A stretch of 64,000 bases of DNA from an uncultured Flavobacteriaceae bacterium (GTDB lineage: Bacteria; Bacteroidota; Bacteroidia; Flavobacteriales; Flavobacteriaceae): NCBI GenBank assembly GCA_947501625.1, contig CANMWN010000004.1, positions 62,001 through 126,000 of the forward strand, given 5' to 3'. Under the pieces are notes generated by a model. That model did no database searches, had not been told where the DNA came from, and saw only the letters and a program-made list of their open reading frames with translations. This document shows, piece after piece, positions 1 to 64,000 of this stretch. The translations under genes were made by a program, and so were the position numbers. Each line of letters opens with the position of its first letter. Position 1 is the first letter of the stretch.

Positions 1-799
1 TGTTTGGAACTCCTTTTCCAGGAGCTGTTAATAAAACTTTATCAACACCTTTTGCTACAAGATGACGACTTAATGCCTCTTTGTCTCTAAATGCTCCAGT
101 ATTATCAATTACCAATGCATCTTGTATTCCATAAGCAGTATAATCAATATCTTCTGGTGCGTTAGCAGAAATAATATGAACTGTTGTACCATTGATTATT
201 AATGCACTTTTTTCAACATCTATTCTAACGGTACCAGCAAAATCCCCATGAACAGAGTCTCCTCTCAATAGAGAAGCACGCTTTTCCAATACAGTCTCGT
301 TTATTGCACCACGAGTTACAATAGCACGAAGTCTCATTTGTTGTCCTTTTCCTGCTTTACTCATCAATTCTCTGGCAACCAATCTTCCGATTCTACCAAA
401 ACCATATAAAACCACATCCTTAGGAGTAATTGATTCTGTTTTATCAGCGTCTTTTAATTTGTTACTTAAAAAATTATAAATATTGGCATTATCATCTAGT
501 TGATATTCATAAACCAATTTTCCAATATCCAATTTTGAAGGCGGCAAGTTCAATTGTTTTATCGTTCTAGCTACTTCAACAGCATCGAAAATTGAAATTG
601 GTTTCCCAACAAATTCAGTTGCGTACTCTAATAAGTTTAAAATCTCACTAACATTTCTGTCAATTAATTGATTTCTAAAAAGGATTAATTCTATAGTATC
701 ATCGTACCATAAATCACTTACCAATTTAATAAATTCAATGGATGCTCTACGTCTATCTGTTTGAAACGTAAGTTCTTGTTCATAGATATTTTCAGACAT
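1..799 (-). CDS. gap: Glyceraldehyde-3-phosphate dehydrogenase, N-terminally extended form (3' part cut off by window edge)
   Basis: Glycolytic NAD(P)-dependent enzyme. About 266 residues are visible, reading leftwards from ATG at 799 (MSENIYEQELTFQTD...). The Rossmann motif GFGRIGR lies near residue 146 instead of at the N-terminus, followed by a stretch ending in LTAPGKG, typical of GAPDH. About 140 extra N-terminal residues precede the NAD domain, as in the roughly 480-residue GAPDH of many Bacteroidota. The catalytic Cys region lies outside the window. A -7 box (TAcaTTTG) is at 839-832. The family call is secure; whether the enzyme works glycolytically or gluconeogenically cannot be read here. 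Confidence 0.9.
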   Translation of the reverse strand, partial: MSENIYEQELTFQTDRRRASIEFIKLVSDLWYDDTIELILFRNQLIDRNVSEILNLLEYATEFVGKPISIFDAVEVARTIKQLNLPPSKLDIGKLVYEYQLDDNANIYNFLSNKLKDADKTESITPKDVVLYGFGRIGRLVARELMSKAGKGQQMRLRAIVTRGAINETVLEKRASLLRGDSVHGDFAGTVRIDVEKSALIINGTTVHIISANAPEDIDYTAYGIQDALVIDNTGAFRDKEALSRHLVAKGVDKVLLTAPGKGVPN

Positions 800-831
800 T
801 TTATATAAATTTAGGTTTATAAAATTTTGTG

Positions 832-839
832 CAAATGTA
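832..839 (-). promoter_or_regulatory. Candidate -7 promoter element of the GAPDH gene
   Basis: Reads TAcaTTTG on the minus strand, matching the Bacteroidota -7 consensus TAnnTTTG, 32 bases before the GAPDH start. No convincing -33 TTTG was found at the usual 17-21 base spacing. Confidence 0.5.
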
Positions 840-879
840 TAAAAACTAAAACGTTTTCGTAAAATATTATTGCATAAAA

Positions 880-915
880 AAAACCGACACAATTATTAGC
901 AATTATATCGGTTTT
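880..915 (-). terminator. Rho-independent terminator of the degP-like gene
   Basis: Arms AAAACCGA (880-887) and TCGGTTTT (908-915) pair around a 20-base loop. The A run just left of the hairpin gives a U tract for transcripts coming from the protease gene that ends at 938. Confidence 0.65.
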
Positions 916-937
916 CTAAAATTAAGAAAATTAACTT

Positions 938-2344
938 TTAATTAAATATATATCTTTCCTTTTGACCATCTTCATTTAAAACTTCTAATAATAATTTATT
1001 ATTAGGTTTTATAGAATTCATAATAGCATTTACATCTTCAACATTATTTATTTCTGTTCCATTAATACTAAGTATGATTTGACCTCTTTTTAATCCCAAG
1101 TACTCTAACTTCTCATTATTTATATTACTAATTTTAACACCACTCTTAAGCCCTTTCTTTTTGGCTTCAATTTTACTTAAATCTTGTAAATTTAATCCCA
1201 ATTGATTTACAGTCGTACTGATATTTTTATATAATTTTACTGGTATTACTTTCTCTCTACCATCCCTCACAACTGTAAAATCTACAATATCATTTGGTCT
1301 TTTGGTATTTAAAAAGCCACTTAAATCTGCAAAAGTTCTAACTTTAACACTATTTGCTTTTACTATTATATCATTAACTTCAATTCCTGCAATCGATGCT
1401 CCACTATCTTCCAAAACATTGGTAATAATAACTCCTTCAGTCTTTGAAACATTGAAATCTTTGTAGTTATCACCATTTAATTCTCTAAAATTAATCCCTA
1501 TATAAGCGCGCTGAACATTTCCGTATTCTAAAATATCATCAATTACTTTCTTTGCAATATTTGATGGCACAGCAAAAGAATAACCAATATATGATCCTGT
1601 AGTAGATTTGATCATCGTGTTTATACCAATCAATTCTCCACGAGTATTCACTAAAGCACCACCACTATTTCCAGAATTAACCACAGCATCTGTTTGTAAA
1701 TACGATTCTGTTGTGTTATTATTATTTAAAACATCCCTTCCTTTTGCACTTATTATTCCGGCAGTTACAGTAGAAGTTAAGTTATAAGGATTACCAACTG
1801 CCAAAACCCATTCTCCAACCCTTACACTATCAGAATCTCCAAAAGTAACATAAGGCAAATCTTTGTCTGGATCAACTTTTACTAATGCTATATCATTAGT
1901 AGTATCAGTTCCAATGAGTTTTCCTGTATATGTTTTTTTATCATTCAGAACAATTTCTATTTCATTAGCTCCATTTATAACATGATTGTTTGTAATAATA
2001 TAACCATCTGGAGATACAATTACACCACTACCTGAACCTATTTGAATTCTTTGACCACTTGACCTACCATAAAACAAATCTTCAAAAGTGTTTCTTGAAG
2101 TGTGAATTGATTTATTCTTTACGTGTACAACTGCATCTAGTGTTTTTTTAGACGCTTCAGTAAAATCTGTAACTTCCGCTGGGAAATTTGCAGGTAAATT
2201 GAAATTTGTTTTTACATTTTTTAATTCATTGTTCTGACTTTGTTCCACAACAACTTGTGGTTGTTCAATAAATAATTTATAACCGCCAAGTGTTAGAACA
2301 CCTCCAAGTACAGAAACAAATACTAAGCCTAAGACTTTTTTCAT
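938..2344 (-). CDS. degP: Periplasmic serine protease, DegP/HtrA family
   Basis: Envelope protease/chaperone that degrades or refolds misfolded exported proteins. The 468-residue product starts with a signal/anchor segment (residues 2-24), then a trypsin-like domain with catalytic His121 (in TNNHV), Asp151 (in TNDIALV) and Ser227 (in GNSGGA), then two PDZ domains at roughly 275-375 and 385-465. Length and order match DegP/DegQ. It stands alone, divergent from dapF, with its own terminator. A -7 box (TAatTTTG) is at 2382-2375. No sigma-E type element was recognised. Confidence 0.95.
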   Translation of the reverse strand: MKKVLGLVFVSVLGGVLTLGGYKLFIEQPQVVVEQSQNNELKNVKTNFNLPANFPAEVTDFTEASKKTLDAVVHVKNKSIHTSRNTFEDLFYGRSSGQRIQIGSGSGVIVSPDGYIITNNHVINGANEIEIVLNDKKTYTGKLIGTDTTNDIALVKVDPDKDLPYVTFGDSDSVRVGEWVLAVGNPYNLTSTVTAGIISAKGRDVLNNNNTTESYLQTDAVVNSGNSGGALVNTRGELIGINTMIKSTTGSYIGYSFAVPSNIAKKVIDDILEYGNVQRAYIGINFRELNGDNYKDFNVSKTEGVIITNVLEDSGASIAGIEVNDIIVKANSVKVRTFADLSGFLNTKRPNDIVDFTVVRDGREKVIPVKLYKNISTTVNQLGLNLQDLSKIEAKKKGLKSGVKISNINNEKLEYLGLKRGQIILSINGTEINNVEDVNAIMNSIKPNNKLLLEVLNEDGQKERYIFN

Positions 2345-2374
2345 AATATCACATATTTATAATTAAACAACACT

Positions 2375-2382
2375 CAAAATTA
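2375..2382 (-). promoter_or_regulatory. Candidate -7 element of degP
   Basis: TAatTTTG on the minus strand, 30 bases before the protease ATG. There is no clear -33 partner. Confidence 0.4.
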
Positions 2383-2449
2383 TTAATTTATTATACTCAT
2401 TAAAACAGATTAACGGAATTTTAACACATATAAATTGGGATGAAAACGT

Positions 2450-2457
2450 TATTTTTG
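2450..2457 (+). promoter_or_regulatory. -7 element directly in front of dapF (predicted leaderless mRNA)
   Basis: TAttTTTG ends five bases before the dapF ATG at 2463. Bacteroidota transcripts start about 5-8 bases after this element, so the mRNA should begin at or next to the start codon. There is no Shine-Dalgarno sequence and no clear -33 box. Confidence 0.55.
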
Positions 2458-2462
2458 TCAAG

Positions 2463-3242
2463 ATGAATATTCACTTTTATAAATACCAAGGAACAGGTAA
2501 TGATTTTGTTATTATTGACAACAGAACTAATCATTTTTCGAAAAAAAATACTGTTTTAATAAATAAACTTTGTGACCGAAGATTTGGAATTGGTGCTGAT
2601 GGATTAATTCTTTTAGAAAATTCTGACACAACTGATTTTAAAATGGTGTATTTTAATGCAGATGGTAACGAAAGCACCATGTGCGGAAATGGCGGAAGAT
2701 GTATTGTTGCTTTTGCTAACAGATTGGGTATCATAAAAAATGAAACCACTTTTAATGCCATTGATGGAACTCATTATGCTACAATTGAAAATGATGTAGT
2801 GAATCTTCAAATGAAAGATGTTTCAGAAATAAAACAGAATGACTCTCATATATTCTTAGATACTGGCTCTCCTCACCATGTGGAATTTCATAATGACATT
2901 TCAAAAATTGATGTGAAAAATCTTGGAAGAGCTATACGTATTGGCGCTCCTTATTTCGAAGAAGGCACAAATGTCAATTTTGTTGAACAAATAAATAATA
3001 ACACTTTCAAAGTCCGCACTTATGAAAGAGGCGTTGAAGATGAAACTTTAAGTTGTGGAACTGGAGTAACTGCTGTTGCAATTGCAGCAAGTAAATCAAA
3101 AAAAACATTAAGCAATACTATAAATATTGAAACGCTTGGTGGAAATTTAAACGTAAGTTTTAAAATAGACAATACCATATATAAAGACATCTTTTTAAGT
3201 GGTAAAGCAACTTTTGTTTTTGAAGGAAATTTTGAATCATGA
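2463..3242 (+). CDS. dapF: Diaminopimelate epimerase
   Basis: Converts LL- to meso-diaminopimelate for peptidoglycan and lysine. The 259-residue product has the two-fold DapF fold with both catalytic cysteines: Cys74 in STMCGNGGRC and Cys198 in LSCGTGVTA. Length is close to the family norm. It is the first gene of a three-gene run: its stop overlaps the next ATG (ATGA), and mltG follows, so the operon combines precursor synthesis with glycan-strand termination. Confidence 0.97.
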   Translation: MNIHFYKYQGTGNDFVIIDNRTNHFSKKNTVLINKLCDRRFGIGADGLILLENSDTTDFKMVYFNADGNESTMCGNGGRCIVAFANRLGIIKNETTFNAIDGTHYATIENDVVNLQMKDVSEIKQNDSHIFLDTGSPHHVEFHNDISKIDVKNLGRAIRIGAPYFEEGTNVNFVEQINNNTFKVRTYERGVEDETLSCGTGVTAVAIAASKSKKTLSNTINIETLGGNLNVSFKIDNTIYKDIFLSGKATFVFEGNFES

Positions 3243-3763
3243 AAACTTTAATTGGAAATAACATCTCATTGCGTGCTTTAGAACCAACTGACTTAGATTT
3301 TTTATATCAAATAGAAAACAATGAAGTTTTTTGGTCGGTAAGTAATACACAGAAACCTTTTTCAAGATTTATACTTCAACAATATCTAGAAAACTCTCAT
3401 CAAGATATTTACCAAATAAAGCAACTAAGGCTTATTATTATTGAAAATAAAACCGAGAATGCTGTTGGAATGATAGATATTTTCGATTTTGAACCTAAAC
3501 ACAAAAGAGCAGGTGTAGGAATATTAATTCAACCTTCCTTCCAAAGTAAAGGGTATGCCTCTGAGGCATTGAAATTACTAATAAGTTATGCTTTCAAACA
3601 TTTAGATTTGCATCAAATTTATTCTAATATTACTGAAGATAATACAAAAAGCATTCAATTGTTTAGTAAGGCTGGATTTGTTAAAATAGGTATTAAGAAA
3701 GACTGGACCTTCTCTAATGGAGAATTTAAAAACGAACTTTTATATCAGAAAATAAATGACTAA
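3239..3763 (+). CDS. GNAT N-acetyltransferase, RimJ/RimL type
   Basis: 174 residues with the RimL-like opening (ISLRALEPTDLDFLY) and an acetyl-CoA loop of the Q/RxxGxA type (QSKGYA, near residue 101). The C-terminal GFVKIG segment matches the end of the GNAT fold. The start overlaps the dapF stop by 4 bases and the end overlaps mltG by 8, so translation is probably coupled. The substrate could be a protein N-terminus, an antibiotic or a metabolite; the sequence does not decide. Confidence 0.85.
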   Translation: MKTLIGNNISLRALEPTDLDFLYQIENNEVFWSVSNTQKPFSRFILQQYLENSHQDIYQIKQLRLIIIENKTENAVGMIDIFDFEPKHKRAGVGILIQPSFQSKGYASEALKLLISYAFKHLDLHQIYSNITEDNTKSIQLFSKAGFVKIGIKKDWTFSNGEFKNELLYQKIND

Positions 3764-4790
3764 AAAGAAAAAAATCCTTGTTCTATTAGCCATAATAGGT
3801 ATTATCGGTCTCATTGTAGCTTATAATTTTTATAGTAAAATCTATGCGCCTAATATTAAAGAAGATTCTACTTTATACATATCCTCAGATACTAACTTTG
3901 ATCAACTTGTTAAACAAATTACTCCTTTATTGAAAAACAAGAATTCGTTTGTTTGGGTAGCACAAAAGAAAAATTATCCAAATACTATAAAATCTGGAAA
4001 ATATGATTTAAAAAAAGGAACTAATAACAATAACTTAGTAAACCTATTGAGAAGCGGAAACCAAGCTCCTATTAGATTATCATTCAACAATCAAGATACA
4101 TTAGAAAAGTTGGCAGGAAGAATTTCTCAACAAATTGAACCTGACTCAATAACATTGCTTAACTCTTTTAAAGATTCAGATTTTTTGTCAGATAATGACT
4201 TCACCAAACAAACAGCTTTAGGAATGTATATTCCAAATAGTTACGAAGTGTATTGGAATACTTCTGCAACAAGTTTCAGAAGTAAAATGTTAAAAGAATA
4301 TAATCGCTTTTGGACTAATAAAAGAAAAAGTAAAGCAAAAACTCAGAAATTGAGTATCAATCAAGTTATAACGTTAGCCTCTATTGTCCAAAAAGAAACA
4401 GCGTCAGTAGATGAACGTCCAAGAGTTGCAGGGCTTTATCTAAATAGATTAAATGATGGCTGGCCTTTACAAGCAGACCCAACTGTTATTTTTGCAATTA
4501 AAGAAAAGCTAGGACAAAACACCATTATTAAACGAGTACTACTTAAAGATCTTGAAATTGATTCTAAATACAATACTTATAAATATGCAGGGTTACCTCC
4601 TGGCCCTATTTCTATGCCCGATATTTCATCAATCAATGCTGTTTTAAACCCAGAGGATCATGATTATTATTATATGTGTGCTGATGTAAATCAACTTAAC
4701 AAACATGTTTTTGCTAAAACACTATCCCAACACAATAGAAATGCAGCCAAATATCAAAAATGGTTGAATAAACAAGGTGTAAACAGGTAG
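3756..4790 (+). CDS. mltG: Endolytic transglycosylase MltG (YceG-like)
   Basis: Cleaves nascent peptidoglycan strands in the membrane and so sets glycan chain length. The 344-residue product has one N-terminal membrane helix (7-27) and a periplasmic YceG domain. The catalytic Glu is Glu214 in SIVQKETA, followed by the conserved YLNRL and LQADPTV segments and the late YAGLPPGPI motif. Last gene of the dapF run. No good U-tailed terminator follows; there is only a 12-bp palindrome at 4796-4807. Confidence 0.95.
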   Translation: MTKKKKILVLLAIIGIIGLIVAYNFYSKIYAPNIKEDSTLYISSDTNFDQLVKQITPLLKNKNSFVWVAQKKNYPNTIKSGKYDLKKGTNNNNLVNLLRSGNQAPIRLSFNNQDTLEKLAGRISQQIEPDSITLLNSFKDSDFLSDNDFTKQTALGMYIPNSYEVYWNTSATSFRSKMLKEYNRFWTNKRKSKAKTQKLSINQVITLASIVQKETASVDERPRVAGLYLNRLNDGWPLQADPTVIFAIKEKLGQNTIIKRVLLKDLEIDSKYNTYKYAGLPPGPISMPDISSINAVLNPEDHDYYYMCADVNQLNKHVFAKTLSQHNRNAAKYQKWLNKQGVNR

Positions 4791-4873
4791 TAAACTAACA
4801 TATGTTAATTTATAACTTATTGATTTTCAGGTTTTTAATTTTTATTTTGTCTGTTTTTGCAATTTATTAGCAA

Positions 4874-4915
4874 AAATGTACCATTTATTAATTTTTTCCA
4901 TACAGATGTACATTT
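4874..4915. repeat. Inverted repeat AAATGTAC...GTACATTT upstream of a small exported protein
   Basis: Eight-base arms at 4874-4881 and 4908-4915, 26 bases apart. The right arm lies within the palindrome ATGTACAT. It sits about 30-70 bases before the -7 box at 4943, so it could be an operator. No regulator is assigned. The rest of 4791-5085 shows no ORF. Confidence 0.35.
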
Positions 4916-4942
4916 CATGAAAAAGTAATTGAATATTGGTTG

Positions 4943-4950
4943 TATGTTTG
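4943..4950 (+). promoter_or_regulatory. Candidate -7 element for the small exported protein
   Basis: TAtgTTTG, perfect for the Bacteroidota -7 consensus, giving an untranslated leader of about 130 bases before the ATG at 5086. The -33 region is unclear. Confidence 0.45.
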
Positions 4951-5085
4951 CCTCGAGTTTGTTCCCACAATCATTCTTACAAAATAAATTTTAATAGAAA
5001 GTTTTCGGGTTCAAATTTCAAAAAAAGAAAATTGAAAAAGAAAATTATTAATTGCTTTAGAAAAAGAAAACAAATTGCTATTAAA

Positions 5086-5397
5086 ATGAAAAAAGTAACT
5101 TTAACTACGATCCTATTATTTTTATTAACGTCTATTTCAGTTTTAGCTGCACAAGAAAATGCAACTAATGAAAATGAAGTTAAAATTTTAAACTCAATAC
5201 TTGAAGAAGATGCTATGACTTCTCAAAATGAGGTAATCAATGTAAAAGTTATTGAATTGACTGACAATAATAATGTTAGTGTTTTGGTTAAGCACAATAT
5301 TATTAAGTCTAGTTCTAGAAAATCTAGAATGAAAAATGTTGTTAATTTCTTGAAAAATCCTGAAGTTAAGAACACAAACAAAAAAGTTTTGTGCTAG
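5086..5397 (+). CDS. Small exported protein of unknown function
   Basis: ATG at 5086 is preferred over the upstream in-frame start at 4936 because it opens a textbook signal peptide (MKKVTLTTILLFLL, cleavage after VLAA near residue 18). The mature part is about 85 residues, charged and Asn/Lys-rich, ending in a Cys. No family is recognised. It has its own promoter-like box and a strong terminator at 5456-5490, so it is a single-gene unit. It may be lineage-specific. Confidence 0.6.
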   Translation: MKKVTLTTILLFLLTSISVLAAQENATNENEVKILNSILEEDAMTSQNEVINVKVIELTDNNNVSVLVKHNIIKSSSRKSRMKNVVNFLKNPEVKNTNKKVLC

Positions 5398-5455
5398 ACA
5401 AAGTCAAAAACTAATTTATCCTACCTACTAAAATATTTAAAATTGCTAGAAATTA

Positions 5456-5490
5456 AAAAGCCAAAACTTAAAAGGTTTTGGCTTTTTTTT
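5456..5490 (+). terminator. Strong rho-independent terminator
   Basis: Arms AAAAGCCAAAAC (5456-5467) and GTTTTGGCTTTT (5475-5486) with a 7-base loop and a run of eight T at 5483-5490. Ends the small exported protein gene. Confidence 0.85.
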
Positions 5491-5598
5491 AAAATTTTAA
5501 ATAGTTAAACAAATTTAAATTTTATGGATTGTTAAAAACATTGCTAATAACATTTTTTAGGCATTGATTTTTGATAGTAAAATAAAACTAAATTTAAC

Positions 5599-5628
5599 TT
5601 GTTCAATTAAAATTAAGTTGTAATTTTG
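5599..5628 (+). promoter_or_regulatory. Bacteroidota-type promoter for the lysozyme-like gene
   Basis: TTG at 5599-5601, a 19-base spacer and a perfect TAatTTTG at 5621-5628. The predicted leader of about 45 bases contains a small CCCT/AGGG stem (5631-5645) before the ATG at 5677. Confidence 0.7.
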
Positions 5629-5676
5629 CGCCCTCAAATACGAAAGGGTTTATTATAACAAAATAAAAACTTGAAT

Positions 5677-6303
5677 ATGAAAAAAAAGTTAGTAATAGTA
5701 GGTATATTAGTTGTAATTCTATCTAATTATTCATTTGATAGAGTTCCTCAATTTAACAAACCAATTAAGAAAAACTTGGTTAGTACTGTTCAAATTGCAA
5801 CTGTACCAACTTTAGAAGAGAGTAAACAAGTATATGCTCAAGTTCCTTTTGTTGGAAAATCTTTTACAGGATTCAAAAATGCATTAGGATTTAAAGAGTC
5901 TAGAAACAGGTATCATATTGTAAATAAACTTGGATATTTAGGAAAATATCAATTTGGGAAATCTACATTGGCTAGATTAAAAATTTACAATACTAATACT
6001 TTCCTTAACAATCCAGAGCAACAAGAAAAAGCTTTTGAAGCACTTTGTTCACTTAATAAACACATATTAAGAAAAGATATTAAAAGAAGTGTTGGAAAAA
6101 GAATAAATGGTGTAAGAATTACTGAATCTGGCATTATTGCAGCAGCACATTTAGGAGGTGCTGGAAATGTAAAAAAATACTTAAGAAGCAACGGTGAAAC
6201 TAATTTTAGTGATGCTTTTGGTAGTTCTATACAATATTATATGAAAAAGTTTTCAGGTTTTGATGTTTCTTCTATTGAAGCAAATAAAAATCCGATAATT
6301 TGA
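5677..6303 (+). CDS. Exported lysozyme/lytic-transglycosylase-like protein
   Basis: 208 residues from ATG 5677; the in-frame TTG at 5671 is rejected because the ATG opens a clean signal/anchor (KKKLVIVGILVVIL). After a short linker comes a lysozyme-like segment: KESRNRY with a likely catalytic Glu near residue 73, then GYLGKYQFG, and later AAAHLGGAGNVKKYL, a pattern seen in SLT/phage-lysozyme-type domains. It probably cleaves peptidoglycan in the periplasm. Monocistronic, between a good promoter and a two-way terminator. No LysM or other wall-binding domain is seen. Confidence 0.7.
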   Translation: MKKKLVIVGILVVILSNYSFDRVPQFNKPIKKNLVSTVQIATVPTLEESKQVYAQVPFVGKSFTGFKNALGFKESRNRYHIVNKLGYLGKYQFGKSTLARLKIYNTNTFLNNPEQQEKAFEALCSLNKHILRKDIKRSVGKRINGVRITESGIIAAAHLGGAGNVKKYLRSNGETNFSDAFGSSIQYYMKKFSGFDVSSIEANKNPII

Positions 6304-6324
6304 ATTGGTTAATTTTTGGTTAGT

Positions 6325-6357
6325 AAAAAAGCCCAACTTTAAGAGTTGGGCTTTTTT
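6325..6357. terminator. Bidirectional terminator between convergent genes
   Basis: AAAAAAGCCCAACT (6325-6338) pairs with AGTTGGGCTTTTTT (6344-6357), with A and T tails on both sides. Its last base is the first base of the methyltransferase stop codon (6357-6359), so one hairpin serves both genes. Confidence 0.85.
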
Positions 6358-7067
6358 CATTTTTGTATAATATAAATTGCTGGTCGCTTATGCAAATCAA
6401 CTTTCACTTTTTTCCAAGCCTCAATAGTATGAGTCTTAATATATTCAGTTGACAAAGTAATATCACAAGCAATACATAAATTTGTATTCTTAGATAGTGT
6501 GCTTTTTAAATCTACAAACATTTTCTCATTTCTATATGGAGTTTCAATAAATATTTGTGATTGCTTGTTTTCAAATGATAATTTTTCCAACTTTTTTATC
6601 ATTTTTTTTCTTTCAGAACTATCAATTGGCAAATAACCATTAAAAGCAAAACTTTGCCCATCCATTCCAGATGCCATCATTGCCAATATAATTGAAGATG
6701 GCCCAACCAATGGAATAACTTGAATGCCTTTATTATGAGCCAACTTAACTACCTCAGCACCTGGATCTGCAATTGCTGGAACACCTGCTTCAGAAAGCAA
6801 TCCAATAGATATACCCTCATCACAAACATCCAAGTATGTTGACACTTCTAATGAATCAGCATATTTATCAATTGACTTTAAAACTAATGATGGTTGAGAT
6901 TTTTTTGGAGTCAATCTTTTTATAAACCTTCTAGCAGTTTTTTGATTTTCAACAATAAAATGATTTAGCTCCTCAACAACTTTTTTTACCGAAAGTGGTA
7001 AGACCTCAAGAGGTTCATTATCTCCCAAAGTTGTTGGTATTAAATATAACTTCCCCTTATTGGACAT
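6357..7067 (-). CDS. SAM-dependent methyltransferase, RsmI-like (tetrapyrrole methylase fold)
   Basis: 236 residues resembling RsmI, the 16S rRNA C1402 ribose 2'-O-methyltransferase: LYLIPTTLGD at the N-terminus (RsmI has LYxVxTPIGN), SEAGVPAIADPGAEVV and GPSSIILAMMASGMDG. The diverged first motif and shorter length (about 280 in E. coli RsmI) suggest the flavobacterial RsmI-like subgroup, so the target base is uncertain. It lies two bases downstream of the phosphatase gene and probably shares a transcript with dnaA. Confidence 0.8.
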   Translation of the reverse strand: MSNKGKLYLIPTTLGDNEPLEVLPLSVKKVVEELNHFIVENQKTARRFIKRLTPKKSQPSLVLKSIDKYADSLEVSTYLDVCDEGISIGLLSEAGVPAIADPGAEVVKLAHNKGIQVIPLVGPSSIILAMMASGMDGQSFAFNGYLPIDSSERKKMIKKLEKLSFENKQSQIFIETPYRNEKMFVDLKSTLSKNTNLCIACDITLSTEYIKTHTIEAWKKVKVDLHKRPAIYIIQK

Positions 7068-7068
7068 A

Positions 7069-7521
7069 TTAACTTATATTTTTGGAAATCAATTCACAAG
7101 CCTCATCAAGCATTTTAAACACCGAATTAAAACCTTGAATACCTCCAGTATATGGATCTGGAACATCTAAATTCTCTCCTGGAAAAATTTCATTCAGTAT
7201 TAACTTAACTTTCTTTTTATCTTCATCACCTCTAGCAAGAGCAACTATATTTTTATAATTTGAATTATCCATAGCATAAATTAAATCGAATCTATCAAAG
7301 TCAGATACTACAAATTGTCTTCCTCTTTGATCAAAAATATCAATATTATTTTTATTTGCCACTTCAATTGACCTAACATCAGGCTTACTACCAATATGGT
7401 AATTGCTTGTTCCTGCAGAATCTACCTGAACATCTTTTAAAAAAGTTTTAGATTTCAATATTCCTTCAGCCAAAGGAGAACGGCAAATATTGCCTAAACA
7501 TACCATTAAAACTTTTACCAT
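7069..7521 (-). CDS. Low-molecular-weight protein tyrosine phosphatase
   Basis: 150 residues with the full LMW-PTP signature at the N-terminus: nucleophile Cys8 and Arg14 in CLGNICRSP, and the general acid Asp122 in DPYTGG. It removes phosphate from tyrosine, often on regulators of capsule or exopolysaccharide export, but no tyrosine kinase gene is nearby. It sits between dnaA (18 bases upstream) and the RsmI-like gene (2 bases downstream), so it is probably cotranscribed with dnaA. Confidence 0.93.
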   Translation of the reverse strand: MVKVLMVCLGNICRSPLAEGILKSKTFLKDVQVDSAGTSNYHIGSKPDVRSIEVANKNNIDIFDQRGRQFVVSDFDRFDLIYAMDNSNYKNIVALARGDEDKKKVKLILNEIFPGENLDVPDPYTGGIQGFNSVFKMLDEACELISKNIS

Positions 7522-7539
7522 CTTTTTGAATGTTTAACG

Positions 7540-8967
7540 TTAATACGTCAACTTCTTGGTCAAATCTTCAACGTACTTACGGAATTGTTTATCTGTTTCA
7601 GTAAGGTTATCAACTGTTTTGCAAGCATGTAAAACTGTAGCGTGATCTCTTTTACCAATTTGAGAGCCAATACTTGCCAAAGAAGCCTTTGTCATGCGTT
7701 TTGCAAAATACATTGCCAATTGTCTTGCTTGTACAATATGCCTTTTTCTAGTTTTTGATTGTAGTGTAGCAACATCTAAATCAAAATAACTTGAAACTAC
7801 TTTCTGAATTTGATCTATCGATACTTCTCTTTTCGTATTCTTAACAAACTTATCTACTATTTGCTTAGTCAAAGCCAAAGTAAATTCCTTTCTATTAAAA
7901 GATGCTTGCGCAATCATTGATACCAAAACACCTTCTAATTCACGAACATTTGATTTGATATTTTTAGCAATATAATCTACTATTTCTTCAGGCATATCAA
8001 CTCCATCTCTAAATAGTTTATTTTGTAAAATAGAAATCCTTGTCTCATAGTCAGGTGCTTGTAGCTCAGCAGACAATCCCCATTTAAAACGAGACAACAA
8101 ACGTTGCTCAATATCTTGCATATCCACTGGCGCTTTATCGGAAGTGATAATTACCTGCTTTCCATTTTGATGTAAATGATTGAAAATATGGAAGAAAACA
8201 TCTTGAGTACCTGTCTTTCCAGACAAAAATTGAACATCATCAATAATCAAAACGTCAATCATTTGATAGAAATGAATAAAATCATTTCTAGTATTAGATT
8301 TAACTGAATCAATAAATTGTTGTGTAAATCTTTCCGAAGAAATATATAAAACTGTTTTCTCAGGATATTTATCTTTTATCTCAACACCTATAGCATGGGC
8401 TAAGTGAGTTTTACCCAAACCTACTCCTCCATAAATTAATAAAGGGTTAAATGATGTTCCTCCAGGTTTATTTGCAACTGCTAAACTTGCTGAACGAGCT
8501 AATCTATTAGAATCACCTTCAATAAAACTATCAAAATTATAATTAGGATTTAATTGAGACTCAATTTTTACTTTTTGAATTCCGGGAATTACAAATGGAT
8601 TCTTTAACTCTCTTTTATTAATATCTAATGGAACTGTGATTCCTTGAGAATTTAATGGCTTTCTGTTTGAACTTGGAATTTTTACCGTATGTGGTGTATT
8701 ACTACTATACACATTCTCCATACGCACATCATAAATCAGTTTGGCATCATTCCCTAATTCTCTAACCAATGCAACTCTAAGCAGTTTAATATAATGTTCT
8801 TCCAACCATTCATAAAAAAATTTACTTGGCACTTGAATTGTAAGCGAATCTCCAGAAATTTTAATAGGTTTGATTGGTTCAAACCATGTTTTATAAGCTT
8901 GCGATTTTATGTTATCTTTTATAAAAGACAGACACTCATTCCAAACCGATACTGCAGTTTTAGTCAT
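7540..8967 (-). CDS. dnaA: Chromosomal replication initiator DnaA
   Basis: AAA+ initiator that binds DnaA boxes and opens oriC. 475 residues: N-terminal domain I, a variable linker (about 85-140), AAA+ domain with Walker A GGVGLGKTH (about 180-188) and Walker B VLIIDDVQF (about 240-248), and the C-terminal box-binding helix-turn-helix with GKRDHATVLHAC. The upstream gap (8968-9136) shows no cluster of TTATNCACA boxes, so an origin cannot be claimed here. It heads a likely three-gene unit. Confidence 0.98.
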   Translation of the reverse strand: MTKTAVSVWNECLSFIKDNIKSQAYKTWFEPIKPIKISGDSLTIQVPSKFFYEWLEEHYIKLLRVALVRELGNDAKLIYDVRMENVYSSNTPHTVKIPSSNRKPLNSQGITVPLDINKRELKNPFVIPGIQKVKIESQLNPNYNFDSFIEGDSNRLARSASLAVANKPGGTSFNPLLIYGGVGLGKTHLAHAIGVEIKDKYPEKTVLYISSERFTQQFIDSVKSNTRNDFIHFYQMIDVLIIDDVQFLSGKTGTQDVFFHIFNHLHQNGKQVIITSDKAPVDMQDIEQRLLSRFKWGLSAELQAPDYETRISILQNKLFRDGVDMPEEIVDYIAKNIKSNVRELEGVLVSMIAQASFNRKEFTLALTKQIVDKFVKNTKREVSIDQIQKVVSSYFDLDVATLQSKTRKRHIVQARQLAMYFAKRMTKASLASIGSQIGKRDHATVLHACKTVDNLTETDKQFRKYVEDLTKKLTY

Positions 8968-9136
8968 TATTATAATTAGATATTTTTGGGTTATGGTTAA
9001 CTGAAAATAATAGAGGGGTTTCTATCATTTGTTAGACTTTACAAAAATGTGAATATTTTTTAGTAAAAAAAAATAAAATCACTATTGATTATTAACTTTT
9101 TTATGCTTATACTCTCACACTTAAAAATTACGATTT

Positions 9137-9544
9137 ATGCTTACTCATACATTTAAAATCCGTGTTAGATACGGCGAAACAGATCAGATGGGTTATGTGT
9201 ATTATGGCAACTATGCAGCATATTTTGAAATAGGAAGAGTTGAATGGTTGCGAAATTTTGGTATATCTTATAAAGAGATGGAAAATAACGGAATTATGCT
9301 GCCCGTTTTAAATCTCAATGTAAATTATATTAAACCAGCCAAATATGATGATTTAATTACCATAAAAACTTCATTAAGAAAATTGCCAAGTGTAAAAATT
9401 GAATTTGATTTTGAAATTTTTAACGAGCAAAATGAATTGTTAACTACTGCTTATGTAAGTTTAGTTTTTATAGATATGAAAAAGAACAAACCTACAAGAT
9501 GCCCAAAATATTTATTAAACAAAATTAGTTCTCAAAATATTTAA
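9137..9544 (+). CDS. Acyl-CoA thioesterase, YbgC/4-hydroxybenzoyl-CoA thioesterase family
   Basis: 135-residue hotdog-fold protein. The segment DQMGYVYYGNYAAYFEIGR matches the family active-site helix, with the Asp as probable catalytic residue. It hydrolyses acyl-CoA, or acyl-ACP as in the Tol-Pal-linked YbgC, though no tol genes are adjacent. Its 3' end overlaps the convergent YigZ gene by 20 bases, leaving no room for a separate terminator. Confidence 0.9.
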   Translation: MLTHTFKIRVRYGETDQMGYVYYGNYAAYFEIGRVEWLRNFGISYKEMENNGIMLPVLNLNVNYIKPAKYDDLITIKTSLRKLPSVKIEFDFEIFNEQNELLTTAYVSLVFIDMKKNKPTRCPKYLLNKISSQNI

Positions 9545-10133
9545 TTTGAAGACACCTCAATTCTTCAAATTCTACTTTTACCTTTTCAGCATCTTTTTTT
9601 CGTACCGATAAAACAAATTCACAATTCATTTCCATCTTTTGAGATTCAATTGTTAAACTACGTTCTTTAACAATTCTCATTACTTTATCTAAATACTCAT
9701 ACTCAAAAACAAGTTTAAAAAAGACATCAACTGTTTTTTCTTTAATTTCTGAAGATTCCAACACAAGTTTAGTTGCATTTTTATAAGCAGTAATAAGTCC
9801 ACCAACACCTAGTTTTGTGCCACCAAAATATCTAACAACTACTAATAATACATTTGTTAAATCAAACGATAAAATCTGACCATAAATAGGTTGGCCAGCA
9901 CTATTACTTGGCTCCCCATCATCATTTACTCTGTATTTTACATTCTCAACACCCAATTTCCAAGCATAACACCAATGCCTAGCCTTATGATGCTGTTTTT
10001 TTAATTCTTGAAGATATTCTTTAACTTTTTCTTCTGAAGAAACTGGAAATGCATAACCAATAAATTTACTTCCTCTATCTTTATAAACCTCTCCTTCAAA
10101 GGACTGATCAATTGTTTTATAGGTATCGTGCAT
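9525..10133 (-). CDS. YigZ/IMPACT family protein
   Basis: 202 residues. The N-terminal UPF0029/Impact domain has DDGEPSNSAGQPIYGQI and VVVRYFGGTKLGVGGLI; the C-terminal part is the small DUF1949 domain. The family's role is not firmly established (links to translation stress through the eukaryotic GCN1-binding IMPACT). It starts two bases after the ribD stop, so the two genes form an operon. Confidence 0.9.
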   Translation of the reverse strand: MHDTYKTIDQSFEGEVYKDRGSKFIGYAFPVSSEEKVKEYLQELKKQHHKARHWCYAWKLGVENVKYRVNDDGEPSNSAGQPIYGQILSFDLTNVLLVVVRYFGGTKLGVGGLITAYKNATKLVLESSEIKEKTVDVFFKLVFEYEYLDKVMRIVKERSLTIESQKMEMNCEFVLSVRKKDAEKVKVEFEELRCLQIKYFEN

Positions 10134-10135
10134 TA

Positions 10136-11191
10136 TTATTCTATCGGTCTAATGATTTTTAACAAGTCATCATCTATTCGTTCAACACTTACCAAAACAC
10201 CTTCTAAATTAGGTGCTTTTAAACCTTCTCTAAAAACTGTGTTTCCAATAAATATTCTCGCTTCGTCCCATAAATCACTATTTATAAAACTTCGAAGTGT
10301 TTGAGCACCACCTTCAATAATTAAAGACTGAATATTATTTTGATATAAAATATCACATATCTGCTCAGGAATACTTTCCGTGTAATCGATAAATTCCACT
10401 TGAATATTTTCCTTTTTATCATCAAAAAGTGATGTTGAACCAGTAAAAACAATTGTACTTATTGTTCCATCAAAGACATTGAAATCTAAAGGAATCCTCA
10501 TAGAGTTGTCTAAAACCAATCTTATTGGGTTTTGACCAGTCCATTTTCTAACGTTTAATTTTGGATTATCATTTATAACAGTATTTGTCCCAACCATTAT
10601 CGCTTGTTCTTCGCTTCTCCATTTATGAACCAATTGTTGCGAAAATTTGTTAGATATCCAGTTAGGCTGATTTAATGAATCTACATTTCTTTTCTTATCA
10701 ATAAAACCATCTTTGGTTTCTGCCCATTTTAAAATAATAAACGGGCGTTTTTTTTGATGAAATGTAAAAAAGCGTTTATTAATTTCTCTACATTCTTCCT
10801 CTAAAACTCCAACAATAACTTCACATCCATTATTTTTTAAATAATCTATTCCTTTACCCGAAACCAACGCATTTTCATCGACTGTCCCAATAACAACTTT
10901 TTTAATTCCGCTTTCAATAATTAGTTCCGTGCATGGTGGAGTTTTTCCAAAATGTGAACATGGTTCTAAACTTACATATAATGTAGCGTTTTTTAACAAT
11001 TCCTTATTTTTTACCGAAGCAATTGCATTCACTTCGGCATGACTATCTCCATAAGAACTTGTACAACCTTCTCCTATGATTATATCTTCTAAAACAATTA
11101 CCGCTCCTACACTTGGATTTGGCATAGTAATCCCAACATTATTTTTTGAAATTTCTATACAACGTTTTATATATTTGTCATGTATCTTCAC
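10136..11191 (-). CDS. ribD: Bifunctional riboflavin biosynthesis deaminase/reductase RibD
   Basis: Deaminates and then reduces the pyrimidine intermediate of riboflavin synthesis. The N-terminal zinc deaminase domain shows HAEVNAI and EPCSHFGKTPPC; the C-terminal reductase includes KWAETKDGFI and the late IEGGAQTL motif. The start is taken as GTG at 11191 (VKIHDKYIKRC), where RibD homology begins; an ATG at 11236 adds 15 unrelated residues and would run into the divergent gene. Length is then 351 residues, near the family norm. Confidence 0.93.
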   Translation of the reverse strand: MKIHDKYIKRCIEISKNNVGITMPNPSVGAVIVLEDIIIGEGCTSSYGDSHAEVNAIASVKNKELLKNATLYVSLEPCSHFGKTPPCTELIIESGIKKVVIGTVDENALVSGKGIDYLKNNGCEVIVGVLEEECREINKRFFTFHQKKRPFIILKWAETKDGFIDKKRNVDSLNQPNWISNKFSQQLVHKWRSEEQAIMVGTNTVINDNPKLNVRKWTGQNPIRLVLDNSMRIPLDFNVFDGTISTIVFTGSTSLFDDKKENIQVEFIDYTESIPEQICDILYQNNIQSLIIEGGAQTLRSFINSDLWDEARIFIGNTVFREGLKAPNLEGVLVSVERIDDDLLKIIRPIE

Positions 11192-11213
11192 ATCACAAAA
11201 ATAAGATTTTATA

Positions 11214-11708
11214 TTGAGTACAAATACATTTAACATTAGAGAAATAAAACCTCAAGATAATCGTGAAATTGCCAAAACAATTAGAGCAATTTTGATTGAA
11301 TTTGGAGTTCCAAAAGTAGGCACAGCATATGAAGATACTGCGCTTGATTCGATGTTTGAAACTTACTTGAAAGACAAATCTATCTATTACGTAGTAATTC
11401 ATGACAATAAAATTGTAGGTGGAGCAGGAATTATGCAATTACAAAACTCATCTGAAAATATTTGCGAATTGCAAAAAATGTATTTTCTTCCTATTGCAAG
11501 AGGGAAAGGAATTGGTTCTAAAATGATGGAAATTTGCTTGTCAAAAGCAAAAGAGTTTGGCTATGAAAAATGCTATCTAGAAACACTCCCTTATATGGAT
11601 GATGCCCGAAAACTATATAGAAAAGTTGGTTTTCAATCTTTAGACAAACCTCTTGGTGATACTGGTCATTATAGTTGCAATATGTGGATGATTAAAGATT
11701 TAAAATGA
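11214..11708 (+). CDS. GNAT family N-acetyltransferase
   Basis: 164 residues. The start appears to be TTG at 11214 (MSTNTFNIREIKP...), since no ATG lies before the conserved first strand. The acetyl-CoA loop is ARGKGIGSKMM, and the C-terminal part has ETLPYMDDARKLYRKVGF, as in PaiA-like acetyltransferases. Only 22 bases separate it from the GTG of divergent ribD. Its end overlaps prmC by four bases (ATGA), so the two are coupled. Substrate unknown. Confidence 0.85.
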   Translation: MSTNTFNIREIKPQDNREIAKTIRAILIEFGVPKVGTAYEDTALDSMFETYLKDKSIYYVVIHDNKIVGGAGIMQLQNSSENICELQKMYFLPIARGKGIGSKMMEICLSKAKEFGYEKCYLETLPYMDDARKLYRKVGFQSLDKPLGDTGHYSCNMWMIKDLK

Positions 11709-12556
11709 AACTAAAAGATTTAAAACATAATTTTATTACAAGACTCTCATCAACTTATTCAATTGAAGAAATTGAAAGTATGTTTTTTCTATTGTTAGAA
11801 CATACTTACAATCTTAAACGTATAGAATTTATTTTAAATTCTGACATAGAAATAACTAAAGAGAATCAAGTTTATTTTAAACAAGTTATTGAAAAACTAA
11901 GTAAAGAAATTCCTTTACAATATATCATCGGCAAAACTGAATTTTACGGATTATCATTTATTGTAAATTCCAACGTGCTAATTCCAAGACAAGAAACCGA
12001 AGAGTTAGTTCATTGGATTATTAATGAGGCTTCGAAAATCAAGAAAAAAGAAATTACAATTTTAGATATTGGCACTGGAAGTGGCTGCATAGCAATTTCT
12101 CTTGCAAAAAATATAAAAAATGCCAAAGTATTTGCAATTGACATTTCAGAAGATGCCTTAAAAATTGCAAAAACCAATGCTCAACTTAATAATGTTTCGG
12201 TTAATTTTATAACTGAAAATATTTTAACTCTTAAATCATTGAGTGGCAAATTCGATATCATTGTAAGCAACCCTCCATATGTAAGAGAACTTGAGAAAAG
12301 TGAGATTCAAAAAAATGTTTTGGAAAACGAACCTCATCTTGCGCTTTTTGTAAAAGATCGCAATCCTTTATTATTTTATGATTCCATAGCAATGCTAGCA
12401 AAAAATCATTTAGTTGAAAATGGATTCCTTTATTTTGAAATAAATCAATATCTTGGTCGCGAAACTTGTGAATTACTTACATCTAAAGGCTTTAATACTA
12501 TAGAACTTCGCAAGGATCTTAATAATAATGACCGTATGATTAAAGCATTTATATAA
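11705..12556 (+). CDS. prmC: Peptide chain release factor glutamine N5-methyltransferase PrmC (HemK)
   Basis: Methylates the GGQ glutamine of release factors. 283 residues: helical N-terminal domain (1-95), SAM motif DIGTGSG (121-127) and the diagnostic NPPY motif (189-192). Length matches PrmC. Coupled to the upstream acetyltransferase and followed ten bases later by a glycosyltransferase gene. Confidence 0.95.
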   Translation: MKLKDLKHNFITRLSSTYSIEEIESMFFLLLEHTYNLKRIEFILNSDIEITKENQVYFKQVIEKLSKEIPLQYIIGKTEFYGLSFIVNSNVLIPRQETEELVHWIINEASKIKKKEITILDIGTGSGCIAISLAKNIKNAKVFAIDISEDALKIAKTNAQLNNVSVNFITENILTLKSLSGKFDIIVSNPPYVRELEKSEIQKNVLENEPHLALFVKDRNPLLFYDSIAMLAKNHLVENGFLYFEINQYLGRETCELLTSKGFNTIELRKDLNNNDRMIKAFI

Positions 12557-12566
12557 TTTTCTTTAT

Positions 12567-13457
12567 ATGATTATTTTCTCCCGACTCAATGGCGATACCG
12601 CTAGATTAGGAAATCAGTTATTTAGAATTGCTTCTACTATAGGGATAGCCTCAAAAAACAATCAAGAATATGGTTTTCCAGAATGGGAATACTCTAAATA
12701 TTTAAAGAAACCCCTACCTAAATTTGATAATGAAAGTCAATTTACCTTAATAGATGAGAAAAAGTATGAATACTATGATTGGGAATTAAAAAATGGCAAC
12801 TATGACTTATACGGCTGGCTTCAAACTGAAAAATATTTTGACATTCAAAAAGTAAAAACCCAATTCAAATTCAAAACAGACATTGAAAAGAAAGCAATTG
12901 AATCTTATCAAGAAGTTTTAGCAAAGAAAAGCATCTTAATCACAGTAAGAAGAGGAGATTTTATCAATCATCCTTATTACCATCAAGTATCTTTTAAATA
13001 TTATTTTTTAGCACTTATTCACAATTTTCCAGATTGGAAAGAGCGAAACATCCTTTTCACAAGTGATGATATGAATTATTGTAAAAAACATTTTTCATTT
13101 TTAAAAAATGCATATTTTATTGATGATTCTGACCCAATAATTCATTTAATTATTGGGACTAAATGTGATGATTATATCATTAGCAATTCAACTTTTTCTT
13201 GGTGGACAGCATGGCTAGGTGAAAAGGATGACACAAAAATAATTAGACCTATTAAAAATTTTAGAGGCCTAGAAAGTCAAAGAAAAAATGATAAAGATTA
13301 TTTCCCTGAGCGTTGGATGATATTTGACGAAAAAAAACACAAAGTACCTATAAAATATAGTATAGTTTATTTAAAAGCACAACTCACTGACTTAATTTCG
13401 GATTTATTAAGTCTTAAAAAAAGAGTAAAAAGATACCTTAAACGCAAGTTTTCTTAA
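12567..13457 (+). CDS. Alpha-1,2-fucosyltransferase-like glycosyltransferase (GT11)
   Basis: 296 residues with GT11 hallmarks: [14 protein letters not shown] at residues 9-22, the GDP-fucose-binding VRRGD at 127-131 and [13 protein letters not shown] near 210. It probably adds fucose, or a related sugar, to a surface glycan. It lies alone between prmC and trmD, outside any glycan cluster, which suggests insertion or a conserved but unexplained linkage. The C-terminus is very basic, as if membrane-associated. Confidence 0.87.
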
Positions 13458-13471
13458 ATTCCAAAAAAATC

Positions 13472-13479
13472 TATCTTTG
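13472..13479 (+). promoter_or_regulatory. -7 element directly in front of trmD (predicted leaderless mRNA)
   Basis: TAtcTTTG ends four bases before the trmD ATG (13484). A TTTT at 13449-13452 lies 19 bases upstream as a partial -33. No ribosome binding site can fit. Confidence 0.6.
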
Positions 13480-13483
13480 CGCT

Positions 13484-14167
13484 ATGCGTATAGATATCAT
13501 TACAGTTTCACCCGAACTTATAAAAAGCCCTTTTGAACATTCAATTATTAAAAGAGCAATAGACAAAAAGTTAGTTGAAGTTTATTTTCATGATTTACGA
13601 AAATATGCACTAAATAAATATGGCAAAATAGATGATTATCAATTTGGAGGTGGCGCAGGAATGGTTTTAATGATTGAACCAATTGACAAATGCATCTCCA
13701 AATTACAATCAGAAAGGAAGTATGATGAAATTATTTATATGACTCCTGATGCAAAAACTTTAAATCAGCAAACAGCAAATTCACTATCATTATCTAAAAA
13801 CATTATAATTCTTACTGGCCACTATAAAGGAGTTGACCAAAGAGTACGTGACAAATTCATAACCAAAGAAATTTCTATTGGCGATTATGTTTTAAGCGGA
13901 GGAGAATTAGCAGCAGCAGTATTGTGTGATTCAATAATACGATTAATCCCTGGAGTATTGGGAGATGAAACTTCGGCCCTCACCGACTCATTTCAAGACA
14001 ATCTACTCTCACCACCTGTCTATACAAGACCGTCAGATTATGAAGGCATGAAAGTACCTGAAATTTTGCTTTCGGGAAATTTTCCAAAAATTGACGTATG
14101 GAGAGCACAAAAAGCACTTGAACGAACTCAAAATATTCGCCCAGATTTATTAGATTCATTGGATTAA
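13484..14167 (+). CDS. trmD: tRNA (guanine-N1)-methyltransferase TrmD
   Basis: Makes m1G37 in tRNAs, preventing frameshifts. 227 residues with the SPOUT knot: [23 protein letters not shown] and GDYVLSGGE. Linkage to rplS is the classical bacterial order, but rplS also has its own promoter box 120 bases downstream. The rpsP and rimM genes of the usual operon are absent here. Confidence 0.97.
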
Positions 14168-14207
14168 ATTAAATCTAATAAAACTTTCCAGTTATAAACA
14201 TATTTTA

Positions 14208-14215
14208 TACATTTG
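14208..14215 (+). promoter_or_regulatory. Candidate promoter of rplS
   Basis: TAcaTTTG with a TTTC 19 bases upstream (14185-14188). It leaves a leader of about 65 bases before rplS that contains a GACGAGAATCGTG stretch, a possible small stem; autoregulation is conceivable but not shown. Confidence 0.5.
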
Positions 14216-14287
14216 CACACGCAAAATTAACCTCTGACGAGAATCGTGAATGTTACTTTTTAGCAGAACTATATAAAATATATTAAA

Positions 14288-14638
14288 ATGGCAGATTTAG
14301 TAAAATTCGTTCAAGACGAATTTGTTACCAAAAATGAATTTCCTGAATTCTCTTCAGGTGATACAATAACTGTTTATTACGAAATTAAAGAAGGAGAAAA
14401 AAAACGTACACAATACTTTAGAGGTGTTGTAATTCAACGTAAAGGATCTGGTTCTTCTGAAACTTTTACAATCAGAAAAATGTCTGGAACTGTTGGTGTT
14501 GAACGTATTTTCCCAGTAAACTTACCAGCAATTCAAAAAATTGAAGTAAACAAGAGAGGTAAAGTAAGAAGAGCACGTATTTATTACTTTAGAGGTCTTA
14601 CTGGTAAGAAAGCAAGAATTAAAGAAGTTAGAAGGTAA
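14288..14638 (+). CDS. rplS: 50S ribosomal protein L19
   Basis: 116 residues. The sequence follows L19 through its length: [45 protein letters not shown] and a basic C-terminus with [19 protein letters not shown]. It sits at the 30S-50S interface. It is followed by a strong terminator at 14666. Confidence 0.98.
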
Positions 14639-14665
14639 TTACAACTTTCTAAAAGTTCTAAATTA

Positions 14666-14703
14666 AAACTTCCAATTTGAAATGTTCAAATTGGAAGTTT
14701 TTT
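14666..14703 (+). terminator. Terminator of rplS
   Basis: A perfect 15-base stem: arms 14666-14680 and 14686-14700 around a five-base loop, followed by T residues. Confidence 0.85.
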
Positions 14704-14741
14704 GTTGTTATTAACAAATGTTAAAAACATCGGTGTATATC

Positions 14742-14770
14742 TTGTTAAAAACTAAGAGGTTATATTTTTG
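14742..14770 (+). promoter_or_regulatory. Promoter with no gene behind it
   Basis: TTG at 14742-14744, an 18-base spacer and a perfect TAttTTTG at 14763-14770. It fires away from the rplS terminator into a region without a credible ORF. Confidence 0.6.
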
Positions 14771-14776
14771 GAAACT

Positions 14777-15216
14777 TCTAAATACTACTTCATATTTGTA
14801 TCATCAATAACTGATAAAGTAATTTTGAAAGTTATTTTTAAATGTTCATGAACATCTTTTCCAAATTTATAAAAAAGTATAATCAACAAAGTATTTAGCA
14901 TACATTAAAGAATATACAAATTTGGGGAAATTTAAATTAAGTATTTGGTATGGTAGTGAAAACTACAACAAAGTATCAGTATTTATTTTAAATGGAGAAA
15001 GTAACTAATAAGAAGTTGTTTAGAGAAGACTTATAGTAAAGTAGTAGTTAAAAAACTGAAGCGGTTTATTAAATCGAATAAGTGATATTAATTGTGAAGA
15101 TAGGTTGAAAAATTCAACAAGTGATAATTGTTACATTATAATTACAACTTATTAAGAATTAACTCCAGCAAAAAGCCATAATAAAAGAGAAATCTATTAT
15201 TATGGCTTTTGTTTTT
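14777..15216 (+). other. Possible non-coding transcript, or relic of a gene, between rplS and icd
   Basis: About 440 bases bounded by a consensus promoter (14742-14770) and a strong terminator (15171-15216). The longest plus-strand ATG reading frames I could follow are under 20 codons (for example from 14842, 14950 and 14993), so it is unlikely to be a normal gene. It does not look like tRNA, tmRNA or a 6S-type single long hairpin. This unit fills most of the 702-base gap 14639-15340. The transcript is inferred, not shown. Confidence 0.4.
15171..15216 (+). terminator. Terminator of the orphan unit
   Basis: AAAAGCCATAATA (15171-15183) pairs fully with TATTATGGCTTTT (15198-15210), loop 14 bases, followed by GTTTTT. 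Confidence 0.8.
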
Positions 15217-15309
15217 ATATCGCAAAAAACACTTGTTTAAATTATTGATTTGATAAAAATCAGTATCAATTAATAGTATATTCCAACTAAGCTTTTAACT
15301 ATAAATTAG

Positions 15310-15317
15310 TAAATTTG
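15310..15317 (+). promoter_or_regulatory. Candidate -7 element of icd
   Basis: TAaaTTTG, 23 bases before the icd ATG. No clear -33 partner. Confidence 0.5.
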
Positions 15318-15328
15318 TTCCACAATAA

Positions 15329-17566
<2,238 letters not shown>

Positions 17567-17584
17567 TTTTTTATAAATTATTTC

Positions 17585-17616
17585 AAAAGCCCTGACTTAT
17601 AGTTGGGGCTTTTTTT
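17585..17616 (+). terminator. Terminator of icd
   Basis: AAAAGCCC (17585-17592) with GGGCTTTT (17606-17613) and seven T at 17610-17616. The T tract runs straight into the -7 element of murQ. Confidence 0.75.
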
Positions 17617-17618
17617 AT

Positions 17619-17626
17619 TATTTTTG
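17619..17626 (+). promoter_or_regulatory. -7 element directly in front of murQ (predicted leaderless mRNA)
   Basis: TAttTTTG ends four bases before the murQ ATG (17631). The -33 region falls inside the icd terminator hairpin and holds no TTTG, so promoter strength is unclear. Confidence 0.5.
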
Positions 17627-17630
17627 ATAT

Positions 17631-18449
17631 ATGAGTTTTACTAAAACTACTGAGCAATCTTCTAACTACAATCATCTTGAAAAGATGACTGTAAATGAAT
17701 TACTAACCAATATCAATAATGAAGATTTAACGATTGCAGCATCGGTCAAAAAAATAATCCCATCAATCGAGGAATTAGTTAATATCGTTGTTTCTAAACT
17801 TAAAAAGAATGGTCGTCTTTTTTATATTGGTGCTGGCACTAGCGGTCGCTTAGGCATCTTAGATGCTTCGGAATGTCCTCCAACATTTGGAGTTTCTCAT
17901 GAACTAGTTCAAGGACTTATTGCTGGAGGTGATAAAGCTATTCGAAAAGCCGTAGAAAATGCTGAAGACTCAACTACTCAAGGCTGGATAGATTTAACAG
18001 AAAAAGATATCTCTACAAATGATGTAGTAATTGGTATTGCTGCTTCGGGTACTACTCCTTATGTAGTTTCCACTCTTAAAAAATGTAACCAAAAATCAAT
18101 TATAACAGGATGCATCACAATGAATGAAAACAGTCCTCTTGCAAACGCTGCTAAATTCCCAATTGTATGTGTTGTAGGACCAGAATTTGTTACTGGAAGT
18201 TCCCGAATGAAAGCAGGAACTGCTCAAAAAATGATACTAAATATGATTTCTACTTCAGTTATGATAAAATTAGGAAAAGTAAAAGGTAACAAAATGGTTG
18301 ACATGCAATTATCGAATGACAAATTAGTCAATAGAGGAACTAAAATGATTATGGAAGAATTAAAGGTTAATGAAGTTACTGCAAATAACTTACTTTTAAA
18401 ACATGGCAGTGTTAGAAACGCTATAAAATTTTACAATGAGCAAAAATAA
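17631..18449 (+). CDS. murQ: N-acetylmuramic acid 6-phosphate etherase
   Basis: Cleaves the lactyl ether of MurNAc-6-P to GlcNAc-6-P and lactate during peptidoglycan recycling. 272 residues with a SIS fold: YIGAGTSGRLGILDASECPPTFG region (about 65-87), IAASGTTPYV and GSSRMKAGTAQK. Slightly shorter than the E. coli enzyme (298). Its end overlaps the next gene by 14 bases, giving a three-gene operon with a small membrane protein and an ATP-grasp enzyme. Confidence 0.96.
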   Translation: MSFTKTTEQSSNYNHLEKMTVNELLTNINNEDLTIAASVKKIIPSIEELVNIVVSKLKKNGRLFYIGAGTSGRLGILDASECPPTFGVSHELVQGLIAGGDKAIRKAVENAEDSTTQGWIDLTEKDISTNDVVIGIAASGTTPYVVSTLKKCNQKSIITGCITMNENSPLANAAKFPIVCVVGPEFVTGSSRMKAGTAQKMILNMISTSVMIKLGKVKGNKMVDMQLSNDKLVNRGTKMIMEELKVNEVTANNLLLKHGSVRNAIKFYNEQK

Positions 18450-18663
18450 ATCACTTATTAGCAAAGGGATACTTCGAATTGGCATCTCCATTTTTTTAAT
18501 GTTCTTAGGACCAGTAGTAACCTCTATAGGTTTTAGAGCAATGAACGATGGAATATATTTTTGGTTTATTATAGGGATAATTATAAGTATTATTGCTATT
18601 GTTTTAGGTTTTATAGGAGTAAAAACTATACTTAACGGATTATTTAATAATGGCGAGGAATAA
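18436..18663 (+). CDS. Small two-helix membrane protein (DUF6095-like)
   Basis: 75 residues with two hydrophobic helices (about 11-32 and 41-66) and short charged ends. It overlaps murQ by 14 bases and the ATP-grasp gene by 14 bases, so it is tightly coupled to both. I believe it belongs to the flavobacterial DUF6095 group found next to murQ, but this is from memory. Function unknown. Confidence 0.65.
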   Translation: MSKNKSLISKGILRIGISIFLMFLGPVVTSIGFRAMNDGIYFWFIIGIIISIIAIVLGFIGVKTILNGLFNNGEE

Positions 18664-19705
18664 TCGTTTTTTGGACAAATTGAAAAACTGGGAGTATTGG
18701 CCTACTTCAATGTTTTATTTACCTAACATTCCTTATGCTTTTTATTTAGGCATGAAGGCTAAAAGTCTTACTTTTTATACAGCAGCAAATCCAACTATAA
18801 AAAGTTCAGGGAATGGTACTGAATCAAAATTTAAAACTATTGAATTAATTCCAAAAAAACACAAGCCTAAAACTATTCTTATCAATCCAAACGAAGACTT
18901 CAATTTAGTATTAAAAAAAATTGAAACTGCTAAAATAAAATATCCACTTATTGTCAAACCTGATATTGGTTTCAGAGGATTACTCGTAAAAAAAATTGAT
19001 TCAGATCAAGAACTAGAGTTGTATTTGAAAAAATATCCGCTAAACGTTCTGATACAAGAATTTATAAAATACGAGAATGAATGTGGCATATTCTACTATA
19101 GATTACCAAATGAAGAAAAGGGAACTATTACTTCGATTACTTTAAAAAATTTCTCCACTGTAGAAGGTGATGGAAAATCCACTTTATCAGACCTTATTGT
19201 AAATGATGAAAGGGCCAAAATGTATTATGATATTTTCAAGGAATTACATAAAGATAATTTAGAATCAGTTCCCAGAAAAGGAAAACAAATCAAACTTACT
19301 TCAATTGGAAATCATTGCAAAGGTACTCAGTTTAAAAATGGAAATGGACTAATTAATAGCGAGTTAGAGGAAATATTTACCGAAATTGAAAAAGAAATTG
19401 AAGGTTGGTTTTATGGAAGAATTGATTTAAAATATGATACGTTTGATAAAATCATTTCTGATAAAAAATTTAAAATTTTAGAAATAAACGGCATTATTTC
19501 AGAGCCTACTCACGTGTTTGACGCTTCTACCTATTCGTATTTTGATGCGCTAAAAGCAATACGTAAGCATTGGAAAATATTATATGAAGTTGCTACAAAA
19601 AATCATAAAATTCATCATGTTCCTTATATGAAAACTTTAGATTTCATTAGAGAAACTCGAGAATTAAGAACCTACTTAAAGAAGATTGAAAAATTAAGTT
19701 CTTGA
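18650..19705 (+). CDS. ATP-grasp family protein, D-alanine-D-alanine ligase-like
   Basis: 351 residues. An ATP-grasp core is visible: YPLIVKPDIGFRG (ATP-binding lysine and loop, about 99-111), VLIQEFIKYENE, and the metal-binding KILEINGIISEP near 280. It lacks the canonical Ddl motifs, so it may ligate another amino acid or peptide. Its place behind murQ suggests a peptidoglycan-recycling ligation, but this is inference. The 3' end overlaps the convergent DinB gene by 12 bases. Confidence 0.75.
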   Translation: MARNNRFLDKLKNWEYWPTSMFYLPNIPYAFYLGMKAKSLTFYTAANPTIKSSGNGTESKFKTIELIPKKHKPKTILINPNEDFNLVLKKIETAKIKYPLIVKPDIGFRGLLVKKIDSDQELELYLKKYPLNVLIQEFIKYENECGIFYYRLPNEEKGTITSITLKNFSTVEGDGKSTLSDLIVNDERAKMYYDIFKELHKDNLESVPRKGKQIKLTSIGNHCKGTQFKNGNGLINSELEEIFTEIEKEIEGWFYGRIDLKYDTFDKIISDKKFKILEINGIISEPTHVFDASTYSYFDALKAIRKHWKILYEVATKNHKIHHVPYMKTLDFIRETRELRTYLKKIEKLSS

Positions 19706-20191
19706 CAATTCAACTCTAGGAGTAGTAGGATTAAAGCCAAATTGTTCGTCAGGTATTTCTATTCCTAGTTGCGAAATAATATAACCCAAACTTGCATAAT
19801 GATGAATAGCATGGCTATGCGCCTGAACTAGTAATCCTCCTAAAGTATATTTTTGAACAACCAATCCTTTACCTAAATCATCCTTAACTGTTATCAATTG
19901 ATTTAGATCCATAGATTGAAGTTGAGGCAAATTTGAAATAATTTTATTGAAGTAATTAATGCCTTCTTGAGTATTTAACTCAACAATTTCATTACGTTTT
20001 CTTGCTGACAAATCGACTTCTAAAGCATCTAAACCATCAAAAACACAATCAAAAACATCTAAAATATGTCTCATGTGACGCCCTATACTAGAGTAATAAG
20101 GTGCTACTGAAGTATTACTGTATTGCTCGTCAGTAATAGAATTTAACAATTTGACACCTCTCTTCAAATTTTCTTCAATAGCCTCAATCAT
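19694..20191 (-). CDS. DinB-superfamily protein
   Basis: 165 residues forming a predicted four-helix bundle with the DinB metal-site pattern: GRHMRHILDVFD (His) near residue 38 and HSHAIHHYA near 128. The family includes thiol S-transferases and uncharacterised metal enzymes; the substrate here is unknown. Single gene, convergent and overlapping with the ATP-grasp gene. Confidence 0.8.
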   Translation of the reverse strand: MIEAIEENLKRGVKLLNSITDEQYSNTSVAPYYSSIGRHMRHILDVFDCVFDGLDALEVDLSARKRNEIVELNTQEGINYFNKIISNLPQLQSMDLNQLITVKDDLGKGLVVQKYTLGGLLVQAHSHAIHHYASLGYIISQLGIEIPDEQFGFNPTTPRVELSRT

Positions 20192-20347
20192 AAAAAATAT
20201 ATTTCTCTGCGGTTTAAGTCGTAAATATAAAAATAAATTACAGCAAATTCAATCAAGTTATAAGGATAAAAATTAACTTTTATAAAACATTGATTTACAT
20301 AAGTTTAAATCCACAAAACATCATGTTAAATATTCATGAGTTTTCTT

Positions 20348-20363
20348 TTGGCACGCTATTTGA
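20348..20363 (+). promoter_or_regulatory. Candidate sigma-54 (-24/-12) promoter
   Basis: TTGGCACG-N4-TTGA, compared with consensus TTGGCACR-N4-TTGC. All of the -24 element matches and the GG-to-G spacing is exact; only the final C of the -12 element is A. The predicted start is near 20374, 55 bases before the ATG at 20429. No TAnnTTTG alternative is seen in 20192-20428. The window also encodes an NtrC-type activator (42200-43363). Confidence 0.55.
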
Positions 20364-20428
20364 AAATTTAACTCAAAAGCGGAAGTCGAAAAGCTAATAG
20401 AGTAGACATAACCCAAAACCATACAATT

Positions 20429-21115
20429 ATGAGAAAAGGGATACTTTTATTATTAACAATGCTATTGATGGTTTCAACTGTTGAAGCCAAAAACGGCGAA
20501 CGATCAAACTTCAGAAAGGGTTATATGAGCGTTTATGATGCTGAGCCTATCAAATTTAAAGAGCGAGGTATTAAGTTTTATATTTTCCTAGATGGTCAAT
20601 TTGACTTTAATACGCATCCAAATCGATATAAAGATACCGATTTTGCTTATCGAACTTCTAGACGCAACTCAAGAGTAACATCACACAGAGGTGTAAGAAT
20701 TGAAAGAGATTATAGAGGAAGAATTAGAAGAATTGGAAATGTTTTTATCAACTATAATAGATACGGAAAAGTTTCAAGAATTGGAAAAGTTTTTATCAAA
20801 TACAATCGAAGACATGTTTCTAAAGTTGGAAACTTAAAAGTTCTTTACAATTATTGGGGAGATGTGAGATATGTAGGAAAAGTTAAAAGAAAATTCAATG
20901 ATTTCTATTGGGATTCTTGGAATACTTGGGAGTATGATTACAATGATGATTTTTTCTTTAGGAGAAACTTTAGAGACAACTACGAATCATTTGATGAAGA
21001 TGATAACTTTCTATACTATCGTTCAAAAAAATCTAAAAAAGGTAAAAAAGGAACAATTGTAAAAAGAAAGAAGCACAATAAAGATTCTAAAAAACGTAGA
21101 AGTGCTAGTCAATAA
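20429..21115 (+). CDS. Exported basic repeat protein of unknown function
   Basis: 228 residues with a signal peptide (cleavage after VEA near residue 20). The central part (101-148) carries three imperfect repeats of the form (R/K)(I/V)GNVxIxYNRxGxV, Tyr/Arg-rich and probably beta-stranded. A Trp/Tyr/Asp-rich stretch (158-195) follows, then a Lys/Arg-rich tail (195-228). Such a basic tail could bind nucleic acid, LPS or wall polymer. Single gene behind a candidate sigma-54 promoter. No known family is recognised with confidence. Confidence 0.7.
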   Translation: MRKGILLLLTMLLMVSTVEAKNGERSNFRKGYMSVYDAEPIKFKERGIKFYIFLDGQFDFNTHPNRYKDTDFAYRTSRRNSRVTSHRGVRIERDYRGRIRRIGNVFINYNRYGKVSRIGKVFIKYNRRHVSKVGNLKVLYNYWGDVRYVGKVKRKFNDFYWDSWNTWEYDYNDDFFFRRNFRDNYESFDEDDNFLYYRSKKSKKGKKGTIVKRKKHNKDSKKRRSASQ

Positions 21116-21121
21116 ATTCAA

Positions 21122-21152
21122 AAAAAAGCCTAACAAATTGTTAGGCTTTTTT
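21122..21152. terminator. Bidirectional terminator overlapping a stop codon
   Basis: AAAAAAGCCTAACAA (21122-21136) pairs with TTGTTAGGCTTTTTT (21138-21152). The right arm contains the TAA stop (minus strand) of the flippase gene at 21141-21143. Confidence 0.85.
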
Positions 21153-22604
21153 ATTGATATATTTATTTAATAGTGCATTTATATCTTCTGAGAGTTTTAA
21201 CTTCACAATCAGAAATAAATAAATAGCCGTTATCAAAATACTTTTTATAATAATATTTAAAAATGCGTTTTCTAGAATATTTACATAATTAAACACAAAA
21301 TATAGTAACACAACCAAAAACAAAACAACAACGGAATGCTTAGTGTAAGGTTGCATATCAAACTTCTTCTTGATGTACCAAATTTTAATAGTGTTAAAAA
21401 TTAATATGGTTATTAAAGTTGCCATTGCTGCACCATCAATTCCAAATTTTTGAATAAGAAACTTATTCAAAACAATTACTGTAGCAGCCATAGCCAATGA
21501 AAAATAGAAGAACATTCTATAATATTTGGAATTCGTTAAAATCGCACCATTGATACCTAAAGACAATTTATACAACTCGGAAAACGAAATCATTAAAACT
21601 ATTAAAACACCGACTGCATATTGCGGCTTATCAATAATTTTATACATATCCACTATATTTAAATTTATCAAAAGAAACAACAAACCTCCAACAATTAAAA
21701 GATTAATAGAACTTTGCTTATACAAATCTTTCATCCCTTTTAAATTATTGGTATTCAAATATTCTGCAGTTATAGGATGTGTAATTTGTTGCATGGCTCT
21801 ATTTGGAATAGCAACTACTGATGCAATATAAATTCCAACTGAATAATAAGCAACCTCAGCAATTTGTTCCATTTGAGGTATCATAAATTTATCAATCTCC
21901 AATAATAATGTTGCTGCCGAACCAGCCATAATGATATACATAGAATACCTCAAAATCTCTTTTAAATTTTTAGGTTTTGTGAGCGTGAATTTTGGGAAGT
22001 AAATCTTGAATGCATACAACATCATAATGAACATCCTCAAAAAATAGGCTATTGTAATTCCGTAGATAAATTGAGATGGTGTAATTAACTCGAAAAAAAC
22101 TGCAATTAATAAAACTGTAGCACAAGCACGTGCAAATATTTCTCTCACAAAATTCCCAAAAACAGAATTCAATTGTACTTTAGTCCAAGCATAAAAAACT
22201 TCAAAATAACCCATAAATACTGCACACAAGAAAATAAGGTAAGTGTATTCTTTAATAAGTGTATTTTCTTTAGAAATCCAATTGGAAATAAATTCGTAAG
22301 TATACATACCAACAAATCCTAAAGGAACAATAACCAATAATGGTAAAATCAGTGACCAAGACAACAAACTATCTTTCTCGCTTTTTTCTTTATAAGACGA
22401 AAAATATTTTATTACTGAATGCTGCATTCCAAAGATGGTTAATGGCAATAAAATATTAGCAGTAGAGAGAATAAAAGTTATCAATCCATGATAATCATCT
22501 TGCAAAAAATGAGTATATAAAAACAACACGTTTATCCCTCCTATTGCAAAGCCTAAGATTAAAATTAGTGTATTTTTAAAAGATTGATTTAATACAATTC
22601 CCAT
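21141..22604 (-). CDS. Polysaccharide/lipid-linked oligosaccharide flippase (Wzx/MATE-like)
   Basis: 487 residues with about 12-14 hydrophobic helices. The N-terminus (FKNTLILILGFAIGGINVLFLYTHFL) and the later GIDGAAMATLITILIFN segment fit the polysaccharide-exporter branch of the MOP superfamily. It would flip lipid-linked glycan units across the inner membrane. It is last of a seven-gene run starting at 29306 and directly abuts the glycosyltransferase gene. Confidence 0.88.
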   Translation of the reverse strand: MGIVLNQSFKNTLILILGFAIGGINVLFLYTHFLQDDYHGLITFILSTANILLPLTIFGMQHSVIKYFSSYKEKSEKDSLLSWSLILPLLVIVPLGFVGMYTYEFISNWISKENTLIKEYTYLIFLCAVFMGYFEVFYAWTKVQLNSVFGNFVREIFARACATVLLIAVFFELITPSQFIYGITIAYFLRMFIMMLYAFKIYFPKFTLTKPKNLKEILRYSMYIIMAGSAATLLLEIDKFMIPQMEQIAEVAYYSVGIYIASVVAIPNRAMQQITHPITAEYLNTNNLKGMKDLYKQSSINLLIVGGLLFLLINLNIVDMYKIIDKPQYAVGVLIVLMISFSELYKLSLGINGAILTNSKYYRMFFYFSLAMAATVIVLNKFLIQKFGIDGAAMATLITILIFNTIKIWYIKKKFDMQPYTKHSVVVLFLVVLLYFVFNYVNILENAFLNIIIKSILITAIYLFLIVKLKLSEDINALLNKYINKKA

Positions 22605-23863
22605 TACAAACTCTTAATGATATTTGCCAGTTTCTCGGTTAGCGCTTTACGATGATATTGCCCTATATTTTTAGAACTAACTTTCAATTTTCCTGTTTTA
22701 TAATTCTTATAAAACTCTAAAATAGTGGTTTTCAATTTATTTTCATCATCAAAACCAACAACTGCTCCAGTATTAGTTGTTGAAATAATAGGAATTAAGT
22801 CGCTTTTTTCAGGTGCAATTGCCAATATTGGTCTATTGGAAGCGAGATATTCAAAAACTTTGCCAGTTAAGATTCCTTCTGCACAATTCACTTGTGGAAT
22901 TAACAATAATAATACTTGGGATTTTCGCTGAATAGAAATTGCTTCGCCATGTGAAACATACGAAGTAAAAGAAGTAAAATTATCTAAATCAAACTCATGA
23001 ATACTTGCAATTACATCATTAGAAATGTTTCCAACCAAGTTCAACTGAAAATCGTTGCTAAATTCTTCATTTTTTGATAACAATTCACGCAACACTTTCC
23101 ACAAAGCCTTAGGATTACTTTGTGTAGGTAATAAACCAATATGAGCTAACGTAAATTTAGTATCTAATTCAACTTCTGATTTATTAATAACCTCATCATC
23201 ATAACCATTGGTTATCACCTCAACTTTTTTAGAATATTGACTAAAATAATTTTTCAGAGAATTGCTTACTGTAATAACAAAATCGGCAGTGGAAACTATT
23301 TCTTGTTCTAGTTTTTGTAATTTATTTTTAGATTTCTTTGTCAAACGTAAATCATCATTGTAAAATAAATTTGCCATTGGATCACGAAAATCGACTAACC
23401 ATTTGATATTCAGTTTTTGCTTTAATTTCATCCCAATGACGTGCATACTATGAGGCGGACCTGTTGTAATTACCACATCAACTGGATTGTCATTTAAATA
23501 GTTCTCCAGATAATTAACTGATGGTTGTATCCAATATTTACGAGCATCTGGAATAAAATAATTTCCACGAATATATTGTAAAGTCTTTTGAAAAAATGAA
23601 GGTTTTGAACTTACATTAGCCGTAGCAACTTTCTTCTTTTTTAAAAAATTATTTGGCTCAAAAATCGATTGTTTTAATACAGTAATATTCTCAGGAATTT
23701 CATGAATCAAAGAATTATCTACAACTTCATAATTTGGATTATCAACTGTATAAACAATTGGCTCAATCCCAAAACCTTGTAAATACTTCACAAACTTCAA
23801 CCAACGCTGAACACCACTTCCTCCTGCTGGAGGCCAATAATATGTAATGATAAAGGCTTTCAA
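22604..23863 (-). CDS. Glycosyltransferase, GT4-like (GT-B fold)
   Basis: 419 residues. N-terminal donor-side fold opens with YYWPPAGGSGVQRW; DVVITTGPPHSMHVIG and LVDFRDP follow, and the C-terminal nucleotide-sugar site includes EGILTGKVFEYLASNRPILAI. This subgroup is common in surface-glycan clusters. Donor and acceptor sugars are unknown. Overlaps the next upstream GT gene by four bases. Confidence 0.9.
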   Translation of the reverse strand: MKAFIITYYWPPAGGSGVQRWLKFVKYLQGFGIEPIVYTVDNPNYEVVDNSLIHEIPENITVLKQSIFEPNNFLKKKKVATANVSSKPSFFQKTLQYIRGNYFIPDARKYWIQPSVNYLENYLNDNPVDVVITTGPPHSMHVIGMKLKQKLNIKWLVDFRDPMANLFYNDDLRLTKKSKNKLQKLEQEIVSTADFVITVSNSLKNYFSQYSKKVEVITNGYDDEVINKSEVELDTKFTLAHIGLLPTQSNPKALWKVLRELLSKNEEFSNDFQLNLVGNISNDVIASIHEFDLDNFTSFTSYVSHGEAISIQRKSQVLLLLIPQVNCAEGILTGKVFEYLASNRPILAIAPEKSDLIPIISTTNTGAVVGFDDENKLKTTILEFYKNYKTGKLKVSSKNIGQYHRKALTEKLANIIKSL

Positions 23864-25050
23864 CTTTCCAAATCTTTATAAAGTTTTATTAATTCTTCAG
23901 ATGTTTTATCCCAATTAAATTCTTCTTTTATAAAACGCTCTCCATTTTTTCCTAATTCTTTTTGAAGATTTTTATCAGTATATAATTGCAAAATTTTATC
24001 CGCAAAATCTTTAGGATTTTGCTCTTCATGAACCAATCCAGAATTTACGCGTTCAACTAACTTCTTCTGAGCAATTGCATCACTAACCAATAAAGGTTTT
24101 CCAAAACTCATATACTGAAATATTTTATTTGCATATGTTGTGTCATGATGTAAGTTACGATGAAGAGGAGATATTCCAATAGAAGATACCATAATATATG
24201 ACGGAAAAAGTCGCTCATTTTGCCAACCTTGAAAATCAACATACTTTTCTAATTTCAATTCTTTTACTCGTTGCTTTAAAATAACATCTGTTGAATTTTT
24301 ACCAACTATCACTAATTTAATATTTGATATTTTATCTTTCAAAGAAGCTAAAGAATCAATTGCTGTCAACAAACCTCTTCTAATGCCAGTATCGCCTATA
24401 TATAAAATTACAAAATCATTTTTATAATTTTCAAGAATCTCATTACTATACTCTACCTCATTATAAAAAGATTTTCTTACTGTATTAGGAATCACACAAA
24501 CATCTGCTTCATTCTTATTTATTCTACTTAACAATTCATTCTTAGAATCACTAGTAACCACAACAACTTTTGTTGCATTGTCAGAGAATTCTTCCTCTTT
24601 TAATTTCCACTTTTTTGGAGAGATCAACTGCTTACCTGGAAATTTCTGTAAATGAGGATAAAATTGCATTATTTCAGACCTATTTTCATGCAAATCTAAA
24701 ACAATAGGTATATTCAAACTTTTATTTGCTTTAAAAACTGCTTCCGCAATCTGTATATCATGAATATGAATTACTTCAATAGTATTCTCTTTTAAAAAAC
24801 GCTCTATTCTTGGTTTCATTTGCCAAGTATAGAATGGAAAAGTATAGGCCAAAGCAGATAATTTATATTCTAGTTTGTTCGTTTTATACCTACAAACTTT
24901 TATTCCATTTATGTCTTCTTTCTCAAGTTCATCTGAATATTTTAATGAAAATAAAAATACTTCATGCCCTTGATCTATTAAAGCAACAGCCTCGTTTTCC
25001 ACACGTGGATCGGGCGGAAATGAATAATCCAAAATCATTCCAATTCTCAT
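23860..25050 (-). CDS. Glycosyltransferase, GT4 family
   Basis: 396 residues, GT-B fold: MILDYSFPPDPRVENEA at the N-terminus, VIHIHDIQIAEA, LYIGDTGIRRGLLTAID and a C-terminal site with TTYANKIFQYMSFGKPLLVSD. Acts in the same glycan pathway as the neighbouring GT, presumably adding the preceding or following sugar. Four-base overlap with the downstream GT gene indicates coupling. Confidence 0.92.
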   Translation of the reverse strand: MRIGMILDYSFPPDPRVENEAVALIDQGHEVFLFSLKYSDELEKEDINGIKVCRYKTNKLEYKLSALAYTFPFYTWQMKPRIERFLKENTIEVIHIHDIQIAEAVFKANKSLNIPIVLDLHENRSEIMQFYPHLQKFPGKQLISPKKWKLKEEEFSDNATKVVVVTSDSKNELLSRINKNEADVCVIPNTVRKSFYNEVEYSNEILENYKNDFVILYIGDTGIRRGLLTAIDSLASLKDKISNIKLVIVGKNSTDVILKQRVKELKLEKYVDFQGWQNERLFPSYIMVSSIGISPLHRNLHHDTTYANKIFQYMSFGKPLLVSDAIAQKKLVERVNSGLVHEEQNPKDFADKILQLYTDKNLQKELGKNGERFIKEEFNWDKTSEELIKLYKDLES

Positions 25051-25059
25051 AAACTACTT

Positions 25060-25575
25060 TTATCTTTCTGCATAAACCGCATAATATCTTGGAGTGAAAT
25101 TTCTTAAAATTGGTCTAAATCCAATTTTATTAATTGGGCTTGTCCATTTCTCTTGCTTTATGATATTCCAACCAGATTTTTCTAACAACCAATCAAATTG
25201 CCAGTCTTCAAATTCATGATAATGTCTATCCCACATATCGGTATTGCTTCTATATGCTTTTGCAAACCATAAATTTAAAGGTATTGTTGCAATTAATTTC
25301 TTTGATTCTATTTCTCGAAGCACATTAAATGGAGCAATTAAATGTTCAAAAATCTCAAATGCAGTGACAGCATCAACTTGGTATTCTTTTACAATATTTG
25401 GCAAGAGGTCTAAATCTTCTCCATTAGTATTGTGCACCGTATAACCATTTTCTTCCATTATTTCGCTGAAAGGATTTCTAATACCCAAATCTAAAATTGT
25501 AGCAGGAGCAGGTAAAACTTTTTGTAAAAATTTTAAAGTTTCATTGTATCTTTTTGAAGGTAGTTTATCGTACAT
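25060..25575 (-). CDS. SAM-dependent class I methyltransferase
   Basis: 171 residues. The binding loop appears as ILDLGIRNPFSEIMEENGY, followed by AVTAFEIFEHLIAPFNVLREI, typical of small methyltransferases that modify sugars or lipids in glycan clusters. Short for the fold (many are 200-250), but start and end look intact. Nine bases upstream of the GT4 gene; part of the operon. Confidence 0.8.
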   Translation of the reverse strand: MYDKLPSKRYNETLKFLQKVLPAPATILDLGIRNPFSEIMEENGYTVHNTNGEDLDLLPNIVKEYQVDAVTAFEIFEHLIAPFNVLREIESKKLIATIPLNLWFAKAYRSNTDMWDRHYHEFEDWQFDWLLEKSGWNIIKQEKWTSPINKIGFRPILRNFTPRYYAVYAER

Positions 25576-25580
25576 TTAAA

Positions 25581-26579
25581 TTACTTGACAAATTTATACG
25601 AAAACTTCTTTCCTTCATTATTTATAACTTTCACAACATATAATCCCTTTGATAATTCACTAATCTTCATTTTATCATCACCAATATGTTGTTGCATAAT
25701 TTTTTGACCTAGAAAATTATAAACAATTAGTTTTCCATTTAAGTTAACAAAATTTAAACTTTCATCATTTGAACTATAAAATATTTTTTCCATAGTAATT
25801 AAAGGTTCATTAATTGATAAACTATTTTCAAATTGACAAAGACTTTCAATTTCTTCAATTGTTAATTCTCTATTCCACATTCTAAATTCATCAATTTTAC
25901 CTTCAAAATAATAAGGGTCATTATTAGTATCTACATCATTTCTACCAATAGTTCCTGGATTATTAGAATAAAACAAACTAGAACCAGAACCAGAATACGT
26001 CCCACCATCATCAATACATAACAATTCTTCAGAGTTGTATTCATTTAAATAAATTTTCATATCTGTTGGACCTAAATAGATTAATACAACCAAATACCAA
26101 GTATTAACACTTAAATTTGTAGTCCCGACTTTAGTCCTCCTACTACTTGAAGAAGGAGATCCTCCATCACCATAGGCAATTGCTATGTTTGGATTAGCAG
26201 ATGTCAAACTTAAATTAATTCCTGTATTTAAATTTTCTGTAAAATCATTTGTAAATACAAACGTTTTAGTAACATTCAAATCTTCAAAATTAACCCAAAA
26301 AGAAACAGTTATTGGTAATTCGGGTTTAAACTCCTCAAGATTAGGCAGATCAATATATTCATTAACACCATTAAAACTATAAGCCGAATTTGAATTTCCA
26401 AACCTATCTTCAGTCAAAGTTGCATTAGATGTTGTATTAAATTCATTATTACTAGAATCAAGCGTATTTCCATCGAATCTATAATGCACAATTAAATTAT
26501 CATCTAAACTTGCTAATTGGGAGTAAGAAACTATAGAAATTAATATTGTCATTATACTTAAAATTGATGTCTTTTTCAT
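25581..26579 (-). CDS. Secreted LamG-domain protein with T9SS C-terminal sorting signal
   Basis: 332 residues. Signal peptide (cleavage near VSYSQ, residue 21); LamG/concanavalin-like domain about 25-240 (VHYRFDGNTLDSSNN, YSFNGVNEYIDLP, GKIDEFRMWNRELTIEEI); C-terminal type A sorting domain about 255-332 (LNGKLIVYNFLGQKIMQ, LSKGLYVVKVINNEGKK). Exported by the type IX system and probably attached to the surface, where LamG could bind a glycan. Its place inside a glycan operon supports this. Confidence 0.9.
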   Translation of the reverse strand: MKKTSILSIMTILISIVSYSQLASLDDNLIVHYRFDGNTLDSSNNEFNTTSNATLTEDRFGNSNSAYSFNGVNEYIDLPNLEEFKPELPITVSFWVNFEDLNVTKTFVFTNDFTENLNTGINLSLTSANPNIAIAYGDGGSPSSSSRRTKVGTTNLSVNTWYLVVLIYLGPTDMKIYLNEYNSEELLCIDDGGTYSGSGSSLFYSNNPGTIGRNDVDTNNDPYYFEGKIDEFRMWNRELTIEEIESLCQFENSLSINEPLITMEKIFYSSNDESLNFVNLNGKLIVYNFLGQKIMQQHIGDDKMKISELSKGLYVVKVINNEGKKFSYKFVK

Positions 26580-26581
26580 AT

Positions 26582-29008
26582 TTATTTTTTTAAATTATTC
26601 TTCTTTTCAAACCAAAACCAACCTATAGGAATCAACAATAATAACGCATAAGATACTAAAGAAATAGTACTTCCTGTTTTAATAACTTGTGGTTCAAACT
26701 TAAATTCTATAGTGTGTTCTCCTGCTGGAATTTCAACTCCTCTCAAAACATAGTTTACTCGATAAATAGCAGTTTCTTTTCCGTCTATAAATGCTTTCCA
26801 ACCTTTATCGTAATAGATTTCTGAGAAAACAGCAAATTGGTTTGAGTTAGCATTACTATTATAAGTTAATTCATTCGCTTTATAATTTGTTAAACTAATC
26901 GCTGCTAATGAATCAATTTGATAATTTCCTTTCAACTCTGATTTATATTTAGTGTTTACAACTGCAATATTTTTAGTATTTAATGAATCTAACGCCTTGA
27001 TTTCTTCATCAGCATTATTCACAAACTTCAATTCGTTAACAAACCATGCATTTCCATTGGCATTCGAATTGGCTGCCAAGGTTGGTGCTCCTTTTTCATC
27101 AGGAACAATTACATACTTTGTGTTTAGCATATTCAACACTTCTGGATTTCTCTTAGCAATATGAAAATCGTACAGCTCTTGATAACGTCCCATTTTAACA
27201 GCACTATAACCTCCTAAAGATTTATGGAAATATGGTGTTGCTCCATCAGCCAATAAGTTTTTAGTGAAATCCGCTACACGATAATGTCCTTTGTCTTTCA
27301 AAATCTCTTTATCAATAGCCGATTTCTTAAATGGCTTATTCACTTTCCTAGCAGAAGTAAAATTATCATCATTCACATATCTTTTATCTATACCAACCAT
27401 ATCAAACAACAACAATCCAAGAAAAGCAACTAATAAAATATCTCTGTTGATTTTCTGTTTCAAATACAACCAAAGCACACATGCAACTGCCAAGACCAAC
27501 AATAGTGTTCTTAAACTATCGCCGTAAAATAAAGCGTGTCTGTCAGCAGTAACCGCATCTAAATATCCACTTACTTGCTCATCTATTTGAACATCAATTG
27601 GAGTTTCAAAAGAAAATAGTTCACCGCCACCAACTACAAACAGTAGTGCTAAACCTCCAACAATAATTGTTGCCCATTTTAATCCATTTAACTTGCGTTC
27701 TTTTGTTATTTTATCAGAAATTAAAGCATTTAATCCCAATAAGCCTAAAAGAGGAATGCAAATTTGCGCAATTGTTTGAATTGAAGCAACTGCTCTAAAT
27801 TTGGTATATAATGGTACGTAATTGATGAAAAAATCAGTAAGAAAAGAGAAGTGTTTTCCCCAACTTAAAAGTATTGAAAATATCGTAGCTGCAACTAACC
27901 ATTTTTTCCATTTGCCATCTACTAAAAACAACGCCAATACAAACAAGAAAATAAAAATAGCGCCAATATAATATGGAGCAGCAACGATTGGCATTTCACC
28001 CCAATACATAGAAGTTATTTGCATTAAGTAATTCGCATCATCAGGATTTAGACCTTTGTTTACAGCATCTTGTAAAAATGCTCTCAACTGACTATCTTTT
28101 ACTTCTTCATAGCGCGTACCTCCTACAAAACGAGGAATAAACAAACTAAAGGTTTCCCATTTACCATAACTATATTCCGTAATATATTCTGGAGACAATC
28201 CTGAAGTAACTACTTTCTCACTTCCGTCAGGAGTAATTGTTAACTCACTTTTACTTCGTGTACTATAATTCGCATATTCTTTGGTTGCTAATAAATTGGT
28301 AGCATTTGTACCAATGGCAAGAATAACTGCACCCAATAAGATACCAATACTTTTTATAAAATGAGGAATCTCTTTTTCTTTGATAGATTGAATTAATTGT
28401 ACAATACCATAAATCATCACCATAAAAAATAGGTAATAAGTCATTTGGATATGGTTTGCCATTAACTCCAAAGACATCGCTAGTGCCGTTAACAAAAATC
28501 CAAGTAAATACTTTCTCTGAAAAACCAATATAATTCCTGCCATTACTACTGGTATATAAGCAATTGCATGTGCTTTCGCATTATGTCCTGCTGCAAACAA
28601 ACTCATCATATAAGTTGAAAGTCCAAAACCTAACGCGCCAATCACTGCCAGTTTCCAATCAACTTTTAATGTCATCAATAAAATAAAAAATCCTAAAAAA
28701 TAAAGAAATAAATAATCGGCAGGACGTGGCAAAAATCGTAATAAACTATCAAACTTTTTGATAAAGTTATATGGATAATAGGCGCTAACAACATAAGCAG
28801 GCATTCCACCAAACGAAGAATTGGTCCAATAAGGTTCTTCACCATAAGTTGCTCTATGATCAACGATTTCTTTTGACGAACCAATAAATTGAGTGATGTC
28901 TCCTTGTTGTATTTTCTGACCTTTTAATACTGGTGAAAAATAGGTAAGTGAAGCAATTACAAATATTAAAATTGCAACGGCAAAAGGTAAAAGTTTTTTT
29001 ATCTGCAT
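26582..29008 (-). CDS. YfhO family membrane protein
   Basis: 808 residues with 11 or more membrane helices, and two soluble parts: a periplasmic loop around 230-330 and a C-terminal beta domain (about 640-775) ending in EIPAGEHTIEFKFEP. YfhO proteins resemble GT-C glycosyltransferases, and in Gram-positives they take part in glycosylating teichoic acids. Here it may transfer a lipid-linked sugar at the outer face of the inner membrane. Separated by two bases from the LamG gene. Confidence 0.9.
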   Translation of the reverse strand: MQIKKLLPFAVAILIFVIASLTYFSPVLKGQKIQQGDITQFIGSSKEIVDHRATYGEEPYWTNSSFGGMPAYVVSAYYPYNFIKKFDSLLRFLPRPADYLFLYFLGFFILLMTLKVDWKLAVIGALGFGLSTYMMSLFAAGHNAKAHAIAYIPVVMAGIILVFQRKYLLGFLLTALAMSLELMANHIQMTYYLFFMVMIYGIVQLIQSIKEKEIPHFIKSIGILLGAVILAIGTNATNLLATKEYANYSTRSKSELTITPDGSEKVVTSGLSPEYITEYSYGKWETFSLFIPRFVGGTRYEEVKDSQLRAFLQDAVNKGLNPDDANYLMQITSMYWGEMPIVAAPYYIGAIFIFLFVLALFLVDGKWKKWLVAATIFSILLSWGKHFSFLTDFFINYVPLYTKFRAVASIQTIAQICIPLLGLLGLNALISDKITKERKLNGLKWATIIVGGLALLFVVGGGELFSFETPIDVQIDEQVSGYLDAVTADRHALFYGDSLRTLLLVLAVACVLWLYLKQKINRDILLVAFLGLLLFDMVGIDKRYVNDDNFTSARKVNKPFKKSAIDKEILKDKGHYRVADFTKNLLADGATPYFHKSLGGYSAVKMGRYQELYDFHIAKRNPEVLNMLNTKYVIVPDEKGAPTLAANSNANGNAWFVNELKFVNNADEEIKALDSLNTKNIAVVNTKYKSELKGNYQIDSLAAISLTNYKANELTYNSNANSNQFAVFSEIYYDKGWKAFIDGKETAIYRVNYVLRGVEIPAGEHTIEFKFEPQVIKTGSTISLVSYALLLLIPIGWFWFEKKNNLKK

Positions 29009-29033
29009 GTAATTATATTATAAATAAGTTAAA

Positions 29034-29306
29034 TCAATCTACCTCTTCAAAATCAACATATTCACCAACTTCTTTATTTGATTCTTTAGATGATTGTGGT
29101 TTTCTATCAATTACTGTTTCTCCAACTTCATGTTTTTTTGACTGTGATTGTTGCTGTTGTTGATTACGAACACGTTCTTCAAACTTCCCTACAAAACGTT
29201 TAAAAAACATTGGAAATACTATCCTTCCAATGATTTTAAGTGCATAATATACCAACAAAATTATGAGAATGGTTCTTAAAAAACCTTGTACTGATGCTTC
29301 CTGCAT
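29034..29306 (-). CDS. DUF4834 family small membrane protein
   Basis: 90 residues: one membrane helix (about 8-32), a basic stretch and a charged Gln/Ser-rich tail. Matches the flavobacterial DUF4834 pattern in length and architecture (family from memory). First gene of the glycan operon, 25 bases ahead of the yfhO-like gene. Function unknown. Confidence 0.75.
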   Translation of the reverse strand: MQEASVQGFLRTILIILLVYYALKIIGRIVFPMFFKRFVGKFEERVRNQQQQQSQSKKHEVGETVIDRKPQSSKESNKEVGEYVDFEEVD

Positions 29307-29327
29307 AACTCTTTTTAAAATTTAATT

Positions 29328-29335
29328 CAAAAATA
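29328..29335 (-). promoter_or_regulatory. Candidate -7 element of the glycan operon
   Basis: TAttTTTG on the minus strand, 21 bases before the first ATG of the seven-gene run. The -33 partner is not clear. Confidence 0.45.
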
Positions 29336-29439
29336 ACAATTTGAGACCAACTTAAAACGTTTACTAAGTTAAAAATCTTATAATTTACCCAACAATTACT
29401 GTTTTATAATTAGGATTGTTGGAAACTGACTATATAATT

Positions 29440-29468
29440 TTTGCAAACCAAATTTTTATGTAGTTTTG
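29440..29468 (+). promoter_or_regulatory. Promoter of the outer-membrane protein gene
   Basis: TTTG (29440-29443), a 17-base spacer and TAgtTTTG (29461-29468): both elements of the Bacteroidota promoter are perfect. Leader of about 15 bases to the ATG at 29489. Confidence 0.75.
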
Positions 29469-29488
29469 AACTTAACTAAAAACACATT

Positions 29489-30436
29489 ATGAAAAAAATA
29501 TTGTTGCTTTTTACACTAATCTTTAGTTCCCTTACGATTAGCGCCCAATACACTGAAATAATTAATTCTAAAAGACCTGGATTTTCGGAAAGCCCTTACG
29601 GTGTTGGAACAGATGTAATTCAAGTTGAAGGAGGTGTTTTCTTTGGTAAAAGTAATTCTAATGAAACTTTTGCAAAAACGGATCCTGTTGGTGGAACGCT
29701 ATTTATTAGATATGGAAAATTTCTAGAAAAACTAGAGATTAATGCTAAGGTGACGTATCAAAAAAACAAACTTGAATTTAACAATATTCTTACATCTTCC
29801 AGAAATATTAAAGGAATAAGTGAATTAACCGTTGGTGCAAAATATTTAATATATCAACAAGAATTTGCAGATAAATCAAAAGAAATACGAAGTTGGAAAA
29901 AGAGAACTGCATTTGATAAAAAGCGATTAATTCCATCTGTTGGTGTATATCTAGGAGTGAATACCAATTTTCTTGGAAAGGATTATAAAGAAGATAAATT
30001 GAGCCCAAAAGGTGCTATTTTATTACAAAATGATTTCAGTGACCGTTTAGTCCTTTTGACCAATTTAATTGCTGATAAAATTGGAACTGACAATCGTTAT
30101 TATGCATATATACTTACAATGACATATGCGATGAATCAACGCTGGTCAATTTTTGTAGAAAATGAAGGTGATTTTTATAAATACAAAAATGATTTTCAAA
30201 TAGGAACAGGCGCTGCATACTTATACTCTAATGATTTACAATTTGATGCGTCTATAAGAGCAAATACTAATAGTGATGAATCAGCATTTGTTGTTGGTTT
30301 GGGTGCTTCTTGGCGATTTGATAGACATCAAGACAAGCAAATTGAAACTGATGAAAACGGCAATAAAATAAAGCCAAAAAAACGTAAAAGAAGAGGAGGG
30401 TTTTTCTCAAGACTATTTAAGAAAAAGCGACCATAA
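29489..30436 (+). CDS. Outer-membrane beta-barrel protein, phenol-degradation MetA-type transporter family
   Basis: 315 residues. Signal peptide with cleavage near ISAQ (residue 19), then alternating beta strands; the opening KRPGFSESPYGVGTDVIQVEGG is typical of flavobacterial proteins labelled 'transporter' in the MetA-pathway superfamily. The C-terminal 35 residues are strongly basic, unusual for a barrel end. Cargo unknown. Followed two bases later by the acetyltransferase-like gene. Confidence 0.75.
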   Translation: MKKILLLFTLIFSSLTISAQYTEIINSKRPGFSESPYGVGTDVIQVEGGVFFGKSNSNETFAKTDPVGGTLFIRYGKFLEKLEINAKVTYQKNKLEFNNILTSSRNIKGISELTVGAKYLIYQQEFADKSKEIRSWKKRTAFDKKRLIPSVGVYLGVNTNFLGKDYKEDKLSPKGAILLQNDFSDRLVLLTNLIADKIGTDNRYYAYILTMTYAMNQRWSIFVENEGDFYKYKNDFQIGTGAAYLYSNDLQFDASIRANTNSDESAFVVGLGASWRFDRHQDKQIETDENGNKIKPKKRKRRGGFFSRLFKKKRP

Positions 30437-30438
30437 TT

Positions 30439-31557
30439 ATGATTACGCTTAAAGAAGCAACTACCAAAAAGGAACTAAGAGATTTTGTAAAATTTCCATT
30501 TTCACTCTACAAAAACAACAAGTATTGGGTTCCGCCAATAATTAATGACGAAGTTTCAAGTTTTGACAAAACTAAAAATCCAGTTTTTAAACATGCTGAA
30601 GCACAGTTTTTTCTTGCCTATAGAAACAACAAAATAGTTGGCAGAGTTGCTGCTATAGTAAACTGGACAGAAATAAATGAACAGAAAATAAAGAAAATGC
30701 GTTTCGGTTGGTTTGATATGATAGATGATATTGAGGTAACTAAAGTTTTGATTGATAAAGTTACTGAAATAGGAAAACAGCATAATCTTAAATTTATTGA
30801 AGGTCCTGTTGGTTTTAGTAATCTTGACAAAGTTGGTGTGTTGATTGAAGGTTATGATCATCTTGGAACTATGATTACATGGTACAATCATCCTTATTAC
30901 AAAGAACATTTAGAGGAATTGGGTTTTGTAAAAGCCAAAGAATGGTTGGAAAATTATATGTTGTTTAAGAATTTAAATCCCGATAATTTCTCACGTTTAT
31001 CGAAATTGATTGCTAAAAGATATAACTTAAGAACGATGAATTTTACCAAGACCGAGCAAATTTTACCATATGTAGATAAGATGTTTGACTTGTTCAATTC
31101 ATCATATGCAAGTTTGGCATCCTTCACTCCTATTTCTGATGAACAAAAAGAATATTTCAAAAAGAAATATATCAATTTTATAAACCCAGAATTTATTGAA
31201 TATATTGCTGATAAAGATGATAATTTAGTGGCTTTTGCAGTAACTATGCCTTCATTTTCAAAAGCATTACAAAAAGCAAATGGTAAATTATTTCCTTTCG
31301 GATTATTCCATTTATTGAAAGCCAAAAAGAAACCTAAAGAAGCCATTTTTTATTTAATAGGCGTACATCCTGATTATCAAAAGAAAGGAGTTGTTTCAAT
31401 GATTTTTGATTCATTTTATAATACATATTCCAAAATTGGCATTGAAGTTTTAAGAAGAACTCCAGAACTTGAAGAAAATGTTGCAATCCGACAATTATGG
31501 AAAGGCATGCAGCCAGTAACTCACAAAAGAAGAAGAACTTATAAAAAAATGTTATAA
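30439..31557 (+). CDS. GNAT-like protein, YghO family
   Basis: 372 residues. Opens with LKEATTKKELRDFVKFPFSLY and contains GRVAAIVNW, GPVGFSNLDKVGVLIEGYD and a C-terminal GVHPDYQKKGVVSMIF that resembles an acetyl-CoA loop. Homologues are sometimes mislabelled as GTP cyclohydrolase; nothing here supports that. Cytosolic, role unknown. Probably cotranscribed with the outer-membrane gene. Confidence 0.75.
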   Translation: MITLKEATTKKELRDFVKFPFSLYKNNKYWVPPIINDEVSSFDKTKNPVFKHAEAQFFLAYRNNKIVGRVAAIVNWTEINEQKIKKMRFGWFDMIDDIEVTKVLIDKVTEIGKQHNLKFIEGPVGFSNLDKVGVLIEGYDHLGTMITWYNHPYYKEHLEELGFVKAKEWLENYMLFKNLNPDNFSRLSKLIAKRYNLRTMNFTKTEQILPYVDKMFDLFNSSYASLASFTPISDEQKEYFKKKYINFINPEFIEYIADKDDNLVAFAVTMPSFSKALQKANGKLFPFGLFHLLKAKKKPKEAIFYLIGVHPDYQKKGVVSMIFDSFYNTYSKIGIEVLRRTPELEENVAIRQLWKGMQPVTHKRRRTYKKML

Positions 31558-31562
31558 TTGTA

Positions 31563-31590
31563 TAATGAGGTAATGAGGTAATGAGGTAAT
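31563..31590. repeat. 8-bp tandem repeat, 3.5 copies
   Basis: TAATGAGG repeated at 31563, 31571 and 31579, then TAAT. It lies directly after a gene and before a dispersed-type dyad. Copy number may vary between strains by slippage. Confidence 0.8.
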
Positions 31591-31608
31591 ATAACCATTA
31601 AAATATAA

Positions 31609-31658
31609 CGTCAGTTCGAGTGATTCCGAGAAGAATGAAAGGAATTGTATCGAGAACT
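31609..31658. repeat. Imperfect dyad resembling a dispersed flavobacterial intergenic repeat
   Basis: Arm AGTTCGAGTGATTCC (31613-31627) pairs imperfectly with GGAATTGTATCGAGAACT (31641-31658). I recall very similar GTCAGTTCGAGTG...ATCGAGAACT units scattered between genes in other Flavobacteriaceae; this is memory, not a search. It may act as a transcript end for the upstream gene. Confidence 0.6.
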
Positions 31659-31673
31659 AATAAAATTTGAATA

Positions 31674-32381
31674 ATGCAACTCTTTTACAATCCAACAATA
31701 ACAGAAAATGACACTCAATTTACATTTGATAAAATTGAGAGTCGTCATATTGTAAAAGTGTTGCGAAAAAAAGAAGGCGATACACTTTATATCACAAACG
31801 GAAATGGTAAACTTTTTACTGCTAAAATTTTATTTGCCAATGACAAAAAGTGTAGTGTTCAAATTATCAAAGTTGATGATAAAAAGAAGCCTTGGAATTA
31901 TTATTTACATATTGCCATTGCTCCTACCAAAAATAATGATAGGTTAGAATGGTTTTTGGAAAAAGCCACAGAAATTGGAATTGATGAAATTACACCAATT
32001 ATTTGCAAACACTCTGAACGTAAAGTTGTTAAAGAAGAACGGCTAGAAAAAGTTATTGTTTCAGCTATGAAACAATCTCTAAAATTCCATCTACCAAAAT
32101 TGAATCCTGCAATTTCATATTCCAATTTTATTCAGCAAGAATTTGAAGGGGATTTGTTTATAGCACATTGTGAAGAAACAGATAAAAAGTCTTTAAAAAA
32201 TGAATTAAAGCCTCAACAAAACATCACCTTGCTTATTGGTCCTGAAGGAGATTTTAGTTCTAAGGAAATTGAAATTGCTTTATCACATAATTTTATTCCT
32301 GTATCTTTAGGCGAAAGTCGTTTACGTACTGAAACTGCTGGTATTGTAGCAACTCAAAGTATTGCTTTTTTTAATGAATAG
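31674..32381 (+). CDS. rsmE: 16S rRNA (uracil(1498)-N(3))-methyltransferase RsmE
   Basis: 235 residues: N-terminal PUA-like domain (SRHIVKVLRKKEGD) and C-terminal SPOUT domain with LLIGPEGDFSSKEIE and LGESRLRTETAG, the RsmE knot motifs. Methylates U1498 of 16S rRNA. A near-consensus TAaaaTTTG ends four bases before its ATG. The next gene starts one base after its stop. Confidence 0.95.
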   Translation: MQLFYNPTITENDTQFTFDKIESRHIVKVLRKKEGDTLYITNGNGKLFTAKILFANDKKCSVQIIKVDDKKKPWNYYLHIAIAPTKNNDRLEWFLEKATEIGIDEITPIICKHSERKVVKEERLEKVIVSAMKQSLKFHLPKLNPAISYSNFIQQEFEGDLFIAHCEETDKKSLKNELKPQQNITLLIGPEGDFSSKEIEIALSHNFIPVSLGESRLRTETAGIVATQSIAFFNE

Positions 32382-32382
32382 T

Positions 32383-33027
32383 ATGAAAAAAATAGTTGCT
32401 TTATTTATTTTTTTAATGCTATTTTCAAATAGCAATTCACAAGAAGTAGCCATTCTTAAATATGATGGTGGTGGCGATTGGTATGCCAATCCAACTGCAA
32501 TTCCAAATCTTATAGAATTCTGCAATCAAAACATCAATACCAAAATTGAGTCTAAACCTCAAACTGTTGAAGCAAGTAGCGTTGATATTTTTAATTTTCC
32601 AATTGTTTTTATGACTGGTCACGGAAATGTGTTTTTCAATGACAATGCTGTACAAAATTTAAGAACGTATCTTATTTCTGGCGGTTTTCTTCATATTTCT
32701 GATAATTACGGAATGGATAAATTCATCAGAAGAGAATTAAAAAAAGTATTTCCTAAACTTGATTTTCAAGAGATTCCATACAATCATCCTATTTATCATC
32801 AAACCTATAAGTTTGATAAAGGAATTCCTAAAATTCACGAGCACGATAATAAACCTCCGCAAGGATTTGGTCTTTTTTATGAAGGTCGACTTATTTGCTT
32901 TTATGATTTCGAAACCGATTTAAGCGATGGTTGGGAAGATGAAATTGTTCACAACAATCCAAAAGAAACTAGATTGAAAGCCCTAAAAATGGGAGCAAAT
33001 ATCATTGAGTATGCTTTTAAAAACTAA
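32383..33027 (+). CDS. Exported DUF4159 domain protein
   Basis: 214 residues from ATG 32383, chosen because it opens the signal peptide (KKIVALFIFLMLFSNSNSQ); in-frame starts upstream lie inside rsmE. The body has LKYDGGGDWYANP, PIVFMTGHG and GGFLHISDNYGMDKFIRREL, matching DUF4159, a glutamine-amidotransferase-like fold of unknown activity in Bacteroidota. Translationally coupled to rsmE. Confidence 0.85.
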   Translation: MKKIVALFIFLMLFSNSNSQEVAILKYDGGGDWYANPTAIPNLIEFCNQNINTKIESKPQTVEASSVDIFNFPIVFMTGHGNVFFNDNAVQNLRTYLISGGFLHISDNYGMDKFIRRELKKVFPKLDFQEIPYNHPIYHQTYKFDKGIPKIHEHDNKPPQGFGLFYEGRLICFYDFETDLSDGWEDEIVHNNPKETRLKALKMGANIIEYAFKN

Positions 33028-33088
33028 CAATCAACTTTTATTCTTCAAAAAAACTATATCTTAGTAGCAATAACTAACTACTAAATAT

Positions 33089-34006
33089 ATGAATCAAGAT
33101 TTAGATTCTCTGGTCATTAATTTTGACCAAAGTGGTCTTTGGATGCTCAATATCACTTTAGCCATCATTATGTTTGGTGTTGCGCTAGGTATAACCATTG
33201 AAGATTTCAAAAGACTTATAAAAAACCCAAGAATTCTTTTAACTGGAATCACTTCTCAATTTATTCTATTTCCTGCACTGACTTATTTGTTAGTGATTGC
33301 CATCAAACCTTCTCCAAGTATAGCTCTTGGAATGTTTTTAGTTGCTGCTTGTCCTGGAGGAAACATTTCTAACTTTATGACGCAAATGGCAAAAGGGAAT
33401 GCAGCATTATCAGTTAGTTTAACCGCATTTGCAACATTGGTATGTTTAGTTATGACACCTTTAAACTTTCAATTTTGGAGTAATTTATATGAGCCTACTG
33501 AACAAATTTTAAGAACCATTGAGTTAGATCCTTTGGTGCTTTTTAGATTGGTTTTATTGATTTTAGGCGTTCCACTTGTACTTGGAATGTTGGTGCGATG
33601 GAAAAAGCCGGAATTAGCCATGAAACTAATGAAGTATTTGAAACCATTTTCTATTATCATTTTCTTGGCATTAATTATCATAGCATTTTCACAAAACTTT
33701 GGAATATTCTTAAGTCATATTCATTATGTATTAATTATTGTAATTATTCATAATATTATTGGTTATATTCTTGGTTTTTATTTTGCCAAAACCATGAAAC
33801 TAAATTTTCAAAATCAAAAAACCCTCTCAATTGAAACTGGTATTCAAAACTCTGGATTAGGATTATTATTAGTTTTTGCTTTTTTTAATGGTCTTGGTGG
33901 AATGGCACTTTTAGTTGCTTTTTGGGGAATTTGGGATATTGCTTCTGGATTGCTTTTAGCGGCTTATTGGTCTAAAAAAGAATCCACTAAAATTGTAGAA
34001 GCATAA
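33089..34006 (+). CDS. Bile acid:sodium symporter (BASS/SBF) family transporter
   Basis: 305 residues with about nine membrane helices. The family motifs FLVAACPGGNISNFMTQMAKGN (near 80-102) and the late ETGIQNSGLGLLL mark the two crossover regions that bind Na+ and substrate. Cargo could be pantoate, 2-oxo acids or another organic anion; bile acid itself is unlikely in this organism. Five bases before the acyltransferase gene. Confidence 0.88.
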   Translation: MNQDLDSLVINFDQSGLWMLNITLAIIMFGVALGITIEDFKRLIKNPRILLTGITSQFILFPALTYLLVIAIKPSPSIALGMFLVAACPGGNISNFMTQMAKGNAALSVSLTAFATLVCLVMTPLNFQFWSNLYEPTEQILRTIELDPLVLFRLVLLILGVPLVLGMLVRWKKPELAMKLMKYLKPFSIIIFLALIIIAFSQNFGIFLSHIHYVLIIVIIHNIIGYILGFYFAKTMKLNFQNQKTLSIETGIQNSGLGLLLVFAFFNGLGGMALLVAFWGIWDIASGLLLAAYWSKKESTKIVEA

Positions 34007-34011
34007 TTAAC

Positions 34012-35052
34012 ATGAAACTCATTTGGTATCATATAGTTAAAGCATATATTCGTTTAGGACTATTCTTTTATTACAATAAAATAACAATTAAGGGAACTGA
34101 GAATATCCCTAAAAACGGTGCGACTTTATTTGTTGGCAATCATCAAAATGCCTTGATAGATCCATTACTTATAGCAACTACCAATAATAGAAACACTCAT
34201 TTTTTAACTCGTGCAGGTGTCTTTAAAAGAAAACTTATAATTAAGTTTTTTGATAGCGTACAAATGATTCCGATATACCGTGTTCGTGATGGATGGTCAA
34301 CACTCTCAAAGAATGAGGCTATTTTCAAAAAGTGTATTGAAATTTTAAATACTCAAAAATCTTTACTCATTTTTCCTGAAGGAAGTCATAACCTAGTAAA
34401 AAAGCTAAGACCATTGAGTAAAGGGTTTACACGTATTATTTTTGGAGCACTAAAAAAGTATCCTGATTTAAAAATCAATATTGTTCCTGTTGGATTGAAT
34501 TATAATGACACAACTGAATATCCAAGTTCGGCTTCTATCTATTATGGAAAACCAATTTTAGCAAACGATTTTTGGGATAAAAATGACATCCACAAATCGA
34601 CCAATAATTTAAAAGCAGTAGTTTTTGATGGAATGAAAGTACTAACCACTCATATTGAAAAAATTGGAGACGAGTATGAGACTGTTTTCAATAAACTTTC
34701 TCAAGAAAATGTTGATTTCTTAAACCCAATCGATACAAACAAAATTATTTCAAATATAGGTTTAATAGAAAACGTAGTTAAAGAAAACAAATCTTCTAAA
34801 AATATTTTTTCATATTTAACCATTCTTAATGGGTTAATTCCATGGTTTGTTTGGAAAAAATTACAAACAGGAATTTCAGAAATTGAATTTATGAGTTCTA
34901 TTCGTTTTGGAATAGGAATTACACTGTTTCCTATATTCTTTTTTATTCAAGCATTGATTATAAATCATTTCTTCAACCTTAAAATTGCTACTCTTTACTT
35001 TATTATTTCTTTAGTTTTAGGTTTACTTTCTTCCAAACTTTCAAAAAAATAA
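34012..35052 (+). CDS. Lysophospholipid/glycerol acyltransferase, PlsC family
   Basis: 346 residues. Acyltransferase motif I appears as GNHQNALIDPLL (H-x5-D, the spacing common in Bacteroidota rather than H-x4-D) and motif III as FPEGSHN. The C-terminal 60 residues hold two membrane helices. It acylates a lysophospholipid or glycerol phosphate at the inner membrane. Probably one unit with the BASS gene. Confidence 0.88.
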   Translation: MKLIWYHIVKAYIRLGLFFYYNKITIKGTENIPKNGATLFVGNHQNALIDPLLIATTNNRNTHFLTRAGVFKRKLIIKFFDSVQMIPIYRVRDGWSTLSKNEAIFKKCIEILNTQKSLLIFPEGSHNLVKKLRPLSKGFTRIIFGALKKYPDLKINIVPVGLNYNDTTEYPSSASIYYGKPILANDFWDKNDIHKSTNNLKAVVFDGMKVLTTHIEKIGDEYETVFNKLSQENVDFLNPIDTNKIISNIGLIENVVKENKSSKNIFSYLTILNGLIPWFVWKKLQTGISEIEFMSSIRFGIGITLFPIFFFIQALIINHFFNLKIATLYFIISLVLGLLSSKLSKK

Positions 35053-35085
35053 TCAATTCATAGTTAAAGTTTTAGTATTAACTTA

Positions 35086-35093
35086 TAAATTTG
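35086..35093 (+). promoter_or_regulatory. Candidate -7 element of the MscS gene
   Basis: TAaaTTTG, 25 bases before the ATG at 35119; no clear -33. Confidence 0.45.
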
Positions 35094-35118
35094 CTTTCTA
35101 TTAAAACAAAAATTTAAA

Positions 35119-35925
35119 ATGGAAAAATATTTAGAACAACTTAAGACATTAATTATCGATTTTACTCCAAGTGTTTTGGCTGCCTTAGCCATGCTCATAA
35201 TAGGTATTATTGTAATTAGATTTATTGTAAGAATAGCAAAAAAAATAATGATAAAAAGAGGTTTAGAAGAAACTTTAACTAAGTTTTTGACAAACCTATT
35301 AAGTTGGACATTAAAGGTGCTACTTTTTGTAATGGTAATATCTAAATTAGGTATTCAAACAACTTCTTTTGCTGCTATAATTGGTGCCGCAGGTTTAGCA
35401 ATAGGTTTAGCACTTCAAGGATCATTATCAAACTTTGCAGGTGGTGCTCTTATTATGATATTCAAACCTTTCAAAGTTGGTGATTTAATTGATGCACAAG
35501 GTGTTCTTGGCGTTGTTAAAGAAATCCAAATTTTCACGACAATACTAAATACTCCAGAAAACAAATTGGCTATTATACCAAATGGCGCTTTGTCAAATGG
35601 GAATATTATTAACCTAACCGCTGAAGGTAAATTAAGAGTAGATTTAACTATTGGTGTTGGTTATGATGAAGACATTAAAACTGCAAAAAAAGTATTACTA
35701 GATACATTAATTGCCAACCCAAAAACATTAAAAGATCCTGCTCCAACTGTTAATGTTTCTGAACTTGCAGATAGTTCTATCAATTTTGCTGTACGTCCTT
35801 GGGCAACGGTTGCTGATTATTGGGATGTGTATTTTGAAACTTTAGAAAACTGTAAAGAAGCACTTGACAAGGCTGGAATTGAAATTCCTTATCCACACTC
35901 AGTTGAAATACAAAAAGAAGGTTAA
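35119..35925 (+). CDS. mscS: Small-conductance mechanosensitive channel, MscS family
   Basis: 268 residues, close to E. coli MscS (286): three membrane helices (about 17-37, 60-80, 87-112), the pore helix with GAAGLAIGLALQGSLSNFAGG, and a cytoplasmic vestibule ending in IPYPHSVEI. Opens on membrane tension to relieve hypo-osmotic shock. Monocistronic, followed by a shared terminator. A second MscS paralogue is at 43953. Confidence 0.95.
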   Translation: MEKYLEQLKTLIIDFTPSVLAALAMLIIGIIVIRFIVRIAKKIMIKRGLEETLTKFLTNLLSWTLKVLLFVMVISKLGIQTTSFAAIIGAAGLAIGLALQGSLSNFAGGALIMIFKPFKVGDLIDAQGVLGVVKEIQIFTTILNTPENKLAIIPNGALSNGNIINLTAEGKLRVDLTIGVGYDEDIKTAKKVLLDTLIANPKTLKDPAPTVNVSELADSSINFAVRPWATVADYWDVYFETLENCKEALDKAGIEIPYPHSVEIQKEG

Positions 35926-35945
35926 TATTTTTTATAAATGAAACC

Positions 35946-35975
35946 AAAAAGCACCAATTTTATTGGTGCTTTTTT
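35946..35975. terminator. Bidirectional terminator whose loop holds a stop codon
   Basis: AAAAAGCACCAA (35946-35957) pairs with TTGGTGCTTTTT (35963-35974). The TAA stop of the convergent GH3 gene (35960-35962) falls in the loop. Confidence 0.85.
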
Positions 35976-38893
35976 GGTTCTTCTATTATTGCATCTACAA
36001 TAAATTGCTGTACCAATTGCCTGATATTTTTTTGAGACAAATCTTTATTATCCATTGTTGGATAAACTCTATTGGACAGGAATACATACACGATATCTGT
36101 TTCTGGATCAGCCCAAGTATAAGTACCTGTAAAACCTGAATGTCCAAAACTCTTATCTGATACACAACCACAAGTTGCATTTTGTTTTTCATTCAATTGA
36201 GGTTTGTCAAAACCTAAACCTCTTCTAACTTTTTTATCTTCGTAATAGCGTTTATTAAACTTATCTATTGTTTCTGATTTAAAATATCTTTTACCACCAT
36301 AATATCCTTTTTGCAAGTACATTTGCATCATCTTTGCAACATCGTTAGCATTACCAAATAGTCCAGCATTTCCACTTACACCGTTCATCATTGCTGCACC
36401 CATATCATGAACATATCCTTGCAATTTTTGATTACGATAATATTCGTCAATTTCTGAAGGAACAATTCTATATTTTTTGAATTTTCGCAACGGATTATAA
36501 GTCAATGTATTTGCACCTAAAGGCTTGTAGAAATTAGCGTCATTCAAAACATCCATTTCATTCTGATAGGTATCTTTTATATATTTTTTGAAAAGATAAA
36601 ATACTAAACCACTATAACGATAACCTGCTCTTTTACGTTGCGGTACATCTGCAATTCGTTTAAAAATAGTATCGGTATATGACTTATCTAAATATAATTT
36701 ATCGGCAACTTTAATAGAATGTTTTTTTGACCATTTAGAACTATACCAATCTTCAGATGGTTTGTTAGTTATACTATCCAATGTCTCCAAGTAAAAAGGA
36801 ATCCAAGGTACTAATCTTCCGTTATGAGAAAGTGCTTGTCTAAGTGTTACATGTCTTTTATCTGTTTTCTTCAACATAGGAAACATCTTTCCTAACTTAG
36901 TATCTAAAGTTATCAATCCATTTTCTTCACTCTTCATTATCATCGGCAAACCACCTAAAATTTTGGTCAATGATGCTAAATCATATAAATCTGTTGATCG
37001 AACTTTCCTTTTCTTATCATATGTATGATATCCGTAATTCTTATTAAAGAAAACCTTGCCATTTCTTGCAGCCAACACTTGACCTCCTGGAGCCATTTTC
37101 TCTTTTATTACTGCTCCGAACATAGAATCTATTCGTCTCAATTTTTGGCTATCCATTCCAACTGCTTCAGGAATTGTATAAGCCAATCTTTGCAAATCCG
37201 AAGAAGTTAAACCTGTACCTTGTTTAAATTCGTCACGAATTGAAACTGGTAGTTTACCTTTGGTAGTTAAAGCACCAAAAATCATTTGAGCAGAAATTTC
37301 TTGAGCCAATTTACTGTTTTGATAAGAAACCAAAACTGCTTCAATATTAGTAAATGTCTTCAATTGCAATAAACTGTAAGGACTTGCAAAAACATCCAAT
37401 ATTACTTTATGGTTTCTTGCAATTTCTTGAATCCATACTAAATCTTGATTAGAAAACTTATAGCTTCTCCACGGACTTATATTTGTTTTGTGACTACCAA
37501 TTATGACTAAATCATAAGGTTTCAATAGACCTATCAAGCCATCTAATTTATCAGACGCTATCACATCAACTTTAGCATAGTTTTTCAGCATTTTTACAAA
37601 GTTTGTGCTATCATCTTTACCTAGTTTTACATAGGCAATTTTTTTTCTATCTAAATCTCTTATTGGAAAAACATTTTTGTCATTTTTTACTAATGTTATC
37701 GATTTTTCAACCAACTCTCTATGCAACAATTCATCTTCAATTGCATTAATATCTGTCAGTAAATTTTTTATTTCTATTGGTTTATATTCATGTAATCCAG
37801 CCCAATATTTAGTCTTTAATATTTTTTTAACCGATTCATCTAATCTTTCTTCCGTTAATTTCCCAGACTCTAATGCTTTTTTGAAATGTGCAACTGTTTC
37901 AGGAATATCTAATGGTATGTCTAGCAAATCATTTCCTGCCAATATTGCTTGCAAATTAATTTCGGCAGATGAAGCAAAATCTGCTGATGCCTTCATATTC
38001 ATAGCATCGGTAATAATCAATCCTTCAAAACCTAGTCGTTCTTTCAATAGTTTTGTTACTATATTATAAGAAAGTGAAGAAGGTAAATTCACATTATATT
38101 CCAAACTCGGAACACTTAAATGTGCAACCATCACACTCCCTACTCCTTCATCAAACAATTTTTTATATGGATATAACTCAATTGAATCTAAACGCTTTTC
38201 AGAAAATTCTATAGTTGGCAATGTATAATGAGAATCTTGGGCTGTATCACCATGTCCTGGAAAATGCTTTGCACTTGCCAATACTTTCTCACTCTGCATA
38301 CCATTAGTAAATGCAATTGACTTATTTGCAACATTGATATGATTTTCTCCAAATGAACGACTTCCAATAATTGGATTGTCTGGATTGGTATTTACATCAA
38401 CGACTGGAGCAAAATTCATGTGAATTCCCATTCGCTTACAATGTTTTCCAACTTGTTTTCCAAATTTTTCTATCAACTCATTATCTTGAATAGCACCTAA
38501 AGTCATTGGCCAAGGATACTTATAGGTATCTTTCAGTCGCATGTTTAATCCCCATTCTGCATCTATCCCAATTAATAATGGAATTTTAGATAATGCTTGA
38601 TACTTATTGGTTAGTTGTGCTTGTTTTACTGGTTGATCTTGTAAAAAAATTAATGCCCCTAAATGATATTTTTCTATCAAGTCGGTTATAAATTTTTCAT
38701 GCTTTTCATCTAAATTTGAATAAGCAGCAACCATAAACAATTGCCCTATTTTTTCTTCAACAGTAAGTGTATCAAGTATCGAAGTAACCCATTTTTCTTG
38801 CGCTTCGTAATCTTCGGTCGCCAAAGGATCAAAGTTTTGAGCATAATTGAAAAATGAAATAAAAAACAGTATATAGAGGTACTTTCTCTTCAT
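35960..38893 (-). CDS. Fused GH3 beta-N-acetylglucosaminidase (NagZ-like) and class C beta-lactamase-like serine hydrolase
   Basis: 977 residues. Signal peptide (about 1-18). GH3 domain about 30-370 with the NagZ motif KHFPGHGDTAQDSH (His/Asp catalytic dyad) and the nucleophile in GLIITDAMNMKA. A GH3 C-terminal-like region runs to about 570. From about 590 on there is a beta-lactamase/PBP-like domain with SLTK (Ser near 641) and a late HSGFTGTYTWADPE segment. Probably works on exported muropeptides: sugar removal plus peptide or ester hydrolysis. Third in a run behind the exonuclease. Confidence 0.92.
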   Translation of the reverse strand: MKRKYLYILFFISFFNYAQNFDPLATEDYEAQEKWVTSILDTLTVEEKIGQLFMVAAYSNLDEKHEKFITDLIEKYHLGALIFLQDQPVKQAQLTNKYQALSKIPLLIGIDAEWGLNMRLKDTYKYPWPMTLGAIQDNELIEKFGKQVGKHCKRMGIHMNFAPVVDVNTNPDNPIIGSRSFGENHINVANKSIAFTNGMQSEKVLASAKHFPGHGDTAQDSHYTLPTIEFSEKRLDSIELYPYKKLFDEGVGSVMVAHLSVPSLEYNVNLPSSLSYNIVTKLLKERLGFEGLIITDAMNMKASADFASSAEINLQAILAGNDLLDIPLDIPETVAHFKKALESGKLTEERLDESVKKILKTKYWAGLHEYKPIEIKNLLTDINAIEDELLHRELVEKSITLVKNDKNVFPIRDLDRKKIAYVKLGKDDSTNFVKMLKNYAKVDVIASDKLDGLIGLLKPYDLVIIGSHKTNISPWRSYKFSNQDLVWIQEIARNHKVILDVFASPYSLLQLKTFTNIEAVLVSYQNSKLAQEISAQMIFGALTTKGKLPVSIRDEFKQGTGLTSSDLQRLAYTIPEAVGMDSQKLRRIDSMFGAVIKEKMAPGGQVLAARNGKVFFNKNYGYHTYDKKRKVRSTDLYDLASLTKILGGLPMIMKSEENGLITLDTKLGKMFPMLKKTDKRHVTLRQALSHNGRLVPWIPFYLETLDSITNKPSEDWYSSKWSKKHSIKVADKLYLDKSYTDTIFKRIADVPQRKRAGYRYSGLVFYLFKKYIKDTYQNEMDVLNDANFYKPLGANTLTYNPLRKFKKYRIVPSEIDEYYRNQKLQGYVHDMGAAMMNGVSGNAGLFGNANDVAKMMQMYLQKGYYGGKRYFKSETIDKFNKRYYEDKKVRRGLGFDKPQLNEKQNATCGCVSDKSFGHSGFTGTYTWADPETDIVYVFLSNRVYPTMDNKDLSQKNIRQLVQQFIVDAIIEEPKKHQ

Positions 38894-38902
38894 AGTATCT
38901 AT

Positions 38903-39400
38903 TTATGAAATTACTGTGCCAAAAAAGCGTTTATGCCAACTTTTATTTGCTGTAACTTCCCAATTTGTTTCAAATTCTGATTTTGATTGCACCATATTGT
39001 TATAAACAATAGTGCTTTCAGTGATTTTCTCTTCTTTTATATACTTTTGAAAATCGGCTAAAGAAACTATATTGATATTTTCTCCAACTTTAAAAGCAGT
39101 ATTCATTTTGTCCATCAAATCAATACCAAATTCTTTTTCTAAACTTTGCATAAAATGAACAGAAGAATCAATTGAGCAACCAGAAACATTATTGAAACTT
39201 TCATCGACTCCCAAAACAATAAATTGATTGTATTTAATTATATAAGATGTTCTTAAATCATCTCCATGACGTTTCCAAGTCGCCATAAATTCTTCAATCT
39301 TTGAAGCAATTTTCGTAACTTCAACATCAGTAAATTCACGATTTGATTGATATATCCATACTCTTGCATCTTTCGGTAATGCATCAAAATGTACAATCAT
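38903..39400 (-). CDS. Conserved flavobacterial protein of unknown function
   Basis: 165 residues, no signal or membrane segment. Features: VWIYQSNREFTDVEV near the start, a WKRHGDDLRTSYIIKYNQF segment and GCSIDSSVHFMQSLEKEFG. Homologues are often labelled 'ABC transporter ATPase', but there is no Walker A, signature or Walker B motif, so that label should not be used. Three bases from the exonuclease gene and nine from the GH3 fusion gene; an operon is likely. Confidence 0.75.
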   Translation of the reverse strand: MIVHFDALPKDARVWIYQSNREFTDVEVTKIASKIEEFMATWKRHGDDLRTSYIIKYNQFIVLGVDESFNNVSGCSIDSSVHFMQSLEKEFGIDLMDKMNTAFKVGENINIVSLADFQKYIKEEKITESTIVYNNMVQSKSEFETNWEVTANKSWHKRFFGTVIS

Positions 39401-39403
39401 ATT

Positions 39404-40225
39404 TTACAATTTTTGATTAAACTTCAATTTCAAATCATCAATTGAATGCTCTTGTTTTTTTGGAGTCATTCGTTCTTTTATATCTTTCAATACTTTTTTG
39501 GTATACAACGGAAAATCTGCATTTTGTATCCAGTTAAAGTAACCTTTATCTTTATTTAAAACGTTTTTCACTTTCTGTCCTTTATACTTTCCAAACGTAA
39601 ATATTTCATCATCTCCATCATCAAACATAATGAAACCAGCCATATCAGCACGTTTTTTATGTGTTGAATATTCACTCAATGAAGCAATATCATTCTCTAA
39701 ATCTTCATATTTCTCAATTTGTGCCAACAAAATTTCATACGTTGCCTTGGTGTCAGCCTCTGCTGAATGTGCATCGGTTAAATCTTTATCACAATAGAAT
39801 TTATAACCAGCAGTCAAGGTGCGTTGTTCCTTTTTGTGAAAAATTACTTGAACATCAATGGCAACTCTTTCCATCATACTAAAATCTACTTCGGCTCTCA
39901 ACATCTCTTCTGCAAGAAGTGGAATATCAAAACGATTGGAGTTAAATCCTGCCAAATCACAGCCTTCGATCATTTCACTAACTTGTGGTGCCAATTCATT
40001 AAAGGTTGGTTCAGTTACTACTCTTTCATTCGTAATTCCGTGAATATCTGAGGCTTCTTTTGGTATTTCCATTTCTGGATTTACCAGCCATGTTTTACTT
40101 TCTTTATTTCCATTAGGAAGAATTTTTAATATAGATATCTCTACAATTCTATCTTTTGCAATATTGATTCCTGTAGTTTCTAAGTCAAAAAATACAATTG
40201 GTTTTTTGAGGTTGAGTGTCGTCAT
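39404..40225 (-). CDS. DEDDh 3'-5' exonuclease (DnaQ/epsilon-like) with C-terminal DUF3820-like domain
   Basis: 273 residues. Exonuclease motif I FFDLETTG (Asp14, Glu16), motif II GFNSNRFDIPLL, motif III DAHSAEADTKAT with the His-x4-Asp of the DEDDh class. The C-terminal FGKYKGQKVKNVL...YFNWI resembles the DUF3820 (putative virulence-factor) module. Trims DNA or RNA 3' ends; whether it belongs to Pol III cannot be told. First gene of a three-gene minus-strand run. Confidence 0.9.
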   Translation of the reverse strand: MTTLNLKKPIVFFDLETTGINIAKDRIVEISILKILPNGNKESKTWLVNPEMEIPKEASDIHGITNERVVTEPTFNELAPQVSEMIEGCDLAGFNSNRFDIPLLAEEMLRAEVDFSMMERVAIDVQVIFHKKEQRTLTAGYKFYCDKDLTDAHSAEADTKATYEILLAQIEKYEDLENDIASLSEYSTHKKRADMAGFIMFDDGDDEIFTFGKYKGQKVKNVLNKDKGYFNWIQNADFPLYTKKVLKDIKERMTPKKQEHSIDDLKLKFNQKL

Positions 40226-40327
40226 AAATAGTTTTAATTATAACTATAAAAATAGCAATTTTATATGTTAGGTATTTGTTAAAATTAGTGAGTTATTTGG
40301 AAGTTTTTAACAAGGTTTTACGAAAAA

Positions 40328-40672
40328 TTAATTAGTATTTAATTTTAATAGTTTCCATTCACCATTTGGAGTTTTTTCTAAATAAGTATTAACAAATAGA
40401 TTTTTTGATTCTCCAATTACTTTAATTTTAAATTTTGCAGTTCCAAAACCATTTTCAGTTTTAATTCTTCCTGTTGGCATAAAACCATAATCTTTAATCA
40501 TTTTTAATTCTTTGATTATTTCTTGATTCTTTTCAATATGCTCAATTGATACTTTATAGGCATCTGAACTCTTCATAATTTTATTCATAATCAATAAAAA
40601 AAACACAAATAAAATTAATCCAATCCCAAATACTTTTAAAATTTTAAGCAGTCCGTTTGATTTATTCATCAT
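40328..40672 (-). CDS. Coa1-like small membrane-anchored protein
   Basis: 114 residues: one N-terminal membrane helix (about 9-29), then a domain with SSDAYKVSIEHIEKN, GFMPTGRI and PNGEWKLLKL, a pattern I associate with bacterial Coa1-family proteins (cytochrome oxidase assembly factor in mitochondria). No oxidase genes are nearby, so a role in respiration is only a family-based guess. Its start overlaps the PPK2 gene by 11 bases. Confidence 0.65.
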   Translation of the reverse strand: MMNKSNGLLKILKVFGIGLILFVFFLLIMNKIMKSSDAYKVSIEHIEKNQEIIKELKMIKDYGFMPTGRIKTENGFGTAKFKIKVIGESKNLFVNTYLEKTPNGEWKLLKLNTN

Positions 40673-41513
40673 TCAACTCCTCCTTATAGTTTTCTATTTC
40701 TGCTTGATACTTTTGAGGCAATGTCGGTTCCACAATATCTTCCCTGCTTTTTAATGCTTCATAAATTGTTTTAGCAACAATAACTCTCGCAGTTGGTTTG
40801 TCATCAGCAGGAACAATATACCAAGGTGCATATTCTTTAGATGTTCTATTGATAGCATCTTCATAACATTCTTGATACCTATTCCACAACTTACGTTCTT
40901 TTAAATCTCCTGGTGAAAATTTCCAATTTTTTTCTGGAATGTTTAATCTACGAAGCAAACGATTTTTTTGTTCTTCTTTTGACAAATTCAAAAAGAATTT
41001 CAACACAATTGTCCCATTTGCAGCAATATGCTTTTCAAATTCATTAATTGAATCCATGCGCGCATGATAAAAGACATCATCTAAATCTTCAACACCTTTT
41101 ACTGAAGGAATATTTTCACCCAAAATATATTCAGGATGTACACGTGTAACCAACACGTTTTCATAATGCGTACGATTGAAAACTCCAATTTTTCCACGCT
41201 CAGGAAGGGCAATATAATGACGCCAAATAAAATCGTGCTTTAACTCTTTTTCGGTAGGAACCTTAAAACTATGCACCACAACTCCACGAGCATTTACATC
41301 TTTAAAAACTTCGCGAATCAAACTATCTTTTCCTGCAGTATCCATTCCTTGTAAGCAAACCAACATACTATATTTACCATGTGCATACATCGCATCTTGA
41401 CGCTTACTTATCTTCTTTCTTAGTTTTTTTAATTGCTTTTCTGCATCTTCAATTATCTCTTTAGTTACCGAATCTTTTAATGATATGCTCCCTTCAACTT
41501 TGTATGTATTCAT
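40662..41513 (-). CDS. Polyphosphate kinase 2 family protein
   Basis: 283 residues. Walker A in LQGMDTAGKDS (about 53-63), then the PPK2 sequence HDFIWRHYIALPERG and the lid-like FNRTHYENVLVTRVHPE. Uses polyphosphate to phosphorylate nucleotides; the single-domain length fits class I (NDP) or class III (NMP/NDP) enzymes, not resolved here. Overlaps the Coa1-like gene. Confidence 0.93.
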   Translation of the reverse strand: MNTYKVEGSISLKDSVTKEIIEDAEKQLKKLRKKISKRQDAMYAHGKYSMLVCLQGMDTAGKDSLIREVFKDVNARGVVVHSFKVPTEKELKHDFIWRHYIALPERGKIGVFNRTHYENVLVTRVHPEYILGENIPSVKGVEDLDDVFYHARMDSINEFEKHIAANGTIVLKFFLNLSKEEQKNRLLRRLNIPEKNWKFSPGDLKERKLWNRYQECYEDAINRTSKEYAPWYIVPADDKPTARVIVAKTIYEALKSREDIVEPTLPQKYQAEIENYKEELNDE

Positions 41514-41661
41514 CTTAAATTATTTGTAATGTATAAATATATAAAATTTGAAAACCACAAAGAATTTAAATTGTTTTTTTTGATTGAACAATATTTAAAA
41601 ACTATTAATTTTCAAAAAAACTACAACTTAATTACTCGTAATTTGTAAAAAAGCAAAGGCG

Positions 41662-42165
41662 ATGAATAAAACTGTAATTATACAAGGAAGTTCTAAAAGC
41701 AAAGGTGATACCAATACTGTTGTGAACTATTTAAATAAAGACAATCAATTTGACTTTATAGATTTAAAAACTAAAGTTATTGGTCATTTCGAATATGATT
41801 TTAAAAATGCCAATGATGATTTCTTAAGATTGATGGAGGAAATCATTGAGAAATATGACACTATTATTTTTGCAACTCCTGTTTATTGGTATTCTATGAG
41901 TGGAACATTAAAAGTCTTTTTTGATCGCCTTTCAGATTTATTGCACTACAAAAAAGAATTAGGAAGAAAACTAAGAGGTAAAAATATGGCGATGATAAGT
42001 TGTAGTAACGCCAATGATTTAAAAGATGGTTATTCAATGCCTTTTGAAGCATCTGCAAATTATCTTGGAATGAATTATTTAGGTGATGTTCATGCTTGGG
42101 TTGAACAAGGAGAAATAAATAATGAAGCAATAAAACTAATAGATGGTTTTAGAGTAAAGTTCTAA
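41662..42165 (+). CDS. NAD(P)H-dependent FMN reductase / flavodoxin-fold protein
   Basis: 167 residues. Phosphate-binding loop IIQGSSKSKGDTNTV at the N-terminus and the flavin-contact segment ATPVYWYSMSGTLKVFFDR (about 73-91) fit the flavodoxin_2/FMN_red superfamily. Cytosolic redox role; electron partner unknown. Single gene with its own terminator. Confidence 0.85.
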   Translation: MNKTVIIQGSSKSKGDTNTVVNYLNKDNQFDFIDLKTKVIGHFEYDFKNANDDFLRLMEEIIEKYDTIIFATPVYWYSMSGTLKVFFDRLSDLLHYKKELGRKLRGKNMAMISCSNANDLKDGYSMPFEASANYLGMNYLGDVHAWVEQGEINNEAIKLIDGFRVKF

Positions 42166-42168
42166 AAG

Positions 42169-42197
42169 AAATCCCGAGCATTAACTCGGGATTTTTT
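42169..42197. terminator. Terminator shared by convergent genes
   Basis: AAATCCCGAG (42169-42178) and CTCGGGATTT (42185-42194), six-base loop, T run to 42197. It ends three bases before the stop of the response-regulator gene. Confidence 0.8.
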
Positions 42198-42199
42198 AT

Positions 42200-43363
42200 T
42201 TATTTACTTGCAAATAATTTTACATCATTTTCAGAGACTTCATTTTCGCCCAAAATAATTAAGCGCTCAACTACGTTTCGTAACTCTCTAATATTTCCAG
42301 TCCAATCATATTCTTGTAGCAATTTAATTGCTTTGCCAGAAAAAGACTTCTTAGCAGTTCCTTGCTCTTCAGCAATTTTAGACGCAAAGAAATTTACCAA
42401 CAATGGAATATCATCTCTTCTATCATTTAACGCTGGAACTTTAATTAAAATCACTGCTAAACGATGGTATAAATCTTCTCTAAACTTTCCATCAGCAATC
42501 TCCTTTTTTAAGTCTTTGTTTGTAGCGGCAACAACTCTTACATTAACTTTAATATCCTTATCACTACCAACTCTGCTTATTCTACTTTCTTGTAATGCAC
42601 GTAGTACTTTTGCTTGCGCAGAAAGGCTCATATCTCCAATTTCGTCCAAGAAAATTGTTCCGCCATTTGCTGCTTCAAACTTTCCTGCTCTGTCTTTATT
42701 AGCACCTGTAAAAGAGCCTTTTACATGCCCAAACAACTCACTTTCAATCAATTCAGAAGGTATTGCTGCACAATTTACTTCAATCATCGGCGCCTTAGTT
42801 CTATCACTTTTTTCGTGTAACCAATGAGCAACTAATTCTTTTCCTGTTCCATTAGGACCAGTAATCAATACACGAGCATCGGTAGCAGCAACTTTTTCAA
42901 TTATCTCTTTGATATGACTGATAGCATCACTCTCGCCAATCATTTCATATTTCTTACTTACTTTTTTCTTTAGTCGTTTATTCTCAACAACCAATTCTTT
43001 TCTGTCCAATGCATTACGCACCGTATTCAACAGTCTATTTAAATCTGGCGGTTTAGATATATAATCAAAAGCACCTAAACGCATTGTATTTACAGCAGTA
43101 TCCAAATCTCCATGACCTGAAATCATAACCATTGGAATTTCAGGTTTTAGGGATTTTACTTTTTCTAGCACTTCAACACCATCCATTTTTGGCATTTTTA
43201 TATCGCAAAGCACCAAATCATAATCAGTTCCTTTTATTTTTTCAATTCCTTCTAGTCCATCTTCAGCCTCTTCAACTTGATACGAATCATTTTCTTCTGA
43301 AATGATTTTTTTCAATACTCTTCTAATTGCCGATTCGTCTTCAATGATTAATATTTTTGCCAT
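42200..43363 (-). CDS. NtrC-family sigma-54 response regulator lacking a DNA-binding domain
   Basis: 387 residues. Receiver domain 1-120 with phospho-acceptor Asp54 (LCDIKMP); short linker; AAA+ domain 140-375 with Walker A GPNGTGKE (169-176), sigma-54 loop GSFTGA (216-221, canonical GAFTGA) and Walker B TIFLDEIGD. The protein stops after the AAA+ lid (NIRELRNVVERLI ... FASK), so the usual Fis-type helix-turn-helix is missing. It may activate from solution or through a partner. No kinase gene is adjacent. Confidence 0.93.
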   Translation of the reverse strand: MAKILIIEDESAIRRVLKKIISEENDSYQVEEAEDGLEGIEKIKGTDYDLVLCDIKMPKMDGVEVLEKVKSLKPEIPMVMISGHGDLDTAVNTMRLGAFDYISKPPDLNRLLNTVRNALDRKELVVENKRLKKKVSKKYEMIGESDAISHIKEIIEKVAATDARVLITGPNGTGKELVAHWLHEKSDRTKAPMIEVNCAAIPSELIESELFGHVKGSFTGANKDRAGKFEAANGGTIFLDEIGDMSLSAQAKVLRALQESRISRVGSDKDIKVNVRVVAATNKDLKKEIADGKFREDLYHRLAVILIKVPALNDRRDDIPLLVNFFASKIAEEQGTAKKSFSGKAIKLLQEYDWTGNIRELRNVVERLIILGENEVSENDVKLFASK

Positions 43364-43446
43364 ATTTTTTTCTTTTTAGTTGGTTGCTATTTCAATTTCT
43401 AGTTATTGAAATCAAAAACTTTGCCGCTTTCAAAATGTATGATAAT

Positions 43447-43941
43447 TTATTCAAATTCTGTATCACTTACTCTATCAATCAAAGCATCTATTTCAAAAAT
43501 TGTTTCCCTACGTTTCAATTTTGCTTTAGTAATAATTTCTTCTGAATTGTTTGAGTTAGAAATTTGAGTATTATAATAATTAATAAGTGTATTTAATGCA
43601 TTTAATTTAGCCGATATCTTCATCTGCTCAACTTGATCAACTAGTGCTTTTTCTGAATGCTGTTGTGCTTTCGCTGCTTTTTTTAATTCATTTCTATTCA
43701 ACTCTATTTCTCTTCGTTGAATTATCAAATCTTGTTTCTGTAAATAAATAGTATAAATTAAACCAGCAAAGGCTAAACCTGAAAACAGTGCATTTACTGC
43801 ACCAAAAAGGTCTCCAAAAGTTCCTCTATCTGACCAATTATCTAATGATAAAAGAATCACAATAGTTGAAACTATCCAAATTAAAATTACCAAAACTATT
43901 AGTTTGATTAACAATGAATTTTCTTGTCTATTGGATTGCAT
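43447..43941 (-). CDS. Membrane protein with coiled coil, unknown function
   Basis: 164 residues: two membrane helices (about 11-31 and 48-68), the second within FGDLFGAVNALFSGLAFAGLIYTIYLQ, a stretch widespread in uncharacterised bacterial proteins; then a coiled-coil region 68-115 and a charged tail. Eleven bases after the mscS-like gene, so probably the last gene of the ABC/mechanosensitive operon. Function unknown. Confidence 0.7.
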   Translation of the reverse strand: MQSNRQENSLLIKLIVLVILIWIVSTIVILLSLDNWSDRGTFGDLFGAVNALFSGLAFAGLIYTIYLQKQDLIIQRREIELNRNELKKAAKAQQHSEKALVDQVEQMKISAKLNALNTLINYYNTQISNSNNSEEIITKAKLKRRETIFEIDALIDRVSDTEFE

Positions 43942-43952
43942 AACTTAAATAT

Positions 43953-44780
43953 TTACTTATTTATGATGTGTATATCTCTTTGAGGAAATGGAATTTGAAT
44001 TCCTGCTTCTCTAAATCGTTTATCAATTTCAAATCGAATATCACTTTTAGGAATTGATGCTTCAAAACTATTATTAAGAGTAAAAATCAGTTTAAACATT
44101 AAAGCGCTATCACCAAAATTGGTGAATAAAACCATTGGCGCTGGATGATGATATACTTTTGAGTGTGACAATGCAACATCTATCAATATCTTTTTTACAA
44201 GTTCTGTATCAGTTCCATAAGCAACGCCAACTTCAACACTTTCTCTAGTTTCAGAACCATTTTGTGTCCAGTTATATAAACTATTGGTAAGGTACAGGTG
44301 ATTAGGTATCACCAATACTTTATTATCTATAGTCACAGCTCTTGTGGTTCGTAATCTTATTTCATCAACTCTACCAACTTTTCCATCCAACTCAATAATA
44401 TCTCCAACATGCACCGATTGATCTAACAAAATAAAAACTCCAGAAATAATATCTTGAAATAATGTTTGCAATGCTAAACCAACTCCAATCAATAAGGCTG
44501 CAGAGGCTGCAAATATCGCAGTGATATTAACTCCTCCTGTATGAAGTGCTACTAAAAATATGATTAAGTAAACAACCCATTTTACGTAACTAAAAAATGA
44601 AATAAAAATTACTTTATCATCTTCAGGTAACTTCCTAGTTAGTAATTTTCTAAGTAAACTTAATAGGATTGAAGTTAATATTAATGCTACTATAACAACC
44701 AGAATAGCCTTAACAGTTATATGAATCTTTTCACTAAAGTAAAAAGTATAGTTTAAAAAATTATTTAGTTCTTCCATCAT
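43953..44780 (-). CDS. Mechanosensitive ion channel, MscS family (second paralogue)
   Basis: 275 residues: N-terminal helix about 20-42, then 60-80 and the pore helix in FAASAALLIGVGLALQTLFQDIISG, a beta domain with LDQSVHVGDIIELDG, and a C-terminus ending IPFPQRDIHI. Structurally an MscS-type channel, diverged from the one at 35119. The gene directly abuts the ABC permease gene (0 bases apart), suggesting a shared role in envelope stress. Confidence 0.93.
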   Translation of the reverse strand: MMEELNNFLNYTFYFSEKIHITVKAILVVIVALILTSILLSLLRKLLTRKLPEDDKVIFISFFSYVKWVVYLIIFLVALHTGGVNITAIFAASAALLIGVGLALQTLFQDIISGVFILLDQSVHVGDIIELDGKVGRVDEIRLRTTRAVTIDNKVLVIPNHLYLTNSLYNWTQNGSETRESVEVGVAYGTDTELVKKILIDVALSHSKVYHHPAPMVLFTNFGDSALMFKLIFTLNNSFEASIPKSDIRFEIDKRFREAGIQIPFPQRDIHIINK

Positions 44781-46100
44781 TTAATATTTCATCCATTTAT
44801 ACAATTCTTTATAAGATGGTTTTTTACCATACATCAAAATACCTACTCTATATATTTTTGCAGCTAACCAAATAACTATTAAAAAAGTTACTATTAGCAG
44901 TGCCATTGAAATTGCTATTTGCCACCAAGGAACTCCAAAGGGAATTCTCATTAACATTACAATAGGTGAAGTAAATGGTATCATTGAAAATGTAGTTGCA
45001 ATGGTACCGTGAGGATCCCCAATAACTGAAGAAAATCCTACATAAACTCCTAATACTAATGGCAAAATTACCGGCAACATAAATTGTTGCGTATCTGTTT
45101 CATTATCAACAGCCGCACCTATTGCAGCATAGATAGAACTGTATAATAAATAACCTCCCAAGAAGTAAAAAAGAAACAAGAAAAACATTGAAATCCAAGG
45201 TAGTTTTTTTATCTCTTCCAAAATCAAATGAGCCTCACCATTTGCGGCGGTTTTCATTACTTCCATTTGCTCAGGAGTTGTTTGTATTGTTCCTACATTC
45301 GATGCCATATCGACTCCAAAAATTAAGGACGAAATCAACATTAAAACGGATAAAACAATACTCCAGATAAAAAATTGCAACAATCCTGCTGATGCTGTCC
45401 CAATTACTTTACCAAGCATCAATTGAAAAGGTTTTACTGACGAAATAATAACCTCAATAATTCTGCTAGTTTTTTCTTCAATTACACTTCGCATGACCAT
45501 ATTACCATAAATTACTATGAACATCATCAATAGATAACCAGCACCAATTCCAAAGCCAATTTTTAAGCCATTAATTAATTTTGAAGTCCTTTCTCCAGAG
45601 AAATTGGATAATTTTACATCAACATTTACTTTACTATCCTCAAGTTGTTTAATATCTATACCTAATTGCTTTCTCTTTATATCTTGAAGTTTGCTTGCAA
45701 TAGTTCTTTCTATATCAGCAATCATTATCATATTTGGAGAATCCTCAGAATAGAATTGAATATTATTAGAAATTGAATCTATTTGTGTATTCTTAGGAAT
45801 ATATAATAGTCCATAATGAGCACTAGTTTGAGTAATTTCTTTTGCAGTTTTTAAATCAACATCAAACAAATTGACATAAGATATAGTCTCATCATCTTGA
45901 AAATCTTTTTCTGTGAAAATATGGGACGCATCAACATAAGCAATCGTTCTTTTTTTCTCCAAACTAGTTTTAGTCAAAAAAGCCACCAAAGCAATCATCC
46001 CAACCATTAATAACGGACTTAAAAAAGTCATAATAATAAAAGTCTTATTACGAACCTTGGCTATAAACTCTCGTTGAATTATTAACTTTAATTTATCCAT
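44781..46100 (-). CDS. ABC transporter permease, NatB-like
   Basis: 439 residues. One N-terminal helix (about 20-40), a large extracytoplasmic domain (45-175) and five further helices in the C-terminal half, as in ABC-2/NatB permeases. Opens with the typical KLIIQREFIAKVRNKTFI. Exports ions or a small substrate with the ATPase encoded upstream; sodium export is the textbook role but is not proved. Overlaps the ATPase gene by eight bases. Confidence 0.9.
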   Translation of the reverse strand: MDKLKLIIQREFIAKVRNKTFIIMTFLSPLLMVGMIALVAFLTKTSLEKKRTIAYVDASHIFTEKDFQDDETISYVNLFDVDLKTAKEITQTSAHYGLLYIPKNTQIDSISNNIQFYSEDSPNMIMIADIERTIASKLQDIKRKQLGIDIKQLEDSKVNVDVKLSNFSGERTSKLINGLKIGFGIGAGYLLMMFIVIYGNMVMRSVIEEKTSRIIEVIISSVKPFQLMLGKVIGTASAGLLQFFIWSIVLSVLMLISSLIFGVDMASNVGTIQTTPEQMEVMKTAANGEAHLILEEIKKLPWISMFFLFLFYFLGGYLLYSSIYAAIGAAVDNETDTQQFMLPVILPLVLGVYVGFSSVIGDPHGTIATTFSMIPFTSPIVMLMRIPFGVPWWQIAISMALLIVTFLIVIWLAAKIYRVGILMYGKKPSYKELYKWMKY

Positions 46101-47028
46101 TGGTATTTTGATTTACTGCCTCAATAAAAATTTCATTTGCATTTGGAATTACTTCTGCAAAATGAGTGATTGAGCCTTTGGTTGTTAAAAAATTTAGTAA
46201 ATCGTTTGATGAAGTTTGTTCGTCTACTTTTATTTTAAATGTTGATTCATTATCAATTGATTTAATTGTAGAATCAAAAATTTCAAACTTATTTTTTATT
46301 TCAGTAATCAAGTTTTTTTCATCTTCACTTTTAATTGCTATATCAAAAGTATTGGATTTAAAAGTTCGTTTAATATCGTTCAACTTACCATCCAGAATCT
46401 TATTCGATTTATCAATAAGCGCAATATATTCACATAACTCTTCCACCGATTCCATTCGATGTGTTGAAAATATTACGGTTGCTCCTTCATTTTTCAATTT
46501 TAATATTTCATCTTTTATTAAATTAGCATTAATTGGATCAAAACCACTAAAAGGTTCATCAAATATTAAAAGTTTAGGCTTGTGCAATACTGTTACAACA
46601 AATTGAATTTTTTGTGCCATTCCTTTAGATAATTCTTGCACTTTCTTATTCCACCAATCTCCTATTTCAAACCTATCAAACCAATATTTTAACCGTTGTT
46701 TTGCTTCCGATTTCGACAAACCTTTTAACTGTGCCAAATACAATGCTTGCTCACCAACCTTCATACTTTTATACAATCCTCTTTCTTCAGGCAAATAACC
46801 AATATGTTGAATATGAGATTGATTTAATTCTTCACCATCAAGAAATACCTTACCACTATCTGGCATTGTAATTTGATTGATTATCCTTATCAATGAAGTT
46901 TTCCCAGCACCATTTGGACCTAATAAACCAAAAATACTTCCTTTAGGTACCGATATAGATACATCATTCAAAGCAGTATAATCCGCATATTTCTTAACAA
47001 TATTTTCGGCTACTAATAAGTTACTCAT
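46093..47028 (-). CDS. ABC transporter ATP-binding protein, NatA-like
   Basis: 311 residues. Walker A GPNGAGKTS (about 36-44), signature ELSKGMAQK, Walker B KLLIFDEPFSG and H-loop STHRMESVEEL. The C-terminal 90 residues form the extension seen in NatA-type ATPases. First gene of a four-gene minus-strand run, divergent from the marR-like gene, with a -7 box at 47055-47048. Confidence 0.94.
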   Translation of the reverse strand: MSNLLVAENIVKKYADYTALNDVSISVPKGSIFGLLGPNGAGKTSLIRIINQITMPDSGKVFLDGEELNQSHIQHIGYLPEERGLYKSMKVGEQALYLAQLKGLSKSEAKQRLKYWFDRFEIGDWWNKKVQELSKGMAQKIQFVVTVLHKPKLLIFDEPFSGFDPINANLIKDEILKLKNEGATVIFSTHRMESVEELCEYIALIDKSNKILDGKLNDIKRTFKSNTFDIAIKSEDEKNLITEIKNKFEIFDSTIKSIDNESTFKIKVDEQTSSNDLLNFLTTKGSITHFAEVIPNANEIFIEAVNQNTNG

Positions 47029-47047
47029 TAACTCTAAACATTTTTTT

Positions 47048-47055
47048 CAAATATA
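47048..47055 (-). promoter_or_regulatory. Candidate -7 element of the ABC exporter operon
   Basis: TAtaTTTG on the minus strand, 19 bases before the ATPase start. No clear -33. The MarR operator pair lies 55-100 bases further upstream. Confidence 0.45.
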
Positions 47056-47109
47056 CATTTTTGACAAAGATTTGAGATAATAAATCAACCTTTTATTATT
47101 CAAATTTAC

Positions 47110-47149
47110 TATGCGTGCATAATTTTTTATAATTTACTATGCGTGCATA
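47110..47149. promoter_or_regulatory. Two identical operator-like dyads (TATGCGTGCATA)
   Basis: TATGCGTGCATA, a 5+5 base dyad around GT, occurs at 47110-47121 and 47138-47149. Each is embedded in the longer direct repeat AATTTACTATGCGTGCATAA, repeated at a 28-bp step. The second copy ends 12 bases before the marR -7 box, covering the -33 region. This is a likely site for the adjacent MarR protein. Confidence 0.7.
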
Positions 47150-47160
47150 ATAAATTTTTA

Positions 47161-47168
47161 TATATTTG
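47161..47168 (+). promoter_or_regulatory. -7 element directly in front of the marR-like gene (predicted leaderless mRNA)
   Basis: TAtaTTTG ends four bases before ATG 47173. There is no ribosome binding site and no -33 motif; the operator copy occupies that place. Confidence 0.6.
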
Positions 47169-47172
47169 TAAA

Positions 47173-47625
47173 ATGCAAAAAGAAAAATCGATAGATCATC
47201 ATTTAAGAGCTACTTGGCAAGCGGTTGCTAAAATGTATAATGAGCAAGCCTCAAAGCATGGAAGCACTATGGCAACTGCTTTTGTACTACTCAATATTGA
47301 TGTAGAGAATGGAACTTCTTCAACAGCACTTGGTCCTCTTATGGGAATGGAGCCTACGAGTTTATCACGTATTTTAAAAACTATTGAAGAGAAAGGCGCT
47401 ATATGCAGAGAGCGTAATCCAGAAGACGGAAGAGGTGTAATTATTAAACTTACCGATTATGGAATGAAAATGAGGGAACTTTCTAAAGAAACAGTAATTA
47501 TATTTAATAATGCTGTAAGAGAAAACATATCAGAAGAAAAAATTAATCATTTTTTTGAAGTAACTGAAACTATAAATAACCTCATTAATAAGAGAGATAT
47601 ATTTAAAGAAACTATATTAAAATAA
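47173..47625 (+). CDS. MarR family transcriptional regulator
   Basis: 150 residues from ATG 47173. An in-frame GTG at 47143 lies inside the operator repeat and upstream of the -7 box, so it is rejected. The winged helix is visible: LGPLMGMEPTSLSRILKTIEEKGAICRERNPEDGRGVIIKLTDYG region at about 57-105. Probably represses itself and the beta-oxidation genes, released by an acyl-CoA, and possibly the divergent ABC operon. The fadN gene starts 11 bases downstream. Confidence 0.92.
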   Translation: MQKEKSIDHHLRATWQAVAKMYNEQASKHGSTMATAFVLLNIDVENGTSSTALGPLMGMEPTSLSRILKTIEEKGAICRERNPEDGRGVIIKLTDYGMKMRELSKETVIIFNNAVRENISEEKINHFFEVTETINNLINKRDIFKETILK

Positions 47626-47636
47626 TCAAACAACGT

Positions 47637-50042
47637 ATGAAGCGTAGAATAAAAAAAATAGCCATTATTGGTTCTGGAATTATGGGAAGCGGAATTGCTT
47701 GCCATTTTGCCAATATTGGTGTAGATGTTTTATTGTTAGACATTGTTCCTAGAGAACTAAATGATAAGGAAAAAGCAAAAGGTCTTACACTTGAAGACAA
47801 AGTTGTAAGAAACAGGTTGGTAAATGATGCGTTAAAGGCTTCATTGAAATCAAAACCTTCTCCTATATACAGTCAAAAATTTGCAAATAGAATTACAACT
47901 GGTAACCTTGAAGATGATATTGCCAAAGTAAAAGATGTAGATTGGATTATGGAAGTTGTTGTTGAACGATTAGACATCAAACAACAAGTATTTGAAAAAT
48001 TAGAAAAGTACAGAACTCCTGGAACTTTAATAACGTCTAACACTTCAGGAATACCAATTAAATTTATGAGCGAAGGTCGCTCCGAAGATTTTCAAAAACA
48101 TTTCTGTGGCACACACTTTTTCAATCCTGCACGTTATTTAAAATTATTTGAAATTATTCCTGGACCAAAAACTGATGCTTCAGTTCTTGAATTCTTAAAT
48201 GGATATGGTGAGCAATTTTTAGGAAAAACTTCTGTGGTTGCTAAAGATACTCCTGCATTTATTGGAAACAGAATTGGAATCTTCAGTATTATGAGTTTAT
48301 TCCACACGGTTAAAGAAATGGACTTAACTATTGAAGAAGTTGATAAATTATCTGGACCTGTTATTGGACGACCTAAATCTGCTACTTTTCGCACGGTAGA
48401 TGTGGTTGGATTAGATACTTTGGTACATGTTGCAAACGGAATTGCTGCGAATTGTAAAGAGGATGAGCGTTTAGAATTATTTCAACTTCCGGAATTCATC
48501 AACACAATGATGGAAAACAAATGGTTGGGAAGTAAAACTAAACAAGGATTTTATAAAAAATCTGTTTCTGCCGAAGGTAAAAAAGAAATTTTATCTCTTG
48601 ATTTAAACACGTTAGAATATAGAACTAAGAAAAGAGCAAAGTTTGCAACTTTAGAGTTGACCAAAACTATTGATAAAGTAGTAGATAGATTCAAAGTATT
48701 GGTAAAAGGAAAAGATAAAGCTGGAGAATTTTACAGGAAAAGTTTTGCTGCATTGTTTGCATATGTTTCAAATAGAATTCCAGAAATTTCTGATGATTTA
48801 TACAAGATAGACGATGCAATGAAAGCAGGATTTGGTTGGGAACATGGTCCTTTCCAAATTTGGGATGCAATAGGTGTAGAAAAAGGAATCGAAATGATGA
48901 AAGCAGAAGGTTTAGAACCAAATGCTTGGGTGGCTGATATGCTTGCTTCGGGAGTAAATTCTTTCTATTCGGTTCAAGAAGGTGCAACTTATTTTTATGA
49001 CATTCCTTCTAAAAAACAAACTAAAAAACCTGGGCAAGATTCCTTTATAATTTTAGATAATATTCGTAAATCAAATGAAGTATTTAAAAATTCAGGTGTT
49101 GTTATTGAAGATTTAGGTGATGGAATCCTTAACTGCGAATTCCAATCTAAAATGAATACGATTGGTGGTGATGTCCTTGCTGGATTAAACAAAGCCGTTG
49201 ATTTGGCAGAAAAAGATTATCAAGGATTGGTTATTGGAAATCAAGGAGCAAACTTCTCTGTTGGAGCTAATATTGGGATGATATTTATGATGGCTGCTGA
49301 GCAAGAATACGATGAATTGAATATGGCTATCAAATATTTCCAGGATACAATGATGCGTATGCGTTATTCTTCTATTCCTACTATTGCTGCGCCACACGGC
49401 ATGTCACTTGGTGGAGGATGCGAATTATCAATGCATGCCGATAAAGTTGTGGCAGCTGCTGAAACATATATTGGTTTGGTTGAGTTTGGTGTTGGTGTTA
49501 TTCCTGGTGGTGGAGGCTCAAAAGAAATGGCCTTAAGAGCTTCTGATACATTTAGAAAAGGTGATGTAGAACTGAACGTATTACAAGAGTATTTTTTAAC
49601 AATAGGTATGGCAAAAGTTGCAACTTCAGCATATGAAGCTTTTGACCTTGGAATCCTTCAAAAAGGAAAAGATGTTGTTGTAGTTAACAGAGATAGACAA
49701 ATTGCAACTGCTAAAGCGCATGCAAAATTAATAGCTGAATCTGGATATACACAAAAGCCAAAAAGGAAAGATGTAAAAGTACTTGGTAAACAAGCTTTAG
49801 GAATGTTCTTAGTTGGAACTGACTCAATGGAAGCTAGTAAGTACATAAGTGAACATGATAAGAAAATTGCTAACAAATTAGCATATGTGATGGCTGGTGG
49901 TGATTTATCTGAGCCAACAATGGTTAGCGAGCAATACTTATTAGACCTAGAACGTGAAGCCTTCTTAAGTTTATGTACCGAACGCAAAACTTTAGAACGA
50001 ATTCAACATATGTTAAAAACAGGGAAACCTTTAAGAAATTAA
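47637..50042 (+). CDS. fadN: 3-hydroxyacyl-CoA dehydrogenase / enoyl-CoA hydratase (FadN-type)
   Basis: Two beta-oxidation steps in one 801-residue protein. The dehydrogenase comes first (NAD motif IGSGIMGSGIA about 11-21; GTHFFNPARYLKL), the hydratase/crotonase part last (GANFSVGANIG; HGMSLGGGCELSMHADKVV; GLVEFGVGVIPGGGG). This order is that of B. subtilis FadN and the reverse of E. coli FadB. Four bases ahead of the thiolase gene. Confidence 0.95.
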   Translation: MKRRIKKIAIIGSGIMGSGIACHFANIGVDVLLLDIVPRELNDKEKAKGLTLEDKVVRNRLVNDALKASLKSKPSPIYSQKFANRITTGNLEDDIAKVKDVDWIMEVVVERLDIKQQVFEKLEKYRTPGTLITSNTSGIPIKFMSEGRSEDFQKHFCGTHFFNPARYLKLFEIIPGPKTDASVLEFLNGYGEQFLGKTSVVAKDTPAFIGNRIGIFSIMSLFHTVKEMDLTIEEVDKLSGPVIGRPKSATFRTVDVVGLDTLVHVANGIAANCKEDERLELFQLPEFINTMMENKWLGSKTKQGFYKKSVSAEGKKEILSLDLNTLEYRTKKRAKFATLELTKTIDKVVDRFKVLVKGKDKAGEFYRKSFAALFAYVSNRIPEISDDLYKIDDAMKAGFGWEHGPFQIWDAIGVEKGIEMMKAEGLEPNAWVADMLASGVNSFYSVQEGATYFYDIPSKKQTKKPGQDSFIILDNIRKSNEVFKNSGVVIEDLGDGILNCEFQSKMNTIGGDVLAGLNKAVDLAEKDYQGLVIGNQGANFSVGANIGMIFMMAAEQEYDELNMAIKYFQDTMMRMRYSSIPTIAAPHGMSLGGGCELSMHADKVVAAAETYIGLVEFGVGVIPGGGGSKEMALRASDTFRKGDVELNVLQEYFLTIGMAKVATSAYEAFDLGILQKGKDVVVVNRDRQIATAKAHAKLIAESGYTQKPKRKDVKVLGKQALGMFLVGTDSMEASKYISEHDKKIANKLAYVMAGGDLSEPTMVSEQYLLDLEREAFLSLCTERKTLERIQHMLKTGKPLRN

Positions 50043-50046
50043 GAAG

Positions 50047-51237
50047 ATGAAAACAGCGTATATAGTAAAAGCATATAGAACTGCCGTAGGAAAAGCTCCT
50101 AAAGGTGTATTTAGATTTAAAAGAACTGATGAATTGGCTGCAGAAACAATTCAATATATGATGAATGAATTGCCAGAGTTTGACAAAACTCGTATCGATG
50201 ATGTTATAGTTGGTAATGCAATGCCTGAAGGTTCTCAAGGATTAAACATGGGACGTTTAATCTCTTTAATGGGTTTAGATATTGTGGATGTTCCAGGAGT
50301 AACAGTTAATAGATTTTGTTCATCAGGAATTGAAACTATTGGAATGGGTGTTGCAAAAATTCAAGCAGGAATGGCTGATTGTATTATTGCAGGTGGAGCA
50401 GAAAGTATGAGTTCTGTACCTATGACTGGTTTTAAGACCGAATTAAATTACGATATCGTTAATGCAGGTCATGAAGATTATTATTGGGGAATGGGAAATA
50501 CAGCAGAAGCTGTTGCCAACCAATTTAATGTTTCTCGTGAAGATCAAGATGAGTTTGCATACAATTCGCATATGAAAGCATTGAAGGCGCAAGCTGAAAA
50601 TCGTTTTCAAGATCAAATTGTTCCTATTAAAGTTGATCAAACATATATAGATAGTAACGGTAAAAAAGCAACAAAATCTTATACAGTTACTAAAGATGAA
50701 GGTCCAAGGGCAGGAACAAGCACAGCTGTTTTAAATAAACTTCGCCCTGTATTTGCTGCAGGTGGAAGTGTAACTGCAGGAAACTCATCTCAAATGAGTG
50801 ATGGTGCCGCATTTGTAATGATCATGAGTGAAGAAATGGTAAAAGAATTAAATCTTGAACCGATTGCAAGAATGGTAAATTATGCTGCTGCTGGTGTTGA
50901 GCCACGTATTATGGGAATTGGTCCAGTTAAAGCAATTCCGAAAGCGTTAAAACAAGCTGGTTTAAAACAAAGTGATTTAGGTTTAATAGAATTGAATGAG
51001 GCTTTTGCTTCACAATCATTAGCTGTAATGAGAGAATTAGATTTAAATCAAGAAATAGTAAACGTAAATGGTGGTGCAATTGCATTAGGTCATCCATTAG
51101 GATGTACTGGTGCAAAATTATCTGTACAACTATTTGACGAAATGAGAAAACAAAATATGAAAGGTAAATACGGTGCCGTAACTATGTGTGTTGGAACTGG
51201 TCAAGGAGCTTGTGGTATTTATGAATTTTTAAATTAA
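50047..51237 (+). CDS. fadA: Acetyl-CoA C-acyltransferase (3-ketoacyl-CoA thiolase)
   Basis: Last step of beta-oxidation. 396 residues with the acyl-accepting Cys91 in NRFCSSGIE, then NEAFASQ, GGAIALGHPLGCTGA (catalytic His) and the C-terminal CVGTGQGACGIYE (second Cys). Length is standard. Operon with fadN and the acyl-CoA dehydrogenase gene, which follows after six bases. Confidence 0.96.
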   Translation: MKTAYIVKAYRTAVGKAPKGVFRFKRTDELAAETIQYMMNELPEFDKTRIDDVIVGNAMPEGSQGLNMGRLISLMGLDIVDVPGVTVNRFCSSGIETIGMGVAKIQAGMADCIIAGGAESMSSVPMTGFKTELNYDIVNAGHEDYYWGMGNTAEAVANQFNVSREDQDEFAYNSHMKALKAQAENRFQDQIVPIKVDQTYIDSNGKKATKSYTVTKDEGPRAGTSTAVLNKLRPVFAAGGSVTAGNSSQMSDGAAFVMIMSEEMVKELNLEPIARMVNYAAAGVEPRIMGIGPVKAIPKALKQAGLKQSDLGLIELNEAFASQSLAVMRELDLNQEIVNVNGGAIALGHPLGCTGAKLSVQLFDEMRKQNMKGKYGAVTMCVGTGQGACGIYEFLN

Positions 51238-51243
51238 GAAAAA

Positions 51244-53034
51244 ATGGCAGATTTATTAAGAGGAGGGCAATTCCTTGTAAAAGAAACTAATTGTGATGAT
51301 GTGTTTACTCCCGAAGATTTTTCGGAGGAGCAACAAATGATGAAAGAAGCGGTTATGGAATTTAATGACCGTGAGATTATTCCACATAAAGAAAGATTTG
51401 AGAAAAAAGATTTTGCTTTGACTGAAGAATGTATGGTAAAAGCCGGAGAACTTGGTTTCTTAGGCGTTGCTGTACCAGAAGCGTACGGAGGACTTGGAAT
51501 GGGATTCGTTTCAACCTGTTTAACATGTGATTACATTTCATCAGGAACTGGATCTTTTAGTACTGCTTTTGGAGCGCATACTGGAATTGGTACAATGCCA
51601 ATTACACTTTATGGAACTGAAGAACAAAAACAAAAATATGTGCCTAAATTAGCAACTGGTGAATGGTTTGGTGCTTATTGCCTTACCGAGCCTGGAGCAG
51701 GTTCAGATGCAAATTCTGGAAAAACTACTGCTGTTTTATCTGATGATGGAAAATCATACAAAATAAATGGGCAAAAAATGTGGATTTCAAATGCAGGTTT
51801 TTGTAGTTTGATGATCGTTTTTGCTCGTATTGAAGATGATAAAAACATCACAGGATTTATTGTAGAAAATGATCCAAATAATGGTATTACTATGGGTGAA
51901 GAAGAACATAAATTAGGTATTCGCGCTTCTTCTACTCGTCAAGTATTCTTTAATGATACTGTTGTTCCTGTTGAAAATATGCTTTCTGAAAGAGGTAATG
52001 GTTTTAAAATTGCAATGAATGCATTGAACGTTGGACGCATTAAGTTAGCTGCTGCTTGTTTAGATTCTCAAAGAAGAATTTTGACGCACGCTGTTGAATA
52101 TGCAAATGAACGCAAACAATTTAAAACTCCTATTTCTGATTTCGGAGCAATTAAAGTTAAGTTAGCTGAAATGGCTACAAGTGCTTATGCTGGAGAATCT
52201 GCAACTTACAGAGCTGCAAAAAATATTGAAGATCGAATTGCTATACGCGAAGCTTCTGGTAATACGCATCAAGAGGCTGAACTAAAAGGTGTTGAGGAAT
52301 ATGCAATTGAATGTTCTATTCTTAAAGTTGCGGTTTCTGAAGATGTTCAAAATGCTGCTGATGAAGGTATTCAAATTTTTGGCGGAATGGGATTCTCTGA
52401 AGAAACTCCTATGGAAGCAGCTTGGCGTGATGCTCGTATTGCACGTATCTATGAAGGTACAAACGAAATTAATAGAATGTTATCTGTAGGGATGCTTGTT
52501 AAAAAAGCTATGAAAGGTCATGTTGATTTATTAGGCCCTGCAAATGCAGTTCAGGAAGAATTAATGGGTATTCCTTCTTTTGACACTCCAGATTATTCTG
52601 AATTATTTTCTGAAGAAAAAGAAATGATTGCTAAATTGAAGAAAACTTTCTTAATGGTTGCTGGTGGTGCTGTTCAAAAATATGGACCAGATCTTGAAGA
52701 TCATCAACAGTTATTAGTAGCTGCTGCAGATATTTTAATTGAAATTTATATGGCAGAGTCAGCAATCTTAAGAACTGAGAAAAATGCGAAGCGTTTTGGC
52801 GAAGAAGCACAGTCAGTTCAAATAGCAATGTCAAAATTATATTTATATCATGCTGTTGATATTATTGAAGAAAAAGGTAAAGAAAGTATCATTTCTTTTG
52901 CCGAAGGTGATGAACAGCGAATGATGTTAATGGGATTAAAGCGTTTTACTAAATACACAAACTATCCTGATATAGTTGATTTAAGAAACGAAATCGCAGA
53001 AAAAGTTAAGGCAGAAAACAAATACTGTTTTTAG
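51244..53034 (+). CDS. fadE: Acyl-CoA dehydrogenase with C-terminal extension (FadE-type)
   Basis: First, FAD-dependent step of beta-oxidation. 596 residues: standard acyl-CoA dehydrogenase part (about 25-425) with CLTEPGAGSDANSG, FGGMGFSEETPME and YEGTNEINRML, then an extra helical domain of about 150 residues, as in the B. subtilis FadE/VLCAD-like group. The electron acceptor, presumably ETF, is not encoded here. Ends the operon before a strong terminator. Confidence 0.95.
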   Translation: MADLLRGGQFLVKETNCDDVFTPEDFSEEQQMMKEAVMEFNDREIIPHKERFEKKDFALTEECMVKAGELGFLGVAVPEAYGGLGMGFVSTCLTCDYISSGTGSFSTAFGAHTGIGTMPITLYGTEEQKQKYVPKLATGEWFGAYCLTEPGAGSDANSGKTTAVLSDDGKSYKINGQKMWISNAGFCSLMIVFARIEDDKNITGFIVENDPNNGITMGEEEHKLGIRASSTRQVFFNDTVVPVENMLSERGNGFKIAMNALNVGRIKLAAACLDSQRRILTHAVEYANERKQFKTPISDFGAIKVKLAEMATSAYAGESATYRAAKNIEDRIAIREASGNTHQEAELKGVEEYAIECSILKVAVSEDVQNAADEGIQIFGGMGFSEETPMEAAWRDARIARIYEGTNEINRMLSVGMLVKKAMKGHVDLLGPANAVQEELMGIPSFDTPDYSELFSEEKEMIAKLKKTFLMVAGGAVQKYGPDLEDHQQLLVAAADILIEIYMAESAILRTEKNAKRFGEEAQSVQIAMSKLYLYHAVDIIEEKGKESIISFAEGDEQRMMLMGLKRFTKYTNYPDIVDLRNEIAEKVKAENKYCF

Positions 53035-53057
53035 TTTTATGGTTAATTTTAATTCAG

Positions 53058-53088
53058 AAAACCCAAAGCAATGCTTTGGGTTTTTTTT
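53058..53088 (+). terminator. Terminator of the beta-oxidation operon
   Basis: AAAACCCAAAGCA (53058-53070) with TGCTTTGGGTTTT (53072-53084) and eight T at 53081-53088. Confidence 0.88.
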
Positions 53089-53090
53089 GT

Positions 53091-53098
53091 TATTTTTG
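53091..53098 (+). promoter_or_regulatory. Candidate -7 element for the propeller-protein gene
   Basis: TAttTTTG immediately after the fad terminator and 22 bases before ATG 53121. The -33 region overlaps the terminator hairpin. Confidence 0.5.
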
Positions 53099-53120
53099 GT
53101 TACTTCTAAACTATTTTCTG

Positions 53121-54434
53121 ATGAAAAAAATTCTTACAATTTCAATCTTACTATTTTCTTTTTTTAGTTATTCACAACCAAATACCGATATTTTCTTATT
53201 TGATTTAGCAAAAATTGATGGAAAGTTAATCCTATCAAATGGGAAAAACATTAGTAACAATGAAGGCTATGACAACCAACCTTCATTTATGGACGAACGT
53301 ATTATTTTTTATTCCGGAACTAGAAACGGACAAACTGATATTGTAAGATATGATATTGAAACTGGAAGAATGAAATGGGTTTCAGCAACTGAGGGAAGTG
53401 AATATTCTCCTTTAAAAATTCCTAAAAAAAATAGAGTTTCAGCAATTCGCTTAGAAAAAGACGGCTCACAAAAATTATATAAATACACCATCAAAAAAAA
53501 CGTTTCTAAACCACTAATAGATAATATTATTATAGGTTATCAAACATGGTACGATGAAGAAACACTTATCTCATCAGTTTTGGAAGATGGCGGATTATCA
53601 CTTTACATTACAAATTTAACAGAACCTAAAAACTATAAGGTTGATACCAAAATTGGAAGGTCATTACATAAAATTCCAAAAACAGCACTAGCAAGTTATA
53701 TCAGCAAGAAAAATGAACAATGGGAAATACGTTCATTGAATCCAACATCTGCTGAAACTGAATTCATTGCTCAAGCACTTCCAAAATCAGAGGATTTTTG
53801 TTGGACTGTTAATGGTACTATTTTAATGGGAAGAGGCGATGTATTATACAAACTAAATCCAAAAACCGATAAATATTGGAAAAAAGTTGCATCATTAAAA
53901 AAATATGGAATTAAAAATATTACGAGGCTTGCAACTAGTCCAAATGGAAGTAAAATTGCAATTGTTGGAGAACCAACTATTGTTGATAAAAGTGATACCA
54001 AAGAAGAAATGACTGACGAAGTTGAAGTATTAGAACCTGTATTAGAAAATGTTGCTTGGATCGCTGGAAATTGGAAAGGAAAAGCATTTGGTGGAACTGT
54101 TGAAGAGAATTGGAGTGAGCCTTCTGGTGATTCCATGATGGCTGCTTTTAAACATATCAAATACGGGAATGTTACTTTTTACGAACTAGAAATTATTAGA
54201 GAAGTAAACAATACGCTAATGCTTCAATTAAAACATTTTCATGGTAATTTAAAAGGCTGGGAAACAAAAGATGAAACTGTTGATTTTCCTCTTAAAGAAA
54301 TTACTCATAATAAAGTTGTCTTTGAAGGTATGGCATTTGAAAAAATAAACGAGAATGAAATGATTGTGACTGTTGATATTAAACAAAAAGACGGTTCCAT
54401 TCAAAAAATGAAATTTAATTATACTAAAGATTAA
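53121..54434 (+). CDS. Exported TolB-like beta-propeller protein with C-terminal DUF6265-like domain
   Basis: 437 residues from ATG 53121, which opens the signal peptide (KKILTISILLFSFFSYSQ); the longer frame from 53076 overlaps the terminator and promoter. Residues 20-300 have TolB/WD40-like blades (DIVRYDIETGRMKWVS; TDKYWKKVASL). Residues about 310-437 form a separate domain (WIAGNWKGKAFGGTVEENW) that I match to DUF6265. Overlaps the PPIase gene by one base (TAATG). Function unknown. Confidence 0.8.
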   Translation: MKKILTISILLFSFFSYSQPNTDIFLFDLAKIDGKLILSNGKNISNNEGYDNQPSFMDERIIFYSGTRNGQTDIVRYDIETGRMKWVSATEGSEYSPLKIPKKNRVSAIRLEKDGSQKLYKYTIKKNVSKPLIDNIIIGYQTWYDEETLISSVLEDGGLSLYITNLTEPKNYKVDTKIGRSLHKIPKTALASYISKKNEQWEIRSLNPTSAETEFIAQALPKSEDFCWTVNGTILMGRGDVLYKLNPKTDKYWKKVASLKKYGIKNITRLATSPNGSKIAIVGEPTIVDKSDTKEEMTDEVEVLEPVLENVAWIAGNWKGKAFGGTVEENWSEPSGDSMMAAFKHIKYGNVTFYELEIIREVNNTLMLQLKHFHGNLKGWETKDETVDFPLKEITHNKVVFEGMAFEKINENEMIVTVDIKQKDGSIQKMKFNYTKD

Positions 54435-55060
54435 TGAAGAAATTTAGCATCATTTTAGGATTATTATTAATTGTATCATGCAGTCCAAAACTATTTAAAG
54501 AAAAGTGGACGGAAGAAAAAGCACCAGAATATTTCAAAGCTCGCTTTGAAACAACGCAAGGAAGTTTTGATATTGAAGCCAGAAGAGAATGGTCTCCAAT
54601 TGGTGTAGACCGTTTATATCAATTGATAAAACATGATTTCTATACTGATATCGCCTTATATAGAGTTTTACCAAAGTTTGTAGTACAGTTTGGAATACAT
54701 AATGATTCGATTTTAAATAATCGTTGGAGTGCAGTCAAATTAAAAGACGAACCTGTATTGAAGAGTAATGATTCAATGACTATTTCTTTTGCTCGTGGTG
54801 GAAAAGAGTCTCGTACAACACAAATTTTCATTAATATGAAAGATAACCCTAGACTTGACAAATTGGATTATGGTGGTGTAAAAGGTTTCCCTGTGATAGC
54901 CAAAATAACTAATGGAATGGAGAATGTACAAAAATTTTATGCTGATTATGGTCCTAAACCTGCTCAAGAACAAGGTGCTATTTATGAAAAAGGAAATACG
55001 TATTTAAAAGAGAAATATCCCAAACTAGATTATATTACGAAAGCATATATTATTGAATAA
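54434..55060 (+). CDS. Lipoprotein peptidyl-prolyl isomerase (cyclophilin type)
   Basis: 208 residues with a lipoprotein signal (LLLIVSCSPK, Cys16) and a cyclophilin domain: FETTQGSFDIEA, FYTDIALYRVLPKFVVQFG, and SFARGGKESRTTQIFINM, where the usual FFI is present as QIFIN. Catalyses proline isomerisation of envelope proteins from the inner face of a membrane. Coupled to the upstream propeller gene. Confidence 0.88.
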   Translation: MKKFSIILGLLLIVSCSPKLFKEKWTEEKAPEYFKARFETTQGSFDIEARREWSPIGVDRLYQLIKHDFYTDIALYRVLPKFVVQFGIHNDSILNNRWSAVKLKDEPVLKSNDSMTISFARGGKESRTTQIFINMKDNPRLDKLDYGGVKGFPVIAKITNGMENVQKFYADYGPKPAQEQGAIYEKGNTYLKEKYPKLDYITKAYIIE

Positions 55061-55064
55061 TTTA

Positions 55065-55466
55065 ATGTCTTTATTAGAAGAATTATTTTGCTGGCTTTAT
55101 AGTTATTATGATAACAATATTAAATGGAAAGATTCTAAAACTCCATTTTTATCATCAATCATGGTCATTGCTGCATTGTTTATGTTCAATTTTGTTTTTA
55201 TTCGTGATTTAATTATTCATCACATATACAAACTCCCTGCAAGTTATAGTTCTTTTAAATATGACGAATTGATAATTCCTACATTTTTCATATTTATTGT
55301 TGCATATTATTTTAAATATAAAAATAGATACTTATCAATATTAAAAAAATATAAGTTGTTGGATTCAAAAGTGCCAAAGTATATGTTTATATTTTATATC
55401 ATCGTTACAGTTATCTCAACAATTGCAATGGGATATTCAGTAAGAAATAATCTTTTTTGGTTTTAA
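55065..55466 (+). CDS. Small membrane protein of unknown function
   Basis: 133 residues from ATG 55065; an in-frame TTG at 55053 overlaps the upstream gene and is less likely. Three membrane helices are apparent (about 27-50, 65-85, 103-125), with a basic loop between the second and third. It begins four bases after the PPIase stop. No family recognised. Confidence 0.6.
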   Translation: MSLLEELFCWLYSYYDNNIKWKDSKTPFLSSIMVIAALFMFNFVFIRDLIIHHIYKLPASYSSFKYDELIIPTFFIFIVAYYFKYKNRYLSILKKYKLLDSKVPKYMFIFYIIVTVISTIAMGYSVRNNLFWF

Positions 55467-55467
55467 C

Positions 55468-55498
55468 AAAAAATGCGCTCAAATTGAGCGCATTTTTT
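55468..55498. terminator. Bidirectional terminator
   Basis: AAAAAATGCGCTCAA (55468-55482) pairs with TTGAGCGCATTTTTT (55484-55498). Serves the membrane-protein gene and possibly the dnaK side. Confidence 0.85.
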
Positions 55499-55500
55499 AT

Positions 55501-55533
55501 TTTTAGATTCTTCGTTTTCACTCAGAATGATAT
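55501..55533. repeat. Degenerate dispersed intergenic repeat
   Basis: GATTCTTCG...CTCAGAATGAT resembles the ATTCTTCG-CTCAGAATGACA units I recall from many flavobacterial intergenic regions. Lies between a terminator and the dnaK stop. Confidence 0.4.
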
Positions 55534-55540
55534 AAAAGAA

Positions 55541-57448
55541 TTATTTCTCTTCTTCTACCTCTTCAAAATCTACATCTTGCACATCATCTTCGGCAGTTGA
55601 ACCTCCAGCATCTTGCTGTGCTCCTGCTCCACTTGCTTGTGCTTCTTGTTCTGCTTTGTACATTTCTTCAGAAGCAACTTTCCAAGCCTCATTTATCTTT
55701 TCCATTGCAGCATCAATTTGTGCAATATCTTTAGATTCATGTGCCGCTTTCAATTCAGTTAATGCTGCTTCAATTGGGCCTTTTTTATCATCAGATAATT
55801 TATCTCCAAATTCTTTCAATTGTTTTTCCGTTTGGAAAATCATTGAATCTGCACCATTAATTTTCTCAGCAGTTTCTTTAGCAGTTTTATCAGCATCAGC
55901 ATTTGCTTCTGCTTCTTGTTTCATTTTCTTGATTTCTTCTTCTGTCAATCCAGATGAAGCTTCAATACGAATGTTATGTTCTTTTCCTGTTCCTTTATCT
56001 TTTGCCGAAACATTGATTATACCATTAGCATCAATATCAAAAGTTACTTCAATTTGAGGAACTCCTCTTTGTGCTGGTGGAATACCATCTAAATGGAAAC
56101 GACCAATAGTATTATTATCTGCAGCCATAGCGCGCTCTCCTTGAAGCACGTGAATTTCAACACTTGGTTGATTATCTACTGCTGTTGAGAATACTTGAGA
56201 TTTCTTTGTTGGAATCGTAGTATTTGCCTCTATTAACTTCGTAAATACATTACCCATAGTTTCGATACCAAGAGATAATGGAGTAACATCTAATAATAAA
56301 ACATCTGTTACATCACCAGTTAAAACTCCACCTTGAATTGCAGCACCTACGGCTACAACTTCATCAGGATTTACACCTTTACTTGGTGCTTTCCCAAAGA
56401 ATTTCTCAACTGCCGCTTGAACTGCAGGAATACGTGTAGAACCTCCAACTAAAATCACTTCATCAATATCTTTGGTAGATAAACCAGCATTTTTCAATGC
56501 AGTTTGACATGGCTCAATTGTTCTTTTTACTAAATCATCAATTAATTGTTCAAATTTAGATCTAGTCAATGTACGAACTAAGTGTTTTGGTCCACTTGCA
56601 GTTGCAGTTACATAAGGTAAGTTAATCTCCGTTTGTGCAGAAGATGATAACTCAATTTTTGCTTTTTCAGCAGCTTCTTTTAAACGTTGTAAAGCCATTG
56701 GATCTTTACGTAAATCCATGCTTTCTTCAGCCATAAATTCTTCAGCTAACCAGTTAATGATTTTTTCATCAACATCATCTCCACCTAAATGTGTATCACC
56801 ATCGGTCGCTAATACTTCAAATACACCGTCACCTAACTCTAAGATAGATACATCATGTGTACCTCCACCAAAATCAAATACAACAATTTTTTGATCATCA
56901 TTTTTCTTGTCCAATCCATAAGCCAATGCTGCTGCTGTAGGCTCATTGATAATTCTGCTAACTTTTAATCCAGCAATTTCTCCAGCCTCTTTTGTAGCTT
57001 GACGTTGTGCATCATTAAAATAAGCAGGAACGGTAACTACTGCTTCAGAAACCTCAGTTCCTAAATAATCCTCAGCAGTTTTTTTCATTTTTTGTAATAC
57101 CATTGCTGATATTTCTTGTGGTGTATATAAACGACCATCGATATCAACTCTTGGAGTATCATTATCTCCTTTAACAACTTTATATGGTACTCTTTTAATT
57201 TCTTTAGCGCACTCTGAGAATTTATTTCCCATAAAACGCTTAATAGAATAAACAGTTTTTAAAGGATTTGTTACTGCTTGTCGCTTTGCAGGATCACCAA
57301 CTTTTCTATCGCCACCTTCTATAAACGCAACAATAGAAGGCGTAGTTCTTTTACCTTCTGCATTAGGTATTACAACTGGCTCGTTACCTTCCATTACAGA
57401 AACACACGAGTTGGTAGTACCTAAATCAATTCCTATTATCTTACTCAT
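55541..57448 (-). CDS. dnaK: Chaperone protein DnaK (Hsp70)
   Basis: 635 residues. ATPase domain with [46 protein letters not shown] and [12 protein letters not shown]; substrate-binding domain from about 390; acidic C-terminus ending [11 protein letters not shown]. Folds proteins with DnaJ and GrpE, neither of which is adjacent. No CIRCE element is seen upstream, so HrcA control is unlikely. Confidence 0.98.
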
Positions 57449-57529
57449 AATTTATATTTATTTTATTTTTTACTGATTGCTTTTTTAATCGATAACCATA
57501 AGTCAATCATTATGCCAACAGAAATTTTA

Positions 57530-57604
57530 TGTCATGTTGTCATATTCGATATATATGTATTAAAAAAATGTCATTGTTTTTTATAAAAATTTATTATTTG
57601 ACAT
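57530..57604. promoter_or_regulatory. Cluster of TGTCAT motifs between dnaK and sdaA
   Basis: TGTCAT occurs at 57530-57535, 57538-57543 and 57569-57574, with TGACAT at 57599-57604, in the 206-base divergent region. The first two are eight bases apart. In AT-rich DNA this may be chance; a stress-regulator site is a possibility only. Confidence 0.25.
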
Positions 57605-57654
57605 ATCATTTTTCTATATATCATATATTAGCATTCTAAAACTAGCCAAGTAAA

Positions 57655-59082
57655 ATGGAATGTATTTCGGTATTTGATATGCTCAAAATTGGAATAGGCC
57701 CTTCAAGCTCTCATACTTTAGGACCTTGGAGAGCTGCTGAACGATGGATAAAACATTTAAACAATTCGAATCTATTTGAAAAAATAACAAGTATCAAGGT
57801 TGATTTATACGGCTCTTTATCACTTACTGGGAAAGGACATGCAACTGATTTAGCAGTTATTTTAGGATTGTCTGGAAAAGATCCTGAAACGATTCCTGTT
57901 GATACTATTGATGCGATAATAAATAAGGTCAAAACTTCTAATCAATTAAACTTTAATAGTCAAAAAAATATTGAATTTGAGAATTCAAAATCTATTGTTT
58001 TTAATAGAGATTTTTTGCCTTATCACTCCAATGGAATCAAGTTTACAGGATACAAAGACGATAAGGTTATTTCATCTGAAATATATTACTCTATTGGTGG
58101 TGGATTTGTGGTGCAAGAAGAAAGAACCATATCAAAAAAGAAAGATAAACTATATAATAAATTTCCATTTCCAATTCAAAATGCAAAAGAATTGGAAGAA
58201 TATTGCAAAAAAGAAAACACTTCTATTTCTGAAATTGTTTTAAAAAATGAGCTTTCACTAAAATCAGAAAAAGAAATAGATAGTGAACTATCACGCATTT
58301 GGGATACAATGCTTGAATGTATGTATTTAGGTTGTCATACTGAAGGTGTACTTCCTGGAGGATTGAATGTAAGAAGGCGCGCTTATGATATGCATCAGAA
58401 ATTAATTGATGAAAACGCTTCGTATAACAATCCTAATGAATGGATAAAAACGATACGTAATACTGAGGTAAAATTCAGGCAAATCTTGAAATGGGTAAGT
58501 TGTTTTGCGTTGAGTGTAAATGAAGTAAATGCTTCACTTGGAAGAGTGGTAACTGCTCCAACTAATGGAAGTGCTGGCGTAATTCCTGCAGTTCTCATGT
58601 ATTACCTAGTGATTGAAAATCACGATGCCAATTTTAATGAAATTAAAAAGTTCTTATTGGTTGCTGGAGAAATTGGAAGTATTGTAAAAAAAGGCGCAAC
58701 AATCTCTGCGGCTATGGGAGGCTGTCAAGCAGAAATTGGAGTTTCTTCAGCAATGGCTGCAGGAGCATTAACCGAATTGTTAGGCGGAACTCCTGAACAA
58801 GTTTTAATGGCAAGTGAGATTGCTATGGAACATCATCTTGGACTTACTTGTGATCCTATTGGCGGATTAGTACAAATTCCTTGTATTGAACGTAATGCTA
58901 TGGGAGCAATAAAGGCTATTAATGCAGCAGAATTGGCTTTAGAATCAGACGTTAAAAATGCGAAAGTTCCTTTTGACAATGTTATAGCAACTATGTGGAA
59001 AACTTCACTCGACATGAACACAAAATACAAAGAAACATCTGAAGGCGGATTAGCTGTAAGTGTAAACATTTCAGATTGTTAA
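57655..59082 (+). CDS. sdaA: L-serine ammonia-lyase (iron-sulfur, single chain)
   Basis: Converts L-serine to pyruvate and ammonia using a 4Fe-4S cluster. 475 residues: beta domain first ([19 protein letters not shown]), alpha domain last with [35 protein letters not shown] and [19 protein letters not shown]. The three cysteines in the last two segments plus the usual arrangement support cluster binding. Length matches the fused form. Confidence 0.96.
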
Positions 59083-59114
59083 AAAAATAATTCTTCAAAA
59101 CGAATAATATTTTT

Positions 59115-59122
59115 TATATTTG
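59115..59122 (+). promoter_or_regulatory. Candidate promoter of the DUF2853 gene
   Basis: TAtaTTTG with a weak TTC 18 bases upstream; leader of about 46 bases. Confidence 0.45.
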
Positions 59123-59174
59123 GGAAACTATGTAAATTAAAAACCCATTTAATAACTTATTAAAATCAACACTC

Positions 59175-59516
59175 ATGAGTAAATTCGACGAAAAAGTAGC
59201 TATGTACAAAAAATTTATGGACGATAGAAACCTTAGATCTAATACTGATTTATTAGCTGCTGTAACCAAAGGTTTAGGACCATCTATTTATAAAGCAGAT
59301 GCTGAAACTGTATCAGGAAGTGACCCAAAAGAATTAGAAACTGTTAAGAAAAACTATTTAATGAAAAAACTTGGATTGGCTGATAGTCCTGCTTTAGACG
59401 AAGGAATTGCTGAAGTAATGGAAAGAATTGGAAAATCAGAAAGAAATAAATATAGAGCAGTTGTATATTATATGCTTATGAAAAAATTTGATAAAGAGTC
59501 TGTTTACGGATTCTAA
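59175..59516 (+). CDS. DUF2853 family protein
   Basis: 113 residues, soluble, helical and lysine-rich. It opens MSKFDEKVAMYKK, and KGLGPSIYKADAETVSGSD follows; this matches my memory of DUF2853, whose function is unknown. Its own promoter box, leader and strong terminator make it a single-gene unit. Confidence 0.75.
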   Translation: MSKFDEKVAMYKKFMDDRNLRSNTDLLAAVTKGLGPSIYKADAETVSGSDPKELETVKKNYLMKKLGLADSPALDEGIAEVMERIGKSERNKYRAVVYYMLMKKFDKESVYGF

Positions 59517-59535
59517 AACGTTTTCTATTTTTAAT

Positions 59536-59567
59536 AAAAAAGCCAACTCATTTGAGTTGGCTTTTTT
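59536..59567. terminator. Bidirectional terminator between convergent genes
   Basis: AAAAAGCCAACTCA-type arm (59536-59550) pairs fully with TGAGTTGGCTTTTTT (59553-59567). Three bases from the yaaA stop. Confidence 0.85.
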
Positions 59568-59570
59568 ATA

Positions 59571-60329
59571 CTATCTAGTAAATATGAGTTCTGTTTCGGT
59601 AGATAAATTAACATCAAAACCGTAACCTTCAACATTAAAACATTTTAAATCCTCTATCGTTTCAATATTATTTTCAACTATATAGCGCACCATATAACCT
59701 CTTGCTAGTTTTGCAAATGTCATAATGGTCTTATATTGTCCGTTTTTAAAATCTTTAAATATTGGTGTAATAACTGGGACTTTTAATTCCTTTGGCTTAA
59801 TGGCTTTAAAATATTCATTACTAGCCAAATTTACAAACAATTCATCATTTTCAAGTTCATCATTTAATGCATTAGTTATCTCATTTCCCCAAAACTGATA
59901 TAAATTTTCTTTTCTACCTACTTTTAATTTAGTGCCCATTTCCAATCTATATGCTTGCATTAAATCTAATGGTTTTAGTAAGCCATACTGACCAGAAATA
60001 ATGCGTAATTTATCTTGCAGTTGTGGCAATTTATCGGTTGGTAAACTCATTACATCCAAACCTCTAAAAACATCACCATTAAAAGCATAAATTGCCTGTT
60101 TAGCATTCTCTAGATTGAATGGTAAACTCCATGCTTGATTTCTTTCATAATTCAACTGTCCCAAATTATCAGAAACATGCATCAATTTTGAAATTGACTT
60201 CGCCGATTTTTTCTTTAGCACTTTACTCAAACGTTCTGCTTTATCTAAAAATAAGCCTTGTGTGTGCAAACTTGTTGGTGATGGTGTTTCAAAATCTAAA
60301 GACTTCGCAGGAGATATAACTATTTTCAT
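59571..60329 (-). CDS. yaaA: Peroxide stress protein YaaA
   Basis: 252 residues, the family's usual size. Landmarks: MKIVISPAKSLDFE at the start, AIYAFNGDVFRGLDV, LRIISGQYGLLKPLD and YKTIMTFAKLARGYMVRY. YaaA lowers free iron and protects DNA during hydrogen peroxide stress in E. coli and binds DNA in vitro. No OxyR-type site was recognised. Single gene. Confidence 0.93.
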   Translation of the reverse strand: MKIVISPAKSLDFETPSPTSLHTQGLFLDKAERLSKVLKKKSAKSISKLMHVSDNLGQLNYERNQAWSLPFNLENAKQAIYAFNGDVFRGLDVMSLPTDKLPQLQDKLRIISGQYGLLKPLDLMQAYRLEMGTKLKVGRKENLYQFWGNEITNALNDELENDELFVNLASNEYFKAIKPKELKVPVITPIFKDFKNGQYKTIMTFAKLARGYMVRYIVENNIETIEDLKCFNVEGYGFDVNLSTETELIFTR

Positions 60330-60425
60330 TTATTATTCTATTACTTTTAATGAGTAGTAAAAATACAAATTAAAAGAATATTAGATTTTATTATATTGTA
60401 CTTTGTTATTTCAAACTATTAACCA

Positions 60426-61151
60426 ATGATAAAATTTTTTAGAAAAATTAGACAAAATTTACTTTCGGAAGGCAAAACTGGAAAGTATCTAAAGTATGCA
60501 ATTGGAGAAATAGTTTTGGTGATTATTGGTATTCTAATAGCATTATCAATAAACAACTGGAATACAAACAGAAAACTAAAATCTGAAGAACAAAACCTTC
60601 TTAAAGACCTTCGAGCTGAAGTAAAATCAAATATTGAATCGCTTATGATTACTATTGATGAACATGAAAAGTCATATAATGCTGCACAAGAATTCAAAAG
60701 TTTATTTCAAGACAGAGAAGCATTTGATAAAATGGCAGATTCTATATTTGAAAGAATGTTCATTAGAATGAACATGAATTTTACTTATGACCCAAATAAA
60801 GGAATATTAAACTCAATGATTTCTTCTGGTCAAATCAATAATCTTTCAAATAAAGAACTTAAGTATTTATTAGCATCTCTTGAAGATGTAATAACGGACA
60901 CTTTTGAAGACACAATGAAAATAGAAAGATGGAGAGATGACTTATTAACCAAAACATTCTATGATTCTCATATTATTATTGACGGAAAAATAGAACGATT
61001 TGAATTCAAACGTCGCTATGATAATCCAGATTTCAGATTTCTTGTTATTCTTTTTGACGAAGTACGAAAAAGTGGATTAACAGAAGAATATGAATTAAAA
61101 AATACTATGGAGCATATTCTTGAGTTAATTGAAATGGAAATAAAAGAATAA
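60426..61151 (+). CDS. DUF6090 family membrane-anchored protein
   Basis: 241 residues: a basic start (MIKFFRKIRQNLLSEGKTGK), one membrane helix (about 25-43, IGEIVLVIIGILIALSINNW), then a long helical domain rich in charged residues. The start and helix are characteristic of the flavobacterial DUF6090 group (from memory), often encoded in multiple copies. Function unknown. Convergent with rluD, 22 bases apart. Confidence 0.8.
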   Translation: MIKFFRKIRQNLLSEGKTGKYLKYAIGEIVLVIIGILIALSINNWNTNRKLKSEEQNLLKDLRAEVKSNIESLMITIDEHEKSYNAAQEFKSLFQDREAFDKMADSIFERMFIRMNMNFTYDPNKGILNSMISSGQINNLSNKELKYLLASLEDVITDTFEDTMKIERWRDDLLTKTFYDSHIIIDGKIERFEFKRRYDNPDFRFLVILFDEVRKSGLTEEYELKNTMEHILELIEMEIKE

Positions 61152-61173
61152 CAAAAGTACTACAAAAGTTAAA

Positions 61174-62199
61174 TTAGCCTTCTTTTTGATTCACAGTATA
61201 AGTTCGCCACTTCTCTAAACAATGCTGTATATCTTCAGGAATTTCAGAATTGAATTGCATAAACTTTCCAGTTTTTGGGTGTGTAAATCCTAATGTTTTG
61301 GCATGTAAGGCCTGTCGTGGCAATACTTTGAAACAATTTTCAACAAATTGCTTATATTTTGTAAACGTAGTGCCTTTTAAAACTGCATCTCCTCCATAAC
61401 GCTCATCATTAAAAAGTGTATGACCAATATACTTAAAGTGCGCTCTAATTTGATGTGTACGCCCAGTTTCCAATTTACACTCTACTAAAGTGACATAACT
61501 AAAACGCTCCAACACTTTAAAATGTGTTACGGCATGTTTTCCAAATTCTCCATCTGGAAAAACAGACATTTGTAACCTATTTTTTAAACTTCTCCCAATA
61601 TGACCTTGAATGGTTCCTGATTCTTCTTCTATATTCCCCCAAACCAACGCATAATACAAGCGCTCTGTTGTACGATCAAAAAATTGTTTTGATAAATGAG
61701 CCATCGCAAACTCAGTCTTTGCAACAACTAGAATTCCACTTGTGTCTTTATCAATTCTATGAACCAATCCTGGACGTTCATTACTATTGTTAGGTAAATT
61801 TTCAATGTGATGGATTAATCCATTTACCAATGTTCCTGTTTGGTTTCCATGACCTGGATGCACCACCATTCCTGCTGGTTTATTAACCACCATCAATTCA
61901 TCATCTTCATACAAAATATCTAATGGAATTTCTTCTGGCAAGACTAAATTTTCTTTAGGTGGATGTGTCAAAACAACTCTTACAACATCATTAGGCTTAA
62001 CTTTGTAATTTGATTTTACTGGATTTTCATTGACCAACACATTTCCTGCTTTGGCTGCTTGTTGGATTTTATTACGTGTAGCATTTTCAATAAAGTTCAT
62101 CAAAAATTTATCTACTCGTAAAGGCTCTTGACCTACATGAGCCACATACCTAAAATGCTCATATAACTCTTCGTTTTCTAATTCTTCTTCAGTACTCAT
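61174..62199 (-). CDS. rluD: 23S rRNA pseudouridine synthase, RluD family
   Basis: 341 residues. N-terminal S4 RNA-binding domain (about 25-85, LRVDKFLMNFIENATRNKIQ) and catalytic domain with HRIDKDTSG (catalytic Asp) and the late LETGRTHQIRAHF. Modifies helix 69 uridines of 23S rRNA, as for RluD; the exact site is by family. Six bases downstream of the PASTA gene, so an operon. Confidence 0.94.
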   Translation of the reverse strand: MSTEEELENEELYEHFRYVAHVGQEPLRVDKFLMNFIENATRNKIQQAAKAGNVLVNENPVKSNYKVKPNDVVRVVLTHPPKENLVLPEEIPLDILYEDDELMVVNKPAGMVVHPGHGNQTGTLVNGLIHHIENLPNNSNERPGLVHRIDKDTSGILVVAKTEFAMAHLSKQFFDRTTERLYYALVWGNIEEESGTIQGHIGRSLKNRLQMSVFPDGEFGKHAVTHFKVLERFSYVTLVECKLETGRTHQIRAHFKYIGHTLFNDERYGGDAVLKGTTFTKYKQFVENCFKVLPRQALHAKTLGFTHPKTGKFMQFNSEIPEDIQHCLEKWRTYTVNQKEG

Positions 62200-62205
62200 A
62201 TCAAC

Positions 62206-62763
62206 TTAACGACCTCTACCGTCTCCCAACTTCATATCTATAACTGAATTCTTTGGCAATTTATCTCCAACTTTGATTGGTTTACCATTATGATACAAAC
62301 CTCTAACGATATCTTTCGCTAAATCTGGAACATATTTATGGTTCTTACCAATTCTAAAACCTACAGCTTTTAAAACAGTTTCTGCGTTTCTTCTAGATTT
62401 TGTTAAAACATTTGGCAATTTAATATCTTGATAAGTTGCTCTGTTTAATTTTAAATATATCTTTCTGTTTTCTTTTACAAAATCACCTGCTTCAGGATCT
62501 TGCTCTATTACAGAAAGCGGAGGATATGTAGGATTGTAATTAGTTGAGTCTAAGATTTTCATATCCAAATCAAGTTCCTCCAATTTAACTTTAACTTCCT
62601 CAATAGTTAATTTTGACAAATCTGGAACTTGGATTTTTTGACTATGATTAGTAGTAATTCTTAACCATTGCATTAATAAAAAAAGGAAAATTAAAATCCC
62701 AATAATAGCAAATCCTACTTGCTTCAAAAAAGTTTTACTTTTTATAAAATTTAATAAACTCAT
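62206..62763 (-). CDS. PASTA-domain membrane protein
   Basis: 185 residues from ATG 62763; an upstream in-frame TTG at 62784 overlaps the -7 box and is rejected. One membrane helix (about 15-37), then two PASTA repeats (about 45-110 and 115-183: VPDLSKLTIEEVKVKLEEL; LPNVLTKSRRNAETVL). PASTA domains bind peptidoglycan fragments or beta-lactams, but here no kinase or PBP domain is attached. Ends in a basic GDGRGR tail. Cotranscribed with rluD. Confidence 0.88.
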   Translation of the reverse strand: MSLLNFIKSKTFLKQVGFAIIGILIFLFLLMQWLRITTNHSQKIQVPDLSKLTIEEVKVKLEELDLDMKILDSTNYNPTYPPLSVIEQDPEAGDFVKENRKIYLKLNRATYQDIKLPNVLTKSRRNAETVLKAVGFRIGKNHKYVPDLAKDIVRGLYHNGKPIKVGDKLPKNSVIDMKLGDGRGR

Positions 62764-62781
62764 TTTAAGTATTTGTTTTAA

Positions 62782-62789
62782 CAAAGATA
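62782..62789 (-). promoter_or_regulatory. Candidate -7 element of the PASTA/rluD operon
   Basis: TAtcTTTG on the minus strand, 18 bases before the ATG at 62763. No clear -33. Confidence 0.45.
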
Positions 62790-62837
62790 TAAAACGAACT
62801 AATACTAAATAAAATTATATAATTTTAATATTATACG

Positions 62838-63722
62838 TTAAACCGCCGATTTAATATTCAACTTATTTAGATAATCAATATACTCTTCTGGGCTTTTTAC
62901 ATATATAATGTTGGATGATAAATAATTTGTATCATAATTACCAGAAACTAAAAACACAACATCTTTAGTCTCTGTTTTTTCCTTAAACTCTTTATAATAT
63001 TGTTCTTTCTTTGGGGCAGTGAATACAGAAAAAACCAATTTAGTTCCAGTTAAATCTATCATTTTATCAATATTATCTAAAGGAACATTTTGACCTAAAT
63101 AATAAACTTTCCAACCTAAATTTTTCGCAATAAAATACCCTAACAACAAACCTATTTCATGATTTTCATGCTCCGATAAATATAAAATAATCTTAGAGTT
63201 TTCATCTGCTGCAACATTAATATTATCGATTTCAGTAATTATTTTTTGTCTTATAAGATTGGAAATAAAGTGTTCTTGAGATGGAGTTGTTTTATTGGTA
63301 GTCCATAGTATTCCAACCTGATTTAAAAAAGGGTAGACTAAATTAGTCATAGTTGACAATAGTCCATTAGCCAGAACATTCTTTTTAAAGATTTCATTGA
63401 ATTCAGTTTCATCTAATTCAAGCATACATAATATCAATCTATTAATACTATCTTCAAATTTGTCAGAATAATTAGAACCCTTTTCTATAACTAGTTGATG
63501 AAATTCTTCTTCGTCTAACTCATTTATCTTAGAAATTCTGTATCCATTATTTAATAGTATAGAGATATTTAATAATTTTTTCACTTCAATCTCAGAATAA
63601 TATCTAATATTGGTATTTGTTCTTTTTGGATTTAGAAGATTATACCTCCTTTCCCAAACCCTTAAAGTGTGTGACTTAATACCTGTTAAAGACTCAACTT
63701 GTGACATTGTATACATCTCCAT
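62838..63722 (-). CDS. MerR family regulator with B12-binding domain (CarH/LitR-like photoreceptor)
   Basis: 294 residues. MerR helix-turn-helix 1-70 (MYTMSQVESLTGIKSHTLRVWERRY), a four-helix segment about 90-165 and a Rossmann cobalamin domain about 175-290. Two diagnostic features are complete: W-x9-EH (Trp140, Glu150, His151) and E-x-H-x-x-G (His188, the lower cobalt ligand). These define the CarH class, which binds adenosylcobalamin in the dark as a DNA-binding tetramer and releases DNA on illumination. It is divergent from a lipoprotein gene, with both promoters between. Confidence 0.92.
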   Translation of the reverse strand: MEMYTMSQVESLTGIKSHTLRVWERRYNLLNPKRTNTNIRYYSEIEVKKLLNISILLNNGYRISKINELDEEEFHQLVIEKGSNYSDKFEDSINRLILCMLELDETEFNEIFKKNVLANGLLSTMTNLVYPFLNQVGILWTTNKTTPSQEHFISNLIRQKIITEIDNINVAADENSKIILYLSEHENHEIGLLLGYFIAKNLGWKVYYLGQNVPLDNIDKMIDLTGTKLVFSVFTAPKKEQYYKEFKEKTETKDVVFLVSGNYDTNYLSSNIIYVKSPEEYIDYLNKLNIKSAV

Positions 63723-63750
63723 GTCTAATTTTTTTGAATAAATACTTAAA

Positions 63751-63781
63751 CAAAACTATAGTATTTATAACACTAAACAAA
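63751..63781 (-). promoter_or_regulatory. Promoter of the MerR/B12 regulator gene
   Basis: On the minus strand: TTTG (63781-63778), a 19-base spacer and TAgtTTTG (63758-63751). Both elements are perfect. TTAAACA (63746-63752) and CTAAACA (63773-63779) half-sites lie on them. Confidence 0.75.
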
Positions 63782-63807
63782 ATAAAATTAAATAAAATTT
63801 ATTCTTT

Positions 63808-63838
63808 TGTTTAACTTTTTTAATAAAAAACTTGAACA
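63808..63838. promoter_or_regulatory. 31-bp near-palindrome, candidate MerR/B12 operator
   Basis: Left arm (63808-63822) begins TGTTTAAC and right arm (63824-63838) ends CTTGAACA; they are reverse complements except for two pairs and the centre. The right arm carries the -33 TTG of the lipoprotein promoter. A further TTGAACA is at 63884-63890, just before the ATG. Confidence 0.6.
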
Positions 63839-63861
63839 TTTATATTTTTTTTATATATTTG
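63832..63861 (+). promoter_or_regulatory. Promoter of the lipoprotein gene
   Basis: TTG (63832-63834), a 19-base spacer and TAtaTTTG (63854-63861). Leader of about 25 bases to ATG 63892. Confidence 0.7.
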
Positions 63862-63891
63862 TCTAATATTTATAATTTAAAACTTGAACAA

Positions 63892-64000
63892 ATGAAAGCG
63901 ATCAAAAAAACATTAACGGAAAAAATTCCATTACTACTATTTGTGATGGTACTTACAACTTCATTTCTATTTACTAGTTGTGATGATGACGATGATAATA
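63892..64000 (+). CDS. Lipoprotein, N-terminal fragment cut off by window edge
   Basis: Only 36 codons are visible: MKAIKKTLTEKI, a hydrophobic stretch and a lipobox (LFTSC, Cys near residue 30), followed by a run of Asp residues, a surface-export-type tail for Bacteroidota lipoproteins. The functional domain lies outside the window. Divergent from the MerR/B12 gene and probably under its control. Confidence 0.75.
   Translation, partial: MKAIKKTLTEKIPLLLFVMVLTTSFLFTSCDDDDDN

Follow-up and report, generated by a model that had tools for sequence, protein, structure and literature searches.

The window analysed here, a stretch of DNA of 64,000 nucleotides, carries a MerR-family gene whose product is probably a CarH/LitR-type repressor that acts in the dark with adenosylcobalamin (AdoCbl) on photoprotection genes, and that appears to have been acquired in a replacement unit. 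The best reading of the protein is as a regulator of the CarH/LitR kind with an operator geometry unlike the direct repeats of CarH. Its proposed role as a light switch is well supported by context, and we infer for it AdoCbl binding, a response to light and repression. The evidence that was computed comprises cofactor residues, an operator and its placement, synteny and, in a single congener, a native-type regulator that is broken. The features of the locus are given below, in which the -7 and -33 elements are those that we assume from the promoter consensus.

62206-62784, minus strand: PASTA-protein gene (named from its sequence), left border of the putative inserted unit
62838-63722, minus strand: CarH/LitR-like MerR regulator of clade A, 294 aa (from ORF, Pfam, phmmer and residue alignment)
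63722-63752: operator O3, TGTCTAA-N17-TTAAACA, overlapping the regulator start codon and the end of its putative -7 element
63751-63780, minus strand: putative regulator promoter, -7 element TAGTTTTG at 63751-63758, -33 element TTG at 63778-63780, 19-bp spacer
63808-63838: operator O2, TGTTTAA-N17-TTGAACA, whose right half-site holds the TTG of the putative FAS1 -33 element
63832-63861, plus strand: putative FAS1 promoter, -33 element TTG at 63832-63834, -7 element TATATTTG at 63854-63861, 19-bp spacer
63860-63890: operator O1, TGTCTAA-N17-TTGAACA, starting at the end of the -7 element and stopping 1 bp short of the FAS1 start
63892-64000, plus strand: start of the FAS1 (fasciclin) lipoprotein gene, ATG at 63892, 462 aa, continuing outside the window (L007:7893-9281)
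L007:9378-11783: TonB-dependent receptor gene, after FAS1

The open reading frame of the regulator was confirmed with an ATG start, and its product is the single match of its kind in the window's genome at E<=0.001. Pfam models for MerR_1 (PF13411, 1.9e-17) and the four-helix B12-binding_2 domain (PF02607, 6.5e-08) both matched above cut-off, and the best phmmer matches in the PDB were to Thermus CarH (3whp and 5c8d, E about 3e-16, query residues 3-227), with about 24% identity to TtCarH across 80% of the query. In the residue alignment, for which the TtCarH sequence of plasmid pTT27 was the reference, W131, E141, H142, E175, H177 and G180 of TtCarH correspond to W140, E150, H151, E186, H188 and G191 of the regulator, and both W-x9-EH (W140-x9-E150H151), the motif of the upper face, and E-x-H-x-x-G (E186-x-H188-x-x-G191), which contains the lower cobalt ligand, are present. 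The equivalents of W140, E150, H151, E186 and H188 are invariant in the aligned relatives of two clades described below (18 of 18 in clade A and 23 of 23 in clade B), and that of TtCarH G180 is kept in 17 of 18 and 23 of 23, respectively. Since the cofactor residues are invariant in all 41 relatives, their presence reflects homology and not chance.

The initial annotation had placed Trp140, Glu150, His151, Glu186 and His188 correctly, as each aligned with its TtCarH counterpart, and the observation itself is confirmed. Its phrase "full CarH photoreceptor signature" was too strong, because TtCarH His132, the upper ligand of the light state, is Thr141 in this protein, and the Gly of the published GxxH is missing, TtCarH Gly174 being His185; both replacements count against the preferred reading. 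The alignment with Thermus CarH and flavobacterial homologues that had been proposed thus bore out the cofactor residues and failed to recover these two positions, and the interpretation that accompanied the observation is partly supported. His was found at the His132 position in none of the 42 flavobacterial proteins compared, which have Gly, Thr or Ser there in clade A and Gln or Ser in clade B. Three of the four elements of the SignatureFinder signature (GxxW, EH, GxxH, GxxxP) are found in the regulator, as G137-W140, E150H151 and G210-P214, and the GG near the C terminus of TtCarH is Ser260-Gly261. Two model searches also count against the preferred reading: the NCBIfam CarH equivalog model scored 95 bits on the regulator against a cut-off of 400, and the Pfam Rossmann-type B12-binding model PF02310 gave no match in it. 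An AlphaFold2 model, for which P0001 was aligned with the L041 protein alone, had a mean pLDDT of 61, with residues 82-173 below 50, and was set aside as too poor.

Of the 249 genomes of the window's family that were sampled, at least 203 had a homologue of the regulator at E<=1e-10. Among the matches listed, 17 besides the window's own gene scored 240-289 bits (clade A) and the others at most 188 bits (clade B), and a tree separated the two clades with support of 100/99 on both sides; the window's protein belongs to clade A, the rarer one. Gene context was sampled at all 17 listed clade-A loci together with L041, and at 23 B-type loci from the rest. A divergent FAS1 gene was found in 17 of the 18 clade-A loci, and crtI or crtB lay within the stretch in 14 of them; among the other four, the contigs of L044, L057 and L041 are short or come to an end, and no crt gene is present at L058. 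In clade B, the regulator is followed by crtI and crtB on its own strand at 21 of 23 loci. Apart from FAS1 and crt, no recurrent partner gene was seen beside the regulator in the 41 relatives' loci. The link of related genes to carotenoid genes that had been stated from the window holds, as crtI or crtB accompanied the relatives in 35 of 41 loci. The neighbor had been called a lipoprotein gene, which it is, more precisely one for a fasciclin-domain (FAS1) lipoprotein of 462 aa that runs past the window, has three fasciclin stretches and is divergent from the regulator. For this neighbor the expectation that the regulon may differ was apt, but the genome's own crt-photolyase operon bears the same operator; the crt and photolyase genes, which were to be looked for beyond position 64000, lie on another contig and not just past the window.

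The operator was derived from a 15-bp motif built from the 18 clade-A upstream regions without the window's own gene, its seed being chosen after seeing both. The motif is inverted in the clade-A upstream regions, with 35 of 40 plus/minus pairs at a spacing of 21 or 22, and it forms three inverted pairs in the window, all between the regulator and FAS1, compared with an average of 0.01 in Markov copies. The resulting consensus is an inverted repeat of 30 or 31 bp, TGTYYAA-N16/17-TTRRACA. When half-site pairs were counted over gaps of 4-40, the gap was 16 or 17 in 21 of 22 clade-A pairs and in all three of the window's own; the same held for 18 of 19 clade-B pairs, for which the right half, overlapping the start codon, could begin with A or T. 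Strict operators occurred in 14 of 18 clade-A and 4 of 23 clade-B regions, and relaxed ones in 18 of the 23 clade-B regions; Markov shuffles gave means of 0.012 and 0.004 sites. Since the half-sites of the window's genome fit the CarH core (TnnACA in 8 of 8, AnnTnnACA in 6 of 8), the reading head seems to be the same as that of CarH. The starts of the inverted half-sites are 23-24 bp apart. Our literature search, for the most part of papers outside subscription, found no flavobacterial CarH operator or FAS1-crt regulon.

All three putative promoters, namely those of the regulator gene and of FAS1 and a third one that we likewise assigned by consensus, read TTG-N19-TAnnTTTG, and each operator covers the end of a -7 element or a start, a placement that fits repression. 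A search for riboswitches in L007 and L010 (38,902 bases) gave no Rfam match at the gathering threshold.

The strict pattern occurred seven times in the window's genome and its reversed form not once. These sites are O1-O3, one before crtI, one over the start of a bshB1-like gene and two in coding sequence. The crtI site (C2:551781-551811) ends 9 bp upstream of crtI and is identical to O1 in half-sites and gap (TGTCTAA, N17, TTGAACA). It precedes the genome's crtI-crtB-crtZ-crtY-photolyase genes on contig C2, which are unlinked to the regulator, and control of carotenoid synthesis by the regulator is predicted from this shared operator. The site over the bshB1-like start (C2:164431-164461; L099, start at L179:4450) lies on coding sequence, which counts against the preferred reading, and its right half may be conserved coding sequence; the name of the gene and its place in the bacillithiol pathway are our assumption. 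With regard to the cofactor, the genome encodes a PduO-type adenosyltransferase, by which AdoCbl can be made, and B12-binding enzymes, some of them MetH-like and methylmalonyl-CoA mutase-like by their sequence starts. Elsewhere in it, C1:971196-985139 (L004-L006) contains three neighboring ORFs of 458-506 aa with B12-binding domains, which we take to be of the radical-SAM kind.

The operator search was extended to 16 of the 17 clade-A genomes (G066 left out) and gave 65 sites, compared with 23 for the reversed pattern. Sixteen of them were at clade-A regulator loci and 2 near the B-type locus of G212, and the other 47 were examined: 22 lay in ORFs of at least 90 aa, which counts against the preferred reading, and 25 between such ORFs. 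These 25 intergenic sites are away from regulator loci; 16 of them precede putative photoprotection-type genes and 9 have no such neighbor. FAS1 genes follow five of the sites, one of which also faces a RibD_C-photolyase pair; TetR-like genes follow another five, with an ABC1-kinase-like gene next in each case, and one more site directly precedes an ABC1-kinase-like gene. Two sites are found before a glutathione peroxidase gene followed by a TspO-like gene, and one each before crtI (in G135, with a second, clade-B-like regulator just upstream), before a 6-pyruvoyl-tetrahydropterin synthase (PTPS) gene, and before DUF2452-DUF2805-amine oxidase (oxidoreductase) genes. These identities come from Pfam for one example per kind and for all five FAS1 genes, and from BLAST clusters or sequence starts for the rest. 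Light induction is reported for tspO, phrB and two fasciclin genes of Mycobacterium kansasii (PMC9861118), and AstaP, a microalgal FAS1 protein, is described as binding carotenoids (PMC10147662); one idea is that flavobacterial FAS1 proteins might carry carotenoids.

The absence of His132 from all 42 proteins compared would suit a cobalamin-binding regulator of the same genes that senses B12 level, redox state or oxygen, and whose photolysed form stays on DNA without the upper His. According to PMC10442372, TtCarH H132A was mostly tetrameric in light in one study, as this reading would have it, and an earlier study had reported disassembly. However, proteins with Arg, Gln or Tyr at this position are reported to respond to light (PMC11796333), the adenosyl-contacting motif of CarH, W-x9-EH, is invariant, and the genes linked to the operator are photoprotection genes, and we consider a sensor of this sort rather unlikely. 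Because the H132A reports conflict and light-responsive proteins without this His exist, the missing His132 neither proves nor excludes light sensing.

The divergent C-terminal half, in which no Pfam B12-binding match was found and GG has become Ser260-Gly261, could instead point to a B12-independent regulator switched by a partner protein, in the manner of Myxococcus CarA or of class II LitR, which in Pseudomonas is reported to act via a LOV protein (PMC9758184). This is quite improbable, as the cobalt ligand His188 and W-x9-EH are invariant in 41 of 41 relatives and no partner gene recurs beside the regulator except FAS1 and crt. A classical MerR-type activator, rather than a repressor, would find 19-bp spacers in all three putative promoters. 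Such a spacer is within the usual flavobacterial range, and the operators are not confined to it but also cover the -7 element or the start codon. Characterised CarH proteins are described as repressors (PMC4557120), and activation of this kind appears very unlikely.

In the preferred reading of the regulator as a dark repressor of the CarH/LitR type, an AdoCbl-bound oligomer would sit in the dark on the 30/31-bp inverted repeats over promoter elements and start codons, and would repress the regulator gene, FAS1 with the TonB receptor gene, and the unlinked crtIBZY-photolyase operon. In light, the Co-C bond would break and the oligomer would disassemble or change shape, after which the photoprotection genes would be transcribed.

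How the regulator came to lie at this locus can be judged from the genus. In all five genomes examined, congener G113 included, genes of the RluD, PASTA and ddl types follow one another directly, with a PASTA-ddl gap of 70-121 bp; the window's genome has the regulator, FAS1 and TonB receptor, about 5 kb in all, between PASTA and ddl. Among 14 genomes of the genus, 6 have a clade-A gene, only G113 has an intact clade-B gene, and 7 have neither, three of which are at least 92% complete. An extra ORF, the regulator, FAS1 and crt genes lie beside PASTA in G249 and G250, where the unit is followed by ddl and stops at a contig edge, respectively. Regulator-FAS1-TonB adjoins PASTA in G257 and in L041, apparently the same contig as that of G259, and in G258 the regulator adjoins PASTA at a contig edge. 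G113 keeps the native-type (clade-B) regulator beside crt, and G249 retains a clade-B-type regulator split over two frames, with no crt gene beside it. The unit between normally adjacent genes, together with the native regulator in G113 and the broken one in G249, indicates that the native regulator was probably replaced by an incoming one, with whose operator that of the genome's crt operon agrees. We infer from few genomes in which direction and order this took place.

In the CrtI tree, CrtI of the window's genome groups with those of G113 (94/85) and G131 (100/98), the CrtI proteins from the units in G249 and G250 fall with clade A (100/100), and CrtI of L045 and L055 does not follow the clade-A regulators. 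The clade-A regulator of L055 adjoins both crtI and FAS1-TonB, and thus other gene orders than the replacement unit exist. A strict operator was found just before crtI at 8 of 21 clade-B and 0 of 13 clade-A crtI starts; these 8 all have gap 16, and 15 of their 16 half-sites read TGTTTAA. We dropped the idea that the genome's own crtI operator is a leftover start of a deleted native regulator, because the operators that clade-B crtI genes have of their own make inheritance from there simpler. Half-site TGTTCAA was found in 2 of 6 at the window's locus, 1 of 2 before its genome's crtI, one of the 42 clade-A half-sites and none of the 16 at clade-B crtI; strict operators in G250 and G257 contain it as well. 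The intergenic region of the G249 unit contained one relaxed site and no strict operator, which counts against the preferred reading. Near the broken clade-B regulator of G249 (L204, contig C4), two TGTTTAA-type operators were observed at 12010-12039 and 12449-12478, one of them 6 bp before a PTPS-like gene, with a FAS1-like ORF about 1.4 kb away.

On the simplest reading, a regulator-FAS1-crt unit would have entered the genus between the PASTA-protein gene and ddl. In the lineage of the window, where the unit carries no crt genes and the native regulator would have been lost, the crt operon is of the native type, has no adjoining regulator and would read the operator of the newcomer.

Compared with CarH and class I LitR, the regulator has the same MerR and four-helix B12-binding domains, W-x9-EH, E-x-H-x-x-G and half-site core, and carotenoid and photolyase genes as neighbors or predicted targets. 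Unlike them, it has His132 replaced, shows only about 24% identity and has a FAS1 lipoprotein gene as predicted divergent target, and its inverted half-sites at gap 16/17 differ from the CarH operators, reported as tandem 11-bp direct repeats nAnnTnnACAn (PMC8156234), which counts against the preferred reading. For the class II LitR proteins of Pseudomonas (PplR/PmlR), the light-induced targets are reported to include genes for photolyase, cryptochrome, FolE and oxidoreductase (PMC9758184), a set that resembles the operator-linked genes found in clade-A relatives; these proteins have only the four-helix domain and a LOV partner, whereas the window's regulator keeps the cobalt ligand region. 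A MerR gene is the first gene of the crtI-crtB cluster in the Nonlabens myxol cluster, as in clade B; that source (PMC11855829) gives it no more than a name, and the window's protein is of clade A. CtMerR and the photocobilins, cobalamin proteins reported to respond to light (PMC11796333), resemble the regulator in having a residue other than His at the position of His132, but they were identified by GxxW, EH, GxxH and GxxxP, and the regulator lacks the Gly of GxxH. Bizionia MliR, described as a MerR-like protein of 109 residues with no effector domain (PMC9478572), was rejected as a member of the regulator's family.

Chryseobacterium lacus, placed by its authors in Flavobacteriaceae, is reported to have light-induced carotenoids, and its report found no car/lit genes and left the regulator open (PMC7064467). 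The operator, target list and residue set make flavobacterial light sensing for carotenoid control directly testable, and in this genus the probable replacement of a regulator can be read from the genomes. If the light response is true, this would be CarH-type sensing without His132 and with an inverted-repeat operator, in family members that the published signature would miss. A broader proposal, which we advance tentatively and with some doubt, is that two clades of flavobacterial CarH-like photoreceptors might do without the bis-His switch, bind inverted half-sites about two helical turns apart and control a FAS1-led photoprotection regulon, FAS1 proteins being possible outer-membrane carotenoid carriers, and that, because both clades would read nearly the same operator, an incoming regulator-FAS1-crt unit could take the place of the native regulator and capture the resident crt operon, a replacement that might have been caught at several stages in one genus.

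Several further operator candidates were rejected. Relaxed operators (N17, at most one mismatch) numbered 26 in the window's genome versus 19 for the reversed pattern, and were treated as noise; 10 of the 21 one-mismatch sites were examined, of which 7 were in ORFs and 3 intergenic. The only suggestive relaxed site, before the L189 gene, whose start looks heat-shock-like in our estimation, was rejected as one mismatch off. A 21-bp pattern, written from its two exact sites, gave 14 sites with up to 3 mismatches versus 24 in the control, and only the two exact sites were used; a near match at C1:398713 was rejected, as it lies inside a reverse-transcriptase-like ORF. That ORF (L085, about C1:398713) is 564 aa long and has the look of a reverse transcriptase (YADD). 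A strong single half-site at window position 60443 was also rejected, since it lies in the start of a repeated protein gene. Just before crtI on C2 (L010:4987-11690) there are nine tandem genes of about 240-265 aa with the shared start MIKFFR(K/D/H)IR, and one further gene with this start is found in the window at 60426-61151; the coding start of these genes, which presumably form a DUF6090-like family, mimics an operator half-site.
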